Positions 1 through 64,000 of a stretch of 64,000 bases of DNA are shown here, piece by piece. The notes under the pieces were generated by a model. The model did not search any database, was not told the origin of the DNA, and saw only the letters and a list, made by a program, of their open reading frames with translations. The stretch comes from Parvibaculaceae bacterium Mf 1.05b.01. Its GTDB lineage: Bacteria; Pseudomonadota; Alphaproteobacteria; Parvibaculales; Parvibaculaceae. Location: NCBI GenBank assembly GCA_000509225.1, contig BAOK01000001.1, positions 1,116,001 to 1,180,000 on the forward strand. Direction: 5' to 3'. The stretch's first letter is position 1, and each line of letters begins with the position of its first letter. A program made the translations under genes and the position numbers.

Positions 1-1286
1 AGCGACAGGGACGGCTGGCCGGTAAAGTTGAACGGGGGCGTATAGGGGAAGGCTTTTCCCTGACGTTTATTCACCTCTCGTGGTTCCAGACGGACGGGGT
101 CAATGACGCCAATTTCCGGCGGAGGCGTGCCCAGCACGGGCTGGAGAAAGACATCAAACTCCTCAAAATGTTCCAAGACTTGTCGATTGAGGAGACGAAG
201 GGTCTGCCAGCCATGCATGGCCTGTTCAGCGGTTACCTTGGCCCCGCCTTTGAAGGCCGCCCAGGTGAGTGGTTCAAGCTCATCTTCGCGCGGCTCACGA
301 CCCATCTGCTCAATGCGTCGTCGCATGCCGGCGGCGAAGTTTCCTGCGCTGACGGCACCTTGTGCGCGGTAGTAGGCCTTGAAATCCACATCCAGGCTGC
401 GGTCGATCATCTCATGACCGAGGCTTTTCAGCATCTCGACGGTTTCTTCAAAACCCTTCTGAACTTCCGGATCGATGGGCTTTTTGCTGGGCGTCTCGCT
501 GGAATAGGCGATTTTCAGCTTGCCGGGGCTCTGCTGAATTTCCTCCATATAGGGACGTTCTTTTGGCGGTGGCGCATAGGGAGAAGCGGGTTCCGGGTAT
601 CCGGTCGCATCCAGCATCGCAGCACTGTCGCGCACCGTCCGAGACACCACATGATCGACACTGAAACCGATCGCCCGGTCAAAATCATCCGGCCCATTTG
701 GGTTTCGGTCGCGTGTAATCTTCATTCCCACAAGACCACAACAGGCCGCTGGGATACGAATAGAGCCCAGACCGTCACTTGCATGGGCCAGCGGAACGAT
801 GCCAGCGCCCACAGCGGCGGCGGCACCGCCAGACGACCCACCGGAAATATGATCCGGGTTCCAGGGATTGCGGCACGGCCCAAGCAGACCGGACTCCGTC
901 GTTCCTGTAATGCCATATTCCGGTGTGTTGGTTTTGCCGACAAAAACAACGCCGGACGCGCGGAAGCGTTTGGTGAGCTCGCTGTCCATGGTGTCGACCG
1001 TGTCTTTGGTGAAGGCACTGCCATTCGTACGAGGCCAGCCGGTGACTTTCAGCCCCAAGTCCTTGATGAGAAACGGAACGCCCTTAAACGGTCCGCTCGG
1101 TAACGCGCTCTTTGCGGTTTCTCGTGCGTCTTCATAGCCTTTGTGGACGACGGCATTGAGCGTATCGTTGTGCTCTTCAATGCGCTCAATGGCGGCTTCC
1201 GTCAGTTCGGACGGCGTCACATCACCCTTGGAAACCAATTCAGCCAGGCCGAGCCCGTCATAGTCTGCATATTCCTTAAAGCTCAT
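1..1286 (-). CDS. Amidase signature family protein (3' end outside window)
   Basis: Hydrolyses amide bonds; substrate unknown. The frame is open from an ATG at 1284-1286, preceded by a good GGGGAGGATC ribosome site, to the window edge, so the C-terminus is missing. The translation begins MSFKEYADYDGLGLAELVSK. It carries the family's catalytic Lys in FLIKD, the cis-Ser in GGSSGGAAAA, and the nucleophile Ser in DGLGSIRIPA, so the Ser-cisSer-Lys triad is complete. The last visible residues (FNFTGQPSLS) are typical of the family's C-terminal third. It lies 36 bases downstream of a second amidase on the same strand with a very similar N-terminus, so the two look like a tandem duplication in one operon. 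PGAP-style names such as 'amidase' are all that can be justified. Confidence 0.93.
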   Translation of the reverse strand, partial: MSFKEYADYDGLGLAELVSKGDVTPSELTEAAIERIEEHNDTLNAVVHKGYEDARETAKSALPSGPFKGVPFLIKDLGLKVTGWPRTNGSAFTKDTVDTMDSELTKRFRASGVVFVGKTNTPEYGITGTTESGLLGPCRNPWNPDHISGGSSGGAAAAVGAGIVPLAHASDGLGSIRIPAACCGLVGMKITRDRNPNGPDDFDRAIGFSVDHVVSRTVRDSAAMLDATGYPEPASPYAPPPKERPYMEEIQQSPGKLKIAYSSETPSKKPIDPEVQKGFEETVEMLKSLGHEMIDRSLDVDFKAYYRAQGAVSAGNFAAGMRRRIEQMGREPREDELEPLTWAAFKGGAKVTAEQAMHGWQTLRLLNRQVLEHFEEFDVFLQPVLGTPPPEIGVIDPVRLEPREVNKRQGKAFPYTPPFNFTGQPSLS

Positions 1287-1322
1287 GTGATCCTCCCCAG
1301 GATGGTCCGTTGTCGAAATTCG

Positions 1323-2750
1323 TTAGTTCCAAATAGTCGGATGTTTACCGGTCCATGGCTTTGCCTGTTCCAGTTGACCCGCAAGGCGATAGAGCAGCCC
1401 TTCTTCACCAAAAGCGGCTGCAAACATGACACCGACAGGCAGGCCGGTCTCGCTCCAGTGGAGCGGCAAGGAGATGGCAGGCTGGCCCGTCGCGTTTTCA
1501 ATGGCCGTGAAAGGCACATAATCAATGACAGGGGCAAAGGCTTCTGCTGCATTGCGATTGCCGATGTCGATCCGCCCCAGTTCAATCGGTGGCGCGCCAA
1601 GGGTCGTCGTCATCCAGAGATCGTAGGTGGAATGGAAGCGGGCCATTTCCCGACCCAACATTTGAAAACCCGCAAGCGCATGCTGATATTGCGACGCTGA
1701 AACTTCTTTGCCGGCCTGGTAGAGGCCCCATGTGAGCCCTTCCAGTTCATTGTCTCCGGGTGTTTGTCCGGTCGCTGCGGCAAACGCATCAATTCCTGCA
1801 GCAAGGCCTGCCGCCCACACCGCCATGAATGCTTCAGACAGTATCTCCATGGGGATCGCAGGCGCTGCTTCTTCAACGATGTGCCCGAGCTCGCTCAGCA
1901 GTTTGGCTGTGTTTTCGATGGCCTTGACGCATTCTGGATCGAGAGGCTTACCTCCGAGGTCTTTTGTGCTGAAGGCGATGCGAATTTTGCCCGGGTCGCG
2001 GCTGACTTCGTCCAAATAGGGGCGCTCTTTGGGAGGTGCGAAATAGGGGTCACCCGGTTCCGGTCCTTCGGTACAGTCGAGCATTGCTGCGCTGTCTCGC
2101 ACCGAACGGCTTACCACGTGTTCGCTGATGAGGCCGCCCATCACATCACCCAGAACGGGACCGAGCGGGTTCCGCGCACGGGTTGGTTTGAGGCCAACAA
2201 GTCCACAACATGCTGCGGGAATGCGGATAGAGCCGCCGCCATCATTTGCATGGGCGAGGGGAACAATGCCCGCAGCGACTGCTGCACCGGACCCGCCAGA
2301 AGACCCGCCTGTCGAATGTTCAATGTTCCAGGGATTGCGCGCAGGACCATAGAGCGCCGACTCAGTTGTTGGCAGCAGCCCGAACTCAGGTACATTTGTT
2401 TTCCCAAGAATGGACACGCCCGCAGCTTTAAAGCGTGCTGTCAGGGTGGAATCCTGGGCGGCGGGAACACCCGACATAAAGCGTGATCCGGAGCGGGTTT
2501 CAACGCCCGCCAAGTCTCCCATAATGTCCTTTAGCAGGAAGGGCACGCCTTTGAACGGACCGTCCACCGGGTTTTCAGCAGCTTTGCGTCCAACGTCATA
2601 GAGCTTTGTCACGACGGCATTCAGTGTGGGATTGTGTTTCTCGATCCGGGTTATGGCCTCTTCGGCGAGTTCGGCGGCACTGACATCACCTTTCGTGACC
2701 ATCTCCCCAAGCGCAAGTCCATCTAGCTCCGCATACTCCTTCACCGACAT
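1323..2750 (-). CDS. Amidase signature family protein
   Basis: Complete 475-residue amidase, the usual length for the family. Visible catalytic residues are Lys74 (FLLKD), cis-Ser150 in GGSSGGS (148-154) and nucleophile Ser174 in [11 protein letters not shown]; the 24-residue spacing between the two serines is the canonical one. The start at 2750 has an AGGAGAG ribosome site five bases upstream. It has no signal peptide, so it is cytoplasmic. It is followed by a paralogue on the same strand, and both begin MS-KEYA--DGL-L-E-V-KGDV. Substrate cannot be deduced; related enzymes act on indoleacetamide, aryl amides, nylon oligomers or Glu-tRNA. No gatB-like partner is present, so GatA is unlikely. 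Confidence 0.95.
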
Positions 2751-2811
2751 GGCATCTCTCCTGTGCTCATATTCTTATTGCAATCATGATAGGCAGGAAA
2801 TGACGGATGTG

Positions 2812-4896
2812 TCACGAAAAGGGAAAGGGCGGAGGTCCTTCAAATGTCATATCTTCAAGGCTTGGTTGGCTCTCTGGTGTCCATTTGGGCACATGGAATG
2901 TCGCCCGCCGCAAAACCGACTGACCCTCTGGCCCCGGTTCTTCCAACACCGGGCCTACATTGACGAGAGATACCGTCGCGCCATCTTCAGCAATTGTGGC
3001 AAGACCGAAGCCGTGTGCGTTTCCGTCCAGATAGTCCAATCCAGGGCTCGCCTTATCGGAAGCGATCAATCCCGCCAAAAAGGCGCTGCCAGAATATGCT
3101 GCGGTCAGACCACTCAACATGCCATTAACGACCGTGTTGTTGAAATTCTCGACGAGTTTGCCGCCGCTCTCATACGCCACAAACTGGCGGAACGGATCGC
3201 CCTCTGGCGTGCCACGTTCTGCGCCGTTGAAAAGGTTTCCTGAGCTGATACTGGTGGTCGCAAAATCGACTGCGACAAAGTGGGGATCGTCATCATCCAG
3301 ATTGGGAGCAAGCCGACCCGCTGCATGGGTGTGATAATCGCCTGAACAGGAGATCGTATTGGTGATTTTGTTGTCACGGAGAAATGCCATCAGCTCGCTC
3401 AGCTCCCCTGGAAAGCCTTGCCAGGCATCGACGCCAAGATAGCTGTCTTCCAGATCCGCTGAGGGCACATTGTTCAAATCCAAGCGGAGTGAGACCGCCG
3501 GAATTGAGTTCGCCCAGATGCGCCAGGTGGCGTTTGAGTTTTGCATTGCGGCCTTGAACCAGGCTTTTTGTTTTGCGCCCATGCAAGTCCCGGCAGGACT
3601 ATTTCTTCTGGGGTTCTCGATCTCTTTGTCTTCATAAGTCAGTGTTTGGAGTGGCTGTCCATCATTTGCTGTCTTGCCCGCATCCAGTTCTTTGACCAGG
3701 CGGACCGGCGCGAGGCGAGCACCGCCGCTTAACAGCTCTCGCACCTCTTCTGTCAGGACTGGTGGGCTGCGGTAAGACCGCAAGTCTGTGACGACGAGAT
3801 CCAGCATTTTTCCCCACGAGAGAGACCGATAGATGGTCATGGATTCAAGCGCACGGCGATTATCGCCATTCATATTCAGGAACGCCGAGTCATAGTCTTC
3901 GTAAGCCGCGTCCTGCACCTGCGTGGGGGCGAAATCGCTTGCTTCATTGGCAACATCACCAATCGAGGTCGAGTTTGTCAGCAGCGCCGGGATGAACTCA
4001 AACCAGGCCTGGTTTGCCGCGACCTTTCGTTTCTGTGCCGGGATGCCGGGACGGAAGTAGGTATCGTGGCTCTGCCAGCTGTCATTGGTGAATTCGTGAT
4101 CATCCCAGGTGCAGACAAATGGAAAACGCGCCCGCGCTGCCTGTAGGTTGGGGTCTTTCAGATAGGTTTTGTATAGGTGGCGATAGTCATCAACGGTGAC
4201 TGCCCATGTCGCACCCGCGGTCCAATAAGGTTTCGTGCCATCTGGAACCCACGGCGTTGAGCCATTGGGGAAGGGCGGTATTTTTCGCGACGCGTCGACG
4301 CCCGCGGGTACATCGCCGATGACCTCGTAAATGAAGTCCCCTAAGTGCAGAACAAAGTCGAGTTGCTCCCCTTCGGGTGCTGCCTCATCATCAGCCACAA
4401 GCCTCGCCCAAGCACCATAGAAGCCGGACTCATATTTTTGACAGGAGGTAAAACCGAACCGAATGGGCCGCTCAGTGTCGGCGGCAGGGGCTGTTCGCGT
4501 CCGACCAGTATGCGCGCCCACTTCGCCATCAGAGATGAAACGATAGAAATATCTTGTGTCGGGTGTGAGGCCTTCCACGAATAGGCGTGCGGTGAAGTCG
4601 CTTTCTGCAGTGACGGTGATTGTTTTTTCAACGACAACGAAGGAAAAGGTCTCATCCACCGACATTTGACAAATCAGATCGACAGTGCCAGCGGGCATAT
4701 CAGGGACCGCCCTGGTCCAGAGCAGGATCGCGTCCGATTGAGGGTCGCCGGACGCCAGCCCCTGCGGGAAGCGATTTGTGTTTATGCGGGTTTCATCAGC
4801 AAAAACCGGTGATATGCCCACTCCCGCAATTGCCACAAAACATCCCGCCAGGCCGACAAAGCCTTTCAGGAAATCGCGACGGTTGAGATTGTCCAT
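2812..4896 (-). CDS. PhoD-like alkaline phosphatase, Tat-exported
   Basis: Predicted periplasmic metallo-phosphatase/phosphodiesterase of the PhoD family (694 residues). The N-terminus holds a twin-arginine signal (NRRDFLK at 5-11, then a hydrophobic stretch and an Ala-Asp cleavage region near 33-34), as expected for PhoD, which folds with metals before export. An N-terminal beta domain (about 40-135) precedes the catalytic domain, where the metal-site motifs GFTSCQ (148-153), HLGDFIYE (184-191) and WDDHE (264-268) and a late SCSGDYHTH motif are visible. It lies upstream of the amidases on the same strand and diverges from a subtilase gene. The pho regulon would be the expected control, but I see no convincing pho box in the 119-base divergent gap. 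The true substrate could be a phosphodiester or phospholipid. Confidence 0.92.
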   Translation of the reverse strand: MDNLNRRDFLKGFVGLAGCFVAIAGVGISPVFADETRINTNRFPQGLASGDPQSDAILLWTRAVPDMPAGTVDLICQMSVDETFSFVVVEKTITVTAESDFTARLFVEGLTPDTRYFYRFISDGEVGAHTGRTRTAPAADTERPIRFGFTSCQKYESGFYGAWARLVADDEAAPEGEQLDFVLHLGDFIYEVIGDVPAGVDASRKIPPFPNGSTPWVPDGTKPYWTAGATWAVTVDDYRHLYKTYLKDPNLQAARARFPFVCTWDDHEFTNDSWQSHDTYFRPGIPAQKRKVAANQAWFEFIPALLTNSTSIGDVANEASDFAPTQVQDAAYEDYDSAFLNMNGDNRRALESMTIYRSLSWGKMLDLVVTDLRSYRSPPVLTEEVRELLSGGARLAPVRLVKELDAGKTANDGQPLQTLTYEDKEIENPRRNSPAGTCMGAKQKAWFKAAMQNSNATWRIWANSIPAVSLRLDLNNVPSADLEDSYLGVDAWQGFPGELSELMAFLRDNKITNTISCSGDYHTHAAGRLAPNLDDDDPHFVAVDFATTSISSGNLFNGAERGTPEGDPFRQFVAYESGGKLVENFNNTVVNGMLSGLTAAYSGSAFLAGLIASDKASPGLDYLDGNAHGFGLATIAEDGATVSLVNVGPVLEEPGPEGQSVLRRATFHVPKWTPESQPSLEDMTFEGPPPFPFS

Positions 4897-5015
4897 ATAG
4901 TCCCCCGGTAACCACCGGCTTTATGAAATACCGGTTCCATTTTGATAATCAGGTATTAGTCTATCCAAATGATAGCAGCGGAGCACATAGCTCTTTTGTG
5001 AAAAGGTGGGGGATC

Positions 5016-6116
5016 ATGGCTGGGTCAGACTGGAACTTTCACTCGACAGATATTGCCGGTGCTGTTCGCAGGATCACCGGCGGCACTGATAATCCGAGTG
5101 TCATCGATTGGCGCGGTGTGCGCGTGGCGCATATCGATACGGGCGTGAGAGATCATCCGATCTTTGGCGGTTTTGCAGGCCGCAACAGCTGGGTCAAGAT
5201 TTCTGCCGGTGTAAATTACATGGAGCAGGGCGAGCCGCCTATTGAACCGCCGCATGACCAGAGCGGGACGCTCATCGAGGACGCGATGGATTGGATTTCT
5301 GACCTGTCTGACAAGGGTGTCGACGGTCACGGGACCCGCACCTTGAGTGTGCTCTGTGGCGAGGGAAATTACAAAAAGGGGAATCGGAAAAGCAGAGTCG
5401 GAATGCTGCCGGGCCTTCCAGTGGTGCCTTACCGGGTGACCGATACGGTGCTTCTCGCGCAACGCACAGTGCTCACCAATATTGCCAAGGCAATCACGCA
5501 TGCGGTCGACACTGATTGCAAAGTGATCAGCATGAGCCTTGGCTTTCCCATTATGCGCTCTAAAGCTCTGGGGAAGGCAATCGACTATGCCTATGAGTCT
5601 GGTGTGATTGTTGTTGCCGCCGGTGGTCAGTTTATCGACAAGGTGACCTATCCAGGGAAGTTCAGCCGAACCATTGGGGTTGGTGGGCATACGCCTGAAC
5701 GGAAAATCTGGCACCTTGGTCACTATTCAAAAACCATGCAGCGGTTTGTTGATGTGTGGGCACCCTCAACTGACATCATTCGCGCCAACCCTGGCTGGCA
5801 GGATGACGGACGTCTCTATGATGATGTTGCCGGCGAAGGCACGTCCTATGGAACCGTGCATGTGGCTGCAGCTGCAGCGCTTTGGCTACGTCATCATGGC
5901 GAGAACAGTCTCGCTGCGCACTATCCCAAAGGCTGGCAGCGTGTGGAAGCCTTTCGTAAAGCGTTGCGCGACGGATCGGTTCCTTTGGTTGAACCGCGCG
6001 ACCGTCAACCAGTGAATGGAACGGGCCGCCTCAATATAGATGCAACACAGAAGAAGAAGCTGGCGGCGAGGGCGTCTCTTGCCATCAGGCCTAAAGCCGA
6101 AACACAGATTGTGTAG
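5016..6116 (+). CDS. Subtilisin-like (S8 family) serine peptidase without export signal
   Basis: Predicted serine protease of 366 residues. The triad is visible: Asp41 (AHIDTGV), His105 (GVDGHGTRT) and Ser277 (GEGTSYGT). I chose the ATG at 5016 because a purine-rich AAGGTGGGGG lies just upstream; an in-frame ATG at 4923 would add 31 residues with no homology and a worse site. There is no signal peptide or propeptide, so it is probably cytoplasmic or exported by an unrecognised route. The usual oxyanion-hole segment (A-A-G-N) reads AAGGQ at 202-206 here, so Asn is replaced, apparently by Gln. It diverges from the PhoD-like gene. Substrate unknown. Confidence 0.9.
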   Translation: MAGSDWNFHSTDIAGAVRRITGGTDNPSVIDWRGVRVAHIDTGVRDHPIFGGFAGRNSWVKISAGVNYMEQGEPPIEPPHDQSGTLIEDAMDWISDLSDKGVDGHGTRTLSVLCGEGNYKKGNRKSRVGMLPGLPVVPYRVTDTVLLAQRTVLTNIAKAITHAVDTDCKVISMSLGFPIMRSKALGKAIDYAYESGVIVVAAGGQFIDKVTYPGKFSRTIGVGGHTPERKIWHLGHYSKTMQRFVDVWAPSTDIIRANPGWQDDGRLYDDVAGEGTSYGTVHVAAAAALWLRHHGENSLAAHYPKGWQRVEAFRKALRDGSVPLVEPRDRQPVNGTGRLNIDATQKKKLAARASLAIRPKAETQIV

Positions 6117-6128
6117 TCAGGGTCTCAA

Positions 6129-7034
6129 ATGACAAAAATACCTGTGGCTCAAATTGCAGCCGACAGCCTCAAATTCCCAATTATGAATGTCCGCGCGTTG
6201 GCACGGCGCACCGGTGCAGCGCTCGGCATTCTTGTCATCGGTGTTGGCGCAATCATTATGACCACCTTTTTCTCGGTAGGTGGTGAGTCAAGTGAAAGTG
6301 AAATAGCAACAGCCATATTCCTGAGCGTTCCAGTGATAGCTGTTGTTTTCTTTGTTGGGCAATCAATGCTAGCAAACGGAGCATTACAAGTCGTTCTGGA
6401 CCATCCACTTGGAAAAACCTGGTTCTCCTTTGGCGAGAGGGAATTACGGTTCCTGCTCTTCGTGCCATTTAGCTTCGGCTTGCTCTCTGCGGCTGGACTT
6501 GTCTTCGCGATTGTGGCCGCGTTGCTCACCATGATCACAGGCGGATCAAGTGCTCTGTCTGGCGATGATGCAAATCCACTCTGGTTTGTTATAGCGGGGG
6601 TTGGCTGTTTTCTGTTCTTTTTCTACCTCATTGTCCGACTGTTGCCTCTTTATGGATTTATCGCGATCGAAAACCGGTTTGCTGTTGTTGATGCCTGGAA
6701 CCTCTCCAAAGGCCACTTCTGGAGAATGTTAGGAACGGTATTGCTCGTGGGTCTTGCAGCCAGCTTAATCTCCGGCGTCGTCAACTCAGCGATGCCACCG
6801 ACAGTGTTCCTCAGCATAATGGATGTTGAAGGACTTCCCGACGTGCCGGGCATGCCTGCTGAACAACCAATGGCAGTTCAAATTCTGCAGTTTCTGATTT
6901 TTGCCTGCGTTCAAACTGCCGTGCTGGTCTATTCAATATTCGCCAACTTCGCCGCCTACGGCTTGATCTTCAAAGCATTGAGAGAAGGCACGACACCTGA
7001 AGTTGCTGCGCCGGCCAATCGGTTGGTCGACTAG
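6129..7034 (+). CDS. Polytopic inner-membrane protein of unknown function
   Basis: 301 residues with about six hydrophobic segments: roughly 28-50 (GILVIGVGAIIMTTFF), 60-80, 110-140, 155-180, 195-215 and 250-275. A short polar N-terminus precedes the first segment. The overall pattern resembles the membrane domains found in glycerophosphodiesterase-type and DUF975-like proteins, but I do not recognise a specific family. It starts 12 bases after the subtilase gene, so the two are probably co-transcribed, and it ends 9 bases before the convergent uvrA stop. A ribosome site is weak. Function cannot be assigned. Confidence 0.85.
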   Translation: MTKIPVAQIAADSLKFPIMNVRALARRTGAALGILVIGVGAIIMTTFFSVGGESSESEIATAIFLSVPVIAVVFFVGQSMLANGALQVVLDHPLGKTWFSFGERELRFLLFVPFSFGLLSAAGLVFAIVAALLTMITGGSSALSGDDANPLWFVIAGVGCFLFFFYLIVRLLPLYGFIAIENRFAVVDAWNLSKGHFWRMLGTVLLVGLAASLISGVVNSAMPPTVFLSIMDVEGLPDVPGMPAEQPMAVQILQFLIFACVQTAVLVYSIFANFAAYGLIFKALREGTTPEVAAPANRLVD

Positions 7035-7043
7035 CATCACAAA

Positions 7044-10000
7044 TCATTCAGCTGCCTGACGGGAAGAGCGCCCTGCGGTCTTACGCTTCGGCGCAGCCTT
7101 CTTCTTCGCTGTCTTCTTTGCTGCCGCTTTCTTGGCAGTGCTTTTCTTCGCGGAAGCTTTTGGCTTTGATGTGGGTGCAGCTGCCTTCTTGGCCGCAACT
7201 TTCTTCTTCGCTGGTACGCGTCCAGACCGCTTCAAAAGAGTGCGGAGATATTGCCCGGTGTAGGAGCGTGGCTCTTCGGCAACGTCTTCCGGACGGCCTT
7301 CAGCTACCACTTCGCCGCCGCCATCACCGCCCTCTGGGCCCAAGTCGATGATCCAGTCTGCCGTCTTGATGACTTCCAGATTGTGTTCAATTACAACGAC
7401 GGTGTTGCCGGTGTCGACGAGTTCATGGAGTACGTCGAGCAGCTTTTTCACGTCATGGAAATGCAGGCCGGTCGTTGGCTCATCCAGAATATAGATGGTC
7501 CGACCGGTAGCCCTTTTGGAAAGTTCTTTGGCCAATTTCACGCGCTGCGCTTCACCACCTGAGAGCGTCGTCGCCTGCTGACCCACTTTGATGTACCCGA
7601 GGCCCACCCGTTGCAGCACATCCATCTTTTCGCGTACCGACGGCACCGCTTTGAAGAAGCTTTGCGCTTCATCAACGGTCATGTCGAGAACGTCGGCAAT
7701 GGACTTATCCTTGAATTTCACTTCCAGTGTTTCGCGGTTGTAGCGGTCCCCATGACAGGCATCGCATTCCACATAAACATCGGGCAGAAAGTGCATTTCG
7801 ATCTTGATGACGCCGTCACCCTGGCACGCCTCACAACGGCCGCCTTTCACATTGAAGGAGAAACGACCCGGCTTATAGCCACGCGCCTTGGCCTCCGGCA
7901 GGCCCGCGAACCAATCGCGGATATGAGTAAAGGCGCCTGTATAGGTTGCGGGGTTTGAGCGCGGTGTCCGGCCAATGGGTGACTGGTCGATATCGATAAT
8001 CTTATCGAGATGCTCCAGCCCCTCAATCTGATCGAAGGGTGCCGGATGCGTGCGGGCATTGTTCAAACGCCGTGCAATCGCTTTGTAGATTGTTTCGATG
8101 AGAAGGGTGGACTTGCCGCCGCCTGAAACACCGGTCACACAGGTAAAGGTGCCGAGTGGGATTTCTGCGGCGACATTTTTTAAGTTGTTTCCAGTGGCGC
8201 CGACAATGCTGACTTTCTTCACATCAGAAACCGGGCGACGCTGCGCCGGAATGTCGATCTGTTCGAGGCCTGTCAGGTACTTACCTGTCAGGCTGTCCGG
8301 GCTTGCCATAATGTCCTTTGGCGTTCCCTTAGCAACAACTTCACCACCGTGAATGCCGGCACCTGGACCGATATCAACCACATAGTCTGCGGTGCGGATC
8401 GCATCCTCGTCATGCTCAACCACGATAACCGTGTTGCCAAGGTCGCGCAGGCGCCTCAGGGTTGCCAGCAGGCGATCATTGTCGCGCTGGTGAAGACCAA
8501 TGGACGGTTCATCCAGCACATAGAGAACGCCGGTAAGACCCGAACCGATTTGCGAGGCGAGGCGGATACGTTGGCTTTCGCCGCCAGAGAGTGTTCCCGA
8601 GTTTCGCGAGAGGCTAAGATAATCGAGACCCACATTGTTGAGGAAGTGCAGCCGTTCACGAATTTCCTTGAGGACACGACCGGCAATCTCGTTTTGTTTC
8701 TTGGTCAGCTGCTTATCGATATTGGCAAACCAGGCATCTGCTTCTTTTATGGAGAGCTGCGCGACCTGACTGACATGCTTATCGCCAACTTTCACGGCGA
8801 GTGCTTCCGGCTTCAGGCGAAAACCCGAGCATGCCTCACAGTCTGTGACATCCTGGAATTTTTCGATTTCCTCTCGTGCCCAGGCGCTGTCAGTCTCACG
8901 CCAGCGACGGTTGAGATTGGGGATCACACCCTCAAACGGTTTCTTGTTTTTGTAAGACCTCAGGCCGTCGTCATAGGAAAACGTGATGACATCGTCGCCA
9001 GAGCCATAGAGCACTGCCTCTTGTGCTTTCTTGGGCAATTCACTCCAGGGCACGGTGACGGAAAACTTGTAGTGCTTGGCAATGCTGTCCAGCGTCTGGG
9101 TGTAGTAGGGCGATGTGGATTTCGACCAGGGTGCTACAGCTCCCTTTCGGATCGACAGTCCCTGGTCCGGAATCACAAGATCCGGATCGATAAAATACTG
9201 TGTCCCGAGGCCGTCACAAGACGGACAGGCACCAAAGGGATTGTTGAAAGAAAAGAGGCGGGGCTCGATTTCATCGATTGTGAAGCCGGAGACTGGGCAG
9301 GCGAAGCGCGAGGAGAAGACAATCCGTTCCGGTTCTTTTTCATCGTCCTTCAGGTCCGCAAATTCAGCAACCGCAATGCCGTCTGTCAGCTGCAGGGCAA
9401 TTTCAAAGGAGTCGGCGAGACGGTTCCCGAGATCATCGCGCACAACAATCCGGTCTACCACCACATCGATATCGTGTTTGTATTTCTTGTCGAGGGTGGG
9501 CAGGTCATCAAGCTCGTAGAACGAGCCATCAATTTTTACCCGCTGAAAGCCCTTCTTCAGGAGTTCTGCGAACTCTTTGCGATATTCACCCTTGCGGCCC
9601 CGCACAATCGGCGCCAGCAGGTAGAGCCGCGTGCCTTCCGGCAGCGCTTTTACCCGATCCACCATCTGGGTGACGGTTTGACTCTCGATGGGCAAGCCTG
9701 TGGCAGGCGAGTAGGGGATGCCAACACGGGCCCAGAGCAGACGCATATAGTCGTAGATTTCGGTGACCGTCCCGACCGTCGAGCGCGGATTGCGCGACGT
9801 TGTCTTCTGCTCAATGGAGATCGCGGGCGAGAGGCCGTCAATCTGATCAACATCAGGCTTCTGCATCATCTCCAAAAACTGGCGTGCATAGGCCGACAGG
9901 CTCTCAACGTAGCGCCGCTGTCCCTCCGCATAGATGGTGTCGAAGGCAAGTGATGACTTGCCAGACCCAGACAACCCAGTGATCACGATCAGCTCATCGC

Positions 10001-10070
10001 GCGGCAGATCAATCGTCACATTTTTCAGATTGTGCTCGCGGGCACCGGCGATGGAGATGTTCTTTTGCAT
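7044..10070 (-). CDS. uvrA: Excinuclease ABC subunit A with Lys/Ala-rich C-terminal tail
   Basis: DNA-damage recognition ATPase of nucleotide excision repair, working with UvrB and UvrC. The N-terminus ([18 protein letters not shown]) matches the family start, Walker A is GLSGSGKS at 32-39, and two ABC cassettes with LSGGE signatures follow. The C-terminal zinc module is intact (CEACQGDG ... CDACHGD). In the first zinc module the second Cys is Ser261 (CPVSG; Cys258, Cys282 and Cys285 remain). UvrA is normally about 940-970 residues; this one has 1,008 because the last 57 or so (from about 952) form a tail of Lys, Ala and Pro resembling histone H1 repeats. A near-consensus alphaproteobacterial LexA box lies just upstream. 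Its neighbour ssb on the other side fits the usual alphaproteobacterial order. Confidence 0.98.
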
Positions 10071-10080
10071 AAAGGTACTC

Positions 10081-10095
10081 GTTCTTCCGACGTTT
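10081..10095. promoter_or_regulatory. Possible LexA (SOS) box of uvrA
   Basis: GTTC-N7-GTTT, one base away from the alphaproteobacterial LexA consensus GTTC-N7-GTTC, ends about ten bases upstream of the uvrA start codon (minus strand). uvrA is a classical SOS gene, which supports the call; the position so close to the start and the mismatch weaken it. Confidence 0.4.
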
Positions 10096-10101
10096 TGCGG
10101 T

Positions 10102-10641
10102 TTACGCGGGTTGTTGCTGATCTTGTTTCCACCGGGCCAGGTAGGCCGGACGTTCTAGCGCGAAATAGTTGTGCAGCATATCGCTCTTCATCAGATCTCT
10201 AATATAGGGCAGACCCAGCTTTTTCATCACCGTCTGTGAGGGATGATTGTCTGGCAGAACGACGGCGACGATCCTGGGCAGCTCCAATCCTGCAAATCCA
10301 TGATGCAACAGACACTTTGCCGCCTCAGTTGCGTAGCCATGGCCTTGTGCTTCAACCCGAAAGTGGTAGCCAATCTCAGGTTCTCCAGTCTCCGGCAAGG
10401 GCTGCAAGATCGTCTGGCCCAAGAAGTCGTCCGTCTTTCTATCAAACACGCCCCAGACCCCCATGCCCGTTTCCTCACGAATACGGGAGGTCTTTTCGAG
10501 CCATTGCTGTGCTTCTTCGAGCGAACCTGGCTCATTCCGCCAGAAGACAATCCGCAGGTCACCAATGATGGAATGAAGCAGATGCGCCTCGTCCTGCTTA
10601 TAGGGACGCAACTGAAGGCGTTCTGTCAGTAGGACCGTCAC
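10102..10641 (-). CDS. GNAT family N-acetyltransferase (RimJ/RimL type)
   Basis: Acetyl-CoA-dependent transferase of about 179 residues. The sequence from TERLQLRPY through [23 protein letters not shown] shows the RimJ/RimL layout, with the acetyl-CoA loop in [12 protein letters not shown] followed by an N-H-P-S motif ([14 protein letters not shown]). I place the start at the GTG at 10641 because a CCGGAGGGGG ribosome site lies about ten bases upstream and homology begins there. An in-frame ATG at 10725 would add 28 residues lacking family similarity and would occupy part of the divergent promoter region. The gene lies upstream of uvrA on the same strand with a 31-base gap and diverges from ssb. 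The acceptor (protein N-terminus or small molecule) is unknown. Confidence 0.9.
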
Positions 10642-10661
10642 TACCTTGATCCCCCTCCGGG

Positions 10662-10691
10662 TTGACCCGATCTGGAATATAGGAACATAAT
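10662..10691 (+). promoter_or_regulatory. Candidate sigma-70 promoter toward ssb
   Basis: TTGACC, an 18-base spacer, then CATAAT, in the divergent gap between the acetyltransferase and ssb. It points toward ssb and would give a leader of about 150 bases. Matching is by eye only. Confidence 0.3.
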
Positions 10692-10850
10692 AAGAACAAA
10701 TGCCATTGCTGCTCGATTCTGGCAAGAGCCAAGTTGAGCGAAAAAAGAGCTACTTAATGGCTCGTTTTGACGTGGCAGTCGTTCGGCTGTTGGTTTAGGT
10801 TCGGCGACAATTAACCAGCTTTAAGCGAATAAATGAAGGGGCGTCTCAAC

Positions 10851-11330
10851 ATGGCCGGAAGTGTCAACAAAGTCATTCTTGTGGGAAATCTGGGTGCGGA
10901 TCCAGAGATCCGCAGCATGCAGAACGGCAACCCGGTGTGTAACCTGCGGATCGCGACCAGTGAAAGCTGGCGAGATAAGAGCTCAGGGGAACGCCGTGAG
11001 CGGACCGAATGGCATCGTGTGGTGATCTTCAATGAAGGTCTCTGCCGCATCGCCGAGCAATATCTCAAAAAGGGCGCGAAGGTTTATATTGAGGGCCAGA
11101 TCCAGACCCGCAAATGGCAAGACCAGCAGGGTCAGGATCGCTACTCTACAGAAATCGTCCTACAGGGCTTCAATTCCACCCTCACCATGCTCGATAGCCG
11201 GAACTCCGGTGGTGGCGGCGGCGGTGACTTTGGCGGATCATCGAGCGGCGGATATGACCAGGGCGGCGGCGACTTTGGTGGTGGAAGTGGCGGCGGTAGC
11301 GCGCCTATTGATGATGAAATTCCATTTTAA
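10851..11330 (+). CDS. ssb: Single-stranded DNA-binding protein
   Basis: Essential ssDNA-binding protein of replication and repair, 159 residues. The OB-fold covers about 1-110 ([20 protein letters not shown] ... WHRVVIFNE), followed by a Gly-rich flexible linker (about 118-150) and the conserved acidic tip ending DDEIPF, which recruits partner proteins. I chose the ATG at 10851 because homologues begin MAGSVNKV and GAAGGGGCG lies upstream; an in-frame ATG at 10833 adds six residues. A 240-base gap with a terminator-like hairpin separates it from gyrA, so it is probably a single-gene transcript. Confidence 0.97.
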
Positions 11331-11483
11331 TTAGCAGATGAATTGACGTTAGAAGCGTCCTGCCTCACATGAGTTTGGCGACTCCTTTTTTTGCTTTTAT
11401 TTCAATTGCTTAGAGGGTGGTTTCTTGCGTGCAATTTGTTGCTTGGCCCAGAGCCAAATGATAGAATTTCAGGCAAATAAACA

Positions 11484-11516
11484 GGGGATTCGGACGTTTT
11501 CCGGAGCCCCTTTTTT
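11484..11516 (+). terminator. Rho-independent terminator between ssb and gyrA
   Basis: GGGGATTCGG and CCGGAGCCCC form a ten-position stem (one mismatch and one G-T pair) around an ACGTTTT loop, followed directly by six T. It lies about 150 bases after the ssb stop. Confidence 0.65.
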
Positions 11517-11572
11517 CAAGAGCAATAGGGGCAGCTGTTCGCAGCTATAAGAGCTCCGTTAAAGGTCTGAAT

Positions 11573-14392
11573 TTGTCCGATACACACGATACGGAATCAC
11601 CAGGTGAGGAACCTGTTCCCGAAGCTAATGGGAATCTAGACGGTGGCGATGGCGGCTCCTCTGGCGGTGACGGGGGCGGTGCTGGAGGCAGCGGCGGCGG
11701 TGTTCCGCCTGAACGTGATGTGTCGCCAATCTCTATCGAAGAGGAGATGAAAACCTCTTACCTCGATTACGCGATGAGCGTGATCGTGAGCCGAGCTTTG
11801 CCTGACGTGCGGGACGGTTTGAAGCCGGTTCATCGTCGCATTCTCTATGCGATGAATGAGAGCGGCTACGACTGGAACAAACCCTACAAGAAATCCGCCC
11901 GTATCGTTGGCGACGTGATGGGTAAGTATCACCCACACGGTGACCAGGCGATTTATGACGCACTTGTGCGTATGGCGCAGGATTTCTCATTGCGGCTTCC
12001 ATTGCTGGATGGGCAAGGAAATTTCGGCTCCGTCGATGGCGACCCGCCAGCAGCGATGCGTTACACCGAAACGCGCATGGGCAAGCCAGCACATGCGCTC
12101 CTGAATGATATCGACAAAGACACGGTCAATTTTCAGGACAATTACGACAATTCCGAGAGCGAGCCGGAAGTCCTTCCGGCTGAGTTTCCGAACCTACTTG
12201 TCAATGGAGCTGGCGGCATCGCCGTTGGCATGGCGACCAATATTCCGCCGCATAATCTGGGCGAAACCATTGAAGCCTGCCTTGCTCTCATGGATGACCC
12301 TGAGTTGAGCATAGATCGGCTGATCGAAATTATTCCGGGCCCGGACTTTCCGACCGGCGGTATGATCCTCGGGCGTCAGGGCATCCGATCAGCCTATCAC
12401 CTCGGACGTGGTTCCGTGCTTATGCGCGGCCGTACAGAGATTGAAGAATTCAAGAAAGATCGCCACGCAATCATTGTCACCGAAATTCCCTATCAGGTGA
12501 ACAAAGCAACGATGATTGAGAAAATCGCTGAGCTCGTCAGAGATAAGCGGGTAGAGGGTATTTCTGACATTCGGGATGAAAGCTCCCGTCTTGGCATGCG
12601 TGTTGTGATCGAACTCAAACGCGACGTTGTGCCGGAAATCATTCTGAACCAGCTTTATCGTTTCTCGCCACTTCAGACGTCGTTCGGCGCGAATATGGTG
12701 GCGCTGGATTATGGCCGCCCAGCTCAAATGAACCTTAAGCAGATGCTTGAGGCCTTCATTGCGTTTCGTGAGATCGTTGTTGCTCGACGTACCAAATTCG
12801 AACTTAACAAGGCGCGCGACAGGGCTCACGTATTGGTTGGTCTTGCTATTGCCGTTGCCAATATTGACGAGGTGATTGCGCTTATTCGTTCTGCGCCCGA
12901 TCCGGCAACGGCACGCGCGCAATTGATGGAGCGCCATTGGCCCGCCAAGGACATTACGCCGATTGTTGAGCTGATCGACGACCCTCGCCACAAAATTGCA
13001 GAGGACGGCACCTATCGGCTGTCTGAGACACAGGCACGGGCCATTCTGGACCTGCGGCTGCAGCGCCTCACTGCACTTGGTCGCGATGAGATTGGGGATG
13101 AAGTTCGGGAACTTGGCGAGAAGATTGCCGACTATCTCGAAATTCTTCGGTCACGTGACCGTATTCTCACGATCATTCGTGATGAACTCGGCGCAATCAG
13201 AGATGAGTTTGCGACACCGCGGCGCACTGAGATCATGGAAGCCGCGGATGATGTTGAAGATGAAGACCTGATCCAACGCGAAGACATGGTCGTTACCGTC
13301 AGCCATCAGGGCTACATCAAACGCGTACCGCTCTCGACTTATCGCGCTCAACGACGTGGTGGCAAAGGCCGTTCCGGCATGTCGACGAAGGATGAAGATT
13401 TCGTCGCACGGATTTTCGTCGCGAGCACGCATTCGCCTGTCCTCTTCTTTTCGTCGACCGGCATGGTCTACAAAATGAAGGTTTGGCGCCTGCCGCAAGC
13501 CACGCCGCAGTCCAAAGGCAAGGCAATGGTGAACCTGCTGCCACTTAAATCTGGGGAACGCATCACCTCTGTGATGCCGCTGCCAGAAGACGAAAAGAGC
13601 TGGAATGCGCTCGACATTATGTTTGCGACGCGTTCAGGCAATGTCCGCCGGAACAAGCTGTCAGATTTCGTGCAGATCAACCGGAACGGCAAAATCGCCA
13701 TGAAGCTCGATGAGGGTGATGGCATTGTGGGCGTTCAGATCTGTACTGAGAATGATGATGTTCTCCTCACCAATGCAGGTGGGCGTTGCATCAGGTTCCC
13801 AGTAACCGATGTTCGCGTCTTCTCCAGCCGGAATTCTACCGGTGTGCGGGGAGTTAAGCTGGATGGAGAAGACCAGACGATCTCCATGACAATCCTCAAT
13901 CATCTTGATGTCACACCGGCTGAAGCACGAGCCTATCTCAAACAGGCTGCGCTCGCCCGTCGGGCGGCGACAGGTGAAGAGGTAGAGGAGTCCTCTGAAC
14001 TGCTGGACGAAGAGGATGATGGCGAGATCACGACACTCTCGCCAGAACGCTATGCAGAACTCGGAGCGCATGAACAGTTCGTTTTAACTGTCAGCGTCAA
14101 AGGGTATGGCAAGCGGAGTTCTTCATTCGAGTACAGGACATCCGGCCGTGGTGGCAAAGGTATTATTGCCATGGCCGTCTCTCAGCGTAATGGTCAACTC
14201 ATCGCTTCGTTCCCAGTTGAAGAACAAGACGAAATTATGCTGGTAACGGATGGTGGCCAATTGATCCGTTGTCCGGTCAATGACATTCGCGTCGCGGGGC
14301 GTTCAACACAGGGCGTGACCATCTTCCGAACGGATAAGGAAGAGCAGGTTGTATCTGTTGAGCATCTTGGTGATAGTTCGGAAGAAGAATAG
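11573..14392 (+). CDS. gyrA: DNA gyrase subunit A
   Basis: Type II topoisomerase subunit that cleaves and religates DNA and wraps it for negative supercoiling, with GyrB. 939 residues. The start is a TTG at 11573 with AAAGG upstream. The first 50 residues form a Gly/Asp/Ser-rich extension before the conserved [18 protein letters not shown]. The active-site Tyr is Y164 (RYTETR), and the GyrA box QRRGGKG confirms gyrase rather than topoisomerase IV. In the quinolone region ([13 protein letters not shown]) the E. coli Ser83 position is Gln125, while the Asp87 position is kept as Asp129. An acidic loop ([17 protein letters not shown]) interrupts the C-terminal beta-pinwheel. The coaD gene follows after 29 bases. 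Confidence 0.98.
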
Positions 14393-14421
14393 GCCTCGAG
14401 CCACAACTGCAGGATTTTCCC

Positions 14422-14922
14422 ATGAAACGTGTTGGCCTTTATTCCGGGACCTTCGATCCCGTGACGTACGGTCACATCGATATCATCCGCCGAGCTTTTC
14501 GTTTGGTGGATCATCTTGTTGTTGGGATTGGGGTTAATTCTTCTAAGAAACCGCTACTTAGTTTCGAGGAGCGTGCAGCACTGATTGAGGCTGAAACCAA
14601 GTCTTTCGGCGAGGAAGTCGGATCAACGCTTGAAGTTACCTCTTTCAAAGGCCTGGTGGTTGATGCGGCCGACGATGTTGGCGCTGGCATTATAATCAGA
14701 GGCCTACGCGGCACCGTTGACTATGAATATGAAGATCAGATGGTGGGTATGAACGGAATATTGAACCCGCGCGTTGAAACCGTTTTTCTGACGGCTTCCC
14801 CGCAAGTTGGTTTCATTTCATCCACCCTTGTCCGTCAAATTGCCACAATGGATGGTGATATTTCCCGCTTCGTGCCGCCAGCAGTGGCGGAAAAAGTGCT
14901 AAGCGCCGTAAAAAGGAAGTAA
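14422..14922 (+). CDS. coaD: Phosphopantetheine adenylyltransferase
   Basis: Transfers AMP from ATP to 4'-phosphopantetheine, the penultimate step of coenzyme A synthesis; cytoplasmic. The 166-residue length is standard. The nucleotidyltransferase signature GTFDPVTYGH is at 9-18, and the second conserved segment ISSTLVR occurs near 133. It sits between gyrA and two cyclophilin genes, a common alphaproteobacterial neighbourhood, and is probably transcribed with them (four bases to the next in-frame GTG). Confidence 0.98.
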   Translation: MKRVGLYSGTFDPVTYGHIDIIRRAFRLVDHLVVGIGVNSSKKPLLSFEERAALIEAETKSFGEEVGSTLEVTSFKGLVVDAADDVGAGIIIRGLRGTVDYEYEDQMVGMNGILNPRVETVFLTASPQVGFISSTLVRQIATMDGDISRFVPPAVAEKVLSAVKRK

Positions 14923-14944
14923 CGGTGTGATCAAAGGAGTTCTT

Positions 14945-15481
14945 ATGTCTCGAGTTTTTAACGCCCTTGCGGCCTTTGCATTGATGATTGGGCTTTCGTC
15001 CCCGGCCTCTGCCCTGGACCCGGAAAATACCCTCTACCTTGATCTCAAAGATGGGCGTGTGGTGATTGAGCTATTGCCAGATATCGCGCCGAAGCATGTG
15101 AAACGGATCAAAACGCTCACACGTGAGGGTTTTTATGACGGGATCGTCTTCCATCGCGTGATTGATGGTTTTATGGCGCAAACTGGGGATCCGACTGGCA
15201 CCGGCCGAGGTGGATCAGACTATCCGGATGTTCGTGCTGAGTTTTCCAGCGAGCCGTTTTCGCGCGGTGTGATCGGGGCTGCGCGCTCACAGCATCCCGA
15301 CAGCGCCAATAGTCAGTTCTTCATCGTTTTCGATGATGCCAACTTCCTCGACGGTAACTACACGGTGTGGGGCCGTGTCATTGAAGGTATGGAATTTGTC
15401 GATAACATCAAACGCGGCGAGCCGCCCGTGAACCCAGACAAGATTGTCCGACTACAAGTTGCAGCAGACGCTGCTCAATAA
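14945..15481 (+). CDS. Exported cyclophilin-type peptidyl-prolyl cis-trans isomerase
   Basis: Catalyses proline isomerisation during folding; predicted periplasmic. From the ATG at 14945 (AAAGGAG five bases upstream, better than the GTG at 14927) the protein has 178 residues and opens with a signal peptide, MSRVFNALAAFALMIGLSSPASA, with cleavage after residue 23. The cyclophilin core shows FHRVIDGFMAQTGDPTGTG and NSQFFIVF, typical of the short bacterial PpiA/PpiB group. The next gene encodes a close paralogue without a signal peptide. Confidence 0.95.
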   Translation: MSRVFNALAAFALMIGLSSPASALDPENTLYLDLKDGRVVIELLPDIAPKHVKRIKTLTREGFYDGIVFHRVIDGFMAQTGDPTGTGRGGSDYPDVRAEFSSEPFSRGVIGAARSQHPDSANSQFFIVFDDANFLDGNYTVWGRVIEGMEFVDNIKRGEPPVNPDKIVRLQVAADAAQ

Positions 15482-15519
15482 AATCAAACTCAATACCACT
15501 AGACAGGGAATTCAACTTA

Positions 15520-15993
15520 ATGGCTGATATCAAAGACCCGGAAAATGCGCTGTTGCTCGATCTCGAGCACGGTCGGGTAACCATCGAGCTTCGTCCTGAC
15601 CTTGCACCCAATCACGTTGCACGGATTAAGGAACTTGCACGTGAAGGCTTCTATGATGGGATCGTCTTTCATCGTGTGATCGAAGGTTTCATGGCACAGG
15701 GCGGCGATCCAACCGGCACCGGCATGAGCGGCTCAGGTAAAAACCTTGATGCTGAGTTCTCTGCTGAACCTCACGTTCGCGGTATTTGTTCCATGGCGCG
15801 CGCCCAGGATCCAAACAGTGCTGACAGCCAATTCTTTATTGTGTTTGACGATGCCAGGTTCCTCGACAACCAGTACACCGTCTGGGGCCAGGTCATCGAT
15901 GGCATGGAACATGTGGACAAGATCAAACGCGGTGAGCCTGTGCAAGACCCTGATAAGATCGTGAAGATGCAGGTAGCTGCTGACGCCGCTTAA
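15520..15993 (+). CDS. Cytosolic cyclophilin-type peptidyl-prolyl cis-trans isomerase
   Basis: 157-residue PpiB-type foldase. It begins [20 protein letters not shown] with no signal sequence, and the core [19 protein letters not shown] and [15 protein letters not shown] is almost the same as in the preceding exported paralogue. The two are a tandem pair giving one isomerase on each side of the inner membrane. It is followed after 26 bases by queA. Confidence 0.96.
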
Positions 15994-16019
15994 GGCTCAC
16001 TGCTCGAAGAGAGCTTCCC

Positions 16020-17069
16020 ATGCGGGTTGATGCTTTTGATTTCGACCTACCGGACGCGCGGATTGCCTTACGGCCCGCGCGTCCTCGTGATTCCGCACGT
16101 CTGCTCGTTGTGGGCCCCGAAGCCGATCACCTGAAGGACGCTGGCGTTTCAGAACTACCAGACCTTCTGGATCCGGGCGATGTGTTGGTGTTCAACGACA
16201 CGAAAGTCATACCGGCGCGGCTTGCTGGAACACGGGCGCGCAATGGGGCCGTCGCCAACATTGAAGTGACGCTTCACCAGCGACTTGGTCCAGACGAATG
16301 GCTCTCTTTCGCCAAACCTGCAAAACGGTTGGCAGAAGGGGATGTTGTACGGTTTCAAGGTGGCTTGGAAGGCATGGTGCTTCGTCGGACCGGTGGTGAG
16401 GTTCACTTCAAATTTTCCGCCTCCGGACCGGCACTCGATATTGCCATAGCCGAAGCGGGGGTTATGCCGCTGCCTCCTTACATCGCGAGCAAGCGGGCGA
16501 CGGATGACGCGGACCTGGAAGACTATCAGACGCTATTTGCAGATGAGCCAGGCGCCGTCGCTGCACCCACAGCGGGCCTTCACTTCACACCCCGCCTGAT
16601 GAGCGCCCTTTCAGACCGGGGCATTGAAACGGCAAAAGTCACGCTGCATGTAGGGGCGGGGACCTTCCTGCCTGTGAGTGTGGACGACACTGAGGCTCAC
16701 AAGATGCATTCCGAAGTCGGCCTCGTCACCGAGCAAACCGCCGATCAACTCAACCAAGTTCGAGCGCGGGGAGGTCGGGTGGTATCGGTCGGCACAACCA
16801 GCCTCCGGCTTCTTGAATCCGCTGCGGGGGAGGACGGGCTCATTCACGCCTGGTCTGGTGCGACTGACATTTTCATTACGCCTGGGTATCGGTTCAATGC
16901 GATTGATGCGCTGATGACCAATTTTCATCTGCCCAAATCCACCCTTTTTATGCTGGTGTCTGCGTTTCGGTCGCTCGATGAAATGCAAGCTGCCTATGCG
17001 CATGCCATAGAGCGTGAGTACCGTTTCTATTCCTATGGCGATGCCTGCTTGATTTTTCCGGAGACCTGA
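16020..17069 (+). CDS. queA: S-adenosylmethionine:tRNA ribosyltransferase-isomerase
   Basis: Transfers and rearranges the ribosyl part of SAM onto 7-aminomethyl-7-deazaguanine in tRNA, giving epoxyqueuosine. 349 residues, the usual size. Recognisable segments are [11 protein letters not shown] at the N-terminus, [34 protein letters not shown] and the C-terminal [10 protein letters not shown]. It lies five bases upstream of tgt, the earlier enzyme of the same pathway, so the two are co-transcribed. Confidence 0.98.
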
Positions 17070-17074
17070 CGCTG

Positions 17075-18214
17075 ATGAGCTCTTTTACGTATGACCTGTT
17101 GGCGGAAGATGGCGCAGCGCGGCGCGGCGTTATCCACACGCCGCGTGGCGACATTCAAACGCCTGCCTTCATGCCGGTCGGAACAGCAGGGACGGTTAAA
17201 GCGCTTTACACTGATCAGGTAAAAGAGACCGGGGCGGACATCGTACTCGGGAACACTTATCACCTTATGCTTCGCCCAGGAGCAGAAGAAGTTGCCGCAC
17301 TTGGGGGCCTTCATTCTTTCATGAACTGGCAGGGACCCATTCTCACCGATAGTGGCGGCTTCCAGGTTATGTCTCTGTCCAAACTGCGAAAAATGACCGA
17401 AGAGGCCGTCACTTTTCAAAGTCATATAGATGGATCCTCCTACGAGCTGTCACCTGAACGCAGCATTGAAATTCAGTGTCTCCTGGGAGCCGATATTCAG
17501 ATGGTCCTGGATGAGTGCACGCCGTTTCCAGCAACCCACGATGAAGCAAAATATTCCATGCACCTCTCAACGCGCTGGGCACAGCGGTCGAAGGATGCCT
17601 TCAAGGCTCAGGCGCACCGAAAGGAGGGGCAGGCTTTGTTCGGAATTGTACAGGGAAGCGTCTATGAGGATCTGCGCCAGACAAGCGCCTCCGCATTGCA
17701 GGAGATTGGTTTTGACGGGTACGCAATTGGCGGCCTCGCAGTCGGTGAGGGCCAGGAAGAAATGCTTCGCGTGCTCGACTTCACAGCACCCATGCTGCCC
17801 AAAGACCGACCACGCTACCTCATGGGTGTTGGCACCCCGGACGACCTGGTAGAAGCTGTCTCACGGGGGATCGATATGTTCGATTGTGTGATGCCGACCC
17901 GCTCGGGCCGTCACGGCCAGGCCTTTACTCGGTTCGGCAAAGTCAATCTCAAGAACGCAAGACACGCGAATGACCCTCGGCCGCTTGATGAGACAAGCAC
18001 GTGTCCTGCTGCGCGAGACTACTCACGGGCCTACCTGCATCATCTTCTGAAAAACGGTGAAATTCTCGGGATGATGCTGCTCTCTTGGAATAATATTGCC
18101 TACTACCAGTCGCTGATGGCGGATCTTCGAGGCGCCATTGCCGCCGGAGACCTCAGTTCCTTTGTCGCCGGATTCAAGGCCGAGCAGGCGGCTGGGGACC
18201 TGACACCGCTCTGA
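17075..18214 (+). CDS. tgt: tRNA-guanine transglycosylase
   Basis: Exchanges guanine-34 for preQ1 in tRNAs with GUN anticodons, the entry step to queuosine in tRNA. 379 residues with the catalytic aspartates in place: Asp92 in TDSGGFQ and Asp270 in [15 protein letters not shown]. The usual zinc site (C-x-C-x-x-C plus a later His) is eroded: the segment reads STCPAA at 308-313, keeping only Cys310, and the later His position reads [10 protein letters not shown], with Asn. Downstream the transcript may run into the DUF2920 gene, but a small inverted repeat intervenes. Confidence 0.97.
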
Positions 18215-18253
18215 ATGCACGCGCGTTAAGGCTGTGTTTACCATGTGGGTGCC

Positions 18254-18271
18254 AAATCAGTTTACTGATTT
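18254..18271. repeat. Short inverted repeat before the first DUF2920 gene
   Basis: AAATCAG-TTTA-CTGATTT is a perfect seven-base palindromic stem. It lies 40 bases after the tgt stop and 19 bases before the preferred start of the next gene. It could be a weak terminator stem or an operator; there is no long T run. Confidence 0.4.
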
Positions 18272-18290
18272 CTCTACACTGGGAACCCTC

Positions 18291-19505
18291 ATGCCAAGCA
18301 TTTCAGGCAGCTTAAGTGGACATGAAGACTTCGAACTCGGTATTCCGCGAAAGGTCCCTGTGACTTTTGAGGCTGAGATACCAGACAATGGTCCTGCAGA
18401 CGGGCTTGTTTTCCTTATCCCAGGTTTCGGCGAAGACACGGACGAAGCTTATACCCGCCTCACACGAAGACAGATTGCTGCGAAACACAATTTGGTGGTT
18501 GTTTCCGTTCGCGCACATTGTCACTTCTGCCGGCCAAAGCAGTCTATTCCCGGCGTCGCTGTCTCGATCGAAATTGATCCATGGTCCATTGCCAAAGTGA
18601 TCGGCGCACTGGTCCTCCAGGGAGACAGCTTGGACGGCCTGCGTTCAGCGGAAGAAAAAGACGCGCTTAGATTTCTGAAGTCCCGCAAAGACCACAAATT
18701 TTCCCTCTCTGCCGCCCTTATTCCGCCAGGCGAGGACTACCAGAATTTCGGCGTGCTCGCCGCATTGGACCATCTTTTGGTCCTGAACAAGCTGATCGAT
18801 GATGGCGTTGAGTTTGATCATGGCAACATCATCGCAGCGGGTACTTCTCACGGTGGCTACATTGCCCATCTGATGCAAAAATTCGCGCCAAATACAATTT
18901 CGGCGGTCATTGAATCCTCTGCCTATCCGGAAACCCTTCCAGCATATCTTGGTTTTGGCGGCGTTGAGTACAGAGCCATCGACGGAAACATTGAGTTCGT
19001 CTGTTCCACGAAAACCGCATGGAGCAACGAGAATATCGGAGCCCCGAACTATTTCGGCAGCGATCAGGCCCGAATCCGCAATGTCTGCGATCCAGATCAT
19101 CTGGAAACGGCGCGCGGAGCCAGCGGTTCCAGAAAGACGCAGTTTCGAATGATTCACTCAAGCCGAGACAGGCTGGTCAACATCGACCTGAAGCGCCACC
19201 AATCCAATGTTCTTAGGAGCTGCGGTTTTGACGCTGATCTTCAGGTCGTTGACGAGGCAGATGTGGACGGAAAGGTCATTACGACGCTTGACCATGGATT
19301 GGGCATCGGACTTCATAGTCTTTTCGACCGGTTTTATCCCTCGCTCATCAGGAAGCCAGCTCCGACAGACCGCGACCTGAAAACCAGGCTCTGTTTTGCA
19401 GGAAACCGCACCAATTACGTGGTTGACCATGGTCGGTCCGGTGTAACTGCCAGCATCTCAGCCAATTCACATGAACCAGCGAAAAGTGACGCATTATCTG
19501 CCTAA
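18291..19505 (+). CDS. DUF2920-like alpha/beta-hydrolase-fold protein, copy 1
   Basis: 404 residues from the ATG at 18291. Earlier in-frame ATGs at 18234 and 18243 exist, but the chosen start gives the same length as the paralogue at 22756 and matching N-termini. Shared features are an FLIPGFG loop, HCHFCRP, a PPGEDYQNFGVLAALDH stretch, the nucleophile-elbow GTSHGGYIAH (Ser186), an acid in MIHSSRD and a final His in DHGLGIGL, which together give a plausible Ser-Asp-His triad. The pattern matches DUF2920, the '617 family' of the Campylobacter flagellar-glycan locus, from memory. No signal peptide. Function is unknown; hydrolysis or transfer of an acyl group from a carrier protein to a sugar is an inference from the FAAL and ACP genes nearby. 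Follows tgt on the same strand. Confidence 0.85.
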   Translation: MPSISGSLSGHEDFELGIPRKVPVTFEAEIPDNGPADGLVFLIPGFGEDTDEAYTRLTRRQIAAKHNLVVVSVRAHCHFCRPKQSIPGVAVSIEIDPWSIAKVIGALVLQGDSLDGLRSAEEKDALRFLKSRKDHKFSLSAALIPPGEDYQNFGVLAALDHLLVLNKLIDDGVEFDHGNIIAAGTSHGGYIAHLMQKFAPNTISAVIESSAYPETLPAYLGFGGVEYRAIDGNIEFVCSTKTAWSNENIGAPNYFGSDQARIRNVCDPDHLETARGASGSRKTQFRMIHSSRDRLVNIDLKRHQSNVLRSCGFDADLQVVDEADVDGKVITTLDHGLGIGLHSLFDRFYPSLIRKPAPTDRDLKTRLCFAGNRTNYVVDHGRSGVTASISANSHEPAKSDALSA

Positions 19506-19520
19506 TTTGGCGCTATTTGG

Positions 19521-19549
19521 TTGACCAAGCAGGCTGGTATGACTAGGTT
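19521..19549 (+). promoter_or_regulatory. Candidate promoter of tRNA-Lys
   Basis: TTGACC, a 17-base spacer, then TAGGTT. The -35 is good and the -10 poor; the tRNA begins 35 bases later, after a small CGGGG/CCCCG hairpin at 19563-19576. Confidence 0.25.
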
Positions 19550-19583
19550 CCGCCGGTCTCGTCGGGGGTTTCCCCGATTCAGA

Positions 19584-19659
19584 GGGCCCTTAGCTCAGTT
19601 GGTAGAGCGGCTGACTTTTAATCAGTAGGTCGCAGGTTCGAATCCTGCAGGGCTCACCA
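19584..19659 (+). tRNA. tRNA-Lys (anticodon UUU)
   Basis: Full cloverleaf: acceptor GGGCCCT/AGGGCTC, D-arm GCTC...GAGC, anticodon stem GCTGA/TCAGT with loop CTTTTAA (anticodon TTT), T-arm GCAGG-TTCGAAT-CCTGC, and discriminator A with an encoded CCA. A T-rich stretch follows. It sits inside the accessory block between the first DUF2920 gene and the YHYH gene. I found no duplicated 3' end that would mark an integration site. Confidence 0.97.
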
Positions 19660-19761
19660 TTTTTCTATAGACATCCACCGCTGCGTTTGATGCCGCTCTG
19701 GCGACCGGTTGGTCGCTGACGCGCGTATAATTGGTCATCATCAGCAATCTGGGTCTGATCC

Positions 19762-20715
19762 ATGCGCGCCTTTTTCTCCGTCTCAACAATCCTTCTTCTG
19801 CTCGTCTCGACTGCCGCCGCTCACACCGTGGACCTTACGTCGCTCCCTCTCGCGGATGGCGAGGTCTCCAGTGAACCGCGCGCTGGTTCGGTGTTTGCCT
19901 GCCAGACTCGCTTCAATCCGAACGCGCCCGGCGCCCAGCGGTCGGGCGATTGGCTTAACGAAACAGCCGGGACCTTCGATCTCACCCGAAAACCCACTGT
20001 CGACGGGAACGTTGTTCACCTCTCAGAGCTTGATATCGCGATTGCGGGTACACGGCGCCTGATAAACGGCAATACGTTGCCGGACCATCCAACCGGCCAG
20101 TTCCCCGTCTCCCGCTCTGATGACGCATTTTATTATGATCGCAACCCCAACACGATCCGCGCACACGCTTTCTCTGTCTCCTTGCCAACCAACCCAGCTA
20201 TCGCGGAGCGTCCATCGTGCCTGCCAATGGGCGCTATCGGGATCATGCTGACCGGCGCTGTGCTGTTTAACGCTCTTGATGCACGGGGCGAAAATGCGCT
20301 GGCGCACGAAATTCTGGATAATTGTCAGGGCCACCCTCAGCGAAGTGGTCTCTATCATTACCATGGCAAAAGCCCCTGCCAGAATGACCCCGCAGCAGCA
20401 ACAGAACATTCCACCCTCATCGGATACGCGCTCGACGGTTTTGCAATCTACGGCTATCACGGGGAAGGTGGTGTCTTGCTCACTAGCAGGGACCTGGACG
20501 AATGTCATGGGCATGTGGGTCAGGTCATGCTCGAAGGTGAGATGCAGACGATCTACCACTATCACGCAACCCCTGATTACCCGTACACGCTTTCCTGCTT
20601 TAAGGGGGACCCGACCTCCATTGCGGGTCTGTCCGGGAGCGCCAGACGCGCCGGTCCAGAAGGCCCAAGACGCGGCGACAGGTTTGATCGACCTCCTCCT
20701 AGGCGCCCGAGATAG
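19762..20715 (+). CDS. Exported YHYH-domain protein
   Basis: 317 residues starting with a clear signal peptide (MRAFFSVSTILLLLVSTAAA), so it is exported. Two copies of the YHYH motif are visible, in GLYHYHGKSPC and TIYHYHATPDYPY, which identify the YHYH domain, of unknown biochemical role. Several Cys residues flank them. The last 25 or so residues are rich in Arg, Pro and Gly (ending FDRPPPRRPR). It follows the tRNA-Lys by about 100 bases and precedes the acyl-AMP ligase by 86 bases. Whether it belongs to that pathway is unclear; His-rich motifs could bind metal, but that is inference. Confidence 0.88.
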   Translation: MRAFFSVSTILLLLVSTAAAHTVDLTSLPLADGEVSSEPRAGSVFACQTRFNPNAPGAQRSGDWLNETAGTFDLTRKPTVDGNVVHLSELDIAIAGTRRLINGNTLPDHPTGQFPVSRSDDAFYYDRNPNTIRAHAFSVSLPTNPAIAERPSCLPMGAIGIMLTGAVLFNALDARGENALAHEILDNCQGHPQRSGLYHYHGKSPCQNDPAAATEHSTLIGYALDGFAIYGYHGEGGVLLTSRDLDECHGHVGQVMLEGEMQTIYHYHATPDYPYTLSCFKGDPTSIAGLSGSARRAGPEGPRRGDRFDRPPPRRPR

Positions 20716-20801
20716 GCCCAAGGTAGGCGGGTGCGTTTACCAGAAATTTACCCTGTTTCTATGGAATGCGAAGGAGTCCTTAGCGTCCCGTAGGATACGC
20801 C

Positions 20802-22496
20802 ATGCCGTTGCTGTCATTCTGGAAGAAGTACGAGCGAGATACGGTCTCGCAGCGTATTCTCGAACGCCTGGAGCAAACGCCAGACCGTCTATATGCCCGT
20901 GTTCATGCAGGGGAGGCGACACACTCCATTAGCTATCGACGCCTTGCCGAGGGCGCTGCGCCCTATGCAGCGGCTTGTGCGAAGGCCAACCTTGCTGCCG
21001 GCGACAGAGTCGTGGTGCTGAAAGAGCAGGGGCCTGATCTTCTTTACGCCTTTTTTGGTGCAATTTTTGCGGGAGCCGTGCCCACTATTTTGGCCCCTCC
21101 CAGCCCCAGACAAGATCCTGCGCATTTCTGGCGTGGACATCGTGAAGTCATGGAGCGTATTCGCGCTCAACTCCTCTTCACGACTCCAAAACTCAAAACA
21201 GAGCTCAACAGCTTCCCAACAGGGCATGACATCGCTGCGGTTACGGAAGAAGATCTTCCGTCCGCTTCCAAATTGCTGATACCCGACACCTGCTCACAGG
21301 ATGTCGCCTTCCTACAGCACAGCTCAGGAACGACGGGTACGAAGAAGGGCGTCATGATTTCGCATGCGGCGCTTCTGCACCAGGTCGATGCATATGCCAA
21401 GCGTCTCGGTGTTAGTGAAGAAGACCATATTGTTAGCTGGCTGCCGCTTTATCACGACATGGGTCTCATCGCATGTTGCCTATTGCCTGTGTTAACCGGC
21501 GTTCCGGTCACCATGATCAGCCCATTTGAATGGACGATGCGTCCAACCCTTTTGTTTGACCTGATCGAACGCACAAAAGCGACACTTGTATGGCAGCCAA
21601 ACTTCGCCTTCCAACATCTGATCAACTGTGTCCGACCAGATGACGATTGGGATCTCTCTTCAGTTCGGGCCTTTATAGATTGCTCCGAACGGTGCCGCCC
21701 GGAAACGCTCGATCAATTTGCCTCCAAATTTGGAGCTATGGGTGTCAGAAAATCTTCTCTGCATACCTGTTATGCCATGGCAGAAACCGTGTTTGCGGTG
21801 ACCCAGAGTGAGCCGGGTACTGCGCCGCGGACAGAAACAATCGATACCCAAGCGCTCATCGATGATGGCGTTGCACGGCCGACACTCGACATGCATGCGA
21901 CAACAAGCTCGGTACTATCCTGCGGAAAGCCTATAGAGGAAATCACGGTCCTCATAATGGATGAAGAAGGGAACCGTTTACCCGATCGCAGGATTGGGGA
22001 AATCTGCGTCAGTGGTCCCTGTCTTGCCCGCGGTTATGATCGACAGCCGGAAAAATCGAGTCAGGTTTTTCGGGAAGGCTGGTACCACACACGCGACCTT
22101 GGATACCTGTCTAACGGTGAGTTATTTGTCACCGGTCGCATTGACGATCTGCTGATTTTGAATGGGCGAAATCATTATGCGCATGATCTGGAATTTTCTT
22201 TGCGCGATACATCGGGCATCGTTCCCGGACGTGTGATGGCATTCTCAGAATACCGCGACGACCTGGGCAGTGACGTCTTGATTGTCCTCGCGGAAACACG
22301 AGAGACTGACGCTGCAGCTCTGAAAACAATCAAGAAGAACATTCGCGACACGATGCTGGATGAGACAGGACTGGTTCCGGCCTCTATCCATCTGTTTCCG
22401 CTCATGTGGTTGATTAAAAGCACAAGCGGCAAGATCAGCCGTGAAGCAACAGCGAATAAATACAACTCTCCCGCACTGGAAGAAGGCCTTACATGA
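20802..22496 (+). CDS. Fatty-acyl-AMP ligase-like adenylate-forming enzyme
   Basis: Predicted to activate a carboxylic acid as its adenylate and load it onto the carrier protein encoded next. 564 residues. The ATP-binding loop is SSGTTGTKKG (174-183), the FAAL-style motif SWLPLYHDMGLI follows at 212-223, then CYAMAET, the TRDLGY region and the C-terminal STSGKISR with the catalytic Lys near 543. The SWLPLYHDMG motif and the adjacent ACP favour FAAL over acyl-CoA synthetase. The ATG has AGGATACG upstream. The stop overlaps the ACP start by four bases (ATGA), so translation is coupled. The acid could be a fatty acid, hydroxy acid or amino acid; the analogous Campylobacter gene was annotated as an amino-acid-activating enzyme. 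Confidence 0.92.
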   Translation: MPLLSFWKKYERDTVSQRILERLEQTPDRLYARVHAGEATHSISYRRLAEGAAPYAAACAKANLAAGDRVVVLKEQGPDLLYAFFGAIFAGAVPTILAPPSPRQDPAHFWRGHREVMERIRAQLLFTTPKLKTELNSFPTGHDIAAVTEEDLPSASKLLIPDTCSQDVAFLQHSSGTTGTKKGVMISHAALLHQVDAYAKRLGVSEEDHIVSWLPLYHDMGLIACCLLPVLTGVPVTMISPFEWTMRPTLLFDLIERTKATLVWQPNFAFQHLINCVRPDDDWDLSSVRAFIDCSERCRPETLDQFASKFGAMGVRKSSLHTCYAMAETVFAVTQSEPGTAPRTETIDTQALIDDGVARPTLDMHATTSSVLSCGKPIEEITVLIMDEEGNRLPDRRIGEICVSGPCLARGYDRQPEKSSQVFREGWYHTRDLGYLSNGELFVTGRIDDLLILNGRNHYAHDLEFSLRDTSGIVPGRVMAFSEYRDDLGSDVLIVLAETRETDAAALKTIKKNIRDTMLDETGLVPASIHLFPLMWLIKSTSGKISREATANKYNSPALEEGLT

Positions 22497-22759
22497 CATC
22501 GACCGACGAGACATTTGGACGGGTTTGTTCGGTCATCGCCGCCGAACTTGGCTGCCTTGAATCCGACCTCAGCGCAACAACAACGGCTGAAGATGTGGAT
22601 GGGTGGGACTCTCTTGCCCATGCCCGTTTGATTATGAGCTTAGAAGACAGGCTCAGCATCCGGTTTCCAGGTGAAAAGCTATTCGATCTGGACTGTATTG
22701 GTGATCTCGTTTCCCTAGCTGATGAAGCCTTGGCGCCAAACGAAAGCAAACACCTGTGA
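22493..22759 (+). CDS. Acyl carrier protein
   Basis: 88-residue discrete carrier protein. The phosphopantetheine attachment Ser is Ser40 in DGWDSLAH, with the acidic helix-rich surroundings of the family (LSIRFPGEKLFDL). It overlaps the FAAL-like gene by four bases upstream and the second DUF2920 gene downstream (GTGA), so the three form a tight translationally coupled operon. It is a pathway-dedicated carrier rather than the housekeeping AcpP, because of its sequence and location. Confidence 0.93.
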   Translation: MTSTDETFGRVCSVIAAELGCLESDLSATTTAEDVDGWDSLAHARLIMSLEDRLSIRFPGEKLFDLDCIGDLVSLADEALAPNESKHL

Positions 22760-23973
22760 CATCGCGTCGTTTTGAAATTGAGGGACAGCCGGATTTCGAA
22801 CTTGAGACCGAACGAAAAAAGTCGGTGGCTGTTATTACGGAAGTTCCCGACTCGGACGTAGCCGATGGTCTCGTCTTTATCATCCCGGGCATGGGTGGAG
22901 AAAAGGACGCAAATTATTCCGCAATGCTTCGGCGCTACATATCCGCAAAATACAACCTCATTGCAGTCTCGGTCGACGGGCATTGCAATACCTGCCGCCC
23001 AGCGCGATCAACTGAATTTGGCGAAGTCGGCTTAGAGATTGAGGGAGAATCCTTACTCGATGCTGTGAGTCGGTATGTGATCTCTGGCGAAAAAATTGAT
23101 CGGACACTAGAAACTCACGCAGACATTTTGCAGATGCTGCAGTCTGCATCTCCAAAACAATTTGCCGTCAAAGCTTTACTCAATCCACCTGATGGCCAAT
23201 ATCAAAACTTTGGCGTCCTGTCGGCGTTGGATCATTTGCGTGCACTGAACGCGCTGATAGATTCTGACCTCTCATTTGATGAACATAACGTGCATTGTGT
23301 GGGATCGTCTCATGGTGGATACATTGCCCATATGATGCACAAGTTTGCGCCCAACAGCTTCAACGGGATCATTGATGCATCTGCCTATACCGAGACGGCG
23401 ACAGCCTTTATCGACGGTAGCTGGAAAGAAGCCAATATCACAGACGGCAACCTCATCTATACGTGCTCCACACGACAAAAGTGGCAGTTTTCAAATCCCG
23501 GTTTGCCAACTTTCTTCGGGCCGGACCGGTCTCTCATCCGAGATACGGCCTATGACGTTCATATGAAGTCAGTCGCCGCAGCTGCAGCTCGAAAATGCCA
23601 GTTTCGCATGATTCACTCGACCATCGACGCCGTGTCGTCTCCTGAACTCAAACACCGTCAGGCAGAAATACTGCGCGATCTGGGCTTTGACGCCTCTCTG
23701 GAAATGATCACTTCCGATGCCGTGGACGGAAAGTTCATCAAGTCAGCAGACCATGGGATGGGGATCGCGCTAAATCTCCTCTTCGACCGGTATTACCCAA
23801 CGATCGAACGCCGTGACGGCGTCACAGACCGCGAGCTAGAAACAGCGCTCACATTCGACGGACCGAAATACAGCTATCGGATATCTCATCAGTCGTCGGG
23901 GATGCCGTTAGCAGCGACATGCGAGGCGCGGTCGCCTCTCAGCGGAGAAGCAGTTGATCGCCTTGCCAGCTAG
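22756..23973 (+). CDS. DUF2920-like alpha/beta-hydrolase-fold protein, copy 2
   Basis: 405 residues starting at a GTG that overlaps the ACP stop. Clearly paralogous to the protein at 18291: shared DFEL near residue 13, VADGLVFIIPG, HCNTCRP (77-83), PPDGQYQNFGVLSALDH (144-160), GSSHGGYIAH with the elbow Ser at 185, MIHSTID and ADHGMGIAL. The conserved Ser, Asp and His give a plausible catalytic triad. No signal peptide or membrane segment. Being fused by coding overlap to FAAL and ACP genes, it likely handles the ACP-bound acyl group, as a thioesterase or an acyltransferase to a sugar; this is inference. It converges on a SPOR lipoprotein gene with nine bases between stops. Confidence 0.87.
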   Translation: MTSRRFEIEGQPDFELETERKKSVAVITEVPDSDVADGLVFIIPGMGGEKDANYSAMLRRYISAKYNLIAVSVDGHCNTCRPARSTEFGEVGLEIEGESLLDAVSRYVISGEKIDRTLETHADILQMLQSASPKQFAVKALLNPPDGQYQNFGVLSALDHLRALNALIDSDLSFDEHNVHCVGSSHGGYIAHMMHKFAPNSFNGIIDASAYTETATAFIDGSWKEANITDGNLIYTCSTRQKWQFSNPGLPTFFGPDRSLIRDTAYDVHMKSVAAAAARKCQFRMIHSTIDAVSSPELKHRQAEILRDLGFDASLEMITSDAVDGKFIKSADHGMGIALNLLFDRYYPTIERRDGVTDRELETALTFDGPKYSYRISHQSSGMPLAATCEARSPLSGEAVDRLAS

Positions 23974-23982
23974 TTCGGAAGA

Positions 23983-24579
23983 TTAACGTCCTTCAAGTGG
24001 AACGACCTGACACCAGATGCCCCGATCCTTCAGGCTCGCGCAGCGGCTTTCTGCAGCGGCCGGGTCAACAGGTCCAGCCACAAGACGTCGATAGAGACCG
24101 TCATGAGCGCTCCGATAGTCCACCACTTTGAGATCGAGATCCGCCAGCAGATCACCATGTCCCGCTACAAGTTCATTCCACCCGCGCTTAACGTTCTCTG
24201 TGTCGCGATAGGAGGCAAGGTGAATACCAACGGACGGAAAGGCTGTCGCGGTTGGTGGGGTGTAAGCGGCGACATCAGCAGATTCTGGTGAAATCGATGC
24301 AGTGATCGGACCAAATGCCCCTTCAATTGCCTGCAGGCGCGCTTCAATACCGTTTTCAGATGATACGATCCGTTCCATTGATGGTCGGACAACAGAGTAA
24401 TCGATCCTTAGTGTCGCCAGGTCCCGTTCCAGGCGCTCGACGCGCTGTTCGAGCGTCTCCTGTGCGCCGGGTGTCTGCCCTTGTGTCGTGCTTGATAGGG
24501 TGTTTCCACTAGGGCCAGCGCATGCAGCAAGTCCAACCGCAAGGCATCCAATCAGGAGGTAATTGGGCAGAGATCGCAT
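23983..24579 (-). CDS. SPOR-domain lipoprotein
   Basis: 198 residues from the ATG at 24579. The signal sequence ends in a lipobox LAAC with the lipidated Cys at residue 20, so it is an envelope lipoprotein. A coiled-coil-like Glu/Arg/Leu stretch (LEQRVERLERDLATL) follows, then a linker rich in Ala/Thr/Pro, and a C-terminal SPOR-type repeat (VGIHLASYRDTENVKRGW ... YRRLVAGPVDPAAAESRC). SPOR domains bind denuded peptidoglycan at division sites, but this copy may have another role. A longer ATG start at 24627 would add 16 polar residues ahead of the signal peptide, so I rejected it. Confidence 0.88.
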   Translation of the reverse strand: MRSLPNYLLIGCLAVGLAACAGPSGNTLSSTTQGQTPGAQETLEQRVERLERDLATLRIDYSVVRPSMERIVSSENGIEARLQAIEGAFGPITASISPESADVAAYTPPTATAFPSVGIHLASYRDTENVKRGWNELVAGHGDLLADLDLKVVDYRSAHDGLYRRLVAGPVDPAAAESRCASLKDRGIWCQVVPLEGR

Positions 24580-24898
24580 TGTTTGTGTTCTCCGTCGGGA
24601 CATTTGTCCAATCCCCAAATTCATCATTTGCTATCGACATGCACTCGGTGATGAATACCGGCGCGAAACCCAAGGTTCTGGGTAGAGTGAGTCGCGTATG
24701 CGGTCAAATTTCGCAGTCCCCAAACACACTCCGCCCAGTTTGCAGGCATTCCGCTTAATATTTCGTCAACCATGTTGCTGGGGAGCTCAAGAAACGCGCA
24801 GTGTGCCTCGCGGTAAGCGTCCGGCCCGACTTTTGCTCTTGTTTGCTCGACAAGATGTTCGAGCCTCAGGGCCGATTACGGGGATTGGAAAACAGACA
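24580..24898. other. Non-coding divergent gap
   Basis: About 320 bases between the SPOR lipoprotein and a small membrane protein on opposite strands. It should hold both promoters. An in-frame extension of the downstream gene runs through part of it, but its translation (Arg, Cys and Pro rich, no homology) looks non-coding. I see no strong hairpin or repeat. Confidence 0.5.
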
Positions 24899-25171
24899 AT
24901 GGGTTTTGACGGATTTTTTGCACTGCCAATAGCGGCCCAAGCCGGTATTATCGCTTTTGGCGTGGCTCTTATGCTTCTTGTTATCGCCCAGTTGCTGATG
25001 GCCTCATCCCTCAGGAATAGGTCACACTCAGCTGCTCTGGAGGGGTTGCGCAATGACGTGAGGGCTCTCTCCCAAACGGCGGGAGGCGAGCAGACATCCC
25101 ATTCCTCAAATGGTCTTGCGCCCCCTCCAAGGCCCATTAAGCGTAGAAAGGTGCGGCGCCAATCCAAATAA
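24899..25171 (+). CDS. Small single-span membrane protein, unknown
   Basis: About 90 residues from the ATG at 24899. One hydrophobic segment (about 9-36, IAAQAGIIAFGVALMLLVIA) is followed by a polar, basic tail ending PPRPIKRRKVRRQSK. A much longer frame opens at 24698 but its first 67 residues look random. No family recognised. The basic tail would be cytoplasmic by the positive-inside rule. Confidence 0.55.
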   Translation: MGFDGFFALPIAAQAGIIAFGVALMLLVIAQLLMASSLRNRSHSAALEGLRNDVRALSQTAGGEQTSHSSNGLAPPPRPIKRRKVRRQSK

Positions 25172-25271
25172 TGCTGCTAGGCCTTGATTTTCGAGGAATG
25201 CGCGTTTAACTCCACAACAATTATTTGGAAATATTTTTATTTCCCGTATTTTTTTGTGAATAGAGTTTTTC

Positions 25272-26936
25272 GTGGCAAGTGCAGATCCACATTCCAGTCT
25301 CAGCGAAACGAACAGACATTGTGTCGTCTTAGGTGGCGAAAGAGGTGATCCGGAGGAGATTGCCAGCGCGGCAGCACAGATGGGTTTCGCAGACGCTCAG
25401 GCATTCGACGCGGACCAATGGTTTAGCGCTCCACTTTCGGCGCCAGCGCATGTAACCCCCATAATCGTTCTTGATGCGGCAGAGGGTATTGGTGATCAGG
25501 ACAGGCATTTTGCGCGACAGGTGAAATTCCTGGATCTCGGAGCCCCCGTTGTGCTCGTCGCTAACCTGGCACTGATCGGGTATGAGCAGGAACAGTTCGA
25601 GCTGATACAAGAAGAATTCCAAGACGTCCTATCAGCGGTAAATCTCACGCCCTCCTATTTTGGCCCACTTCCGCTAGGACGGCCCGATCTCATTCCATGG
25701 TGGCAAGACAATGGTTCTCTAGCCGCACGGCGGACGTCATCGGTGGCTGCATCACCGCCTCCGCTGCGCATGAAAGTTATCTCTTCCACGAACGATGACG
25801 GTAGGTGGATTGTCACCGGAAAAACAATCTCTGGCGCAATAAGCGCTGGCGATGAGATCTTGTGCTCACCCTCCAACCAACTAAGCGTGGTCGCAAGTGT
25901 TGAAGAAACAGAAAAGGATGTGCTGAAGCTTACGTTCGACACGCCTCACTTTGCAGAGCCCGGCGAGGTTGTTTCACATCAGGAAAAGCCACCGATTGAG
26001 ACCGATGTCTTCAGGGTAAAGGCTATATGGCGCGCCGACCAGCGGACACAGGGTGACGGGGTGTTGGTCGAAACATCTTATGGCCGCACGCAAGGCACGA
26101 TCCAGTCTGTTGAGCAGATCTTATCACCCTCGACATTCAAAACAGCGCCCGACACGGAAATCGCCAATGGCGCCCTCGTTGAAATCATTGTGCGCGTCGA
26201 CAACGTCATCGCACTTGATCACATCGGAAATTTGCCGCATGCGGCGGAGGTTACACTTCTAGAACCGAACCAGGGTTCTGGTTTGCTAGCGACCGGCTAC
26301 ATCTCGATGGAAGGTTATGCAGACCAGCGGCATTTGCTGACCTCAAAGGCAGTCAACACAACTCCTATTGAATTCTCAGTTGGCGAGTCCGACCGATCCG
26401 CGAGAAATGGTCATGAAGGCGGGGTCCTTTGGTTTACAGGTCTGTCTGGCGCTGGCAAATCGACACTTGCCGTTGCATTAGAAGCGCGTCTCTTTGAGAA
26501 AGGCTACCAGGTCTTCGTGCTGGATGGAGACAATGTCCGACAGGGCCTTACATCAAATCTGGGCTTCTCGCCTGACGACCGTTCAGAGAATATTCGGCGG
26601 GTAGGGGAAGTGGCAGCGCTCTTTCGACAAGCTGGCGTTATCGTAATCTCTTCGTTTATCTCACCCTACCGATCTGATCGAGACAGGGCGCGACATGCCG
26701 CCTATTCCTCCTTCCACGAGATCTATATCAAAGCAGACATTGAGACCTGTATCGATCGCGACCCAAAGGGGCTCTATGAGCGGGCCCTCAAGGGCGAGAT
26801 CCCGGACTTCACCGGCATCTCAGCCCCGTATGAGGCACCTGACGCACCAGAACTGGTGGTGGATACGGGCGCCGCGACCATTGACGCCTGTGTTGAAAAA
26901 CTCGTTAATTACGTAGATAGGAACTTCCGGGTATAA
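25272..26936 (+). CDS. Degenerate CysN-like / adenylylsulfate kinase (CysC) fusion
   Basis: 554 residues from a GTG. Residues 385-554 form a complete APS kinase: P-loop GLSGAGKST (390-398), DGDNVRQGLTSNLGF, active-site Ser464 in SFISPYRSDRDR, and DPKGLYERALKGEIPDFTG. The upstream 380 residues resemble the CysN/NodQ sulfate-adenylyltransferase large subunit with its GTPase ruined: no G1 P-loop, and the NKxD motif reads VANLALIGYEQEQFE (95-109) where CysN has NKMDL. The two beta-barrel domains (about 165-365) seem retained. So the kinase is probably active, making PAPS (or phosphorylating a related nucleotide), and the front part is structural. No cysD lies in the window. Upstream DNA is AT-rich. 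Confidence 0.85.
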   Translation: MASADPHSSLSETNRHCVVLGGERGDPEEIASAAAQMGFADAQAFDADQWFSAPLSAPAHVTPIIVLDAAEGIGDQDRHFARQVKFLDLGAPVVLVANLALIGYEQEQFELIQEEFQDVLSAVNLTPSYFGPLPLGRPDLIPWWQDNGSLAARRTSSVAASPPPLRMKVISSTNDDGRWIVTGKTISGAISAGDEILCSPSNQLSVVASVEETEKDVLKLTFDTPHFAEPGEVVSHQEKPPIETDVFRVKAIWRADQRTQGDGVLVETSYGRTQGTIQSVEQILSPSTFKTAPDTEIANGALVEIIVRVDNVIALDHIGNLPHAAEVTLLEPNQGSGLLATGYISMEGYADQRHLLTSKAVNTTPIEFSVGESDRSARNGHEGGVLWFTGLSGAGKSTLAVALEARLFEKGYQVFVLDGDNVRQGLTSNLGFSPDDRSENIRRVGEVAALFRQAGVIVISSFISPYRSDRDRARHAAYSSFHEIYIKADIETCIDRDPKGLYERALKGEIPDFTGISAPYEAPDAPELVVDTGAATIDACVEKLVNYVDRNFRV

Positions 26937-26966
26937 CCCTACAAAGGGTTTGATCAGGAGGGATGC

Positions 26967-27953
26967 ATGAGCGTTCTAGTTACAGGCGGGGCTGGCTATA
27001 TAGGTAGCCATATGGTTTTGGCGCTCGCTGATGCCGGTGAAAACGTCACAGTCCTAGACAATTTGTCCACGGGCCTCAGAACCGCGGTTGATACCCGCGC
27101 AGAACTGGTCGAAGGGGATATTGGCGACGCTGAACTTGTACGCTCAACGATCAAGCGCAAGACCATCACTGATGTCGTTCATTTCGCTGGATCGATTGTG
27201 GTCCCTGAGTCCGTCTCCGATCCACTCAAATATTATGCCAACAACACGGCCAACACCCGCAGCCTGATCGAGTGTTGTGTGAAAGAGAACGTTCCACGCT
27301 TTGTCTTTTCGTCGACCGCGGCTGTTTACGGCTCGCCGGAGCAGGTACCTGTAACAGAGGATGTTCCGCTGAATCCCATGTCGCCCTACGGACGCTCAAA
27401 ACTGATGAGTGAATGGATGTTGCAGGACGTGTCCGCAGCTCATGAGCTCAACTTTGTTGTGTTGAGATATTTCAATGTTGCTGGCGCTGATCCAGCTGGG
27501 CGTTCTGGCCAATCCACAAAAGATGCAACGCACCTTATCAAGGTGGCTGTTCAAACGGCTCTTGGCATTCGAGACCACATGAACATTTTCGGTGATGACT
27601 ATGCGACGCTGGATGGCACCGGCGTCCGGGACTACATCCACGTTAGTGATTTGATCTCCGCGCATGAAGCTGCAGTGAAGTACCTCCGCTTGGGGGGTGA
27701 CAGCCTGACTGCCAATTGCGGGTATGGTCACGGATCGAGCGTAAAGCAGGTAATCGAAGCTGTTGAACGTGTCGCCGGAAAGAAAATCGACGCCCGTTTG
27801 GACGCCCGACGCGCTGGAGACCCCGCCGAGATTGTTGCCGACGCCGATCTTGCGCAGCGGATTCTTGGGTGGAAGCCAGAGCATGATGATTTGGACGAAA
27901 TCGTAAGAGATGCCTATCGATGGGAAAGCAAGCTACTTCAGGCGGCAGGATAA
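26967..27953 (+). CDS. galE: UDP-glucose 4-epimerase
   Basis: Interconverts UDP-glucose and UDP-galactose (and possibly the GlcNAc/GalNAc pair). 328 residues, short-chain dehydrogenase fold. The NAD loop GGAGYIGSH is at 7-15, FSSTAAVYG carries the catalytic Ser, and YGRSK the Tyr/Lys pair. It lies 30 bases after the CysN-CysC fusion, with GGAGGGATGC just before the ATG, so it is probably co-transcribed. It supplies sugar precursors for the surface-glycan genes around it. Confidence 0.96.
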   Translation: MSVLVTGGAGYIGSHMVLALADAGENVTVLDNLSTGLRTAVDTRAELVEGDIGDAELVRSTIKRKTITDVVHFAGSIVVPESVSDPLKYYANNTANTRSLIECCVKENVPRFVFSSTAAVYGSPEQVPVTEDVPLNPMSPYGRSKLMSEWMLQDVSAAHELNFVVLRYFNVAGADPAGRSGQSTKDATHLIKVAVQTALGIRDHMNIFGDDYATLDGTGVRDYIHVSDLISAHEAAVKYLRLGGDSLTANCGYGHGSSVKQVIEAVERVAGKKIDARLDARRAGDPAEIVADADLAQRILGWKPEHDDLDEIVRDAYRWESKLLQAAG

Positions 27954-28030
27954 CTCCGACACCGGACTAGAAATCCCAGAAAACCTGGTATTTTTGGCTT
28001 GTTCATTCGGTGACAGCGCGATGAAAGCCA

Positions 28031-28066
28031 TGCTATCACACCCTTGAGCTGTCGCAGGGTGCAGCA
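28031..28066. repeat. Leader hairpin before the 4,6-dehydratase gene
   Basis: TGCT and CACCCT pair with AGGGTG and AGCA around an 11-base loop, leaving a small internal loop. It ends about 30 bases upstream of the next start codon. No T run follows, so it is more likely a leader structure than a terminator. Confidence 0.3.
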
Positions 28067-28097
28067 TATTCGAATAACTCGGCGGAGCTAAATTCGC

Positions 28098-30050
28098 GTG
28101 GCAAGCAAAGACCTCCCATCGACAGGTGCACGGCACCGCACCGCCGTCGTATTTCTGTTTGACGTGGCACTCGCGGCCATTTCGTTTCCAATTGCCCTAT
28201 ACTTGCGTCTTGGCACGGGCCTCTTTGCCTACAACTGGGGTCTCGTTGTGACGTCAACAAGCATATTCACGCTTGTTGCGGCTATCGTCATTTTCCAATC
28301 GAAACTCCACCGTATTCCTTGGCGATACATTTCCGTGGATGATGCCTTGTTGTTGGGTCGAACGGCGCTGATCACTAACATTACTTTTCTCGTCGTGATG
28401 TTTCTCACTGCTCGGCTCGATGGCATTCCGCGCTCGTTGGTTGTCATCGATACAATGGTCCTAACAGCCTTGTTGGTAGGCGTACGCCTGAGTGTTCGGT
28501 TGTGGTACGAGAAACAGATAGGGCTTCTGCGCATTTCGGGAGACACGAGCAACATCCAATCTATTCTTCTGATTGGAGCGACTGACGAAGCAGAAGCCTT
28601 TATCAGAAAGATGGCCCGCGATCCCAATGCTCGCTACCGGGTTCTCGGCATCGTGGAAAACGGTTCGCGCCCGATCGGTAGCCGCATCCGAGGTGTAAAA
28701 ATTGTCGGCGGTGTGGACCAGCTGCCCAATATTATTCTCAGCTATAGAAACATTCTCTCAAGTCTGGTGCTTGCTGATCCGGATATGCGTGGCCAACCCG
28801 TTCGCGACCTGCTGGCAACCGCGCGCAATCATGATCTAAAGCTCGACCGCCTGCCGCAAATTTCGGCTTTAACAAAAGCCTCAGCGCAAGAAATAGCCAT
28901 CCGTCCGGTCGACGTAGAGGACCTTTTAAGCAGGCCGCAGGCAGAGCTTGACCGAGACGCGATGGCCTCACTCATTGGCAACAAGCGTGTCCTTGTCACC
29001 GGAGCGGGCGGCAGTATTGGGTCAGAGCTGGTGCGGCAGGTAGCCAGTTTTGGTCCCTCACATTTGACGCTGTTTGATAATTCCGAATTCAACCTGTACG
29101 AAATTGACCGTCAACTCGGCGAGAATTACTCGACCATCTCTCGTTCAGCGATCATTGGCAACGTGCGTGATGCTGACCATGTCGAGCGGGTGTTCACCCA
29201 AGAGCGACCGGAGATTGTGTTTCACGCCGCAGCGTTGAAGCATGTTCCCATGCTAGAGCCGCAACCATCACAAGCGGTCCTTACCAATGTGATGGGTACG
29301 AAAAACATAGCCGATGCAACTGTGCGTCATGGCATCGACACGATGGTCATGATCTCGACGGACAAGGCGACCCACCCGGTCAACGCAATGGGGGCCTCCA
29401 AGAGGATTGCGGAAACCTATTGCCAAGCGCTTGATATTGACGCCCGCAAGGACAATCGGACCCGGTTTGTCACAGTCCGGTTCGGCAATGTGTTGGGGTC
29501 GGCAGGATCGGTCATACCTCTGTTTGAAAAGCAGCTTCGTAAGGGTGGGCCCATCACAGTGACCCATGAAGAAATGACCCGCTATTTCATGACCATCCGT
29601 GAAGCTGTTGAGCTGGTGCTTCAAGCGGCAACATTGCGCGATGACACGATCGACGAGGGCGGGGCAATTCTGGTGTTGGATATGGGTAAACCCGTCAAAA
29701 TTCTTGATATGGCCAACGAGATGATCAAGCTCGCAGGGCTAACGCCCAACGAAGATATTGAGATTAAAATCACAGGCCTGCGGCCCGGAGAACGTCTTTA
29801 CGAGGACCTATTTGACGATGCTGAAGAGCTTCTGCCCACAAGCCATGCGGCCATGATGGCTGCCCGGCCACGGGTCGCGGATCGGGCATTTGTTGAGAAG
29901 GGGATATCGGCGATGCTGCAGGCAGCCGATCAAGGCGAAGATGCCACTGTTCGAGAGTTAATGGGCAGACTTATTCCTGACTTCACGAGCGCGGAAGCCA
30001 AGGTGGGCCAAAACCCATCGTCAGCTCACACCCCCAGCGCAACAGAATGA
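28098..30050 (+). CDS. Membrane-bound UDP-sugar 4,6-dehydratase (PglF/WbpM/CapD-like)
   Basis: 650 residues. About four membrane segments within residues 15-135 precede a first Rossmann-like unit (SILLIGATDEAEAF, 155-168) and a second catalytic SDR domain with TGAGGSIGSE at 301-310 and ISTDKATHPVNAMGASKR, the family's catalytic region. Family members convert UDP-GlcNAc to the 4-keto-6-deoxy sugar, the first step to bacillosamine, QuiNAc, FucNAc or related surface sugars. The start is a GTG with CGGAGC upstream. It precedes glmU and glmS, which supply UDP-GlcNAc. The exact product cannot be told from sequence. Confidence 0.94.
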   Translation: MASKDLPSTGARHRTAVVFLFDVALAAISFPIALYLRLGTGLFAYNWGLVVTSTSIFTLVAAIVIFQSKLHRIPWRYISVDDALLLGRTALITNITFLVVMFLTARLDGIPRSLVVIDTMVLTALLVGVRLSVRLWYEKQIGLLRISGDTSNIQSILLIGATDEAEAFIRKMARDPNARYRVLGIVENGSRPIGSRIRGVKIVGGVDQLPNIILSYRNILSSLVLADPDMRGQPVRDLLATARNHDLKLDRLPQISALTKASAQEIAIRPVDVEDLLSRPQAELDRDAMASLIGNKRVLVTGAGGSIGSELVRQVASFGPSHLTLFDNSEFNLYEIDRQLGENYSTISRSAIIGNVRDADHVERVFTQERPEIVFHAAALKHVPMLEPQPSQAVLTNVMGTKNIADATVRHGIDTMVMISTDKATHPVNAMGASKRIAETYCQALDIDARKDNRTRFVTVRFGNVLGSAGSVIPLFEKQLRKGGPITVTHEEMTRYFMTIREAVELVLQAATLRDDTIDEGGAILVLDMGKPVKILDMANEMIKLAGLTPNEDIEIKITGLRPGERLYEDLFDDAEELLPTSHAAMMAARPRVADRAFVEKGISAMLQAADQGEDATVRELMGRLIPDFTSAEAKVGQNPSSAHTPSATE

Positions 30051-30070
30051 AACATTAAGTTATTTTGGGC

Positions 30071-30093
30071 GAAAATGGTGATATGCCATTTTC
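30071..30093. repeat. Perfect inverted repeat between dehydratase and glmU
   Basis: GAAAATGG and CCATTTTC form an eight-base stem around a seven-base loop, 21 bases after the dehydratase stop. Could be an operator for glmU or a stem lacking a T tail. Confidence 0.4.
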
Positions 30094-30132
30094 TGGCGCG
30101 GATTCTAGCTGGCTACAGCCACTTACACAGAG

Positions 30133-31506
30133 ATGAAAAAGTTAATGAGCGGACGCGATACCACCGTCATAGTACTAGCTGCTGGCAAAGGCACCCGCAT
30201 GAAGTCGGCGATGCCGAAGGTCATGCATGAAATTGCTGGACGGCCACTCCTTGGGCACGTCTTAAGCGCCACGAAGGCAATTTCCCCCGAACAGATCGTG
30301 ACAGTTGTTGCGCCTGATATGGAAGTGGTCGCGGCCTACGCCAAGTCATGGGGTGATGAGGTGCAGACCTGCATTCAACACCAAGCTAATGGTACGGGCG
30401 ATGCAACGCGAAGTGTGCTTAGCGAAGTTCCGCGAGAGCCCGGTGTGGCACTGGTCGTTTTCGGGGACGCCGCCTTCCTCGAAGCGGAAACACTGATTGA
30501 AATGCGGGATAAATGCGCAAGCGGATCCGCCATCGTCGTGCTTGGATTTGATACGGATGATCCAACCAATTATGGCCGCCTGGTGCGTTCTGCCGATGGT
30601 GCCTTGGAGCGCATTGTTGAAGAAAAGGCCGCCACCGAAGCTGAGAAAAAAATCACTCTATGCAACAGCGGTGTGATGGCCATTTCCCGCGATCTTCTGC
30701 ACGACATGATTGCCGACCTGCAACCCAACCCGGTGAGTGGCGAAATTTATCTCACTGATCTTCCACAAATTGCGCAAGCCCGTGGTCTTACATGTTCGAC
30801 AACGGCCCTTGAAATCGGGGACACCGTCATAGGTGTTGATAGCCGGGGCGATCTTGCGACTGCAGAGGCCATTTTCCAGAAACGACTGCGCGAGAAGTTT
30901 CTGGCAAGCGGTGTAACGCTGCATGATCCTGAGAGCGTCTATTTCTGCATCGACACGCAGATTGGTAGAGATGTCATCGTTGAACCAAATGTCGTTTTCA
31001 GACCCAAGGTTCAGATTGGCGACAATGTAACGGTCAAAGGCTTTTCGCACTTGGAAGGCGTGCGCATCGAAGATGGTGCCGCCGTCGGGCCGTTTGCGCG
31101 ACTACGTCCTGGGACACGGGTAGGTGAGGGCGCCAAGATTGGCAATTTTGTTGAGACAAAAAAGGCCGACATCGAGGCTGGAGCAAAGATTAGCCACCTG
31201 ACCTATATTGGCGATGCAAGGGTTGGCGCGGAAGCAAACATCGGCGCGGGGACAATCACCTGCAACTATGACGGCTTCAACAAGCATTTCACAGATATCG
31301 GGGCAGGCGCCTTTGTGGGATCTAACAGCTCCCTCGTAGCACCGGTTAAGATTGGTGATGGCTCCTATATCGGGTCCGGCAGCGTTGTCACAAAAGATGT
31401 GACACAAGACGCGCTCGCTGTTTCCCGAGCCAAACAAATGGAGAAGGGTGGCTGGGGCGCTGCTTTTCGAGAAAAACATCAAAGTTCAAAAGAGAAGAAA
31501 GACTGA
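30133..31506 (+). CDS. glmU: Bifunctional GlcNAc-1-phosphate uridyltransferase / glucosamine-1-phosphate acetyltransferase
   Basis: Makes UDP-GlcNAc for peptidoglycan, LPS and other glycans. 457 residues. The N-terminal pyrophosphorylase has LAAGKGTRMKS at about 15-25; the C-terminal half is a left-handed beta-helix of hexapeptide repeats (VGPFARLRPGTRVGEGAKIGNF, quoted in part: GEGAKIGNF) with NYDGFNKH in the acetyltransferase site. An ATG four codons in (30145) is an equally possible start. glmS follows after three bases, so the two UDP-GlcNAc genes form an operon. Confidence 0.98.
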   Translation: MKKLMSGRDTTVIVLAAGKGTRMKSAMPKVMHEIAGRPLLGHVLSATKAISPEQIVTVVAPDMEVVAAYAKSWGDEVQTCIQHQANGTGDATRSVLSEVPREPGVALVVFGDAAFLEAETLIEMRDKCASGSAIVVLGFDTDDPTNYGRLVRSADGALERIVEEKAATEAEKKITLCNSGVMAISRDLLHDMIADLQPNPVSGEIYLTDLPQIAQARGLTCSTTALEIGDTVIGVDSRGDLATAEAIFQKRLREKFLASGVTLHDPESVYFCIDTQIGRDVIVEPNVVFRPKVQIGDNVTVKGFSHLEGVRIEDGAAVGPFARLRPGTRVGEGAKIGNFVETKKADIEAGAKISHLTYIGDARVGAEANIGAGTITCNYDGFNKHFTDIGAGAFVGSNSSLVAPVKIGDGSYIGSGSVVTKDVTQDALAVSRAKQMEKGGWGAAFREKHQSSKEKKD

Positions 31507-31509
31507 ACC

Positions 31510-33333
31510 ATGTGCGGGATCATCGGTGTCGTTGGCGACGAAACAGCTTCTCCTATCATACTTGAGGCGCTTAAGCGGCTTGAATATCGCGGATATGACT
31601 CCGCGGGCATCGCGACGCTCATTGACGGGGAAATCAACCGTCGTCGAGCAGAAGGCAAGCTGTCTAATCTAGAATCCTGTCTACGAGATGATCCTCTGAA
31701 AGGTGTCATTGGTATTGGGCATACCCGCTGGGCGACACATGGTGCGCCCAACGAGAGAAACGCCCATCCGCACGTCACAGATGACGTGGCGATCGTTCAT
31801 AACGGCATCATCGAGAATTTTAGGGAACTCAAAGAAGGCCTGGTCGCGTCGGGAGCCGCTTTTCAGACAGATACGGACTCTGAAGTTGTCGCACATCTAA
31901 TTTCATCGCACCTCAAAAGTGGGCTTACACCGGTGGAGGCGGCAAAAGCGGCTTTCGATATGCTCGAAGGTGCCTTTGCGCTGGGTGTCGTGTTCCAGGG
32001 TGAAGAGGATCTCATTGTAGGCGCACGTCGGGGCAGCCCTCTTGCCGTTGGTTATGGCGACGGTGCGATGTATCTGGGGTCTGATGCATTCGCACTGGCA
32101 CCTATGACCAACCGCGTCACATTTCTTGACGATGGGGATTGGGCTGAAATTCGACGCGACAGCGTTACAATCCGAAACGCTGCCGGCGACGTTGTTGAGC
32201 GACCTATTAAAATTACAGATGCCTCTTCTCAACTGGTCGACAAAGGCAATCACCGACACTTCATGGCGAAGGAAATCTTCGAACAACCAGAAGTCATCGG
32301 ACATACATTGGGCGACTATATCGATCCAATGGCTGAGATAATCAGACTTCCACACGTTCCATTTGATCTGGCAACCGTCCCAAAAATCACCATCATTGCT
32401 TGTGGCACTGCATCTTATGCGGCTCATGTTGCAAAATACTGGTTTGAAGAAAAGGCACGAATTTCAGTAGAGATCGATATCGCTTCAGAGTTCCGTTATC
32501 GCGAAGCAGCGCTTCCGGATGGTGGTCTCGCCATCTTCATCTCCCAATCGGGTGAGACGGCGGATACTCATGCGGCTCTCAATTATTGTCGTGAGCAGGG
32601 ACAGCACATTTTATCGATCGTCAACGTGACGGAGTCGACCATTGCCCGGGCATCAGATGCCATTATGCCAACATTTGCGGGCCCCGAGATTGGGGTTGCT
32701 TCGACAAAAGCATTTACATGTCAGCTTGTTGTGCTTGCAGCTCTCGCCATTGCGACAGGTCGGGCGCGGGGAACAATCTCGCTATCGGATGAGAACCATC
32801 TTGTCCGGTCACTGCTTGAGGTTCCCCGCCATGTTTCCTCAGCTCTCGGCCATACCGCCAAATTGGAAGAACTTTCACACTCGCTCGCGCGCGCGCGTGA
32901 TGTGCTCTATCTGGGACGCGGAGCCAACTATCCGATTGCGCTGGAAGGCGCACTTAAGCTCAAGGAAATCTCCTATATCCACGCGGAAGGCTATGCTGCT
33001 GGCGAATTGAAGCATGGTCCGATTGCGCTGATTGACGAAGATGTTCCCGTTGTTGTTATTGCGCCCAGTGACCGACTGTTCGACAAGACGGTTTCAAACA
33101 TGCAGGAAGTCATCGCGCGGGGCGGCAAGGTCCTCCTGATCTCCGATGAACAGGGTATTTCAAAGGCTGCCGATGCACCCTGGCAGAATGTCGAGCTCCC
33201 AACCTGTGATCCCTTTATTCAGCCAATTTTGGCCACGATCCCTGTGCAACTCCTGGCCTATTTTACGGCTGTGGCAAAGGGCACAGATGTCGATCAGCCG
33301 CGAAATCTCGCCAAATCCGTGACCGTTGAATAA
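31510..33333 (+). CDS. glmS: Glutamine--fructose-6-phosphate aminotransferase
   Basis: Converts fructose-6-phosphate and glutamine to glucosamine-6-phosphate, the first committed step to UDP-GlcNAc. 607 residues, standard. The N-terminal nucleophile Cys is residue 2 (MCGIIGVVGD), with HTRWATHG in the glutaminase domain, SQSGETADT in the first SIS domain, and the C-terminal LAKSVTVE ending. It follows glmU by three bases. No glmS ribozyme is expected or seen. Confidence 0.98.
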   Translation: MCGIIGVVGDETASPIILEALKRLEYRGYDSAGIATLIDGEINRRRAEGKLSNLESCLRDDPLKGVIGIGHTRWATHGAPNERNAHPHVTDDVAIVHNGIIENFRELKEGLVASGAAFQTDTDSEVVAHLISSHLKSGLTPVEAAKAAFDMLEGAFALGVVFQGEEDLIVGARRGSPLAVGYGDGAMYLGSDAFALAPMTNRVTFLDDGDWAEIRRDSVTIRNAAGDVVERPIKITDASSQLVDKGNHRHFMAKEIFEQPEVIGHTLGDYIDPMAEIIRLPHVPFDLATVPKITIIACGTASYAAHVAKYWFEEKARISVEIDIASEFRYREAALPDGGLAIFISQSGETADTHAALNYCREQGQHILSIVNVTESTIARASDAIMPTFAGPEIGVASTKAFTCQLVVLAALAIATGRARGTISLSDENHLVRSLLEVPRHVSSALGHTAKLEELSHSLARARDVLYLGRGANYPIALEGALKLKEISYIHAEGYAAGELKHGPIALIDEDVPVVVIAPSDRLFDKTVSNMQEVIARGGKVLLISDEQGISKAADAPWQNVELPTCDPFIQPILATIPVQLLAYFTAVAKGTDVDQPRNLAKSVTVE

Positions 33334-33401
33334 GAACAGGGCTTACAAGGCACTCAAAACGTGATTTCATGACCCTACAAACCTTAAGGGGAAGGGGAAC
33401 C

Positions 33402-33770
33402 ATGTCTTTTCAAGAAGCAATTTCATCTGGCCTGTCCAGGTATATCGACTTCAATACACGGTCGTCGCGTTCTGAGTACTGGTTTTGGGTGCTCTTCGTC
33501 ATCCTCCTGTCGATTGTTGCAGGTGTCATCGACAACTTGCTGTTCGGGTCATCTGTCTTGGGCACACTTGTTACACTTGGCCTGTTGGTCCCTGGGATTG
33601 CTGTTGGTGTTCGTCGTTTGCATGACATTGACCGCAGCGGCTGGTGGTACCTGATCGCACTCATTCCCATCATCGGGGCTCTTGTGCTGATTTACTGGTT
33701 TGTGCAACCAGGAACACCAGGAAGCAATGAGTATGGCGACAACCCTCTCGGGGACGCCGCGTCGAGCTAA
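33402..33770 (+). CDS. DUF805 membrane protein
   Basis: 122 residues from the ATG at 33402, which follows a very strong AAGGGGAAGGGG site; an in-frame ATG at 33369 would add 11 residues. The family pattern is clear: RYIDFNTRSSRSEYWFW at the N-terminus, three hydrophobic segments, GVRRLHDIDRSGWW in the middle and a Pro/Gly-rich end (QPGTPGSNEYGDNPLG). The function of DUF805 is not established. It lies 68 bases after glmS. Confidence 0.92.
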   Translation: MSFQEAISSGLSRYIDFNTRSSRSEYWFWVLFVILLSIVAGVIDNLLFGSSVLGTLVTLGLLVPGIAVGVRRLHDIDRSGWWYLIALIPIIGALVLIYWFVQPGTPGSNEYGDNPLGDAASS

Positions 33771-33780
33771 GACAAAGCAC

Positions 33781-33838
33781 CGCCACCTCTGGAGATTTCT
33801 GCACTTGAGCCGAAATCCTGAGGTGGCGACAAAACCGG
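33781..33838. repeat. Long imperfect hairpin after the DUF805 gene
   Basis: CGCCACCTC (33781-33789) pairs perfectly with GAGGTGGCG (33830-33838). Inside, GGAGATTTC and GAAATCC extend the stem with a T-T mismatch and a two-base bulge, leaving a 12-base loop. It begins 11 bases after the DUF805 stop. No T run follows on the plus strand; on the minus strand the flank is modestly T-rich. Confidence 0.6.
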
Positions 33839-33917
33839 CACATTGACCTACTCTTAACTTCTATAGCCGCTGTGATTCGGACGTTGACCGGTTCATGGAA
33901 AATGGGGTGAGAGAGGC

Positions 33918-35456
33918 ATGTTTGTGAACCTGACTGCTGCCATAGATGGAACCCGAGCATCCCTGCGCTTTGGTCTCTTTCTGGGAGTTTTGCTAGTAGG
34001 CAGCGCCCTGGCACTTCAAGCAAATGCTGCGACCAGTGAAGAGGAAGCTGACGCGATTGCTTCCCTGAACGCTGGGACGGCCGCTATTCAGTCTGGCCGG
34101 GCACTGGAAGCCGTAGACTATCTAAACGCAGCGATTGAGGGCAATGCACTCGACGCAGAACGGATGGCTCTGGCTTATCATCACCGAGGAATCGCGAACC
34201 AGAAGTTGGGTCTGGGTGGTCATGCGGTCGCGGACTATACCAGTGCTATCTGGCAAGGCGGATTGCCCGCAAGCATCTTACCGCGGAGCTACTATAATCG
34301 AGCGGTCGCCTATGCTGGCATGGGACAGCAGGAGCGGGCGGCTCGGGACTATGATAAGGCCATCGAGCTAGCCCCAAACTATGCTTCTGCCTTTCATAAC
34401 CGGGGCAATTTACGACGACACCTTGGACGCCATAGTGAGGCGATTGTTGACTATGATCGCGCGCTGACTCTGGGAATGGGAGCTCGGGCGCACCTTACGT
34501 ACTTCGCGCGGGCACTTTCGCACAATGAACTTGGGAATGAGCAGGATGCGTTGGAAGATGCCGCGCACGCGCTTGAGCTGGAAGCCAATTTCGCCCCTGC
34601 GCAAACCGCACTGGCGGAATGGGGCGGCTCCCGCATTACGCAGGTCGCCGCGGCAAAGCCCGTAGAAGCGCCGATCATTACCGCGTCTATTCCTGAACCT
34701 GGGCAAACGAACTCTGCGCCACAGGCTGTTCTACCAGCCCGGCAAGTTTCAGCGCCTCTTGTCGCATCGGTCTCAGAGAACAACCGTCGCGAAAATACGC
34801 GCTCCGCCAATCTGGATGGCGTCCGTATCCCCAATGCGGCTTCTAGCGCCGGGCAGGCAGTAACGCTGACCCCGCCCAATGTTGCTGCTATCGAGCCTCA
34901 GAGCGGCAATGTCACTGTGCGGCCATTGTCTGAGGTCCTACCGCCTCCCAGAGCCCCCAGCACAGGGTGGGAAGCCACAGTGACACGCTTCGTGCAACCA
35001 CCCTCGGCCTCGACTGAAAACTCAGTTCGCGTCGCGGCTGTTCCGTCGGGCGATCCCATGACAACGGCATCTATTGACAGTTCCAGGCCGACCCCGGTTT
35101 CCCGGGATGGAAACCTGCTGACACCTCCACGGCATGCCCCAATAGCGGTACCGGTTCGGGTTGCCGCCGGCACGTCGACAACAACAAGTGACGCCAGCCC
35201 TGCGCCACGTGGTCTTCGGGTGCAAATCGGGTCCTTCCGGTCGGCGTCCGATGCGACGGCAGCTTGGGACAAAACAGTCACGGCCCATCAGGAATTGATC
35301 GGCCAAAGACAGCCCTACATAGTCGAGGCAGACCTTGGCCCTCGCGGTATTTTTTATCGGCTACAGATTGGGCCCCTGCATTCCAGCAACGAAGCCAAAG
35401 CGCTGTGCAACGCACTCAAGGCGCGCGGGCAAGACTGCATTCTTGCCGCCAGATAG
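33918..35456 (+). CDS. Exported TPR protein with C-terminal SPOR domain
   Basis: 512 residues. An N-terminal signal sequence (hydrophobic FGLFLGVLLVGSALALQANA, about 18-38) is followed by four or five tetratricopeptide repeats (about 45-235; for example YNRAVAYAGMGQQERAARDY and FHNRGNLRRHLGRHSEAIVD). Then comes a long Pro/Ser/Thr/Ala linker and a SPOR domain at about 430-510 (LRVQIGSFRSASDATAAW ... FYRLQIGPLHSSNEAKALC). The layout suggests a periplasmic scaffold that binds peptidoglycan. GAGAGAGG lies just before the ATG. It converges on the DUF454 gene with 18 bases between stops. Confidence 0.92.
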   Translation: MFVNLTAAIDGTRASLRFGLFLGVLLVGSALALQANAATSEEEADAIASLNAGTAAIQSGRALEAVDYLNAAIEGNALDAERMALAYHHRGIANQKLGLGGHAVADYTSAIWQGGLPASILPRSYYNRAVAYAGMGQQERAARDYDKAIELAPNYASAFHNRGNLRRHLGRHSEAIVDYDRALTLGMGARAHLTYFARALSHNELGNEQDALEDAAHALELEANFAPAQTALAEWGGSRITQVAAAKPVEAPIITASIPEPGQTNSAPQAVLPARQVSAPLVASVSENNRRENTRSANLDGVRIPNAASSAGQAVTLTPPNVAAIEPQSGNVTVRPLSEVLPPPRAPSTGWEATVTRFVQPPSASTENSVRVAAVPSGDPMTTASIDSSRPTPVSRDGNLLTPPRHAPIAVPVRVAAGTSTTTSDASPAPRGLRVQIGSFRSASDATAAWDKTVTAHQELIGQRQPYIVEADLGPRGIFYRLQIGPLHSSNEAKALCNALKARGQDCILAAR

Positions 35457-35474
35457 GGTGCGAGATATTCCGTC

Positions 35475-35867
35475 TTAAATCGATGGTTGGCTTGGGCGTG
35501 TTACAACGTAACTGGCGACACCGATAAGAATTGAAATAACGCCGAAGACAACGATAAGAGGCGCGTTGGTGCCGAGCGCCAACCACAGACCACTGGCTGT
35601 CATCATGGTGACTGCGATGACCTTCGCACGGAGTGGAATGATCCGGTCTCGTTCCCAGTCGGCGATATAGGGTCCGAAATACTGGTTTTCGATGAGCCAG
35701 GTGTGAAGACGTGGCGATGATCGTGCAAATGCCCAGAGCGCTGCCAGCAAAAAGACTGTTGTCGGCATAACCGGCAACACGATACCGATCGCCCCGAGCG
35801 CCACACATACCCATCCCAGGCCCTGAAGCAGATGGCGTCGGTAGGCTCTTTCCGTCTCAATACTCAT
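35475..35867 (-). CDS. YbaN family (DUF454) membrane protein
   Basis: 130 residues from the ATG at 35867, the family's normal length; a TTG 51 bases upstream is less likely. It has the DUF454 pattern LGWVCVALGAIGIVLPVMPT with hydrophobic segments near 18-40, 80-100 and 102-122, and FGPYIADWERDRIIPLRAK between them. Inner-membrane protein of unknown function. Confidence 0.9.
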   Translation of the reverse strand: MSIETERAYRRHLLQGLGWVCVALGAIGIVLPVMPTTVFLLAALWAFARSSPRLHTWLIENQYFGPYIADWERDRIIPLRAKVIAVTMMTASGLWLALGTNAPLIVVFGVISILIGVASYVVTRPSQPSI

Positions 35868-36116
35868 TTGGACACATGCCTGTAGAATCTTGTTTGCGGC
35901 TTCAGTGAGATCGGCCAAGGTGAACCCCAGTTCAATATCGGGCGGACTGACGCAAGGTCTCGTTGGTCTTTTGACGCCTTCACGTCCGCGATCTCCTTAT
36001 TGTTGTCGAAACCCAAAAACAATCGGTAAACTGGCACTCAATACCCAGAAACCGGGACATTTCAGCCCTAACCATCTGGGATATATAGTGCCTTTTAGCA
36101 TTCAGGGAAGAGACAC

Positions 36117-37610
36117 ATGGCGCAGAATACGATCGGTCTCAAGGCCTTTGGCGGATATATTCCACGGCTCAGACTGCAGCGGAAATCAATCACGAGTGCA
36201 AATGCCTGGATTGCCCCAAACCTTGTCGGCAAGGGCAAGGGTGAGCGCTCTATGGGAAACTGGGACGAAGACAGCCTGACCATGGCCGTCGAGGCGGCCC
36301 GCGATCTGCTTGGCACAGACGAGGATCGCTCGCACATTGATGCTGTCTATTTTGGTTCGACGACGCTTCCCTTCAGTGACCGGTTGAACTCAGGTATCAT
36401 CTCAGCGGCCCTAACACTCGAAGAGAGCATCCAGGCGGTCGATGTTTCATCCACTCAACGTGCTGGCACAACCGCGCTTCTTCAGGCGCTGAACGGCGTC
36501 AGTGGCGGCGTGAACAAAGAAGCCCTTGTCTGCGCTGCCGATCACCGGAAAGCCCGTGCGGCGAGCGCTCAGGAGCTGGAATTTGGTGATGGAGCAGCTG
36601 CGCTGTCAGTCGGATCAGACGATCTCATTGCGACCTTCCTTGGCTCACATACACTCACGGTCGATTTTGTCGATCACTTCCGTGGCAGCGGTGAAGAGTT
36701 TGATTATGGATGGGAAGAACGCTGGATCCGGGATGAAGGCTTCAGCAAAATCGTACCCAAGGCTGTTGCCGGAGCACTTGAGAAAACGGGGCTAAGCGCT
36801 TCTGATATCGATCATTTTGTAATGCCATGCACCTTTGCCCGACTGCCACAAAAGCTCGCCAAGATGTGCGGCATCAACCAAGATGCGGTTGCTGATCCCC
36901 TGGGTGCGGTTTGCGGAGAAACAGGTGCAGCTCATGCGCTGGTGATGCTGGTTTATACGCTGCAGAACGCCAAGCCTGGCGAAAAAGTGATGCTTGCCCA
37001 TTTCGGCGGTGGGTGCGATGTGCTGATCTTCGAAACCACGGATCTGCTGGCAACCATGTCGTCCAAGCGGGGCATTGTCGGATCACTTGCCGATCGGCAA
37101 GAAGAAACGAACTATATGAAGTTCCTGACCTTCCACGGCCTTGTGGAATGGGAACGCGGCATGCGCGGCGAGCAAGACAAAAAGACCGCGCTCACCACGC
37201 TCTACCGGAACGAAGATACTGTTATGGGCCTTGTCGGTGGGCGATGCACCGAGACTGGAGTCGTACAATTTCCGCGCTCTCGGATCTCTGTCGCGCCGAA
37301 CAAACCCACGGTAGACACGCAGGAGCCCTACAAGTTTGCTGATCGGAAGGCCACTATCCTCTCCTGGTCTGCAGATTTCCTGAGCTTCTCCATGAACCCG
37401 CCCAACCATTACGGCATGATCGTCTTTGAAGGCGGAGGCCGGATCATGATGGATATTGGCGACGTCACGCAGGGCGAAGTCGACAGCGGCATGGAGGTCC
37501 GGATGGTTTTCCGCATCAAGGATTTTGACGATCAGCGCGGGTTTAAACGCTATTTCTGGAAAGCTGTTCCCGTTCGAAACGCGGTACCCGCTGCCCAGGC
37601 TGCTGAATAG
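36117..37610 (+). CDS. HMG-CoA synthase/KAS III-like protein fused to a DUF35 OB-fold, catalytic Cys replaced
   Basis: 497 residues: a thiolase-superfamily condensing domain of the 3-hydroxy-3-methylglutaryl-CoA synthase/KAS III type (about 1-350) followed by a DUF35-like OB-fold (about 370-485). At the nucleophile position, where archaeal-type HMG-CoA synthases read A-C-K-A-G-T, this one reads STQRAGT with Gln114 (codon CAA at 36456). The DUF35 zinc ribbon is also reduced to one Cys (GGRCTETGVVQFPRS). Condensation by acyl transfer to Cys is therefore not possible; decarboxylation, as in KS-Q domains, or a structural role are alternatives. GAAGAGACAC precedes the ATG. It precedes a thiolase gene by 71 bases on the same strand. 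Confidence 0.85.
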   Translation: MAQNTIGLKAFGGYIPRLRLQRKSITSANAWIAPNLVGKGKGERSMGNWDEDSLTMAVEAARDLLGTDEDRSHIDAVYFGSTTLPFSDRLNSGIISAALTLEESIQAVDVSSTQRAGTTALLQALNGVSGGVNKEALVCAADHRKARAASAQELEFGDGAAALSVGSDDLIATFLGSHTLTVDFVDHFRGSGEEFDYGWEERWIRDEGFSKIVPKAVAGALEKTGLSASDIDHFVMPCTFARLPQKLAKMCGINQDAVADPLGAVCGETGAAHALVMLVYTLQNAKPGEKVMLAHFGGGCDVLIFETTDLLATMSSKRGIVGSLADRQEETNYMKFLTFHGLVEWERGMRGEQDKKTALTTLYRNEDTVMGLVGGRCTETGVVQFPRSRISVAPNKPTVDTQEPYKFADRKATILSWSADFLSFSMNPPNHYGMIVFEGGGRIMMDIGDVTQGEVDSGMEVRMVFRIKDFDDQRGFKRYFWKAVPVRNAVPAAQAAE

Positions 37611-37681
37611 AACAAGTAAAGACACTGACAAACTGAGTATCTCATTTCCGGCACTGTCCGGACGACCCGATGGAGGGAAGA

Positions 37682-38884
37682 ATGGCACGAGGCATTAAAG
37701 ACAAAGTCGCAATCCTAGGCATGGGATGTTCCAAGTTCGGCGAACGCTGGGACAGCGGCCCGGAAGAACTGATGGTCGAAGCCTATCTCGAGGCGATGGA
37801 AGATGCCGGCATTGAACCAACACAGTTAGACGCTGCTTGGTTCTCCACTCACATTGACGAGATCGGCACCGGCAAAGGCGGAACACCTCTATCTGTGGCC
37901 CTGCGCCTGCCCAACATCGCTGTCACCCGTGTTGAAAATTTTTGCGCGTCTGGCTCTGAAGCGCTTCGCGGCGCTGTCTATGCCGTCGCCTCTGGTGCCG
38001 CCGATATTGCATTGGCGCTTGGCGTTGAGAAGCTGAAAGACACCGGCTATGGCGGCCTTCCTGTTGCCAATCCAGGCACGCTCAACCCTCAACTGACGCC
38101 GAATGGCTCAGCGCCCGGGAACTTTGCTCAACTGGCCTCTGCTTACAGAGCAAAGCACGGTGTTGATAAAGATGACCTGAAGCGGGCAATCGCACATGTG
38201 TCGGTGAAGAGCCACGCCAATGGCGCCAAGAACCCGAAAGCCCATCTTAGGAATGAGGTGAGCGAAGAACAGGTAATGAACGCGCCTATGATTGCAGAGC
38301 CGCTTGGGCTGTTTGATTGCTGTGGGGTTTCAGATGGTGCTGCAGCTGCGATTGTGACGACGCCGGAAATCGCAAAAGCGATGGGCAAGAGCGACATCGT
38401 GACCGTGAAAGCGCTGCAGCTTTCTGTGTCGAACGGCCTTGAAAGCCAGCATAACAGCTGGGATGGCAGCTATTTCCACACAGCCCGCATTGCCGCCAAA
38501 AAAGCCTATGCAGAAGCTGGCATTGAAAACCCGCGTGAAGAAGTCTCCATGATGGAAGTACATGACTGCTTCTCCATCACCGAGCTTGTCACCATGGAAG
38601 ACCTGTTCATCTCTCCTGAAGGTGGCGCGGTGAAAGACGTTATGGATGGCTTCTATGACAGTGACGGTGATGTGCCCTGTCAGATTGATGGCGGTCTGAA
38701 GTGTTTCGGTCACCCGATCGGGGCGTCAGGTCTTCGCATGGCCTATGAGATGTATCTGCAGCTTCAGGGCAGAGCAGGGGAGCGGCAGCTTCCGAACCCG
38801 AAGATTGGGCTCACTCATAATCTGGGCGGCGCACCGTCACAGAATGTTTGCTCCGTTGCCATTATCGGTGCCCACGACGCCTAG
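37682..38884 (+). CDS. Thiolase family protein (SCP-x-like)
   Basis: 400 residues from the ATG at 37682, chosen for GGAGGG five bases upstream. Thiolase fold with the nucleophile Cys88 in ENFCASGSEAL, MEVHDCFSITE (the HDCF variant seen in SCP-x and steroid-side-chain thiolases) and CFGHPIGASG near the C-terminus. It should cleave or form a beta-ketoacyl-CoA bond. Pairing with the upstream condensing-enzyme/DUF35 fusion suggests a complex. A strong hairpin terminator follows after 25 bases. Substrate unknown. Confidence 0.92.
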   Translation: MARGIKDKVAILGMGCSKFGERWDSGPEELMVEAYLEAMEDAGIEPTQLDAAWFSTHIDEIGTGKGGTPLSVALRLPNIAVTRVENFCASGSEALRGAVYAVASGAADIALALGVEKLKDTGYGGLPVANPGTLNPQLTPNGSAPGNFAQLASAYRAKHGVDKDDLKRAIAHVSVKSHANGAKNPKAHLRNEVSEEQVMNAPMIAEPLGLFDCCGVSDGAAAAIVTTPEIAKAMGKSDIVTVKALQLSVSNGLESQHNSWDGSYFHTARIAAKKAYAEAGIENPREEVSMMEVHDCFSITELVTMEDLFISPEGGAVKDVMDGFYDSDGDVPCQIDGGLKCFGHPIGASGLRMAYEMYLQLQGRAGERQLPNPKIGLTHNLGGAPSQNVCSVAIIGAHDA

Positions 38885-38908
38885 AGTTTTGTCCGAAGAA
38901 AAGACAAA

Positions 38909-38935
38909 GCCGGGCTTTCACAGCCCGGCAATGTT
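38909..38935. terminator. Bidirectional terminator
   Basis: GCCGGGCT and AGCCCGGC form a perfect eight-base stem around TTCAC. It lies between the convergent thiolase and membrane-protein genes. On the minus strand it is followed by TTTGTCTTTTCTT, a good T-rich tail; on the plus strand by AATGTTTCC. Confidence 0.7.
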
Positions 38936-38977
38936 TCCCAAATCTAAGTAGAAAAACCATGGGAACACGTGCATCCG

Positions 38978-39757
38978 CTATTGGATAGCCGCATCCAGCC
39001 TTTTTGCGAGCGCTCCGTAGGCCTTTTCACTGAAGAGACCTGCCAACATTGCGAAAAGCGAACCAGAATACGGGTTGAGAAGAAGTTCCGGGCTGGAGCT
39101 AAAAACAAACAAAACCGAACCGCCCGACAAGATCAAGAACACGGTAAGACCAGCTCCGGCGCCAACAACAGTATCCTTGGCAATTGCACTCGCTGGCCAA
39201 TCCCAATTGGCATTTCCTTCGATATTTGGTCCCTTCGCATTCTGACGAGCACGCCAAACGCCGGAGAATATTGCACCCATTATGCCGCAAGCGACCATCG
39301 AAAAAATCAGTATCTGATTTGTACTCTGGCGGACGATCCACGCAAACTCATACCACTCAGTTTTGGAGTCCAGATTGTCAATGTTTGTTTCTGGCAGTTC
39401 CGACAAGATGCTGGAGAGTGAGTCAACTTGGCCATCTCTACCTGCTGCGTTTAGTAGCATTAAACGGTGTTGTGCAGTTTCGAACTGATCGAGCTCAACT
39501 CGTTTGGCCTGTTGTCTGTTTACGTCTTCCGCATCAATCGCATCTTCATAGTCACTTCGTAATCTTTCGAGTCGTGTTTCAATCCAACTCATTGAAGAAA
39601 CTCTATCGTTGGCCTCATCAAGACTGATGATTGAAACATAACAGGCTAGAGAAAATATCAAGAGAGCTAACAAAGCGAGCCCTGCGTCCCGCAACGGACT
39701 CTGAGGGTGAGAAGAGGTCGACATAGCGTCTTCTCTGTTCTCTGGATTTGGTACCAT
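38978..39757 (-). CDS. Membrane protein of unknown function with central coiled coil
   Basis: 259 residues from the ATG at 39757, which has AGGAGACAAG upstream; an ATG at 39790 is less likely. A hydrophobic segment (about 25-45, ALLALLIFSLACYVSIISL) is followed by a polar region rich in Glu/Arg/Asp that could form a coiled coil (about 55-100). Three further hydrophobic segments follow (about 145-170, 195-215, 225-245). I do not recognise a family. It stands alone, with an AT-rich 200-base gap upstream and the shared terminator downstream. Confidence 0.75.
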   Translation of the reverse strand: MVPNPENREDAMSTSSHPQSPLRDAGLALLALLIFSLACYVSIISLDEANDRVSSMSWIETRLERLRSDYEDAIDAEDVNRQQAKRVELDQFETAQHRLMLLNAAGRDGQVDSLSSILSELPETNIDNLDSKTEWYEFAWIVRQSTNQILIFSMVACGIMGAIFSGVWRARQNAKGPNIEGNANWDWPASAIAKDTVVGAGAGLTVFLILSGGSVLFVFSSSPELLLNPYSGSLFAMLAGLFSEKAYGALAKRLDAAIQ

Positions 39758-39957
39758 GATCTTGTCTCCTATCTCATTACGAGAATTCAATCGGAGCTTT
39801 GTTCAACGCCAGCTATCATGAAACCAAAATTTTTTTTAGTACGCAACTGGTTTATCATCTGGACACAAACAAACACTCCTTAAATTAGGTCGAGATAGAC
39901 GCAATTTATGCTCTCGCCCAAACCGGGAATGCCGATGGGTAACAAAAAACGTTAGGT

Positions 39958-40581
39958 TTACGTCTTCTTTGCGACGATGAAGCGGCTGAAGGCGTTGTGG
40001 TTGTCTGCCATGATGACCTCAAACCCCGCTGCGGTGATGTGAGCCTCCACATCTGATCCTTTCAGGAAACTGACATAAGGTGCCTTGCCAAAAAATTGCA
40101 TGATTGGGATCGCGAGACGCCCAATGGCGCGCCATTTCCAATCGGCGAGACAAGGGGTCTTGGAGATCAACAGGCCGCCGGGTTTCAACCGTTCGCTCAA
40201 AGCAGCGAGATCGCCTTCAAGATCCGGCAATAGATGTAAAATGTTGAACCCGGTGATCGCATCAAATGTTTGCGCCGCGAGCTTTGGATCAGCCGGCGTT
40301 GCCTGAACGAAGTCAACATTCGTCACCTGCTGTGTGGCGGCTTTGCCTCTCCCAATCTTGATCATGTTCGCTGAGATATCGGTCGCGGTGATATGCGCAA
40401 CGGCATCAGCCAGCAAGAGGGCGGTGGCGCCGGTTCCACATCCAATCTCAAGAAGTCTGTCGCCAGGTCTGAGATGTTTTTTAGTCTCGACAAGGGTGTG
40501 CTCGTAGGCCGCCTGGTCCTTTATGGGCGATGCCGCGTACTTCTCAGCTGTCTGATCCCAAAACGTTGCGTCGCTTGTCAT
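39958..40581 (-). CDS. Class I SAM-dependent methyltransferase
   Basis: 207 residues from the ATG at 40581, chosen because GAGGAAGATC lies directly upstream and the family begins there; a frame open to 40788 would overlap the lysR start and lacks homology. The SAM-binding motif LLEIGCGTGATAL is at about 44-56, with ATDIS and GFNILHLLPD as the following motifs. Methylates an unknown small molecule. It diverges from a lysR gene about 100 bases away. Confidence 0.9.
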   Translation of the reverse strand: MTSDATFWDQTAEKYAASPIKDQAAYEHTLVETKKHLRPGDRLLEIGCGTGATALLLADAVAHITATDISANMIKIGRGKAATQQVTNVDFVQATPADPKLAAQTFDAITGFNILHLLPDLEGDLAALSERLKPGGLLISKTPCLADWKWRAIGRLAIPIMQFFGKAPYVSFLKGSDVEAHITAAGFEVIMADNHNAFSRFIVAKKT

Positions 40582-40680
40582 TGATCTTCCTCTGCAAATC
40601 ATCTGGATGGATGGTCTACATAAATGCACGTCACTGAAAGATAAATTGGCTAAAACAGCACCTCTGATATACAAAAATGC

Positions 40681-41583
40681 ATGAATTGGGAAAAAGTGAC
40701 ATTCGACTGGAACCAGGCGCGCGCGTTTCTGGTTACTGCGGAGGAGGGTACGCTCTCCGGGGCTGGGCGCGCGCTCGGCCTCACACAACCCACGCTTGGG
40801 CGGCAGGTTGCCGCTCTAGAAGAGAGCCTGGGCGTTACCTTGTTTGAGAGGGTTGGCAAGTCCCTGGCCCTGACTGATGCAGGGCGTGAACTTCTCATCC
40901 ATGTTCGCACCATGGGCGAGGCGGCGGGTCGTCTCTCCCTGAGCGCCTATGGACAAACCCAGATGTTGGACGGGAAGGTTAGCATAACCGCGACGGATGC
41001 CATGTCCGCCTACCATCTGCCTCAAATTCTCAAAACCATCCGAGAAGCTGCGCCTGGCATTGAACTTGATATTGTTTCATCCAACGATGTTCAGGACCTC
41101 CGCCGACGCGAAGCAGACATTGCCATTCGACATGCGCGCCCGGAAGAGCCCAATCTCATTGCAAAGCTCGTGCATGAGACGTCGGCCCATTTGTTTGCGT
41201 CCCCCAGATATCTGGATGTTTATGGTCGGCCAACCTGTCCGGCTGATCTCGTCGACGCGGTGTTCATTGGACCGGAAAACCCCGAACGAATGCTCCCGGC
41301 GCTCGCCGAAATTGGCCTACACCTCACCCGTGATCAGTTCAAAATCACGACAAATAATGGCGTCGCCATGTATGAGATGATCAGTCAGGGGCTCGGCATT
41401 GGCTTTATGCCGAAGGATTTTATGCGTAATGCGAATATGGTGGACCTGCTCAATCTTGAACAGATTCTGCCTGAGGTGCCCCCGATCCTCGTTCCTGTCT
41501 GGATCATCGCCCATAGCGAGGTTCACACCAGCCCGCGTGTGCGTCTTGTGTTTGACATCCTGGCAGATGCTCTCTCTCGATGA
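40681..41583 (+). CDS. LysR family transcriptional regulator
   Basis: 300 residues. The N-terminal winged helix (FDWNQARAFLVTAEEGTLSG ... TQPTLGRQVAALEESLG) is typical, followed by the co-inducer-binding domain. Divergent arrangement with the methyltransferase is the classical LysR layout, so that gene is the likely target, along with autoregulation. The 99-base gap would contain the T-N11-A site, but I did not find one I trust. The effector is unknown. The gene ends four bases before the stop of a convergent PAS gene. Confidence 0.94.
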   Translation: MNWEKVTFDWNQARAFLVTAEEGTLSGAGRALGLTQPTLGRQVAALEESLGVTLFERVGKSLALTDAGRELLIHVRTMGEAAGRLSLSAYGQTQMLDGKVSITATDAMSAYHLPQILKTIREAAPGIELDIVSSNDVQDLRRREADIAIRHARPEEPNLIAKLVHETSAHLFASPRYLDVYGRPTCPADLVDAVFIGPENPERMLPALAEIGLHLTRDQFKITTNNGVAMYEMISQGLGIGFMPKDFMRNANMVDLLNLEQILPEVPPILVPVWIIAHSEVHTSPRVRLVFDILADALSR

Positions 41584-41587
41584 ACTT

Positions 41588-42064
41588 TCAGCAACGCTCA
41601 TCAATCGGCGCAATGACGACGTGCAATTGATCGATGATGTCTGAGTCTTGTTTGGCCAGTGGGAAGACACCGCGATAAACCTGTTTATGCTCTTTCCCTG
41701 GCAAAGGGATGTTGGCCCGTGCGAAGACAGGCACACGACCTTCCACAACTTCGTGAAACTCCTGGCGGCGGCGCTGTGCAGCTTTGACGGGTAAATCATC
41801 GCCAAGCAGTTTTCCTGTGTAGTCGATCCCGAACAGGTCACAGCATTTCGGGCCCGCGAAACGGTACCGATAGACCGGTGGGTCATATCGAGGAACTACG
41901 TCCAGCAAAAGCAGCCAAGGAAGCAGGGAGGCCACATCCAACGGATCAAACCCTTGACCGGAAAGCACGCCCGCATTGGTTTTGTGTTCTTCGAAATGAC
42001 GGAGATAGGACCGAACCGGATGACCTTCCGGAATTCCTTCTGCCTGAATCTGTTGAAACGGCAT
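41588..42064 (-). CDS. PAS_5-type domain protein
   Basis: 158 residues from the ATG at 42064. The central stretch (PLDVASLLPWLLLLDVV ... YRYRFAGPKCCDLFGIDYTG) is typical of the alphaproteobacterial PAS_5/DUF1488-like single-PAS proteins of unknown function. A frame open to 42217 adds 51 residues with no homology, so I rejected that start. No output domain is present. Confidence 0.75.
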   Translation of the reverse strand: MPFQQIQAEGIPEGHPVRSYLRHFEEHKTNAGVLSGQGFDPLDVASLLPWLLLLDVVPRYDPPVYRYRFAGPKCCDLFGIDYTGKLLGDDLPVKAAQRRRQEFHEVVEGRVPVFARANIPLPGKEHKQVYRGVFPLAKQDSDIIDQLHVVIAPIDERC

Positions 42065-42173
42065 TAATTTCCCCAACTCTAAACGCCCGATACACAGGCG
42101 CCGGTTTCCCCATTTTCTACATAAAGAAATTGGAGCTACAGGGCATGAAATCAAGACGTCAACGAGACAATCG

Positions 42174-43292
42174 CTACCTTTTCCAGAAAGTATCGATTCT
42201 GCGCGAAATGTCTGCACGCAGGTTCATGTGAAACAGATTGTAATCGTAGATGTGATAGTCACCGCCAAAGGCACCATAGGTGAAGCCGTCATCATCGTCT
42301 GGGGGCGTCACGATGAGCATCCCATCATTGCATGCCGCACCTGTTGCTGCCGGTCGAAGAGGTCGAACCGTTTCCTCGCTATCCGCGAAAGGCTGCGCAC
42401 CCAGATTTGCGCTTGCATCCGCAGCTCCGCCCAGACTTCCCGTGATCGGATTGACACAGGCGATCTTACGACCGTTGATGTGTTGAAGCTTGCCATCAAT
42501 CCAAATTTTTGTCGTTTCCTTCCACCCCATGGTTTCAGCCTCAGACGTGACAGAGTTCCAATTCAGGTAACAGCCGGTCGTATAGGCTTCCTGGCAAGGC
42601 CTCACACCCTCAGCGCCCAGCTCCTCTGGGATCGAGAAACCGACAAGGTAGGCCGCCACCATTCGGTTGGCGAGATTGGTCCCTGCGATTTTCTCCTGAA
42701 GCAGTTTCATGCCATGCAGAGACCCTTGGCTATGTGATGCCAGAATAAACGGGCGGCCCTCATTCAAATTCTCGATGAAATGGTCAAACGCGCGCGCAAC
42801 ATCGCCGTACGCAAACTCGAGAGCAGCGTAGGCATCCGGCTCTTCGCCCATAAAGGCGTAGAGCGTCGCCTGTCGATAGCGCGGGGCGAACACGCGAGCA
42901 TTGCTGTTAAACACCGCCGCCTGGTGACGCAGAACACCGTCCTCAAGAAAATCTTTTGTTTCGCCCGGCTCGTCATAGCGAGCGTTCCACATGTCATCCT
43001 GGTAGTAGGTCGTGGGGTGAACAAAAAAGACATCAACCACTGCCGTGTCCTGTCCGTTCTGGGCACCACTTTCAGGCGGTACCACGTCCGCCTTGTCATC
43101 TGTCGTTGGCAGAGCCGCCCAGCTATCGGCCTGCGCATAATCAGGGGCGGGAGGCACATTTGCCACATCAAAGGCAGCGGACGGTTTCAGAAAGAGGCGC
43201 TGACCAAGTTTTGGGTTGAGATAAAGCGTCAGCGCGCCGACGGCGGCAATCACAACCAACCCGGCAATTCCGTAGAAAATCTTCTTCAACAT
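42174..43292 (-). CDS. DUF3089 family protein, membrane-anchored hydrolase-like
   Basis: 372 residues. A single N-terminal hydrophobic segment (about 4-26, IFYGIAGLVVIAAVGALTLY) could anchor it in the inner membrane. The rest matches DUF3089 (VDVFFVHPTTYY ... RQATLYAF ... ILASHSQGSLH), an alpha/beta-hydrolase-like family whose Ser in SHSQG would be the nucleophile. It follows the enoyl-CoA hydratase-like gene by 17 bases on the same strand, so it is probably the last gene of that operon. An esterase role is plausible but unproven. Confidence 0.9.
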   Translation of the reverse strand: MLKKIFYGIAGLVVIAAVGALTLYLNPKLGQRLFLKPSAAFDVANVPPAPDYAQADSWAALPTTDDKADVVPPESGAQNGQDTAVVDVFFVHPTTYYQDDMWNARYDEPGETKDFLEDGVLRHQAAVFNSNARVFAPRYRQATLYAFMGEEPDAYAALEFAYGDVARAFDHFIENLNEGRPFILASHSQGSLHGMKLLQEKIAGTNLANRMVAAYLVGFSIPEELGAEGVRPCQEAYTTGCYLNWNSVTSEAETMGWKETTKIWIDGKLQHINGRKIACVNPITGSLGGAADASANLGAQPFADSEETVRPLRPAATGAACNDGMLIVTPPDDDDGFTYGAFGGDYHIYDYNLFHMNLRADISRRIDTFWKR

Positions 43293-43309
43293 TGTCTTTG
43301 ATCTCTACC

Positions 43310-44122
43310 TTATGTGTTTATGTCTTCACCGCCTGCCATAAATTCGGCCATCAGGCGGGATGCCTCTTCGTCTTCAAGAAGCAGCGCTGAAAAGAGACCC
43401 CGTTCTTTAGCACACCCGTCGCTGAGTGGGGTAATTGTCGCAGATTTCACCAAAGCTTTGGCATCTGCAAGTGCCCTGGCGGGTTTGCTCTTAAAGTCCG
43501 CAGCAATTTCGACAGCAAGCTCTAGTGCTGTCCCATCCGCCAGATGGTGAACCATGCCGAGCTCTGCAGCTTCTTCTGGGCTAAGCGTCTTCCCCCGAAG
43601 GATGAGCTCAAGCGCCTTGGCTTCGCCAATCACCCGGGGCAGGCGCTGGGTTCCGCCGGCGCCCGGGAAGATACCAATGTTGGTCTCTGGCAGACCGATA
43701 CGATAGTCCCCGCGCTCGGCAATCCTGATATCGCAGCACAGCGCGAATTCAAAACCGCCGCCCTGGCAAAATCCATTGATCGCCGCGATTGTTGGTTTAT
43801 GCAGTCGGTCCACGCGGTCGAACAGGTGGGAGATAGGGTTGTCACGTTTTCCCGCTTCCATCAGACCTGCCGCGTCAAGGCCACTCTTCTGAACCGCATC
43901 GCTCGCCGCCTGAATTTCCCCCACATCATAATGGCGAATAAACACGCCAGGTACGCCACCGGTGAAAATTACCGCTCGAATATTGTCATCCTGCTCAATC
44001 GTGTCGAGATGCACAGCGAGCTCTGACACCTGAGCCTGATTGAGATAGCCGCGCGGCGGATTTTTGAAGATGACAATCGCCAGACCATCTTCCTGTTGCA
44101 AAACAACCAGCTGATCACTCAT
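43310..44122 (-). CDS. Enoyl-CoA hydratase/isomerase family protein
   Basis: 270 residues from the ATG at 44122, which overlaps the upstream stop (ATGA). Crotonase fold with the oxyanion-hole motifs [17 protein letters not shown] and [17 protein letters not shown] and the glutamate-bearing [14 protein letters not shown]. Family members hydrate, isomerise or hydrolyse acyl-CoA; the exact reaction is open. It sits in an operon with an acyl-CoA-linked phosphotransferase-like gene and DUF6285. Confidence 0.93.
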
Positions 44123-44502
44123 GTGCGGTTTTCCTTCACTGCTTTTCTGTAGGCAGAATATTTTGGTTGGTCGATGGAGAGTTTCGTCAGCGTGCTGGTC
44201 CAAAGATGCTCCTTCAGACCTGGAGTCTCGAGGGTGAGGGCGCCTGTTTCGATATGGTCGCTCAGTTTCTTGTTCAGCGCCTCCAGATCGGTTTCCTTAG
44301 AAGACAAAAGTGCCTGTAGCCGTGCGATTTCCATCACATTCGCTTCGGGGGCTGTCTCCAGTTCCCGGCGTACAATGTCGAGAGCATTGGCGGCAACGAG
44401 GGCATGGAAGCGTGTCCTGCCTTCAAGTTCAGGCAGCACCTGTTCGCGCATGAAATCACTCACCACGCCGACGATTTCCAATGAGGTTGGTAGATCTTGC
44501 AT
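44119..44502 (-). CDS. DUF6285 family protein
   Basis: 127 residues from the ATG at 44502. Helix-rich with many Leu, Ala and Glu (FHALVAANALDIVRRELE; LSDHIETGALTL). In other bacteria this small family is found next to the acyl-CoA dehydrogenase-associated phosphotransferase gene, exactly as here, and it may be its partner. It overlaps the next gene by four bases and starts ten bases after the phosphotransferase stop. Function unknown. Confidence 0.85.
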   Translation of the reverse strand: MQDLPTSLEIVGVVSDFMREQVLPELEGRTRFHALVAANALDIVRRELETAPEANVMEIARLQALLSSKETDLEALNKKLSDHIETGALTLETPGLKEHLWTSTLTKLSIDQPKYSAYRKAVKENRT

Positions 44503-44512
44503 GAGTGTCCTC

Positions 44513-45514
44513 TCAGTCCGCTGCCAGAAGGTACAAAAGGTCGATTTCGGTTTCCGACGACCGTCGACCGATGGCGGCCCGTTCAACGGACCGGTCCATA
44601 CCCGTTTTGAAAGCTTCATACATTGTCGTGCACATGACACCCCATTTGAGCGTCCCGAGCACCTCCCAGAACTTCACCCGATCCGGATCAACCTTGGGCC
44701 CACCTGATGCCTCATACCCCGCAAACATATCCTTGCGGTCTCCGAATCCACCAACCGGCTTGTCGATGCCGCCAAAGCGCCAGGAATTCACGCAGATCCA
44801 ACCCATATCCTCCATGGGATCCCCCACATGGGCCAGTTCCCAATCAAGAATGGCTGACACGCCTCGTTTTGGATCGAACATGATGTTCCCGTTTCGGAAG
44901 TCTCCGTGCACGAGCGTCGACTGATCATCCGCTGGCACATTGTCGGACAGCCACTTAAACGCCAGATCGAAGACCGGGTGAGGATGACCATGGGTTTTGT
45001 AGACTTCGCGGTATCGCGCAATTTCTTCGATGGCGGGGGACAAGCGCAAAGGAGGGAGAGACGTTACCGGCACTGCATGAAGCTTTGCCAGGGCTTCACC
45101 GCATTGACGGGCGAGCTTCGGCCGGACTGAGGCAAAATCTTCGCTGCGCACGATCTTTGACCCAAGGGTCTCGCCGTGCACATGGTTCATGATAAAGCCG
45201 CTGCCAAGACCATCTGAGGGTGACGCCACATGTCGCACCGTCGGGACGACAACGCCAGCCTCCGCTGCCAGCTGAATCAGCTTGGCTTCTGTTTCCAGTC
45301 CCACCGCCGTTCCGCTTGCGTTGCCATCACCACCGCCGGGTGCCCGACGCAGGATCAAAGCTTCTGCCTCGCCGTCCTTGTGGGTTTTAAATGACCAGGT
45401 TTCCTGGCTCGCCCCGCCAGACAGGCGTTTTAGGTCAGTAATTGTGGCACCGCCGAAATGTTGCGCGGCCACCCTTGTCAGCCCTTCAGCCAATTCTTCT
45501 GCTGGTGTTGTCAT
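44513..45514 (-). CDS. Phosphotransferase family protein (ACAD10-type kinase fold)
   Basis: 333 residues with an aminoglycoside-phosphotransferase fold: the substrate/ATP loop RLSGGASQETW near the N-terminus, the catalytic loop LVHGDFRNGNIMF and the metal motif ILDWELAHVGDP. In animals and bacteria this subfamily is tied to acyl-CoA dehydrogenases and 4-hydroxy-acid metabolism. It is second in the operon after the DUF7064-like gene (two-base gap). The phosphorylated substrate is unknown. Confidence 0.93.
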   Translation of the reverse strand: MTTPAEELAEGLTRVAAQHFGGATITDLKRLSGGASQETWSFKTHKDGEAEALILRRAPGGGDGNASGTAVGLETEAKLIQLAAEAGVVVPTVRHVASPSDGLGSGFIMNHVHGETLGSKIVRSEDFASVRPKLARQCGEALAKLHAVPVTSLPPLRLSPAIEEIARYREVYKTHGHPHPVFDLAFKWLSDNVPADDQSTLVHGDFRNGNIMFDPKRGVSAILDWELAHVGDPMEDMGWICVNSWRFGGIDKPVGGFGDRKDMFAGYEASGGPKVDPDRVKFWEVLGTLKWGVMCTTMYEAFKTGMDRSVERAAIGRRSSETEIDLLYLLAAD

Positions 45515-45516
45515 GG

Positions 45517-46548
45517 TCAGAGAAGCCCGGATGGTTTGCCATCGATAATCTGGTCAAGATATTCCGACAGGCCATATCCCACATGTCCGTCGCAGCGATA
45601 CTCGGTCATGCCTTCCGTAATGCGCGTATTAAGTTGCTGGCCATCTGGCGTCTTGCGCCTATTCCGGAGCGGGATGAGAGAAAGAACCGTCCCGTCGACC
45701 GTGTAGGTAGCACCCGACTTGGTCTTTACGTCAGCCCGGAGCGACGTCTGGTAGAAGTTGTCGTCCCATTCGCTTTCGATTTTGACATGCTCGATCAGAT
45801 CGTAAGCACCATCTTTAAGAACCATGCCGCCATGGCGTTCAACGCCTTCCTCATTCGTCACGATGGAGATCATCATGCCAAATTCCCGCCCGAAGTTCAT
45901 CGGCAGCCAGCGATACCAATTGATCGCCTGCCAGTGGCGCGGTCCCCAGCTTTTGTCCCTCAGCCCAAAGCCTGAGACGGTCCACTCTTCATCGCCAACA
46001 GTGATTGTCCCGCTCGCCGCCATATGCTGTTCATAGTGAGCCTTGGCAAAAGACTTCTCAGGATCAATCTCCAGTGACGACCCATCCTCTTTCACGGTCT
46101 CACCTCCGAACATTGGCGAGACGCCCTCATAGTCGAGCGAAACTGTGCATGGCACTGTCGGATGGTCTTTAAAAGCTTGAGACGGGTTTGCCATGTCGAA
46201 GGGTTTATCGAGAAGCAGGACCTTGCCTTCGTATGTCACTTTCAGCGTCTTGAAAGGTTCAATAACATCCACCTTGAGACCACCTGCGTCCATGGCGTCA
46301 TTGTTTTCGATTTTTGGTCGCCCAAACATGAAGCCTACACGGCCATCTGGCAGATAGAGACAGGCTGAGGTCTCGGCATAATGTTCGTTTGGTCGGTTAC
46401 CGATGCGAAACCATCCGCCGACTTTTTGGTCGGGGTCGAACATGTTGAAATACATGCTTTCATTATAGTTCGCAGCGTTATCCGGCGTATGCGTGTACTC
46501 ATCCTCTGGATCAAGGCGCAGTTTGAGCCCTTTTGCCAATTCCGCCAT
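45517..46548 (-). CDS. Uncharacterised protein resembling DUF7064/7065 hydroxyneurosporene-synthase-like folds
   Basis: 343 residues from the ATG at 46548, chosen for a strong GGGAGGAAG site; a frame open to 46590 adds 14 residues. Beta-rich with conserved-looking segments NESMYFNMFDPD, GWFRIGNRPNEH, WTVSGFGLRDKSWGPRHW and WYRWLPMNFG. These resemble the family of beta-sandwich proteins often annotated DUF7064 or DUF7065, which I recall beside the same phosphotransferase genes. It is the first gene of a five-gene operon. No function assigned; the name is tentative. Confidence 0.75.
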   Translation of the reverse strand: MAELAKGLKLRLDPEDEYTHTPDNAANYNESMYFNMFDPDQKVGGWFRIGNRPNEHYAETSACLYLPDGRVGFMFGRPKIENNDAMDAGGLKVDVIEPFKTLKVTYEGKVLLLDKPFDMANPSQAFKDHPTVPCTVSLDYEGVSPMFGGETVKEDGSSLEIDPEKSFAKAHYEQHMAASGTITVGDEEWTVSGFGLRDKSWGPRHWQAINWYRWLPMNFGREFGMMISIVTNEEGVERHGGMVLKDGAYDLIEHVKIESEWDDNFYQTSLRADVKTKSGATYTVDGTVLSLIPLRNRRKTPDGQQLNTRITEGMTEYRCDGHVGYGLSEYLDQIIDGKPSGLL

Positions 46549-46728
46549 TTCTTCCTCCCGTTCCGTACTAATTATCTGGTTCGCGGACATCGGAGCTGCG
46601 TGGCCTGATCGCGCTCACTATCCCCGGTTGTTACAGGGTCGGGTCCTCTTGCCCGGAAATCACCCTATATTTCTGACATGAAACACCGTAAATGGTAAGG
46701 GTGACCTAGGGTTAGGTAGAGGCCAAAA

Positions 46729-47442
46729 ATGACAGACCCAAGCGAGTACGATCAGCACCACATCATTCAACCTGCCAGAAAGGCGGGGATTACTTCGCGT
46801 CTGCGTACATATTTTTTAACGGGCCTCGCTGTTGCCGCACCCATATGGATAACGATTTATCTGCTCAGATGGTTTGTGGAGTTTATCGATACCTATGTGG
46901 TCGGGTTTTTTCCGGACCAATATCACCCGGATCAACTGCTTCCCTTCACGGTGCCCGGCATTGGGGTCATCATCGGCCTCGTCGGGCTCACTGTTCTTGG
47001 CGCGCTCACCGCGAACTTCCTGGGGCGGCGTATTCTGGCGTTTGGGGAACGGCTTGTGGACCGAATGCCGGTTGTCCGGAACATCTACAATGCGCTGAAA
47101 CAGATATTCGAAACCGTCATCTCACAGAGTGGTACGTCATTCCGAGAGGTTGGCCTTATCGAATATCCGCGTAAGGGCCTCTACGCTTTGGTCTTCGTCA
47201 CAACCCAGACAAAAGGGGAAGTCCTGGAGAAGGCATCGACTGATGACAGCCTGGTGAGTGTTTTTCTACCCACCACACCAAACCCCACATCTGGATTTCT
47301 TCTGTTCGTTCCGAAAAGCGATATCGAAATTCTTGACATGTCTGTTGAAGAGGCCGCGAAACTGGTCATCTCAGCGGGCCTTGTTGAACCATCTAACGGT
47401 GAGGGAAACACTGTTTCCCTCAATCAGCCAGACTCCAAATAA
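46729..47442 (+). CDS. DUF502 membrane protein
   Basis: 237 residues with two hydrophobic segments (about 27-50 and 75-97) joined by a polar loop, then a soluble domain with GERLVDRMPVVRNIYNALKQ and SGFLLFVPKSDI, typical of DUF502. It lies next to recG as in many alphaproteobacteria. Its 3' end overlaps the convergent recG stop by 19 bases. Function unknown. Confidence 0.94.
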   Translation: MTDPSEYDQHHIIQPARKAGITSRLRTYFLTGLAVAAPIWITIYLLRWFVEFIDTYVVGFFPDQYHPDQLLPFTVPGIGVIIGLVGLTVLGALTANFLGRRILAFGERLVDRMPVVRNIYNALKQIFETVISQSGTSFREVGLIEYPRKGLYALVFVTTQTKGEVLEKASTDDSLVSVFLPTTPNPTSGFLLFVPKSDIEILDMSVEEAAKLVISAGLVEPSNGEGNTVSLNQPDSK

Positions 47443-49508
47443 CGGATCGCTTCATCCCGCTCGAAGAGGTAGAGCAGGGTACGGAGCGCCTTGCCGCGCT
47501 CTGTCTGGAGCATGGGGTCTGTCTCAAGGATCAGCCGCGTATCGTCATGCGCTGTTGCGAGCAGGTCCGCATGGGCCACCGGATCGGCAAGCCGGAATTC
47601 AGGCAATCCACTTTGACGTGTCCCCAGAACCTCGCCAGCCCCGCGCAGTTTCAGGTCTTCTTCCGCGATCCGGAACCCATCCTCTGTTTCGCGGAGGATG
47701 TTGATCCTTGCCTTGGCGGTCTCGCCCAGAGGCGTTTGGTAGAGCAGCAGGCAGCTTGATTTGCCACTGCCGCGTCCCACCCGCCCCCTGAGCTGGTGGA
47801 GCTGCGAGAGCCCAAACCGTTCCGCATGCTCAATCACCATGATGGTCGCCTCCGGCACATCGACCCCCACCTCAATCACTGTGGTGGCGACCAGGATCGA
47901 AATCTCGCCGGATTGAAAACGCGCCATTACCGCATCTTTTTCCGCCGATTTCATGCGTCCATGTATGAGTCCCACTTTGTCGCCGAACTCTGCCTTTAAG
48001 GCCGCAGCTCGATCTTCCGCTGCAGCAACGTCCAGATGCTCGGATTCTTCAACCAGCGGGCACACCCAGTAAGCGCGCGCGCCACTGGTGATCGCGCGCC
48101 CGATCCCGTTCACCACCTCATCCAGGCGGGAGTTGGGGAGGGCTCGTGTATCAATAGGCTGACGACCTGCAGGTTTCTCCGTCAGACGGGTGACATCCAT
48201 ATCGCCATAGACGGTGAGCGACAGAGTGCGGGGAATAGGGGTTGCCGTCATCACCAGAACATCTGCTGGAATGCCGCCTTTGGCGGAGAGCTGAAGCCGT
48301 TGATGCACACCAAATCGATGTTGTTCGTCGACAACAGCCAATGCCAAGTCCTTGAACGCGACATCTCCTTCAAAGATGGCGTGGGTCCCGATAAGAATAT
48401 GGATGGCGCCGCTTTCCAGATCAGCAAGCAGTGCCTCGCGCTTTTTGCCCTTGTCGCGGCCCGTCAGGACTTCCAGCCGGACGCCCACGGCCTCACAGAG
48501 AGGTCCCAGGCTCGCAGCGTGCTGCCGAGCCAGAATCTCTGTGGGTGCCATCATGGCCCCCTGAGCGCCTGTTTCGACGGCATTGAGCATCGCCATCAAG
48601 GCGACGGCCGTTTTGCCGCTGCCAACGTCGCCCTGCAGCAACCGCAACATGCGCTTGTTTGCGGCCATATCGCCGTCTATTTCTGCCAGCGCCATCATCT
48701 GGGCATTCGTCAGCTTGAAGGGCAGGGAGCTAAGCACCTGCGAGCGCAGTTTGCCGTCTCCCCGGGTCTCCCGACCGGCTCTGGACCGCATCCGTGTGCG
48801 GACGAGCCCCAGCGCCAGCTGGTTGGCTAGAAGCTCGTCATAGGCCAGCCGAGACCGGGCAGAGATTCCTGGCTCCAGATCTGCGGCGCTTTCCGGCGCG
48901 TGGGCGGTCCCCAGAGCCTCTTTCCAGGATGGGTAGTTTTGTTTGGCGAGCCAATTTGGTTCCTGCCATTCGGGCAGGTCTGGCACCAGATCAAGAGCGC
49001 CACGCACAGCCTTTGCCATAACCTTCAATGTGACACCTGCTGTCAGCGGGTATACCGGCTCGATCAGCGGCATTTCTGCAGCGTTTTCCGGCGCCACGAT
49101 ATGGTCTGGGTGGGGCATTTGAGGGTCGCCCTGGTAGTAGTCTACGCGACCTGAAATGATCCGCCGCGCGCCTTCCGGAAGCACCTTTGTCAGGTAGTCC
49201 GGACGGGCGCGGAAGAAGATGAGTGGCATCTCCCCGGTTTCGTCTGACACATGAACGCGGTAGGGCAAGCGCTTGTTTCTAGAGGGAATATGCGTACCGA
49301 CGTCTACTTCAAGCGTTGCGATCTCCCCATCCACCGTCTGCGCAATTTTGGGACGGTTGCGCCGGTCGATCAGGCTCGCTGGCAGATGCCAGACCAGGTC
49401 GATGACATGTTTCCCGACGGGTTTTTCGAGCAGCTTCTCAAGGCGTGGCCCAATGCCGGGCAGCCGCGAAATCGGTGCAAAAACAGGAAAAAGGACTTCG
49501 GGCCGCAT
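47424..49508 (-). CDS. recG: ATP-dependent DNA helicase RecG
   Basis: Branched-DNA helicase that remodels stalled forks and Holliday junctions. 694 residues. The wedge/OB domain occupies the N-terminal third; Walker A is GDVGSGKT at 293-300 and the DEQH box at 394-397; the conserved QLHQLRGRVGRG motif VI lies near 590. It diverges from sdhE, with 124 bases between starts. Confidence 0.98.
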   Translation of the reverse strand: MRPEVLFPVFAPISRLPGIGPRLEKLLEKPVGKHVIDLVWHLPASLIDRRNRPKIAQTVDGEIATLEVDVGTHIPSRNKRLPYRVHVSDETGEMPLIFFRARPDYLTKVLPEGARRIISGRVDYYQGDPQMPHPDHIVAPENAAEMPLIEPVYPLTAGVTLKVMAKAVRGALDLVPDLPEWQEPNWLAKQNYPSWKEALGTAHAPESAADLEPGISARSRLAYDELLANQLALGLVRTRMRSRAGRETRGDGKLRSQVLSSLPFKLTNAQMMALAEIDGDMAANKRMLRLLQGDVGSGKTAVALMAMLNAVETGAQGAMMAPTEILARQHAASLGPLCEAVGVRLEVLTGRDKGKKREALLADLESGAIHILIGTHAIFEGDVAFKDLALAVVDEQHRFGVHQRLQLSAKGGIPADVLVMTATPIPRTLSLTVYGDMDVTRLTEKPAGRQPIDTRALPNSRLDEVVNGIGRAITSGARAYWVCPLVEESEHLDVAAAEDRAAALKAEFGDKVGLIHGRMKSAEKDAVMARFQSGEISILVATTVIEVGVDVPEATIMVIEHAERFGLSQLHQLRGRVGRGSGKSSCLLLYQTPLGETAKARINILRETEDGFRIAEEDLKLRGAGEVLGTRQSGLPEFRLADPVAHADLLATAHDDTRLILETDPMLQTERGKALRTLLYLFERDEAIRYLESG

Positions 49509-49632
49509 GGGTTTCCGTCAATCAGTTGAACATGTCGTTATCTTAGCCAATCCTACCCGGGACGGGCTGACAGGCAGAGCGGAAACGTATATATCCTGCG
49601 GCCAAAGCACTACCACCGATATTGAGGCTTTC

Positions 49633-49923
49633 ATGACCGACGAGACGGTAGACGTCCGCCGCAAGCGGCTGCAGTTCCGGGCCTGGCACCGGGGCATTAA
49701 GGAAATGGACCTCATCATGGGGCGGTTTGCCGACGCGCATATTCAGGAGCTGGACACGCCGGATCTGGATCTGTTTGAGGCGCTGCTCGAAGAGCCCGAC
49801 GATCAGGTCTATGGCTGGATCGCGAATCGTGAGCCTGTTCCTGACGCCTTTAACACCCCTATTTTCAAACGCATCTGTCAGCTCGATTTCATGGGCACGG
49901 CGGTCCCCAAGAGGCCTGAATAG
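49633..49923 (+). CDS. sdhE: FAD assembly factor SdhE
   Basis: 96-residue protein that attaches FAD covalently to succinate dehydrogenase SdhA. The family signature R-G-x-x-E is present as HRGIKEMD, which contacts the flavoprotein. The ATG at 49633 gives the normal length; a longer frame from 49273 runs antisense to recG and is not credible. It sits between recG and mfd, as in other alphaproteobacteria, five bases before mfd, so the two are co-transcribed. Confidence 0.96.
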   Translation: MTDETVDVRRKRLQFRAWHRGIKEMDLIMGRFADAHIQELDTPDLDLFEALLEEPDDQVYGWIANREPVPDAFNTPIFKRICQLDFMGTAVPKRPE

Positions 49924-49928
49924 ACGCT

Positions 49929-52900
49929 GTGACGCTTCATGAACGCATTTTGACGTCCAAGGGACAGCTCACCCTTGGGGAGACACCAGAGGGCTATGAC
50001 GCCCTGGTCCTGGCCGATATTGCCCGAGCGTCGGAGGCACCCGTGCTTCATATCGCGCGGGATGATGCGCGCCTGAGCGCCCTTGCTGAGGCACTGGTGT
50101 TTTTCGCCCCCGATCTGGAGATACTGAAATTCCCCGCCTGGGACTGTCTTCCCTATGATCGCGTCTCACCGCAATCAGAAGTGGTCGCCCAACGAATGGC
50201 GACGCTTGCGCGCCTCGTCCGCCTCGGCGAGTCGAAGAAGCCCCTTGTGGTGTTGGCGACGGTCAATGCGGCCCTGCAGCGGGTGCCGCCGCATCAGTTA
50301 CTGGAAGAGGGCGCCTGGGGAGCAGCAGCAGGCGACCGGATCGATCTGGACGGCCTCTTAGAATATCTCACCCTCAATGGATATAACCGCACCGGCACCG
50401 TTCGGGAGCCTGGTGAATATGCCGTGCGGGGCGGCATTGTTGATCTCTATCCACCGGATGGAGACACAGCACTTCGTCTGGACATGTTTGGCGACACGCT
50501 TGAAGCGATCCGGACATTTGATCCCGAAGATCAGCTCACAACCGGCAAGCGCCCGCGCATGGACCTGGTTCCGGTGAGCGAAATTCACCTTGATGAGGAA
50601 GCAATCCGTCGCTTTCGAGCAGGGTATGTTGCTGCGTTTGGCGCTGTATCAGACGCTGATCCACTTTATGAAGCGGTTAGTGAAGGCCGCAAGCATCACG
50701 GCATGGAGCACTGGCTTCCGCTTTTCCATGAAAGTCTGGACACGCTCTTCGGCTATCTCGATGGATCACCGATCACCCTGGACCAGCTGGTCGACGATGC
50801 CCGCCAGTCCCGGTTGGATCTGATCAACGACTATTATGAGGCGCGCGAAACTGCCCTCAAAATGAAAAACCTTGAGGGCACCAGCTTCAAGCCGTTGCCG
50901 GCTGCTGCTCTCTATCTCGATGAAGAGGAATGGCAGAAGCAGCTCGCTGAGCGACAGGTCAGGATTTTCACTCCCTTCGCGCAGCCAGACAGCGACACAT
51001 CGCTCAGCCTTGGGGCAAAAGAAGGTCGAAGCTTTGCGCCGGAACGTCAGCAGGACGGCGTCAATGTGTTCGATGCGCTCGCCACTCATATTCGCGGGCT
51101 ACGCGCCGCGAAGAAGCGCATTGCCCTTGCCAGCTGGAGTGCAGGTGCCCGGGAGCGGCTTCAAGGCGTCCTGAAGGATCACGGTGTCGAGAACATCGCT
51201 CCGACTGACGATTGGGCGAGTGTGCTTTCGAGCAATCCGGCAATGGTCCATTTATTGGTGCTGGGGCTGGAGACAGGCTTTGAGACGGGTGATGTTGCTG
51301 TCATCAGCGAGCAGGATGTGCTGGGGGACCGGCTTGTCCGGCGTCACCGTAAGAAGCGCGCAGACAATTTCCTTAAAGAAGCGTCCAGCCTGTCACCCGG
51401 CGATATCGTGGTGCATGTGGATCATGGGATCGGCCGATTTGATGGGTTGCAGACGATCGACGTGACGGGCGCTCCCCATGACTGCGTGCTCTTACTCTAT
51501 CACGGCGGCGACAAGCTCTTTCTTCCGGTTGAGAATATTGAGCTGCTTTCGCGCTATGGCTCGGACGACACTGTGGTGCAGCTGGACCGGTTGGGCGGCA
51601 CTGGTTGGCAGGCACGGAAGGCCAAACTCAAAGAGCGCATCACAGAAATGGCGGGAGAGCTGATCAAGATCGCCGCTGCACGCGAGTTGAAAGACGCGCC
51701 GAAATTTGTGCCTCAAGAAGGGGCATTTGATGAGTTCTGCGCGCGCTTCCCGTTTGACGAGACTGATGACCAGCTGCAGTCAATCGAGGCTGTCATCGAA
51801 GACCTGTCACTCGGCCGTCCGATGGACCGACTTGTCTGTGGTGACGTGGGCTTTGGCAAAACAGAGGTGGCGCTCCGCGCGGCCTTTGTTGCCGCCATGG
51901 AAGGCCGTCAGGTTGCGGTCGTCGTTCCGACCACCCTGTTGGCACGGCAGCACTACAAAACATTCCTTGAGCGCTTCAAGGGTTTGCCAATCCGGCTCGG
52001 ACGTCTTTCGCGTCTCGTTGGCACCAAAGAAGCCAATCAGACTCGCGAGGAACTCGCCAATGGTCAGGTTGATGTGATCATTGGAACCCACGCATTGCTC
52101 GCCAAGAGCATCAAGTTCAAAGATCTGGGGCTGCTTATCGTCGATGAGGAGCAGCATTTCGGTGTTTCCCACAAGGAGCGCTTAAAGCAACTCAAAGCCG
52201 ATGTACACGTATTGACGCTCACCGCGACGCCCATTCCGCGAACGCTGCAACTGGCGCTCTCCGGTGTGAGGGAACTTTCCATCATTGCTACACCGCCGGT
52301 CGACCGTTTGGCCGTGCGAACCTATGTAACCCCATTCGATCCAGTTGTGATCCGTGAAGCAATCCTGCGGGAGCATTATCGTGGCGGGCAGAGTTTCTAT
52401 GTATGTCCGCGTATCGCCGACCTTGGCGAGATTGAAGAATTCCTCCGCGAACAAGTGCCGGAAGTGAAATTCATTACCGCCCATGGCCAGATGACGCCGA
52501 GCGAGCTCGAAGACAAAATGACAGCTTTTTATGACGGGCAATATGATGTGCTTCTGTCCACGACCATCGTGGAGTCAGGCATTGATATTCCCTCAGCTAA
52601 TACGCTGGCCATTCACCGGGCGGATATGTTCGGCCTCTCCCAGCTTTATCAGCTGCGGGGACGTGTCGGACGATCGAAATCGCGTGCCTACGCTTATTTC
52701 ACCACACCCGCTACACGGAAGCTCACCGCCAATGCCGAGAAGCGGCTTCGTGTCCTGCAATCACTTGATAGCCTCGGCGCCGGGTTCACGCTCGCAAGTC
52801 ACGACCTCGACATTCGAGGAGCAGGCAATCTCTTAGGTGATGAACAATCGGGACATATTCGAGAAGTCGGATATGAGCTCTATCAGGAGATGCTGGAAGA

Positions 52901-53408
52901 GGCCGTCGCTCAACTTCGCGGAGAAGAAGGCGAGGGATCCGATCAATGGTCGCCGCAAATCAATATTGGCACGCCAGTTCTCATCCCAGATCACTATGTC
53001 ACTGATCTCGACGCCCGCATGGCACTTTATCGACGCCTCTCTCAGGTTGAAAGCCGCACCGAGATCGATGCCTTTGCTGCGGAATTGATTGACCGGTTCG
53101 GGCCGCTGCCAGAAGAAGTCGACTCGCTGCTCAAGATCGTTGAGATCAAAGGCTTCTGCCGCGCCGCCGGGATAGAAAAAATCGACGCGGGGCCAAAAGG
53201 GGCCGTGCTCACGTTCCGCGATAATGCTTTTGCGAACCCGGTTGGGCTGGTTGAGTTCATCAATGATGAACGGGACAGGGCGAAGCTACGGCCTGATCAC
53301 AAGCTCGTTTTTAAACGGGCGTGGGATCTCTCCGAAGATCGGCTGGGTGGGACATTCAAGCTTGCCCGGAAGCTCTCTGAACTTGCAGCAGAGACGGAAG
53401 CAGCTTAG
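49929..53408 (+). CDS. mfd: Transcription-repair coupling factor
   Basis: Removes stalled RNA polymerase and recruits UvrA to lesions. 1,159 residues with a GTG start. The UvrB-like N-terminal module, the RNA-polymerase-interaction domain (DIVVHVDHGIGRFDG) and the RecG-like translocase are all visible; Walker A is GDVGFGKT at 638-645, DEEQH follows, and motif VI is QLRGRVGRS. The C-terminal TRCF domain is complete. Its stop overlaps the convergent DsbA-family gene by four bases. Together with uvrA elsewhere in the window it gives transcription-coupled repair. Confidence 0.98.
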   Translation: MTLHERILTSKGQLTLGETPEGYDALVLADIARASEAPVLHIARDDARLSALAEALVFFAPDLEILKFPAWDCLPYDRVSPQSEVVAQRMATLARLVRLGESKKPLVVLATVNAALQRVPPHQLLEEGAWGAAAGDRIDLDGLLEYLTLNGYNRTGTVREPGEYAVRGGIVDLYPPDGDTALRLDMFGDTLEAIRTFDPEDQLTTGKRPRMDLVPVSEIHLDEEAIRRFRAGYVAAFGAVSDADPLYEAVSEGRKHHGMEHWLPLFHESLDTLFGYLDGSPITLDQLVDDARQSRLDLINDYYEARETALKMKNLEGTSFKPLPAAALYLDEEEWQKQLAERQVRIFTPFAQPDSDTSLSLGAKEGRSFAPERQQDGVNVFDALATHIRGLRAAKKRIALASWSAGARERLQGVLKDHGVENIAPTDDWASVLSSNPAMVHLLVLGLETGFETGDVAVISEQDVLGDRLVRRHRKKRADNFLKEASSLSPGDIVVHVDHGIGRFDGLQTIDVTGAPHDCVLLLYHGGDKLFLPVENIELLSRYGSDDTVVQLDRLGGTGWQARKAKLKERITEMAGELIKIAAARELKDAPKFVPQEGAFDEFCARFPFDETDDQLQSIEAVIEDLSLGRPMDRLVCGDVGFGKTEVALRAAFVAAMEGRQVAVVVPTTLLARQHYKTFLERFKGLPIRLGRLSRLVGTKEANQTREELANGQVDVIIGTHALLAKSIKFKDLGLLIVDEEQHFGVSHKERLKQLKADVHVLTLTATPIPRTLQLALSGVRELSIIATPPVDRLAVRTYVTPFDPVVIREAILREHYRGGQSFYVCPRIADLGEIEEFLREQVPEVKFITAHGQMTPSELEDKMTAFYDGQYDVLLSTTIVESGIDIPSANTLAIHRADMFGLSQLYQLRGRVGRSKSRAYAYFTTPATRKLTANAEKRLRVLQSLDSLGAGFTLASHDLDIRGAGNLLGDEQSGHIREVGYELYQEMLEEAVAQLRGEEGEGSDQWSPQINIGTPVLIPDHYVTDLDARMALYRRLSQVESRTEIDAFAAELIDRFGPLPEEVDSLLKIVEIKGFCRAAGIEKIDAGPKGAVLTFRDNAFANPVGLVEFINDERDRAKLRPDHKLVFKRAWDLSEDRLGGTFKLARKLSELAAETEAA

Positions 53409-54061
53409 GCCTCAGCAGCTGGCCGTTCTACAAGCCGTTCCTGAACACGGGCAAACACTTTTGTCAGCGTTTCCACATCCTGAGCGCCAACAACTGAGAA
53501 TTTGTTTTCAAACAGGAAACAGGGGACACCGGTGACACCCATCTCGCGGGCCATGTGGTCTTCATACTCCACCTGTTTGCGGTCCGCATCGCTGGCAAGC
53601 AGCTCTTTGACCAGCGCCACATCCATGCCGATATCAGAGGCAACCTCGATCAGCACTTCAGCCTTGCCAACATCCTCTCCCTCTTCAAAATACCGCTTAA
53701 AGAGAAGTTCGACTGCTTCCATTTGAAGACCGGCGCTCCCCGCCCAGCGCACCAGACGATGGCTATCGAGCGTATTTGGCGAGCGTTTGATCTGGTCGAA
53801 AGCAAAATTGATGCCTTCCTTTTCCCCAAGCTCAGAAATCATTTTGCCCGCTTCTTTTGCGCGCTCAGAACCAAACTTCCGCTCATAGTATTTTTGCCTG
53901 TCCACACCCTCAGCTGGAATGGTGGCGTCGAGCTGATAGGGCCGCCACGAAATGGCGATCTCAACGTCTTTGCGATCCCATGCGCTGACGGCCTTATCCA
54001 GCCGTTTCTTGCCGATGTAGCACCAGGGACAAACTGTGTCGGAAATAACGTCGAGCTGCAT
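53405..54061 (-). CDS. DsbA family oxidoreductase (FrnE-like)
   Basis: 218 residues with a thioredoxin-fold active site CPWC at 11-14 (DTVCPWCYIGKKRLD) and the cis-Pro region GVTGVPCFLF. No signal peptide, so it is cytoplasmic and unlike classical periplasmic DsbA; FrnE-type enzymes act in polyketide-type isomerisation or oxidative stress. The Cys in GVPCF is a second possible thiol. Converges on mfd. Confidence 0.94.
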   Translation of the reverse strand: MQLDVISDTVCPWCYIGKKRLDKAVSAWDRKDVEIAISWRPYQLDATIPAEGVDRQKYYERKFGSERAKEAGKMISELGEKEGINFAFDQIKRSPNTLDSHRLVRWAGSAGLQMEAVELLFKRYFEEGEDVGKAEVLIEVASDIGMDVALVKELLASDADRKQVEYEDHMAREMGVTGVPCFLFENKFSVVGAQDVETLTKVFARVQERLVERPAAEA

Positions 54062-54222
54062 GGAAGTTCCTCAGGTTTATATGTTTTGATGCCATAGTAT
54101 GACGCCTGTGTCCGTTCCACGCAAAACCTGAACGCTCACAATGACTTGACGGAGATGGTGGGACTTGACGGTGGTGGTTTGAAACATAGGATGCGCCAAG
54201 ACCACACCTCAGGAGCTTCCAG

Positions 54223-54993
54223 ATGACTTTTGTGCCCCCATCCCCCCAAGACCTCACAGGCAAGGTTGCCATCGTGACGGGTACAACCAGTGGGCTTGGC
54301 CGTCGGTTCGCCCAGGTGCTGGCGAACGCCGGAGCTGCTGTCGCGATTACTGGTCGGCGGGTCGATCGACTGGAAAGCCTTGGTGAGGAAATTGAAGCAA
54401 TGGGAGCACGTATGCTTCCCGTTCAGCTCGACGTCACCGAGGTTTCGTCCATCGAGCGGTGCGTCCGCGAAGTCGAGACCGAGCTTGGCCACATTGATCT
54501 GCTGGTCAATAACGCAGGCATGAATGTTCAGTCGCCTGCTGTCGACATGGCACCGGAAGACTTCGATACAATGATGTCGACTAACATGAGGGGCTCCTTT
54601 TTTATGGCAACCCGTGTTGCCCAACGCATGATTGAGCGGGGCGAGGGGGGCACCATAATCAATATTGCATCGATCGGAGCCCACACCGTCCTTCCCGGCC
54701 TCGCAACCTATTGTATGTCTAAGGCTGCTGTCGCGATGATGACCCGTTCGTTGGCTCATGAATGGGCGCGCCACAAGATCAATGTCAATGCGCTTTGCCC
54801 CGGCTTCATTGAAACCGAGCTCAACAGCGAATGGTTTGCAAGCGCTGGCGGCGAGAAGCAAATAAAAACGTGGCCCCGCCGACGTCTGGGCCAACAAACT
54901 GATCTGGATGGTGCCTTGCTGATGCTTGCATCACAACAAGGACGCCTCGTGACCGGGTCAGTTTTGACCATAGATGACGGGCAGTCTCTCTAG
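54223..54993 (+). CDS. SDR family NAD(P)-dependent oxidoreductase
   Basis: 256 residues. Classical short-chain dehydrogenase: cofactor loop TGTTSGLG at 20-27 or so, NNAG at 96-99, Ser150, Tyr163 and Lys167 (YCMSK). The Arg residues in TGRRVDR after the second strand favour NADP(H). It lies alone between the DsbA-like gene and the orphan tandem pair. Substrate unknown; gluconate 5-dehydrogenase-like enzymes share this pattern. Confidence 0.94.
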   Translation: MTFVPPSPQDLTGKVAIVTGTTSGLGRRFAQVLANAGAAVAITGRRVDRLESLGEEIEAMGARMLPVQLDVTEVSSIERCVREVETELGHIDLLVNNAGMNVQSPAVDMAPEDFDTMMSTNMRGSFFMATRVAQRMIERGEGGTIINIASIGAHTVLPGLATYCMSKAAVAMMTRSLAHEWARHKINVNALCPGFIETELNSEWFASAGGEKQIKTWPRRRLGQQTDLDGALLMLASQQGRLVTGSVLTIDDGQSL

Positions 54994-55031
54994 GTTCCCC
55001 ATACCCCTCTAACGGCTGTAAGGCTGTCACG

Positions 55032-55046
55032 CGAATGCAGCATTCG
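55032..55046. repeat. Small hairpin after the SDR gene
   Basis: CGAATG-CAG-CATTCG, a perfect six-base stem 39 bases after the SDR stop. No T run. Confidence 0.3.
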
Positions 55047-55109
55047 GGGCGGAGAATGGTGGTCACACTAGACCGGCATTTACCCCTCTGATCCTGCTTG
55101 AGCTGCAAA

Positions 55110-55616
55110 ATGTTTCATCGACGTATCTGGAGATATAAATGGATCGTATTGGAGCCTTTTGAAAAACATCTGGGCGGCGTCAAATTTTCGGAGATCACCG
55201 GGCCCCACGAGAAACGCTATCAGTTTGATCCTGCAGTGGGTGACCTCAACTCACCGCTCTGTGTGTCAATTGCCTATGCCAGAAGAACATGGCAGGGCGA
55301 AACAAAACCCTGTTCGAAAGCAAAAGCCACCCATTTGATTGTTCGGCCTCATCTGCGTAAGGAGTATTCTAAACCTCTAAGCAATTCAGCATGGAACACC
55401 CGGAATGTTCTATATCGATTCAAAGACCGTTTGTCCGGTTCCGTGAAACACTTCACGGGGGAAACAGAAACCAGCGATTCACTCGTTCAGTGGGTGGGAA
55501 TTGAGCTTGTTTTGAGCGTTGCCGACATCGAACAATCTCCAGACCAAACCTACTCTGCATGGCAAAATGTGGTTTCACCTAATTGCTCCGAATACGACCT
55601 AATTTCACCGGCCTGA
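55110..55616 (+). CDS. Orphan protein, tandem copy A
   Basis: 168 residues from the ATG at 55110; a TTG at 55098 is also possible. I do not recognise a family. Aligned with copy B, the first 85 or so residues match without a gap: MF at 1-2, KW at 10-11, VL at 13-14, FSE near 26, EK at 34-35, Cys51, YAR at 56-58, WQG at 61-63, PC at 67-68, KAT at 72-74 and LIVRPHL at 76-82. The second half aligns loosely. No signal peptide or membrane segment. Conserved Cys51, Cys68, Trp61, Arg79 and His81 are candidates for function. Upstream sequence is AT-balanced with a weak TTGAGC ribosome site. Confidence 0.7.
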   Translation: MFHRRIWRYKWIVLEPFEKHLGGVKFSEITGPHEKRYQFDPAVGDLNSPLCVSIAYARRTWQGETKPCSKAKATHLIVRPHLRKEYSKPLSNSAWNTRNVLYRFKDRLSGSVKHFTGETETSDSLVQWVGIELVLSVADIEQSPDQTYSAWQNVVSPNCSEYDLISPA

Positions 55617-55825
55617 TTTTTTGAGCGCGTTTTTAGACACTTCTGTCTATTCACCTATTTGCCAGTGTAATACTTGCTTATAGGTCGATACCGATTTCCA
55701 TTCTAATCAACGCTGCACTCATACATTGTCAATAACTCGCCTCTAGTTTTCGCTTCTGTGTGGTGCTCGGCATAAGCCAATTGGGACTAATTTTGTGCCG
55801 CACGGGTGATGACGGGAGGCGTACG
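55617..55825. other. Non-coding gap between orphan copies
   Basis: About 210 bases, more AT-rich than the surroundings, so each copy may have its own promoter. No clear hairpin or direct repeat seen. Confidence 0.4.
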
Positions 55826-56476
55826 GTGTTTGAGGCAAAGGTCAGTGACCTGAAATGGCGGGTGCTCGCGCGGTTTGAGCGTGAGCAAAATACGCTTGCC
55901 TTTTCTGAAGCTGTTAGTAGCCAAGAAAAACACCACCACTATGAAAGTGAAACACCGTTTGCCGATACGACGTTCTGTATCGCCACGGTGTATGCCCGTA
56001 AGAACTGGCAGGGCGTCGTGACCCCTTGTGCCAGAAATAAGGCCACACGCCTCATTGTCCGTCCGCATCTTTGCTGGGAGTTTCCGGAAGGGTTTGTCTG
56101 TGACAATGGAGGCATCCCCTGGCTCCATGAGATGTTCGAACTACATGCACGTCGTTTTTTCGACGCCTATGCGGGAACCAGAACGCATTCAGGCAAGACA
56201 ACCTACTTTGTCGGTGTCGAAACCATCATGAGTGCGCGCGACATTCAAGAGAATGCCGGGGCACCATTTGAGCTATGGAACCGGGCAGTCGCCTCCTATC
56301 TCTCCAGGTCGAATAGTGATGACGGGCTCGTATCAAACTCTAGCCAGAGGCCTTTGAAAACGCCTCTACCAATTGGCGACGGAGCAGCTTCCCGTTGGGC
56401 GAACGGGGTAGCGTTTCAACGAAGACCACTTCGCGGGGCTGCTTATAGGTGGCAAGGTGGTCAGCCGTGTGGCTGA
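55826..56476 (+). CDS. Orphan protein, tandem copy B, with antisense C-terminal extension
   Basis: 216 residues from a GTG at 55826, which has a strong GGGAGG site six bases upstream and gives an N-terminus (MFEAKVSDLKW) that aligns exactly with copy A (MFHRRIWRYKW). A longer GTG start at 55760 is less likely. It carries all the residues shared with copy A, including Cys51, WQG, PC at 67-68 and KATRLIVRPHL. Homology to copy A fades near residue 170. The remaining 45 residues lie antisense to the last 137 bases of the convergent acyl-CoA ligase gene and look like read-through. No family recognised. Confidence 0.65.
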   Translation: MFEAKVSDLKWRVLARFEREQNTLAFSEAVSSQEKHHHYESETPFADTTFCIATVYARKNWQGVVTPCARNKATRLIVRPHLCWEFPEGFVCDNGGIPWLHEMFELHARRFFDAYAGTRTHSGKTTYFVGVETIMSARDIQENAGAPFELWNRAVASYLSRSNSDDGLVSNSSQRPLKTPLPIGDGAASRWANGVAFQRRPLRGAAYRWQGGQPCG

Positions 56477-57914
56477 GGATGGAGGCCACATCCGCTGTTT
56501 CTAGATCAGCCGGGACAACAAACGCCGCGATAATTGACACGTCGGATCTGACCTGAATTTCGCACACACCTACCTCGGCTACATTTGGGTGGGTTGCGAT
56601 GACTGTTTCCACTTCTAAAGGTGAAACACGGTAGCCCATTGCGTTCATCACATCGTCTGCACGGCCTTCATACCAAAGGTAGCCATCTTCATCGAAGCGA
56701 GCGAGATCACCGCCAACAAACCAGTCGCCACGATAAACAGCTGCGTCTTCATCGGGGCGATTCCAATATCCAAGCATCAAACCCGGGTCAGATCGATGGA
56801 TAGCCAAGAGCCCGATCGCCCCGGTGGGCAGGGGGTCGTTATTGCTAGTGTCTTCGACATCAAGGATCGATATCGCCCGACCTGGCTGCGGCTTGCCGGG
56901 GCTACCTTCCCGGTTCTGCATACCGGGTCCCGTTGAAACGTAGGTTGAGCATTCGCTCATGCCGAGCGCTTCATAGAGATTGGTACCTGTTACCTTCTGC
57001 CAGCCTTGCAGCAGGGCTGGTGACAGCGCTTCACCCGCTGTCAAACCGTGCCGAAACCTCCCCAAATCTACCGCCGACAGATCGCAATATTTCAAAATTT
57101 GTCGATATAGAGAGGGAACTGCCGCGAGCAAGGTTGCCTGATATCTCTCCAGTAGAAGCGGCCAGACCTGAACATCCTTATTGCCGGTAAAGAGAACTGT
57201 TGTTGCTCCGTTGGCCCAAGGATCCGTCAGTCCGACACCCAAAGTGTAAGTCCAGTTGAAGGCGCCCGCGTGGAGAACAACATCGTCCTCCCTGATGCCA
57301 TACCATCCCTGATACATTGGGCGCCGCCCCCAAGCCGCTCTGTGGGCGTGCAAGACTCCTTTGGGTGTGCCGCTGGTTCCAGATGTATAGACGAGATAGC
57401 CCGGGTCATCTGCCCGCGTACCCGCATAATCGACGGACCGAGCATAGGTGATCATTTTCTCTATTTCGTCCGACGTAAAGCGCATAGCGTCGCCGGTCGA
57501 CATGTCAAACTCATCAGCGATCGCGATCGCACGGGCGCCGGAATCCTCCAGCAGAAATCCTGCTTCTTCGGAAGTAAGCTGCGAAGAGGCTGGCAGCGGA
57601 ACGATGCCAGCGGCAAGTGCACCGAAAAACAAAAGTGCGTAGGTGCTTGTGTTCGGGAGACGGATCATGAGGCGGTCGCCCGGGCTCAAGCCTGAGTCAA
57701 GGAGTGCGGCGGCAATGCGCCGTACCGCATTATCCAGCTGTCCATAGGTCCACTGTTCCGCAGCGTCCTTTGGTGCTTTTTCATCTTGCACCACGATCAG
57801 AGCGATCTTGTCGGGACTTGCCGCTGCGTTGGTCGCCAGGCAGTAGCGCGCCATATTAAAGTCGGCAGGCGGGAGTGGCCCTGAAAAAGCTTGGGGTCTT
57901 TCCGTTGGTTTCAT
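56340..57914 (-). CDS. Acyl-CoA synthetase (AMP-forming), benzoate-CoA-ligase-like
   Basis: 524 residues. Adenylate-forming enzyme with ATP loop VYTSGTSGTPKG, GMSECSTYV in the A5 position, GDLARFDEDGYLWYEGRADD and the C-terminal catalytic Lys in PRSPNGKLLRR. The length and GTSGTPKGVLHAHRA pattern resemble aryl- or medium-chain acyl-CoA ligases. The substrate acid is unknown. It converges on orphan copy B, and its start faces a GNAT gene about 60 bases away. Confidence 0.94.
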   Translation of the reverse strand: MKPTERPQAFSGPLPPADFNMARYCLATNAAASPDKIALIVVQDEKAPKDAAEQWTYGQLDNAVRRIAAALLDSGLSPGDRLMIRLPNTSTYALLFFGALAAGIVPLPASSQLTSEEAGFLLEDSGARAIAIADEFDMSTGDAMRFTSDEIEKMITYARSVDYAGTRADDPGYLVYTSGTSGTPKGVLHAHRAAWGRRPMYQGWYGIREDDVVLHAGAFNWTYTLGVGLTDPWANGATTVLFTGNKDVQVWPLLLERYQATLLAAVPSLYRQILKYCDLSAVDLGRFRHGLTAGEALSPALLQGWQKVTGTNLYEALGMSECSTYVSTGPGMQNREGSPGKPQPGRAISILDVEDTSNNDPLPTGAIGLLAIHRSDPGLMLGYWNRPDEDAAVYRGDWFVGGDLARFDEDGYLWYEGRADDVMNAMGYRVSPLEVETVIATHPNVAEVGVCEIQVRSDVSIIAAFVVPADLETADVASILSHTADHLATYKQPREVVFVETLPRSPNGKLLRRQLVEAFSKASG

Positions 57915-57976
57915 AAGCTTGGTCTACAGGGGCTATCAGACATTGCCAAGTATTGGCACGAGATTTTGGGGGTAGG

Positions 57977-58408
57977 GTGGGAACATCAGTTGAGGGAAGG
58001 ACCGGCATCAATGTAAAGGCCGGCGGGCTGACACCTGACAGATACCAATTGATCGCTGACGGTGTTGGCTGGGAGTCGCGTAGCACCAGTCAGGCTCGTG
58101 ACCTGATCGTCAATGCCAGGCATGTTGTGACTGCGTGGGATCAGGGCGCGCTTGCTGGCATGGGAAGAGCCAGTGGCACTGGTGCTCACTACGCCCACCT
58201 GTCTGACATCGCTGTCCTCCCTCATCTCCAAGGCCAAGGGGTTGGACGCGCTATCCTGCAGCATTTACTCAAACTCGTGGATCGAGAAATCCGCGATGAT
58301 GCCACCGTGACATTGCATGCAACGCCCGGCACCGAACCGTTTTATGAACAATTTGGATTCAGTGCCTCCGCCACTCCGTTCCTAATGACCAGATCTCGAC
58401 AGGAATAA
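57977..58408 (+). CDS. GNAT family N-acetyltransferase
   Basis: About 143 residues from a GTG at 57977; a TTG at 57953 is an alternative, and neither has an ideal ribosome site. The acetyl-CoA-binding motif is clear: LSDIAVLPHLQGQGVGRAIL, followed by ATPGTEPFYEQFGF, the usual GNAT C-terminal signature. Small soluble acetyltransferase with unknown acceptor. It diverges from the acyl-CoA ligase gene. Confidence 0.88.
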   Translation: MGTSVEGRTGINVKAGGLTPDRYQLIADGVGWESRSTSQARDLIVNARHVVTAWDQGALAGMGRASGTGAHYAHLSDIAVLPHLQGQGVGRAILQHLLKLVDREIRDDATVTLHATPGTEPFYEQFGFSASATPFLMTRSRQE

Positions 58409-58513
58409 GCAGTGCGCCCCTGCGTCACTCAGGCGGAGTGGTCTGCATGGTTTACGCAGCCCCTCTCGCGAGGGTAAAACCTTAACAAGAAACGCAAAAT
58501 CAGGGAGAATGTC

Positions 58514-59644
58514 ATGGGTAAGGGACCGCTCTCAGGAGTGAAAATCGTAGAATTCGCAGGGATCGGTCCGGGACCGTTTTGTGGCATGCTTCTATCCGAC
58601 ATGGGTGCAGATGTCGTGCGCATCGACCGCAAAGGCGGCGGCGGAGGCTCGAAATTTGAAGTTGGCGCCCGAGGGCGCCGGTCTGTCGCGATGGACCTGA
58701 AAAATCCTGAAGCTGTTGAAGCCTGTCTGAAGCTGATCGAAGAAGCGGACATGCTTCAGGAAGGCTTCCGTCCCGGCGTAATGGAGCGCCTTGGCCTTGG
58801 CCCTGACGTGTGCCTCAAGCGGAACCCGAAACTGGTCTATGGTCGCATGACCGGCTGGGGACAATATGGCCCGCTGGCTCAGGCCGCTGGGCACGATATC
58901 AACTATATCTCTCTGACAGGCGCACTTCATGCGATTGGTCGGCCTGGTGAGAAACCGGTACCACCTCTCAATCTTGTCGGCGATTTTGGTGGCGGTGCGC
59001 TTTATCTGGCACTCGGAATGGTCTCAGCACTCACCAGCGCGCGAACGACAGGCAAGGGTCAGGTCGTGGATTGCGCGATGACGGATGGGTCCGCATCGCT
59101 CATGTCAATGTTCTTTGGCTTCACCGCATCAGGCATGTGGCAGCCGGAAAAGGGCACCAACATGCTGGACGGCGGTGCGCATTTTTACGACACCTATGAA
59201 ACCTCTGATGGGAAATACATCTCCATTGGATCCATCGAGCCTCAATTCTATGCGCTCCTACGCGAAAAGGCCGGCCTTACCGAAGACCTGTGGGACGCGC
59301 AGATGGACCGAGCAAAATGGCCTGAGATGAAAGCGGAGGTTGAAGCGGTTTTCAAAACGAAAACACGTGATGAATGGTCCAAACTGATGGAAGGGACGGA
59401 CATTTGTTTCGCCCCTGTCCTTGGACTTGATGAAGCGATGGATCACCCCCACAACAAAGAGCGACAGACGATCGTCGAAATTGACGGCGTGCAACAGCCA
59501 AACGTCGCGCCGCGCTTCTCGGGCACACCCTCTGAGATTCAGGGACCACCTCCAAGCGTTGGTGCTCACAATGAAGAGGCGCTATCGGATTGGGGATTCA
59601 CCTCAAGTGATATTGACGCCTTGAAATCATCTGGCGCAATTTAG
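58514..59644 (+). CDS. CaiB/BaiF family CoA-transferase or alpha-methylacyl-CoA racemase
   Basis: 376 residues. The N-terminus ([20 protein letters not shown]) and the segments [27 protein letters not shown] and [16 protein letters not shown] match the alpha-methylacyl-CoA racemase branch, which epimerises 2-methyl-branched acyl-CoA; His and Asp of GHDINY and Asp of GDFGGG are the usual catalytic residues. GGGAGAATGTC precedes the ATG. A racemase would fit degradation of branched or isoprenoid lipids. Followed by a truncated phosphatase gene. Confidence 0.94.
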
Positions 59645-59656
59645 TAGAGGCGTTCC

Positions 59657-60109
59657 ATGTCTGCATTGCCTGGTACAACAGGCCGTCGGCGTATCTATCT
59701 GATGCGCCACGGTCATGTTGACTATTTCGGAAAAGAAATCAGGGAGGCAGGGGGCGACTTTTCTGTCGTGCCCCTAACGCCGCTTGGCCAGGAGCAGGCA
59801 AAGGCTGCTGGCATTGCCCTGTCGCACGTCGCTTTCGACCGGGCTGTTTGTTCCGGCTATCCGCGAACACAACAGACGGCAGAATATGTTCTGGCAGCAC
59901 AACCGTCTGATGGGGCGCCTGCCCTGGAAGTCGATGCCGGTCTGGTAGAGGTGCATGGCGGCGATTATGGTCACGTCAAAAACCGGGCTGAGATGGCGGC
60001 CAAAATGGCTTTTCATTTCGACATTGCAGGAGAACCCGGGGCCTCCATGCTCCCTGGCGGAGAAGTGTTTGCTGAGGCCATGGCGCGCTCTGTCGCGTCA
60101 ATTACGTGA
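59657..60109 (+). pseudogene. Truncated histidine phosphatase family protein
   Basis: 150 codons. The N-terminal half of a phosphoglycerate-mutase-like phosphatase is clear: YLMRHGHVDYF with the phosphorylated His, then FDRAVCSGYPRTQQTAEYV and an LVEVHGGDYG region. The frame stops after ARSVASIT, before the second catalytic His (usually in a V-A-H-x-G motif), which I cannot find in any frame of the following 150 bases. Family members are about 200 residues or more, so this is probably a gene shortened by deletion rather than a simple frameshift. It may still be translated, since it follows the CaiB/BaiF gene by only 12 bases. Confidence 0.6.
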
Positions 60110-60258
60110 AGCACGGCATGAACATGAACAGCCTGGAAAGCATTTTCGCCAGGGATCCAGCCTGATTCTCAATCCGGCGCAACGGGGATTTCCGGGCCGC
60201 GTGACTTCTATCTCCGTCGTGATAGGATTCCGCTTCTCGACTTCGGAGGAGATGTGTC

Positions 60259-60849
60259 ATGGGACGGGAATTTCACGGAACGGTTGATCATCTAGATGAG
60301 ATGAAGACGCCAGCGCCAGCGATCAAAGGCATGCATCACATGGCCTATCGCTGCCGCGATGCGGAAGAAACCAAGAAATTCTACGGCGACATTCTGGGTC
60401 TGAAGCCTGCCGCAGCGCTGGCGTTTGACAAAGACCCGAGCGGCGCTGACAGGCCTTACATGCATCTCTTCTTTGAGATGGGCGATGGCAATTATATCGC
60501 CTTCTTTGACGCACCCTCGAGTGCGGATGAAGATCATTTCAACATTAAGGACGGGATTGAGAACTATCACTTCGCCTTTGAAGTTGCCTCAATGGATGAA
60601 CAGAAAAAGTTCATGGACCGCCTCGCCGAAGCGAAGGTGCCGTGCTTCGGCCCCATCGACCATGAGTTCTGCCATTCCATCTATTTCTTCGACCCAAGCG
60701 GACTTGCCTGCGAAATCACTGTTCGAGACGAGAGCCATGACGCCTATCTCGACAATGAGGCAGCGCACATGGAAAAGCATATTCGGGAATGGGAAGAGAA
60801 GACGCGCGCAATCAAACAGGCGCGTCTTCAACTATTTGCAGCAGATTAA
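60259..60849 (+). CDS. VOC family (glyoxalase/extradiol dioxygenase fold) protein
   Basis: 196 residues with a strong GGAGGAGATG ribosome site. One VOC module with a His in GMHHMAYRC, a second in NYHFAFEV and an acidic ligand in ACEITV, the usual 2-His-1-carboxylate metal set. Long C-terminal helix (AAHMEKHIREWEEKTRA). It could be a lyase, dioxygenase or epimerase; methylmalonyl-CoA epimerases and ring-cleaving enzymes share the fold. Converges on the amidohydrolase with a four-base overlap. Confidence 0.9.
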   Translation: MGREFHGTVDHLDEMKTPAPAIKGMHHMAYRCRDAEETKKFYGDILGLKPAAALAFDKDPSGADRPYMHLFFEMGDGNYIAFFDAPSSADEDHFNIKDGIENYHFAFEVASMDEQKKFMDRLAEAKVPCFGPIDHEFCHSIYFFDPSGLACEITVRDESHDAYLDNEAAHMEKHIREWEEKTRAIKQARLQLFAAD

Positions 60850-62024
60850 CCCACCCGGGCTTCAGGGAAGAGGCGCAAGAAGTTCTCCGCATAAAAGTTG
60901 TCTTTGATGGCTTCCGATCTATCCGACAGGTATTTTTCGAACTTCCGGATCGGATCGCGACCACCCTCGACATGTGGGTAGTCACTGCTGAAGAGGTAAA
61001 GCTCTGAATTCGAGTCATCTATCAAGCGGGACACATCTTCATGCGGGAAGGGTGTGAAGCCCATTTGTTGTGTCAGCTGTTCAGACGGCTTGCGGTCGAA
61101 CCGAATAGATTCATCAACCCGGCTGTAGATCTTGGTGATGTCATCGAGTCGCCGAAGCATTTCTGGCACCCAGCCTGCGCCTAGTTCTACCGCTGCACCG
61201 CGCAGGTTTGGGTGGCGCTCAAACACGCCGTCCATCACCATCATGCTGACGAAGGTTTCCGGAGGCTGATGCATAAGGGCTGCATCTTTGCTCCGTACAT
61301 TCTCGCCGCCGCCCATCCAGTCTTTCACTGCCTTGCGGCCGTTATTGCTCCAGGATTTGAGCGCCTGAAGTGGTGAACCACCAACATGAAGGACGAAGGG
61401 CGTGCCGCTTTCTGCAAGCCTTGCCCAGAAGGGCTCCAGGTCCACGTGACCAGGTGCAAACCCGATTGGTGCGCGGTGGGGGACCCAGATTGCTTCCATA
61501 CCGTTTTTCAATGCGAATTCGAGCTCTTCAATCGCAAGTGCTGGATCGTCCAACGGAACAACACCGACGCCCATCAAGCGGTCATCGTCAGAGCAGAAGT
61601 CGGCCATGTGACGGTTGTGGGCGCGGGTCGCGCCATACCGGAGCTCAGAAGAGGTCTTCGAGCTTGGATGGAAAGGCATGACCACAGAGTGGGTCGCGAA
61701 GACGAGCTGCTTCTTGAAGCCCAGCATGTCCATGGCAACCTTGCGGTCCGACTTGTCAAAGGCCCCAAGCGCCTGAATTTCTTTAGACGTGTTGATCAGG
61801 GTGTCGCCCAGATCGATCATGCTCTGAACATGTTCGCGGCTATGCTTACCTCCCTGATCCATAATAGCGGCGACTTCTTCGTCTGTGACGAGCGAGGCGC
61901 TGTAGCTCACCTCCGGAATTTGATCCCGCAGCTTTGGGTCCGCGTAGTCCTTCAAAAAATTCGGCAGCTCCATAATGTGGCTGTCTGCGTCATAAAAGGC
62001 GCGTGTATCCGGGGCGTATGCCAT
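60846..62024 (-). CDS. Amidohydrolase family protein
   Basis: 392 residues from the ATG at 62024, with GGGAGGAATTG upstream; a frame open to 62129 is less likely. The N-terminal strand motif is FYDADSHIME (D-x-H), followed by THSVVMPFHP, PFVLHVGGSP and a late FSSDYPHVEGGRDP with the metal-linked Asp, matching the amidohydrolase_2 (ACMSD-like) group. Such enzymes hydrolyse or decarboxylate; the substrate is unknown. It stands in a catabolic cluster with nitronate monooxygenase. Confidence 0.94.
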   Translation of the reverse strand: MAYAPDTRAFYDADSHIMELPNFLKDYADPKLRDQIPEVSYSASLVTDEEVAAIMDQGGKHSREHVQSMIDLGDTLINTSKEIQALGAFDKSDRKVAMDMLGFKKQLVFATHSVVMPFHPSSKTSSELRYGATRAHNRHMADFCSDDDRLMGVGVVPLDDPALAIEELEFALKNGMEAIWVPHRAPIGFAPGHVDLEPFWARLAESGTPFVLHVGGSPLQALKSWSNNGRKAVKDWMGGGENVRSKDAALMHQPPETFVSMMVMDGVFERHPNLRGAAVELGAGWVPEMLRRLDDITKIYSRVDESIRFDRKPSEQLTQQMGFTPFPHEDVSRLIDDSNSELYLFSSDYPHVEGGRDPIRKFEKYLSDRSEAIKDNFYAENFLRLFPEARVG

Positions 62025-62180
62025 AATCAATTCCTCCCATTTTGATTGCAGAGAGCCTAAAGGGAGTTTGGTGAACACGAAAGCGGAACTGTTGGCGTCG
62101 CGATCAGTCGACTTTGTGCGCCGCAGCAAAGCATGTACAACGCGCCCAGTTCAAAAGTCACTTAGGTGATCTTCGGAGCA

Positions 62181-63098
62181 TTAGGCTGATTGATACTCAT
62201 CGTTTAGTCGATCAACCAATGATTTGACGCTCTCTACCCGCTCTATCGCGCCCACGCCATGGCCCGCCGACCATGTATTGGCCCATCTTTTCACACCAGA
62301 CTGTGGGTCGGTGAAATCCACGTCTGGATCAGTCTCAAGTGCATTGGGGTCCATGCCCGCTGTAATGAGCGATTGGCGCAGCCAGTTCGCATGAACGCCC
62401 GTTACAGCGTTTGTGAGAATAAGATCATCAATGGTGCTGTCGACCAGCATTTGCCGATAGTCGGTATGTGCCAGGCTTTCATTTGTCGCAATGAACCGTG
62501 TGCCCATATAGGCAAGGTCTGCGCCGAGCACTTCCGCTGCTTTGATCGCCCGACCGTCACCAATGCCCCCACCCAGGACAATCGTGCCGTCGAAAAACTC
62601 GCGCACTGCTGGGACGAACGCAAACCCCGTCATGTTGCCCGTGTGGCCACCAGCACCGGCAGCAACAAGAACAAGGCCATCAACACCTGCCTCGGCCGCT
62701 TTGCGAGCAAAGCGCACTGAGTTCACATCCGCAAACACAGCGCCCCCATAAGCGTGAACCCGATCAACAATTTTGCGCGGACTCCCCAGCGCGGTAATCA
62801 CCAGCGGTACTTTGTATTTTTCAACCAGAGCGAGATCATATTCGAGACGATCATTCGATGGATGAACGACAAGATTTGCGGCGAGGGGCCCCGCATCTCG
62901 GACGTCGGCCAACCTGCTGGTGATTTCGTCCAGCCACTCGTCGAGGATCGCAGGCGTTCGAGCGTTTGGTGTGGGGAAGCTCCCAACAATTCCTTCCTGG
63001 CACGCTGCTACAACAAGGTCAGGTCCTGAAACCAGAAACATCGGGGCCGCAATCAGCGGTAGTTTCAACTTTCCTTGCAGGCGTTCGGGCAGCGGCAT
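62181..63098 (-). CDS. Nitronate monooxygenase
   Basis: FMN-dependent enzyme that oxidises alkyl nitronates. 305 residues, TIM-barrel: the N-terminal PLIAAPMFLVSGPDLV, the flavin-phosphate motif VAAGAGGHTG and VLGGGIGDGRAIKAAEVLGADL. These match the 2-nitropropane dioxygenase family. A ribosome site (GGAGG) lies inside the last codons of the upstream peptide-binding gene, whose stop directly abuts this ATG, so the two are translationally coupled. Some members act as enoyl reductases, which cannot be excluded. Confidence 0.94.
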   Translation of the reverse strand: MPLPERLQGKLKLPLIAAPMFLVSGPDLVVAACQEGIVGSFPTPNARTPAILDEWLDEITSRLADVRDAGPLAANLVVHPSNDRLEYDLALVEKYKVPLVITALGSPRKIVDRVHAYGGAVFADVNSVRFARKAAEAGVDGLVLVAAGAGGHTGNMTGFAFVPAVREFFDGTIVLGGGIGDGRAIKAAEVLGADLAYMGTRFIATNESLAHTDYRQMLVDSTIDDLILTNAVTGVHANWLRQSLITAGMDPNALETDPDVDFTDPQSGVKRWANTWSAGHGVGAIERVESVKSLVDRLNDEYQSA

Positions 63099-64000
63099 TT
63101 AGTCCTCCGCCCACCAGGTATTTATTTTGTATCCGTAGAGGGATGTTTCTTCAGGATGCTTCAGACGGGCCCAATGAGCGACCCACTGATCCGGCTGATA
63201 AAAGAGGGGAATAACATAGTCCCCGGACAACAAGACCCGGTCGAGTGCTCTAACGGCCGCCACAAACTCATCTCGTTCGCGGGCCGCGAGCATGGCTTCA
63301 ATCATGCCGTCGACCGCCGGTTCCCTCACGCCCATGTAATTGCGCGTCCCGTCCTGATCAGCAGCGTCTACTCCCCAGTAAAAGCTCTGTTCATTTCCTG
63401 GCGATAGGGATGCGTACCAAAAATTGAAAATCATATCGAAGTCGTATGTCTGGCGAAGCTGCTGATATTGGCTCGAATCGACGTAGCGGACATTACCTTC
63501 CACTCCGATGCTCTTGAGGGCATCGGAATAGTTCAACGCCAGGCGTTGATCTTCTGGCGTTGCGACCGTGATCTCGAACGAAAGAGGCTGGCTCGATGCA
63601 GCATCGACCATCACACCGTCCTTGATGACCCAGCCAGCGTTCTCCAGCGCCTTAATCGCGTCCCGTCGGTTCTGACGATTGCGCGCTGTGCCATCGCTCA
63701 CTGGTGCAATAAAGCCGTTGGCCATTATGTCGTCGCTGACGACGCCCGCATAAGGGGCGAGAAGGGTACGTTCGACATCGCTTGCAGGGCGACCTGTGCT
63801 TGCTAGCTCAGAGCCGTCATAGAAGCTTTGTGTGCGCTTGTAAGCGCTGTAGTAAAAATTTGTATTTACCCATTCAAAATCGAAGACAAGTCCCAGGGCG
63901 GCGCGTACTTTTGGATCGCTGAACACAGCACGGCGTGTGTTGTAGACGAGTGCGCGCATGCCAGATGGTGTTGCTTTCGTGAAACTCAGCAGCTCAATCC
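63099..64000 (-). CDS. ABC transporter substrate-binding protein (SBP_bac_5), 5' end outside window
   Basis: Periplasmic peptide/oligopeptide-type binding protein, C-terminal part only (about 300 residues). The frame is open to the window edge upstream of an internal Met at 63959 (reading ...FTKATPSGMRALVYNTRR). Family signatures are FSDPKVRAAL and the C-terminal region FYQPDQWVAHW, typical of the SBP_bac_5 fold (quoted without the flanks). The upstream permease genes would lie outside the window. It is coupled to the nitronate monooxygenase. Ligand unknown. Confidence 0.92.
   Translation of the reverse strand, partial: IELLSFTKATPSGMRALVYNTRRAVFSDPKVRAALGLVFDFEWVNTNFYYSAYKRTQSFYDGSELASTGRPASDVERTLLAPYAGVVSDDIMANGFIAPVSDGTARNRQNRRDAIKALENAGWVIKDGVMVDAASSQPLSFEITVATPEDQRLALNYSDALKSIGVEGNVRYVDSSQYQQLRQTYDFDMIFNFWYASLSPGNEQSFYWGVDAADQDGTRNYMGVREPAVDGMIEAMLAARERDEFVAAVRALDRVLLSGDYVIPLFYQPDQWVAHWARLKHPEETSLYGYKINTWWAED

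Follow-up and report, generated by a model that had tools for sequence, protein, structure and literature searches.

A conserved FAAL-ACP-DUF2920 operon in an alphaproteobacterium as a variant of the Campylobacter 617-family theme

The flagellar sugars of Campylobacter jejuni bear acetyl, propionyl, N-acetylglutamine, and di-O-methylglyceric groups (PMC3958885), and strains that differ in their flagellar glycans differ in DUF2920 content (PMC7099621). Homopolymeric tracts are present in all five Cj0617-family genes of C. jejuni NCTC 11168, and the phase states of two of them, Cj1305 and Cj1306, differ among flagellin mobility variants (PMC3068675). Over 16,130 genomes, Cj1305 and Cj1306 correlate with pse genes, and the authors of that study list both as putative transferases (PMC13130089). 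No reaction has been assigned to any of the five genes, and DUF2920 was called Campylobacter-specific in a 2024 survey (PMC11878206). In Caulobacter, the TPR domain of FlmG binds flagellins (PMC7591256). Our literature search, with subscription papers and preprints outside its scope, found no paper joining fatty acyl-AMP ligases (FAALs) to flagellin glycosylation.

Here, we analyzed a 64,000-nucleotide stretch of alphaproteobacterial DNA (the window), in which a FAAL gene, an acyl carrier protein (ACP) gene, and two DUF2920 genes lie in one block, as follows.

17075 to 18214, plus strand: tgt, the left boundary of the block; a backbone gene outside the system, conserved beside gyrA-coaD-ppi-ppi-queA in outgroups that lack the module.
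18291 to 19505, plus strand: DUF2920a (paralogue a), PF11144 at 211 bits, with an alternative longer reading from a GTG at 18234.
19762 to 20715, plus strand: YHYH-domain protein (PF14240), an accessory gene of the interval.
20802 to 22496, plus strand: fatty acyl-AMP ligase (PF00501), with FAAL relatives and motifs.
22493 to 22759, plus strand: acyl carrier protein, PF00550 at 32 bits, putative pantetheine site at Ser40.
22756 to 23973, plus strand: DUF2920b, predicted alpha/beta-hydrolase fold, proposed acyltransferase, PF11144 at 205 bits, with Ser185, Asp291, and His333.
23983 to 24627, minus strand: SPOR-like gene, the right boundary of the block; a backbone gene, placed by the arrangement in the sister genus g5.

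The first-pass annotation had reported coding overlaps between the ligase, carrier, and DUF2920b genes, and these are real: the FAAL stop and ACP start share ATGA at 22493-22496 and the ACP stop and DUF2920b start share GTGA at 22756-22759, the former overlap being present also in several congeners. The two DUF2920 paralogues are of practically equal length, as had been noted (404 and 405 aa for a and b), and are the only two copies in the whole genome. The distance of 2.3 kb given for the upstream paralogue was loose, since DUF2920a stops at 19505, which is 1.3 kb short of the FAAL gene (from 20802) and 3.25 kb short of DUF2920b (from 22756). The interval also holds the YHYH-domain gene, which had gone unmentioned.

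The proposed assignment of both paralogues to DUF2920 was borne out by the Pfam profile, with PF11144 matching DUF2920a at 210.8 bits (5e-62) and DUF2920b at 205.1 bits (3e-60), against a gathering cut-off of 24.7 bits, and with both alignments running from model positions 2/6 to 361/365 of 400. Both paralogues retain the serine of a GxSxG motif together with an aspartate and a histidine (Ser185, Asp291, and His333), and among 87 DUF2920 sequences these residues are conserved in 87, 85, and 86, respectively. AlphaFold2 models DUF2920b with high confidence values (pLDDT 89.8, pTM 0.90), and the fold matches of this model are mostly hydrolases, among them S9 peptidases and feruloyl/cinnamoyl esterases. 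The modeled fold would suit a serine acyl-enzyme and is compatible with transfer and hydrolysis alike.

Judged from its sequence, the ligase is a FAAL. In addition to its PF00501 match, its best solved relatives are FAALs (top PDB matches 3kxw, 7r7e-g, and 3pbk), to which it aligns over nearly its full length with few gaps, the FAAL insertion region included, and it carries the motifs SWLPxxHDMGLI, GRNHYxxDxE, and SGK close to the C-terminal end; it scores under every NCBIfam FAAL cut-off. In the carrier protein, the putative pantetheine serine lies within GWDSLAH (codon 22610-22612). Between this ACP and a Campylobacter ACP adjoining DUF2920, identity is 28% over 54 aa.

The operon is real and conserved. 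FAAL, ACP, and DUF2920b occur together in all seven genomes of the genus, which is far beyond chance. DUF2920 was present in 7/7 genomes of the genus versus 0/33 other sampled genomes of the family, and identity to the window proteins across the genus ranges from 54 to 88% for DUF2920b and from 65 to 95% for the FAAL. DUF2920a is missing from one congener (G008), and in another (G007) its presence is not judgeable because the contig ends. The position between DUF2920a and the FAAL gene is variable, holding a YHYH gene in most genomes, an acyl-CoA dehydrogenase gene in G003, and no gene in G004; the YHYH gene was therefore rejected as a core part. Phase variation of DUF2920b in G004, considered on account of a frame break, was also rejected, since the break corresponds to a stretch of N in the assembled sequence.

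The boundaries of the block emerge from the sister genus g5, in which the genes run gyrA-coaD-ppi-ppi-queA-tgt-ORF-SPOR-CysNC-galE-CapD-glmU-glmS with the module absent and a single small ORF separates tgt from the SPOR-like gene (L179, L180). Therefore, the simplest account of the block is an insertion into the interval from tgt to the SPOR-like gene, and the downstream sugar genes, kept in the same order in g5, are not linked to the module. The galE, CapD-like, glmU, and glmS genes were rejected as evidence for the target, as they are backbone in genera that lack the module. The base composition of the block matches that of the genome (53.6% GC, against 54.7% for the window), giving no sign of recent arrival.

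Taken together, the operon most likely carries out ACP-dependent acylation of a surface sugar, and its target is probably a nonulosonic acid (NulO). In the model that we propose, the FAAL would turn a free carboxylic acid, probably a fatty acid or another small organic acid, into an acyl-adenylate and load the acyl group onto the Ser40-phosphopantetheine of the co-translated ACP. DUF2920b, with DUF2920a where present, would then take the acyl group onto the Ser185 nucleophile and pass it to a hydroxyl or amine of the sugar, most likely a legionaminic-type NulO made by this genome and probably placed on flagellins; the acyl group could be received by the free sugar, by its CMP form, or by glycosylated flagellin. 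The data show the gene identities and their coupling, the conservation of the block, the catalytic residues, the predicted fold, and the co-occurrence with NulO genes. We infer the ACP loading, the direction of the DUF2920 reaction, the acceptor, and the identity of the acid, and we put the probability of the whole model, with the FAAL charging the ACP and DUF2920 acylating a NulO glycan, probably on flagellin, at roughly one-half (about 0.48).

How DUF2920 is accompanied elsewhere bears on this model. Campylobacterota neighborhoods were covered by 55 stretches from 39 genomes with 70 full-length DUF2920 genes, counts that are not independent, as they come from related genomes and largely from one locus. 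An ACP lies within 6 kb of 46/70 of these genes (within 300 bases for 13/70), and 31/70 have an adenylation enzyme over the same 6-kb distance. Both are found within 6 kb of DUF2920 in 19/39 genomes, in agreement with the first-pass annotation, according to which the 617 family of Campylobacter has an activating enzyme and an ACP as neighbors. The Campylobacter locus also holds FkbH (467.7 bits), KAS III, Antibiotic_NAT, GNAT, and methyltransferase genes, and several Campylobacter DUF2920 genes are solitary, far from glycan genes (L131, L134). The view that the two systems form the same combination did not hold, however. The Campylobacter adenylation enzyme is of the NRPS A-domain/DltA type, is 22% identical to the window FAAL and gapped at the FAAL insertion region when aligned to it, and falls in a separate clade on a very long branch from the FAALs in the ligase tree, so that the same ligase in both systems was rejected. 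The two systems thus share their logic (activator, carrier, and DUF2920) and not their activator.

The nearest FAALs outside the genus (36-41% identical to the window FAAL) offer a second comparison. In the alphaproteobacterial genus g86 (three genomes, L216-L218), they are FAAL-carrier fusions of 870-890 aa whose C-terminal hexapeptide domain is similar to maltose, galactoside, and polysialic acid O-acetyltransferases, and they closely follow genes for a PseC/LegC-type aminotransferase, an epimerase, a GNAT protein, and NeuB. By sequence, the place after the carrier is taken by an acyl-acceptor enzyme in these fusions and by DUF2920 in the window. Elsewhere, a FAAL-ACP pair faces LegC-type and CMP-sugar genes (G063, L222), and TPR proteins, one of them with a glycosyltransferase domain over cut-off, adjoin a FAAL-ACP-unknown-domain protein (G160). 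NeuB or PseC-type genes accompany 4/8 near FAALs versus 1/20 more distant control FAALs; the near cases represent two lineages, and counted by lineage the figures are 2/6 versus 1/20 (P 0.12), so that the NulO association of near FAALs is suggestive only. The earlier suggestion that an acid is charged on an ACP for transfer to a sugar is supported, and the FAAL-ACP-sugar-acyltransferase fusions beside NeuB strengthen it.

These fusions also help to weigh the possibility that DUF2920 serves this pathway as a hydrolase, either a type-II-like thioesterase clearing acyl-ACP or a sugar de-acylating esterase, with the true transferase encoded elsewhere. The best fold matches of DUF2920 are hydrolases and esterases, the full Ser-Asp-His triad suits hydrolysis, and the Antibiotic_NAT and GNAT candidates in the Campylobacter loci could be the transferases, so that DUF2920 need not be one there. 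However, the block of the window genus is without any other transferase, a sugar O-acyltransferase-type domain fills the post-ACP place in the FAAL-ACP relatives, and two paralogues would be odd for an editing role. We therefore regard a hydrolase as unlikely.

For the sugar, the evidence comes from genomes that carry DUF2920. NeuB was found in 13/13 DUF2920-positive genomes checked (7 congeners, G313, and G779-G783) versus 6/12 DUF2920-negative relatives of the family. In a member of the Hydrogenothermaceae (L046), DUF2920 is flanked by NeuB and a CMP-sugar synthetase, with Maf and flagellin genes following; in a Campylobacterales MAG (L045), it follows a Maf gene a few kilobases from NeuB; and in Sterolibacterium (L044), it adjoins NeuB and has a TPR protein as a further neighbor. 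These three loci yielded neither an ACP nor a ligase next to DUF2920, and therefore an ACP donor is not universal for the family. The Sterolibacterium protein has a 140-residue N-terminal extension that is TPR-like by a weak profile match (TPR_19, E 4e-4), on which the assignment depends because single-sequence folding of the fusion produced a low-quality model (pLDDT 35.6). KAS III, ACP, and SDR genes are further members of the NeuB-flagellin locus of G313. The window genome itself has a legionaminic-type locus, with NeuB at C2:564409, LegC at 502 bits (cut-off 420), and the NeuB and NeuC families over cut-off, and its flagellin genes and two TPR proteins lie about 30 kb away.

The window module is more than 500 kb from both the legionaminic-acid (NeuB) and flagellin genes, and this lack of linkage counts against the model and for transfer from the ACP to a different target, such as LPS, capsule, a lipid, or a secreted product. 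The module also stands in front of galE, CapD-like, and glmU/glmS genes, and one near FAAL (L215) sits with polysaccharide pyruvyltransferase and WcbI genes. Against such a target, the galE-CapD-glmU run is backbone and is present without the module in G038 and G039, and NeuB occurs in every DUF2920 genome checked, several with DUF2920 inside the NulO locus. We consider another target to be improbable, to the same degree as a hydrolase.

Prolyl oligopeptidase-family S9 peptidases are among the nearest solved folds to DUF2920b (Z ~20), which could point to a peptidase- or amidase-like role in the processing of flagellin or of an amino-acyl glycan, with the FAAL and ACP serving something else; the overlapping reading frames in the window genus and the recurrent ACP neighbors in another phylum make this very unlikely. 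That the genes are chance neighbors without joint function, as the absence of DUF2920a from G008 and the differing intervening gene might suggest, is strongly disfavored to the point of being negligible, since FAAL-ACP-DUF2920b is kept with its overlaps in 7/7 genomes.

Outside Campylobacterota, in which 56/200 genomes were above cut-off, DUF2920 is rare as judged by profile matches. When the class was sampled evenly, clear matches came only from this genus and one other genome (G313); a phylum sample gave no further DUF2920 above cut-off, and no relatives were found in viral contigs. A scan of named genomes recovered the family in Sterolibacterium, a Campylobacterales MAG, Hydrogenothermaceae, Ferrimonas, and Phenylobacterium; therefore, contrary to the 2024 survey, it is not specific to Campylobacter. 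In the DUF2920 tree, from which topology alone was used, the window genus forms a single clade (100/100), apart from Campylobacter and split into a and b, with DUF2920a and its congeneric copies in a clade of their own (99/95). Recent transfer from Campylobacter is unsupported by this tree or by base composition. The pathway had been called portable, and one family repeatedly paired with different acyl-ACP suppliers describes the pattern better.

A wider proposal, which we offer tentatively and hold to be possible, is that DUF2920 represents a new acyl-ACP-dependent sugar acyltransferase family, and that bacteria attach varied acyl groups to flagellar nonulosonic acids by means of interchangeable cassettes. 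In each cassette, a FAAL, an NRPS-type A-domain, or FkbH would activate the acid, a carrier protein would accept it, and DUF2920 or a hexapeptide domain would act as the transferase. The tract-free, stripped-down operon described here offers a clean three-protein system for assaying the DUF2920 reaction, which makes the function of the family directly testable and could help explain how unusual acyl groups such as propionyl, N-acetylglutamine, and di-O-methylglyceric acid reach flagellar sugars.

Compared with FAALs that feed PKS/NRPS or stand-alone ACPs (3kxw, 3pbk, and FadD28/FadD32), the window FAAL is alike in its near full-length alignment and FAAL motifs and differs in lying in a neighborhood without PKS/NRPS and in scoring below all NCBIfam FAAL cut-offs. 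The g86 fusions share a FAAL of about 40% identity and, after it, a carrier domain and an acyl-acceptor enzyme, with NulO genes adjoining; they differ in being one polypeptide and in having a last domain of the left-handed beta-helix O-acyltransferase type, not DUF2920. The Caulobacter FlmG flagellin glycosyltransferases (PMC7591256) resemble the similar-sized TPR proteins beside the flagellins of the window genome, and the Sterolibacterium DUF2920 has its TPR-like extension; unlike for FlmG, the analysis brought out no glycosyltransferase domain in the TPR proteins of the window genome.

The closest comparison is with the C. jejuni Cj0617/'617' family (Cj1305, Cj1306, Cj1310, and Cj1342), which belongs to the same Pfam family over its whole length, with 27% identity to the window protein. 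Both systems have a nearby carrier protein, an acid-activating AMP-forming enzyme, and a genome that makes nonulosonic acids, and in the window, too, an ACP adjoins DUF2920. However, the window's activating enzyme is not of the Campylobacter subfamily. Campylobacter has several ACPs, FkbH, and KAS III, with DUF2920 on the strand opposite to the ACP, whereas the window has a FAAL and a single ACP in one co-directional operon with DUF2920 overlapping on the same strand. The Campylobacter genes lie in the flagellin-glycan locus, while the window module, flanked by tgt and the SPOR-like gene and not by NulO, Maf, or flagellin genes, is far from the glycan locus. G/C runs of at least 8 occur in 38/70 Campylobacter DUF2920 genes (poly-G tracts), whereas the window module has no poly-G/C phase-variation tract, its longest run being 5. 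The resemblance to the flagellin-glycan locus first proposed therefore stands insofar as DUF2920, an ACP, and an activator recur together, and fails insofar as the window module lies outside the glycan locus, beside sugar genes that are backbone. The window operon is a variant of the Campylobacter 617-family theme and not the same module.

In G003, a genome of the window's own genus, DUF2920a and the fatty acyl-AMP ligase (FAAL) gene are separated not by a YHYH gene but by an acyl-CoA dehydrogenase gene (L031:9446-10648; L-numbers denote fetched genome stretches), whose product could tailor an acyl group bound to the acyl carrier protein (ACP).

Elsewhere, FAAL-ACP proteins carry an extra C-terminal domain:

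L216:7374-9989, FAAL-ACP-hexapeptide O-acyltransferase fusion, genus g86
L217:6641-9319, the same fusion, g86
L218:7003-9657, the same fusion, g86
L221:4180-7029, FAAL-ACP protein with an extra C-terminal domain

The fusions of g86, another alphaproteobacterial genus, are encoded a short way 3' of a nonulosonic acid synthase (NeuB) gene cluster. The C-terminal domain of the L221 protein (~290 residues) had no Pfam match; the L221 protein is encoded next to TPR proteins, one of them containing a TIGR04372 glycosyltransferase domain.

Within the window, a CysN-like/APS-kinase fusion (25272-26936) is kept in sister genera; its CysN match starts only past roughly the first hundred profile positions, and the GTP-binding start therefore seems to be absent. 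A DUF3089 protein (42174-43292) is encoded close to APH-type kinase and DUF7064/DUF7065 genes (44513-46590).

In Sterolibacterium, DUF2920 bears an N-terminal TPR-like extension (L044:9581-11179) and is flanked by a TPR protein and NeuB. Among other DUF2920-bearing genomes, the NeuB and flagellin locus of G313, outside the window's genus, also holds KAS III, Rieske oxygenase, ACP, SDR, GNAT and PhyH genes (L194:1-12600), and a Phenylobacterium genome has weak AMP-binding matches (L190:17573-19900) ~8 kb from NeuB. In Campylobacterota, DUF2920 genes at L131:9343-10584 and L134:9323-10585 stand alone, distant from any glycan gene, and neighbor genes resembling formate dehydrogenase subunits.

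Follow-up and report, generated by a model that had tools for sequence, protein, structure and literature searches.

Two orphan genes between a dehydrogenase and an AMP-ligase in Parvibaculaceae bacterium Mf 1.05b.01, and a gene tail that is probably double-coded

In a stretch of 64,000 nucleotides from Parvibaculaceae bacterium Mf 1.05b.01 (contig BAOK01000001.1, positions 1,116,001 to 1,180,000; hereafter the window), two adjacent genes without a recognized domain, which we call c1 and c2, lie among genes of ordinary metabolism. The locus raises the question of what these two proteins are and where they came from, and of how c2 comes to end on the opposite strand of the gene that it converges upon. 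In bacteria, long overlaps between antisense frames are often written off as errors of annotation. The features of the locus are:

54223 to 54993, + strand: short-chain dehydrogenase (PF00106), upstream flank of the insertion site
55110 to 55616, + strand: c1, a 168-aa orphan protein with its ATG at 55110
55634 to 55757, + strand: conserved c2 leader block, 39.5% GC
55634 to 55649, no strand assigned: perfect inverted repeat TAGACA-N4-TGTCTA at the start of the leader block, a candidate operator
55814 to 55819, + strand: Shine-Dalgarno sequence GGGAGG, 6 nt 5' of GTG 55826
55826 to 56476, + strand: c2, 216 residues from a GTG start at 55826
55826 to 56302, + strand: c2 core domain, residues 1-159, homologous to c1
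56340 to 56476, + strand: c2 C-terminal tail, antisense over the ligase 3' end
56340 to 57914, - strand: AMP-binding (ANL) ligase (PF00501, 1.3e-63; PF13193, 1.5e-14), convergent to c2

The proteins encoded by c1 and c2 are paralogous: 47 of 163 aligned residues are identical (29%), nearly the whole of c1 is covered, and the match has an E-value of 1e-24 in blastp and 1.8e-24 in phmmer. The preliminary description of this DNA had presented them as a related tandem pair with a gap-free N-terminal alignment, sharing YAR--WQG----PC---KAT-LIVRPHL and Cys51, and all of this holds: the frames are adjacent on the same strand, the motif and Cys51 are found in both proteins, and no gap interrupts the alignment of the first ~87 residues if c2 starts at GTG 55826. 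That GTG and its Shine-Dalgarno sequence occupy the same aligned position in 5/5 c2 orthologues, with the GGAG kept in every one, so that the start listed for the open reading frame, 55760, is to be rejected as too early; in genome G007 the open frame of the orthologue (217 residues) is closed just upstream of the start. For c1, an in-frame TTG lies at 55098, upstream of its ATG. An alignment of the seven family sequences, which are closely related to each other, contains 28 invariant columns, including Trp11, Cys51, Trp61, Arg79 and His81. The fixed Cys, Trp, Arg and His positions had been taken to mark a functional site, with Cys51, Cys68, Arg79 and His81 named as the set to follow; Cys51, Arg79 and His81 are indeed present in 7/7 sequences, but Cys68 is replaced by Ala in G007, and the invariance of the five residues has to be set against a predicted fold that suggests a non-enzymatic adaptor.

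That the pair is an orphan without recognizable domain, surrounded by ordinary genes, was likewise borne out. The neighbours are assigned by Pfam to DsbA, SDR, AMP-ligase, GNAT, CoA-transferase, phosphatase, glyoxalase and amidohydrolase families, while neither c1 nor c2 has a credible match in Pfam, NCBIfam, PHROGs, PADLOC or the PDB sequences; the weak matches to Pfam PH_11 (E 0.14), PHD_P300 and Tertiapin and to PHROG 23136 (0.061) involve single members of the family and were discarded. The wide family that had been envisaged did not materialize: c2 is found in 5/7 genomes of the genus and c1 in 2/7 (the window genome and G008, whose c1 is 66% identical and lies at the same location), and neither c2 nor the seven-row alignment retrieves any relative in the other 33 genomes of the family and order sample. 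The class sample yielded matches in 3/385 genomes, every one from this genus, and the phylum sample, which shares part of its genomes with it, in 3/398, namely the window's own genome and two weak matches (E 1e-3 and 7e-3) that we attribute to chance, as each lies antisense to another open frame on inspection by eye. A scan of contigs recovered two relatives among 31 candidate stretches (G006 and G007). Nothing above chance was found for c1 or c2 in IMG/VR viral contigs, phages or plasmids; matches in Caulobacter phage Ccr (E 0.5-0.9 over 38 residues) and in a Methylobacterium plasmid (E 0.06, with in-frame stops) are of this chance kind. An apparent third copy in G005 (residues 152-204, one internal stop) matches the overlap tail alone, and we read it, without further check, as the antisense of another AMP-ligase. 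In the genomes sampled the family is genus-restricted, and it is probably young.

Within the genus the two genes evolve faster than their neighbours: between the window and G008 the identity is 0.66 (c1) and 0.74 (c2 core), as compared to 0.84 (ligase) and 0.93 (dehydrogenase). Both are under purifying selection. For the c2 core, dN/dS is 0.06-0.13 between the window and four orthologues, values that are rough, as the more distant orthologues are nearly saturated at synonymous sites. Between the c1 genes of the window and G008, synonymous change has reached saturation (pS 0.75; pN 0.22), and the changes fall 45/33/87 on the three codon positions.

The flanks of the pair are kept in genomes that have neither gene, in which the gap between dehydrogenase and ligase measures 60 bp (G003) and 54 bp (G004); in the five c2 genomes the same gap is 1346, 1339, 805, 833 and 916 bp. 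The pair thus represents an insertion or, less likely, a loss in the genomes that lack it. c1 and the spacer have a lower GC content. An AT-rich upstream region had been ascribed to each copy: this is true of c2 (45% GC in 55617-55825) and fails for c1 (56% in 54994-55109, the window being at 54.7%). c1 has no match in G005, the closest relative, whose c2 is 90% identical, but G008 has it despite being more distant; this implies that c1 was lost or transferred by itself. Elsewhere in the neighbourhood, a histidine phosphatase gene (59657-60109) is broken in the window, with 150 residues followed by stops as compared to 246-248 residues in five relatives of the genus; the next gene also lies much closer than in these relatives, so that an internal deletion is likely.

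The overlap between c2 and the ligase, of which the preliminary description makes no mention, is 137 bp long and comprises the last 45 codons of c2 and ligase codons 481-524; the AMP-binding_C domain of the ligase ends at residue 509, within it. From the coordinates, ligase position 3 is paired with c2 position 2, and ligase position 2 with c2 position 3. The c2 frame is open to the same stop position in 5/5 carriers, and in each of these the shared DNA holds two conserved frames on opposite strands. Among ligase codons that specify one amino acid in all carriers and for which a silent change is possible, the third base is variable in 9/31 inside the overlap vs 275/315 outside (Fisher 7e-12). 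The transition is sharp: third bases vary in 37/40 of codons 441-480, just outside, and in 10/33 of codons 481-513, so that the wobble base is nearly frozen from codon 481 on and the boundary coincides with the c2 stop codon; at codon 480 the sole variable base is the one that makes this stop TGA or TAA. Over its last 45 codons the ligase shows no deficit of change at positions 1+2 (for example, 13 between window and G007, as compared to a mean of 12.4), and this normal divergence excludes recent recombination as the cause of the low wobble change. In codons 514-524 the three positions vary alike (7, 5 and 5 of 11), and this segment alone argues neither for nor against double coding.

A control is provided by 26 ligase genes from genomes without c2, which were compared with the five carriers (37 genomes have the ligase; five were not used, G003 and G004 are included, and L072 was left out, its stop being absent within the locus). 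For each pair of sequences we calculated the ratio of third-base change in codons 481-513 to that in codons 20-480, keeping pairs with enough codons and an overall wobble difference of 0.20-0.75 (320/325 pairs without c2, 130/130 mixed and 10/10 with c2). The ratio is 0.00-0.48 with a median of 0.27 for the pairs in which both members have c2 (n=10), 0.44-1.75 with a median of 1.03 for the pairs without it (n=320), and 0.61-1.34 for mixed pairs (n=130); 1/320 of the pairs without c2 comes down to the highest ratio of the carriers, the pairs not being independent of each other and the ten carrier pairs being related, although the difference between the groups is large. As seen by eye, the antisense frame over this stretch is interrupted by a stop in 16/26 sequences without c2 and by none in the other 10. 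The silent bases of the ligase are therefore constrained only where the other frame exists, and suppression of changes that are silent in the ligase and missense in c2 only when c2 is present is the signature expected of double coding. The tail of c2, we conclude, is probably double-coded and under selection, and probably dates from the landing of the gene against the ligase.

Residues 160-216 of c2 have a pI of 11.3, and c1 is without any such tail; both whole proteins have a pI of 8.9-9.0, while the c2 core alone is near neutral (6.65). The pLDDT of the c2 model is below 50 from residue 165 onward, and disordered segments are typically predicted with low confidence, so that the tail is basic and, on the model, probably disordered.

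The start of c2 is preceded by a leader that is itself conserved. The block is 71.7-85.1% identical in DNA to four orthologous leaders, the highest value being for G008, from whose c2 core that of the window differs at 57% of synonymous sites; the leader changes more slowly than the silent sites of c2. Good matches to it within the genus occur upstream of c2 only. The inverted repeat is the sole perfect copy in the window and in the genome, and its 5-bp core pairs in 4/5 orthologues, with one mismatch in G007. A wider regulon was rejected, as relaxed matches to the palindrome number 12 on both strands and those to a reversed-pattern control 24; an RNA structure was rejected on the unfavourable covariation term of RNAalifold (+1.28). 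Rfam has no match for the leader or the overlap, no sigma-70-type promoter is predicted in the leader, and by eye the five leaders have no small ORF at one shared place. Probably the leader is a regulatory region or 5' UTR, and it seems probable that c2 is regulated separately from c1 through this conserved leader and its operator-like site.

Structure prediction, proposed as a check in the preliminary description, returned a resemblance rather than an assignment. AlphaFold2 models of single chains were built with the seven family sequences, the same for both proteins, and are thus not independent of each other; they reach pLDDT 85 and pTM 0.81 for c1 and pLDDT 67 for c2, and consist of a helix, four long antiparallel strands, a helix, two or three strands, and helices. 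Foldseek found no match to the models at E 0.001 or less. In VIA-align 2, class-I secretion chaperones or YbjN-like proteins occupy 15 of the best 18 rows for the c1 model (Z 5.6-7.6), the remaining three being two rows of the MotA C-terminal domain and a protein from an archaeon that is uncharacterised, and 9 of the best 12 rows for the c2 model. The c1 model matches AvrPphF ORF1 (Z 7.6, rmsd 3.9, 122 aligned), AmyR (Z 7.5, rmsd 5.0, 135), a chain of the SycN-YscB entry (7.3), YbjN (Z 7.2, rmsd 4.3, 128), Synechococcus T110839 (6.8), SycT (6.6) and DR_1245 (6.0). No Z reaches 8 for either model, best values of 7-8 are typical of models without a clear match, and a fold that is missing from these lists is not thereby excluded. 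An hmmscan of both proteins and the seven family members at E up to 10 gave no YbjN match (PF10722), and hhalign against seven YbjN sequences of the genus gave a probability of 0.2% over 24 columns; two ordinary YbjN genes are present elsewhere in the host, with no profile link to c1 or c2. The predicted chaperone- or YbjN-like fold is a coherent hint and not a proof.

These observations can be read in more than one way. The main rival sees in c1 and c2 regulators that bind DNA and have a MotA-like 'double wing' sheet, c2 binding the palindrome of its own leader and regulating itself. The MotA C-terminal domain heads the list for the c2 model (Z 6.3, rmsd 3.5, 102 aligned) and comes seventh for the c1 model (Z 6.8, rmsd 3.5, 103 aligned), and a conserved palindrome and basic proteins are what this reading would have. 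We still regard it as unlikely: chaperone-like folds score as well as this match and cover more residues, no DNA-binding family is matched, the genome has no second perfect palindrome, and the c2 core by itself is near neutral. It is rather improbable, too, that the wobble suppression reflects a nucleic-acid element (a terminator, an antisense RNA or an RNA structure) and that the c2 tail is accidental read-through. Terminators lie at the 3' ends of convergent genes, which is where the overlap sits, and there is a weak terminator-like hairpin at 56477-56493 (one of 4 such sites in the region, with 2.2 expected); but this hairpin falls outside the overlap, the constraint begins at the c2 stop codon with the TGA/TAA alternation as its variable base, change at ligase positions 1+2 is not reduced, and Rfam is silent.

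The insertion at an empty site, the lower GC of c1 and spacer and the patchy presence would also suit phage or mobile-element remnants without cellular function, a reading made improbable by purifying selection over a large synonymous divergence and by viral, phage and plasmid matches that stay at chance level. As for true type III secretion chaperones serving some effector, the resemblance of the models to AvrPphF ORF1, the SycN-YscB entry, SycT and CesT is in their favour, but secretion genes are absent among the neighbours, no CesT-family sequence match was found, and the genome has a single export-gate (FHIPEP) gene, which would fit a flagellum alone. We consider this reading very improbable indeed. 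A second FHIPEP gene, absent from the window genome, occurs in G006 (contig C30:2370-4352), and could belong to a second flagellar system, to an injection-type system or to contamination.

The explanation that we favour, and to which as a whole we give about an even chance, is that of a young, genus-restricted adaptor pair that was inserted and whose second member had its tail overprinted on the ligase. On the models, c1 and c2 would most likely be small cytosolic proteins with the fold of YbjN/AmyR and of class-I secretion chaperones, and may act as dimeric protein-binding adaptors (homodimers or a c1-c2 heterodimer) rather than enzymes, in the adaptor- or chaperone-like manner suggested by analogy with AmyR. 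A segment with the genes would have entered the dehydrogenase-ligase gap in an ancestor of some members of the genus (we infer the direction), the c2 frame then running into the antisense strand of the ligase 3' end; c1 would later have been lost, or was never present, in some lineages. The outcome would be a basic, probably disordered tail of ~45 residues which, on the statistics above, is under selection together with the ligase and might serve as a partner-binding or localisation element, with regulation possibly exerted via the leader palindrome. Taken separately, it is fairly probable that an orphan gene inserted tail-first and captured the opposite strand of the conserved C-terminal domain of the ligase as a selected tail. 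By this same, quite likely reading, the same 100-odd bases would encode the C-terminal domain of an AMP-ligase on one strand and, on the other, the basic tail of an adaptor specific to the genus, and the overlap would have been a source of new protein sequence and would also have bound the incoming gene to the place where it landed. The five genomes with the overlapping gene and the 26 ligases without it constitute a natural experiment, and hence a controlled comparative test of selection on the tail; at this locus the making of new protein sequence through insertion and overprinting can be traced, and the predicted core of the family resembles a widespread and poorly understood adaptor fold.

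It is with such systems that c1 and c2 are best compared. According to the available part of PMC5398634, AmyR is a module for protein interaction that forms dimers, has no enzymatic role and ends in a disordered C-terminal chain, and T110839 and DR1245 are grouped structurally with YbjN and the class-I chaperones; an excerpt of PMC3575483 gives a Deinococcus genus-specific protein as the partner of DR1245. Like the YbjN/AmyR/DR1245 group (PF10722), c1 and c2 are small, AmyR also having a disordered tail, and are predicted to follow the order helix, antiparallel sheet, helix, strands, helix (125-136 aligned, Z 6.0-7.5); unlike AmyR, which has three long strands before the middle helix, their models have four, and sequence and profile matches to the group are absent. 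With the class-I type III secretion chaperones (CesT, SycT, SycN-YscB, AvrPphF ORF1) they share the predicted fold (Z 4.5-7.6), and as tandem paralogues they recall the heterodimeric SycN-YscB; they differ in the lack of adjacent effector or secretion genes, of a chaperone match in Pfam or NCBIfam at E up to 10 and of a PDB sequence match.

As regards the overlap, the accessible portion of the literature on antisense overlap, double coding and overprinting (including PMC2174442 and PMC7457138) contained no orphan with a tail-only overprint on a convergent neighbour and a carrier/non-carrier control. The antisense overprinted genes laoB, ano, asa and pop of E. coli, as described in the available sections of PMC5810103, PMC5960689, PMC6294744 and PMC7103648, are similar to the c2 tail in that a coding frame arose antisense to an older gene; in c2, however, overprinting is confined to the tail of a gene that is otherwise independent, with convergent 3' ends, and its support is comparative (5 carriers vs 26 non-carriers), not from ribosome profiling. 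Stop-codon read-through is one proposed origin of convergent overlaps in the part of PMC2174442 at hand, and the prokaryotic overlaps treated there share with c2 the phase 123:132, here over 137 bp; the c2 case departs from them in that its overlap can be followed back to an orphan gene at a site that is otherwise empty, and in that the double constraint has been measured.
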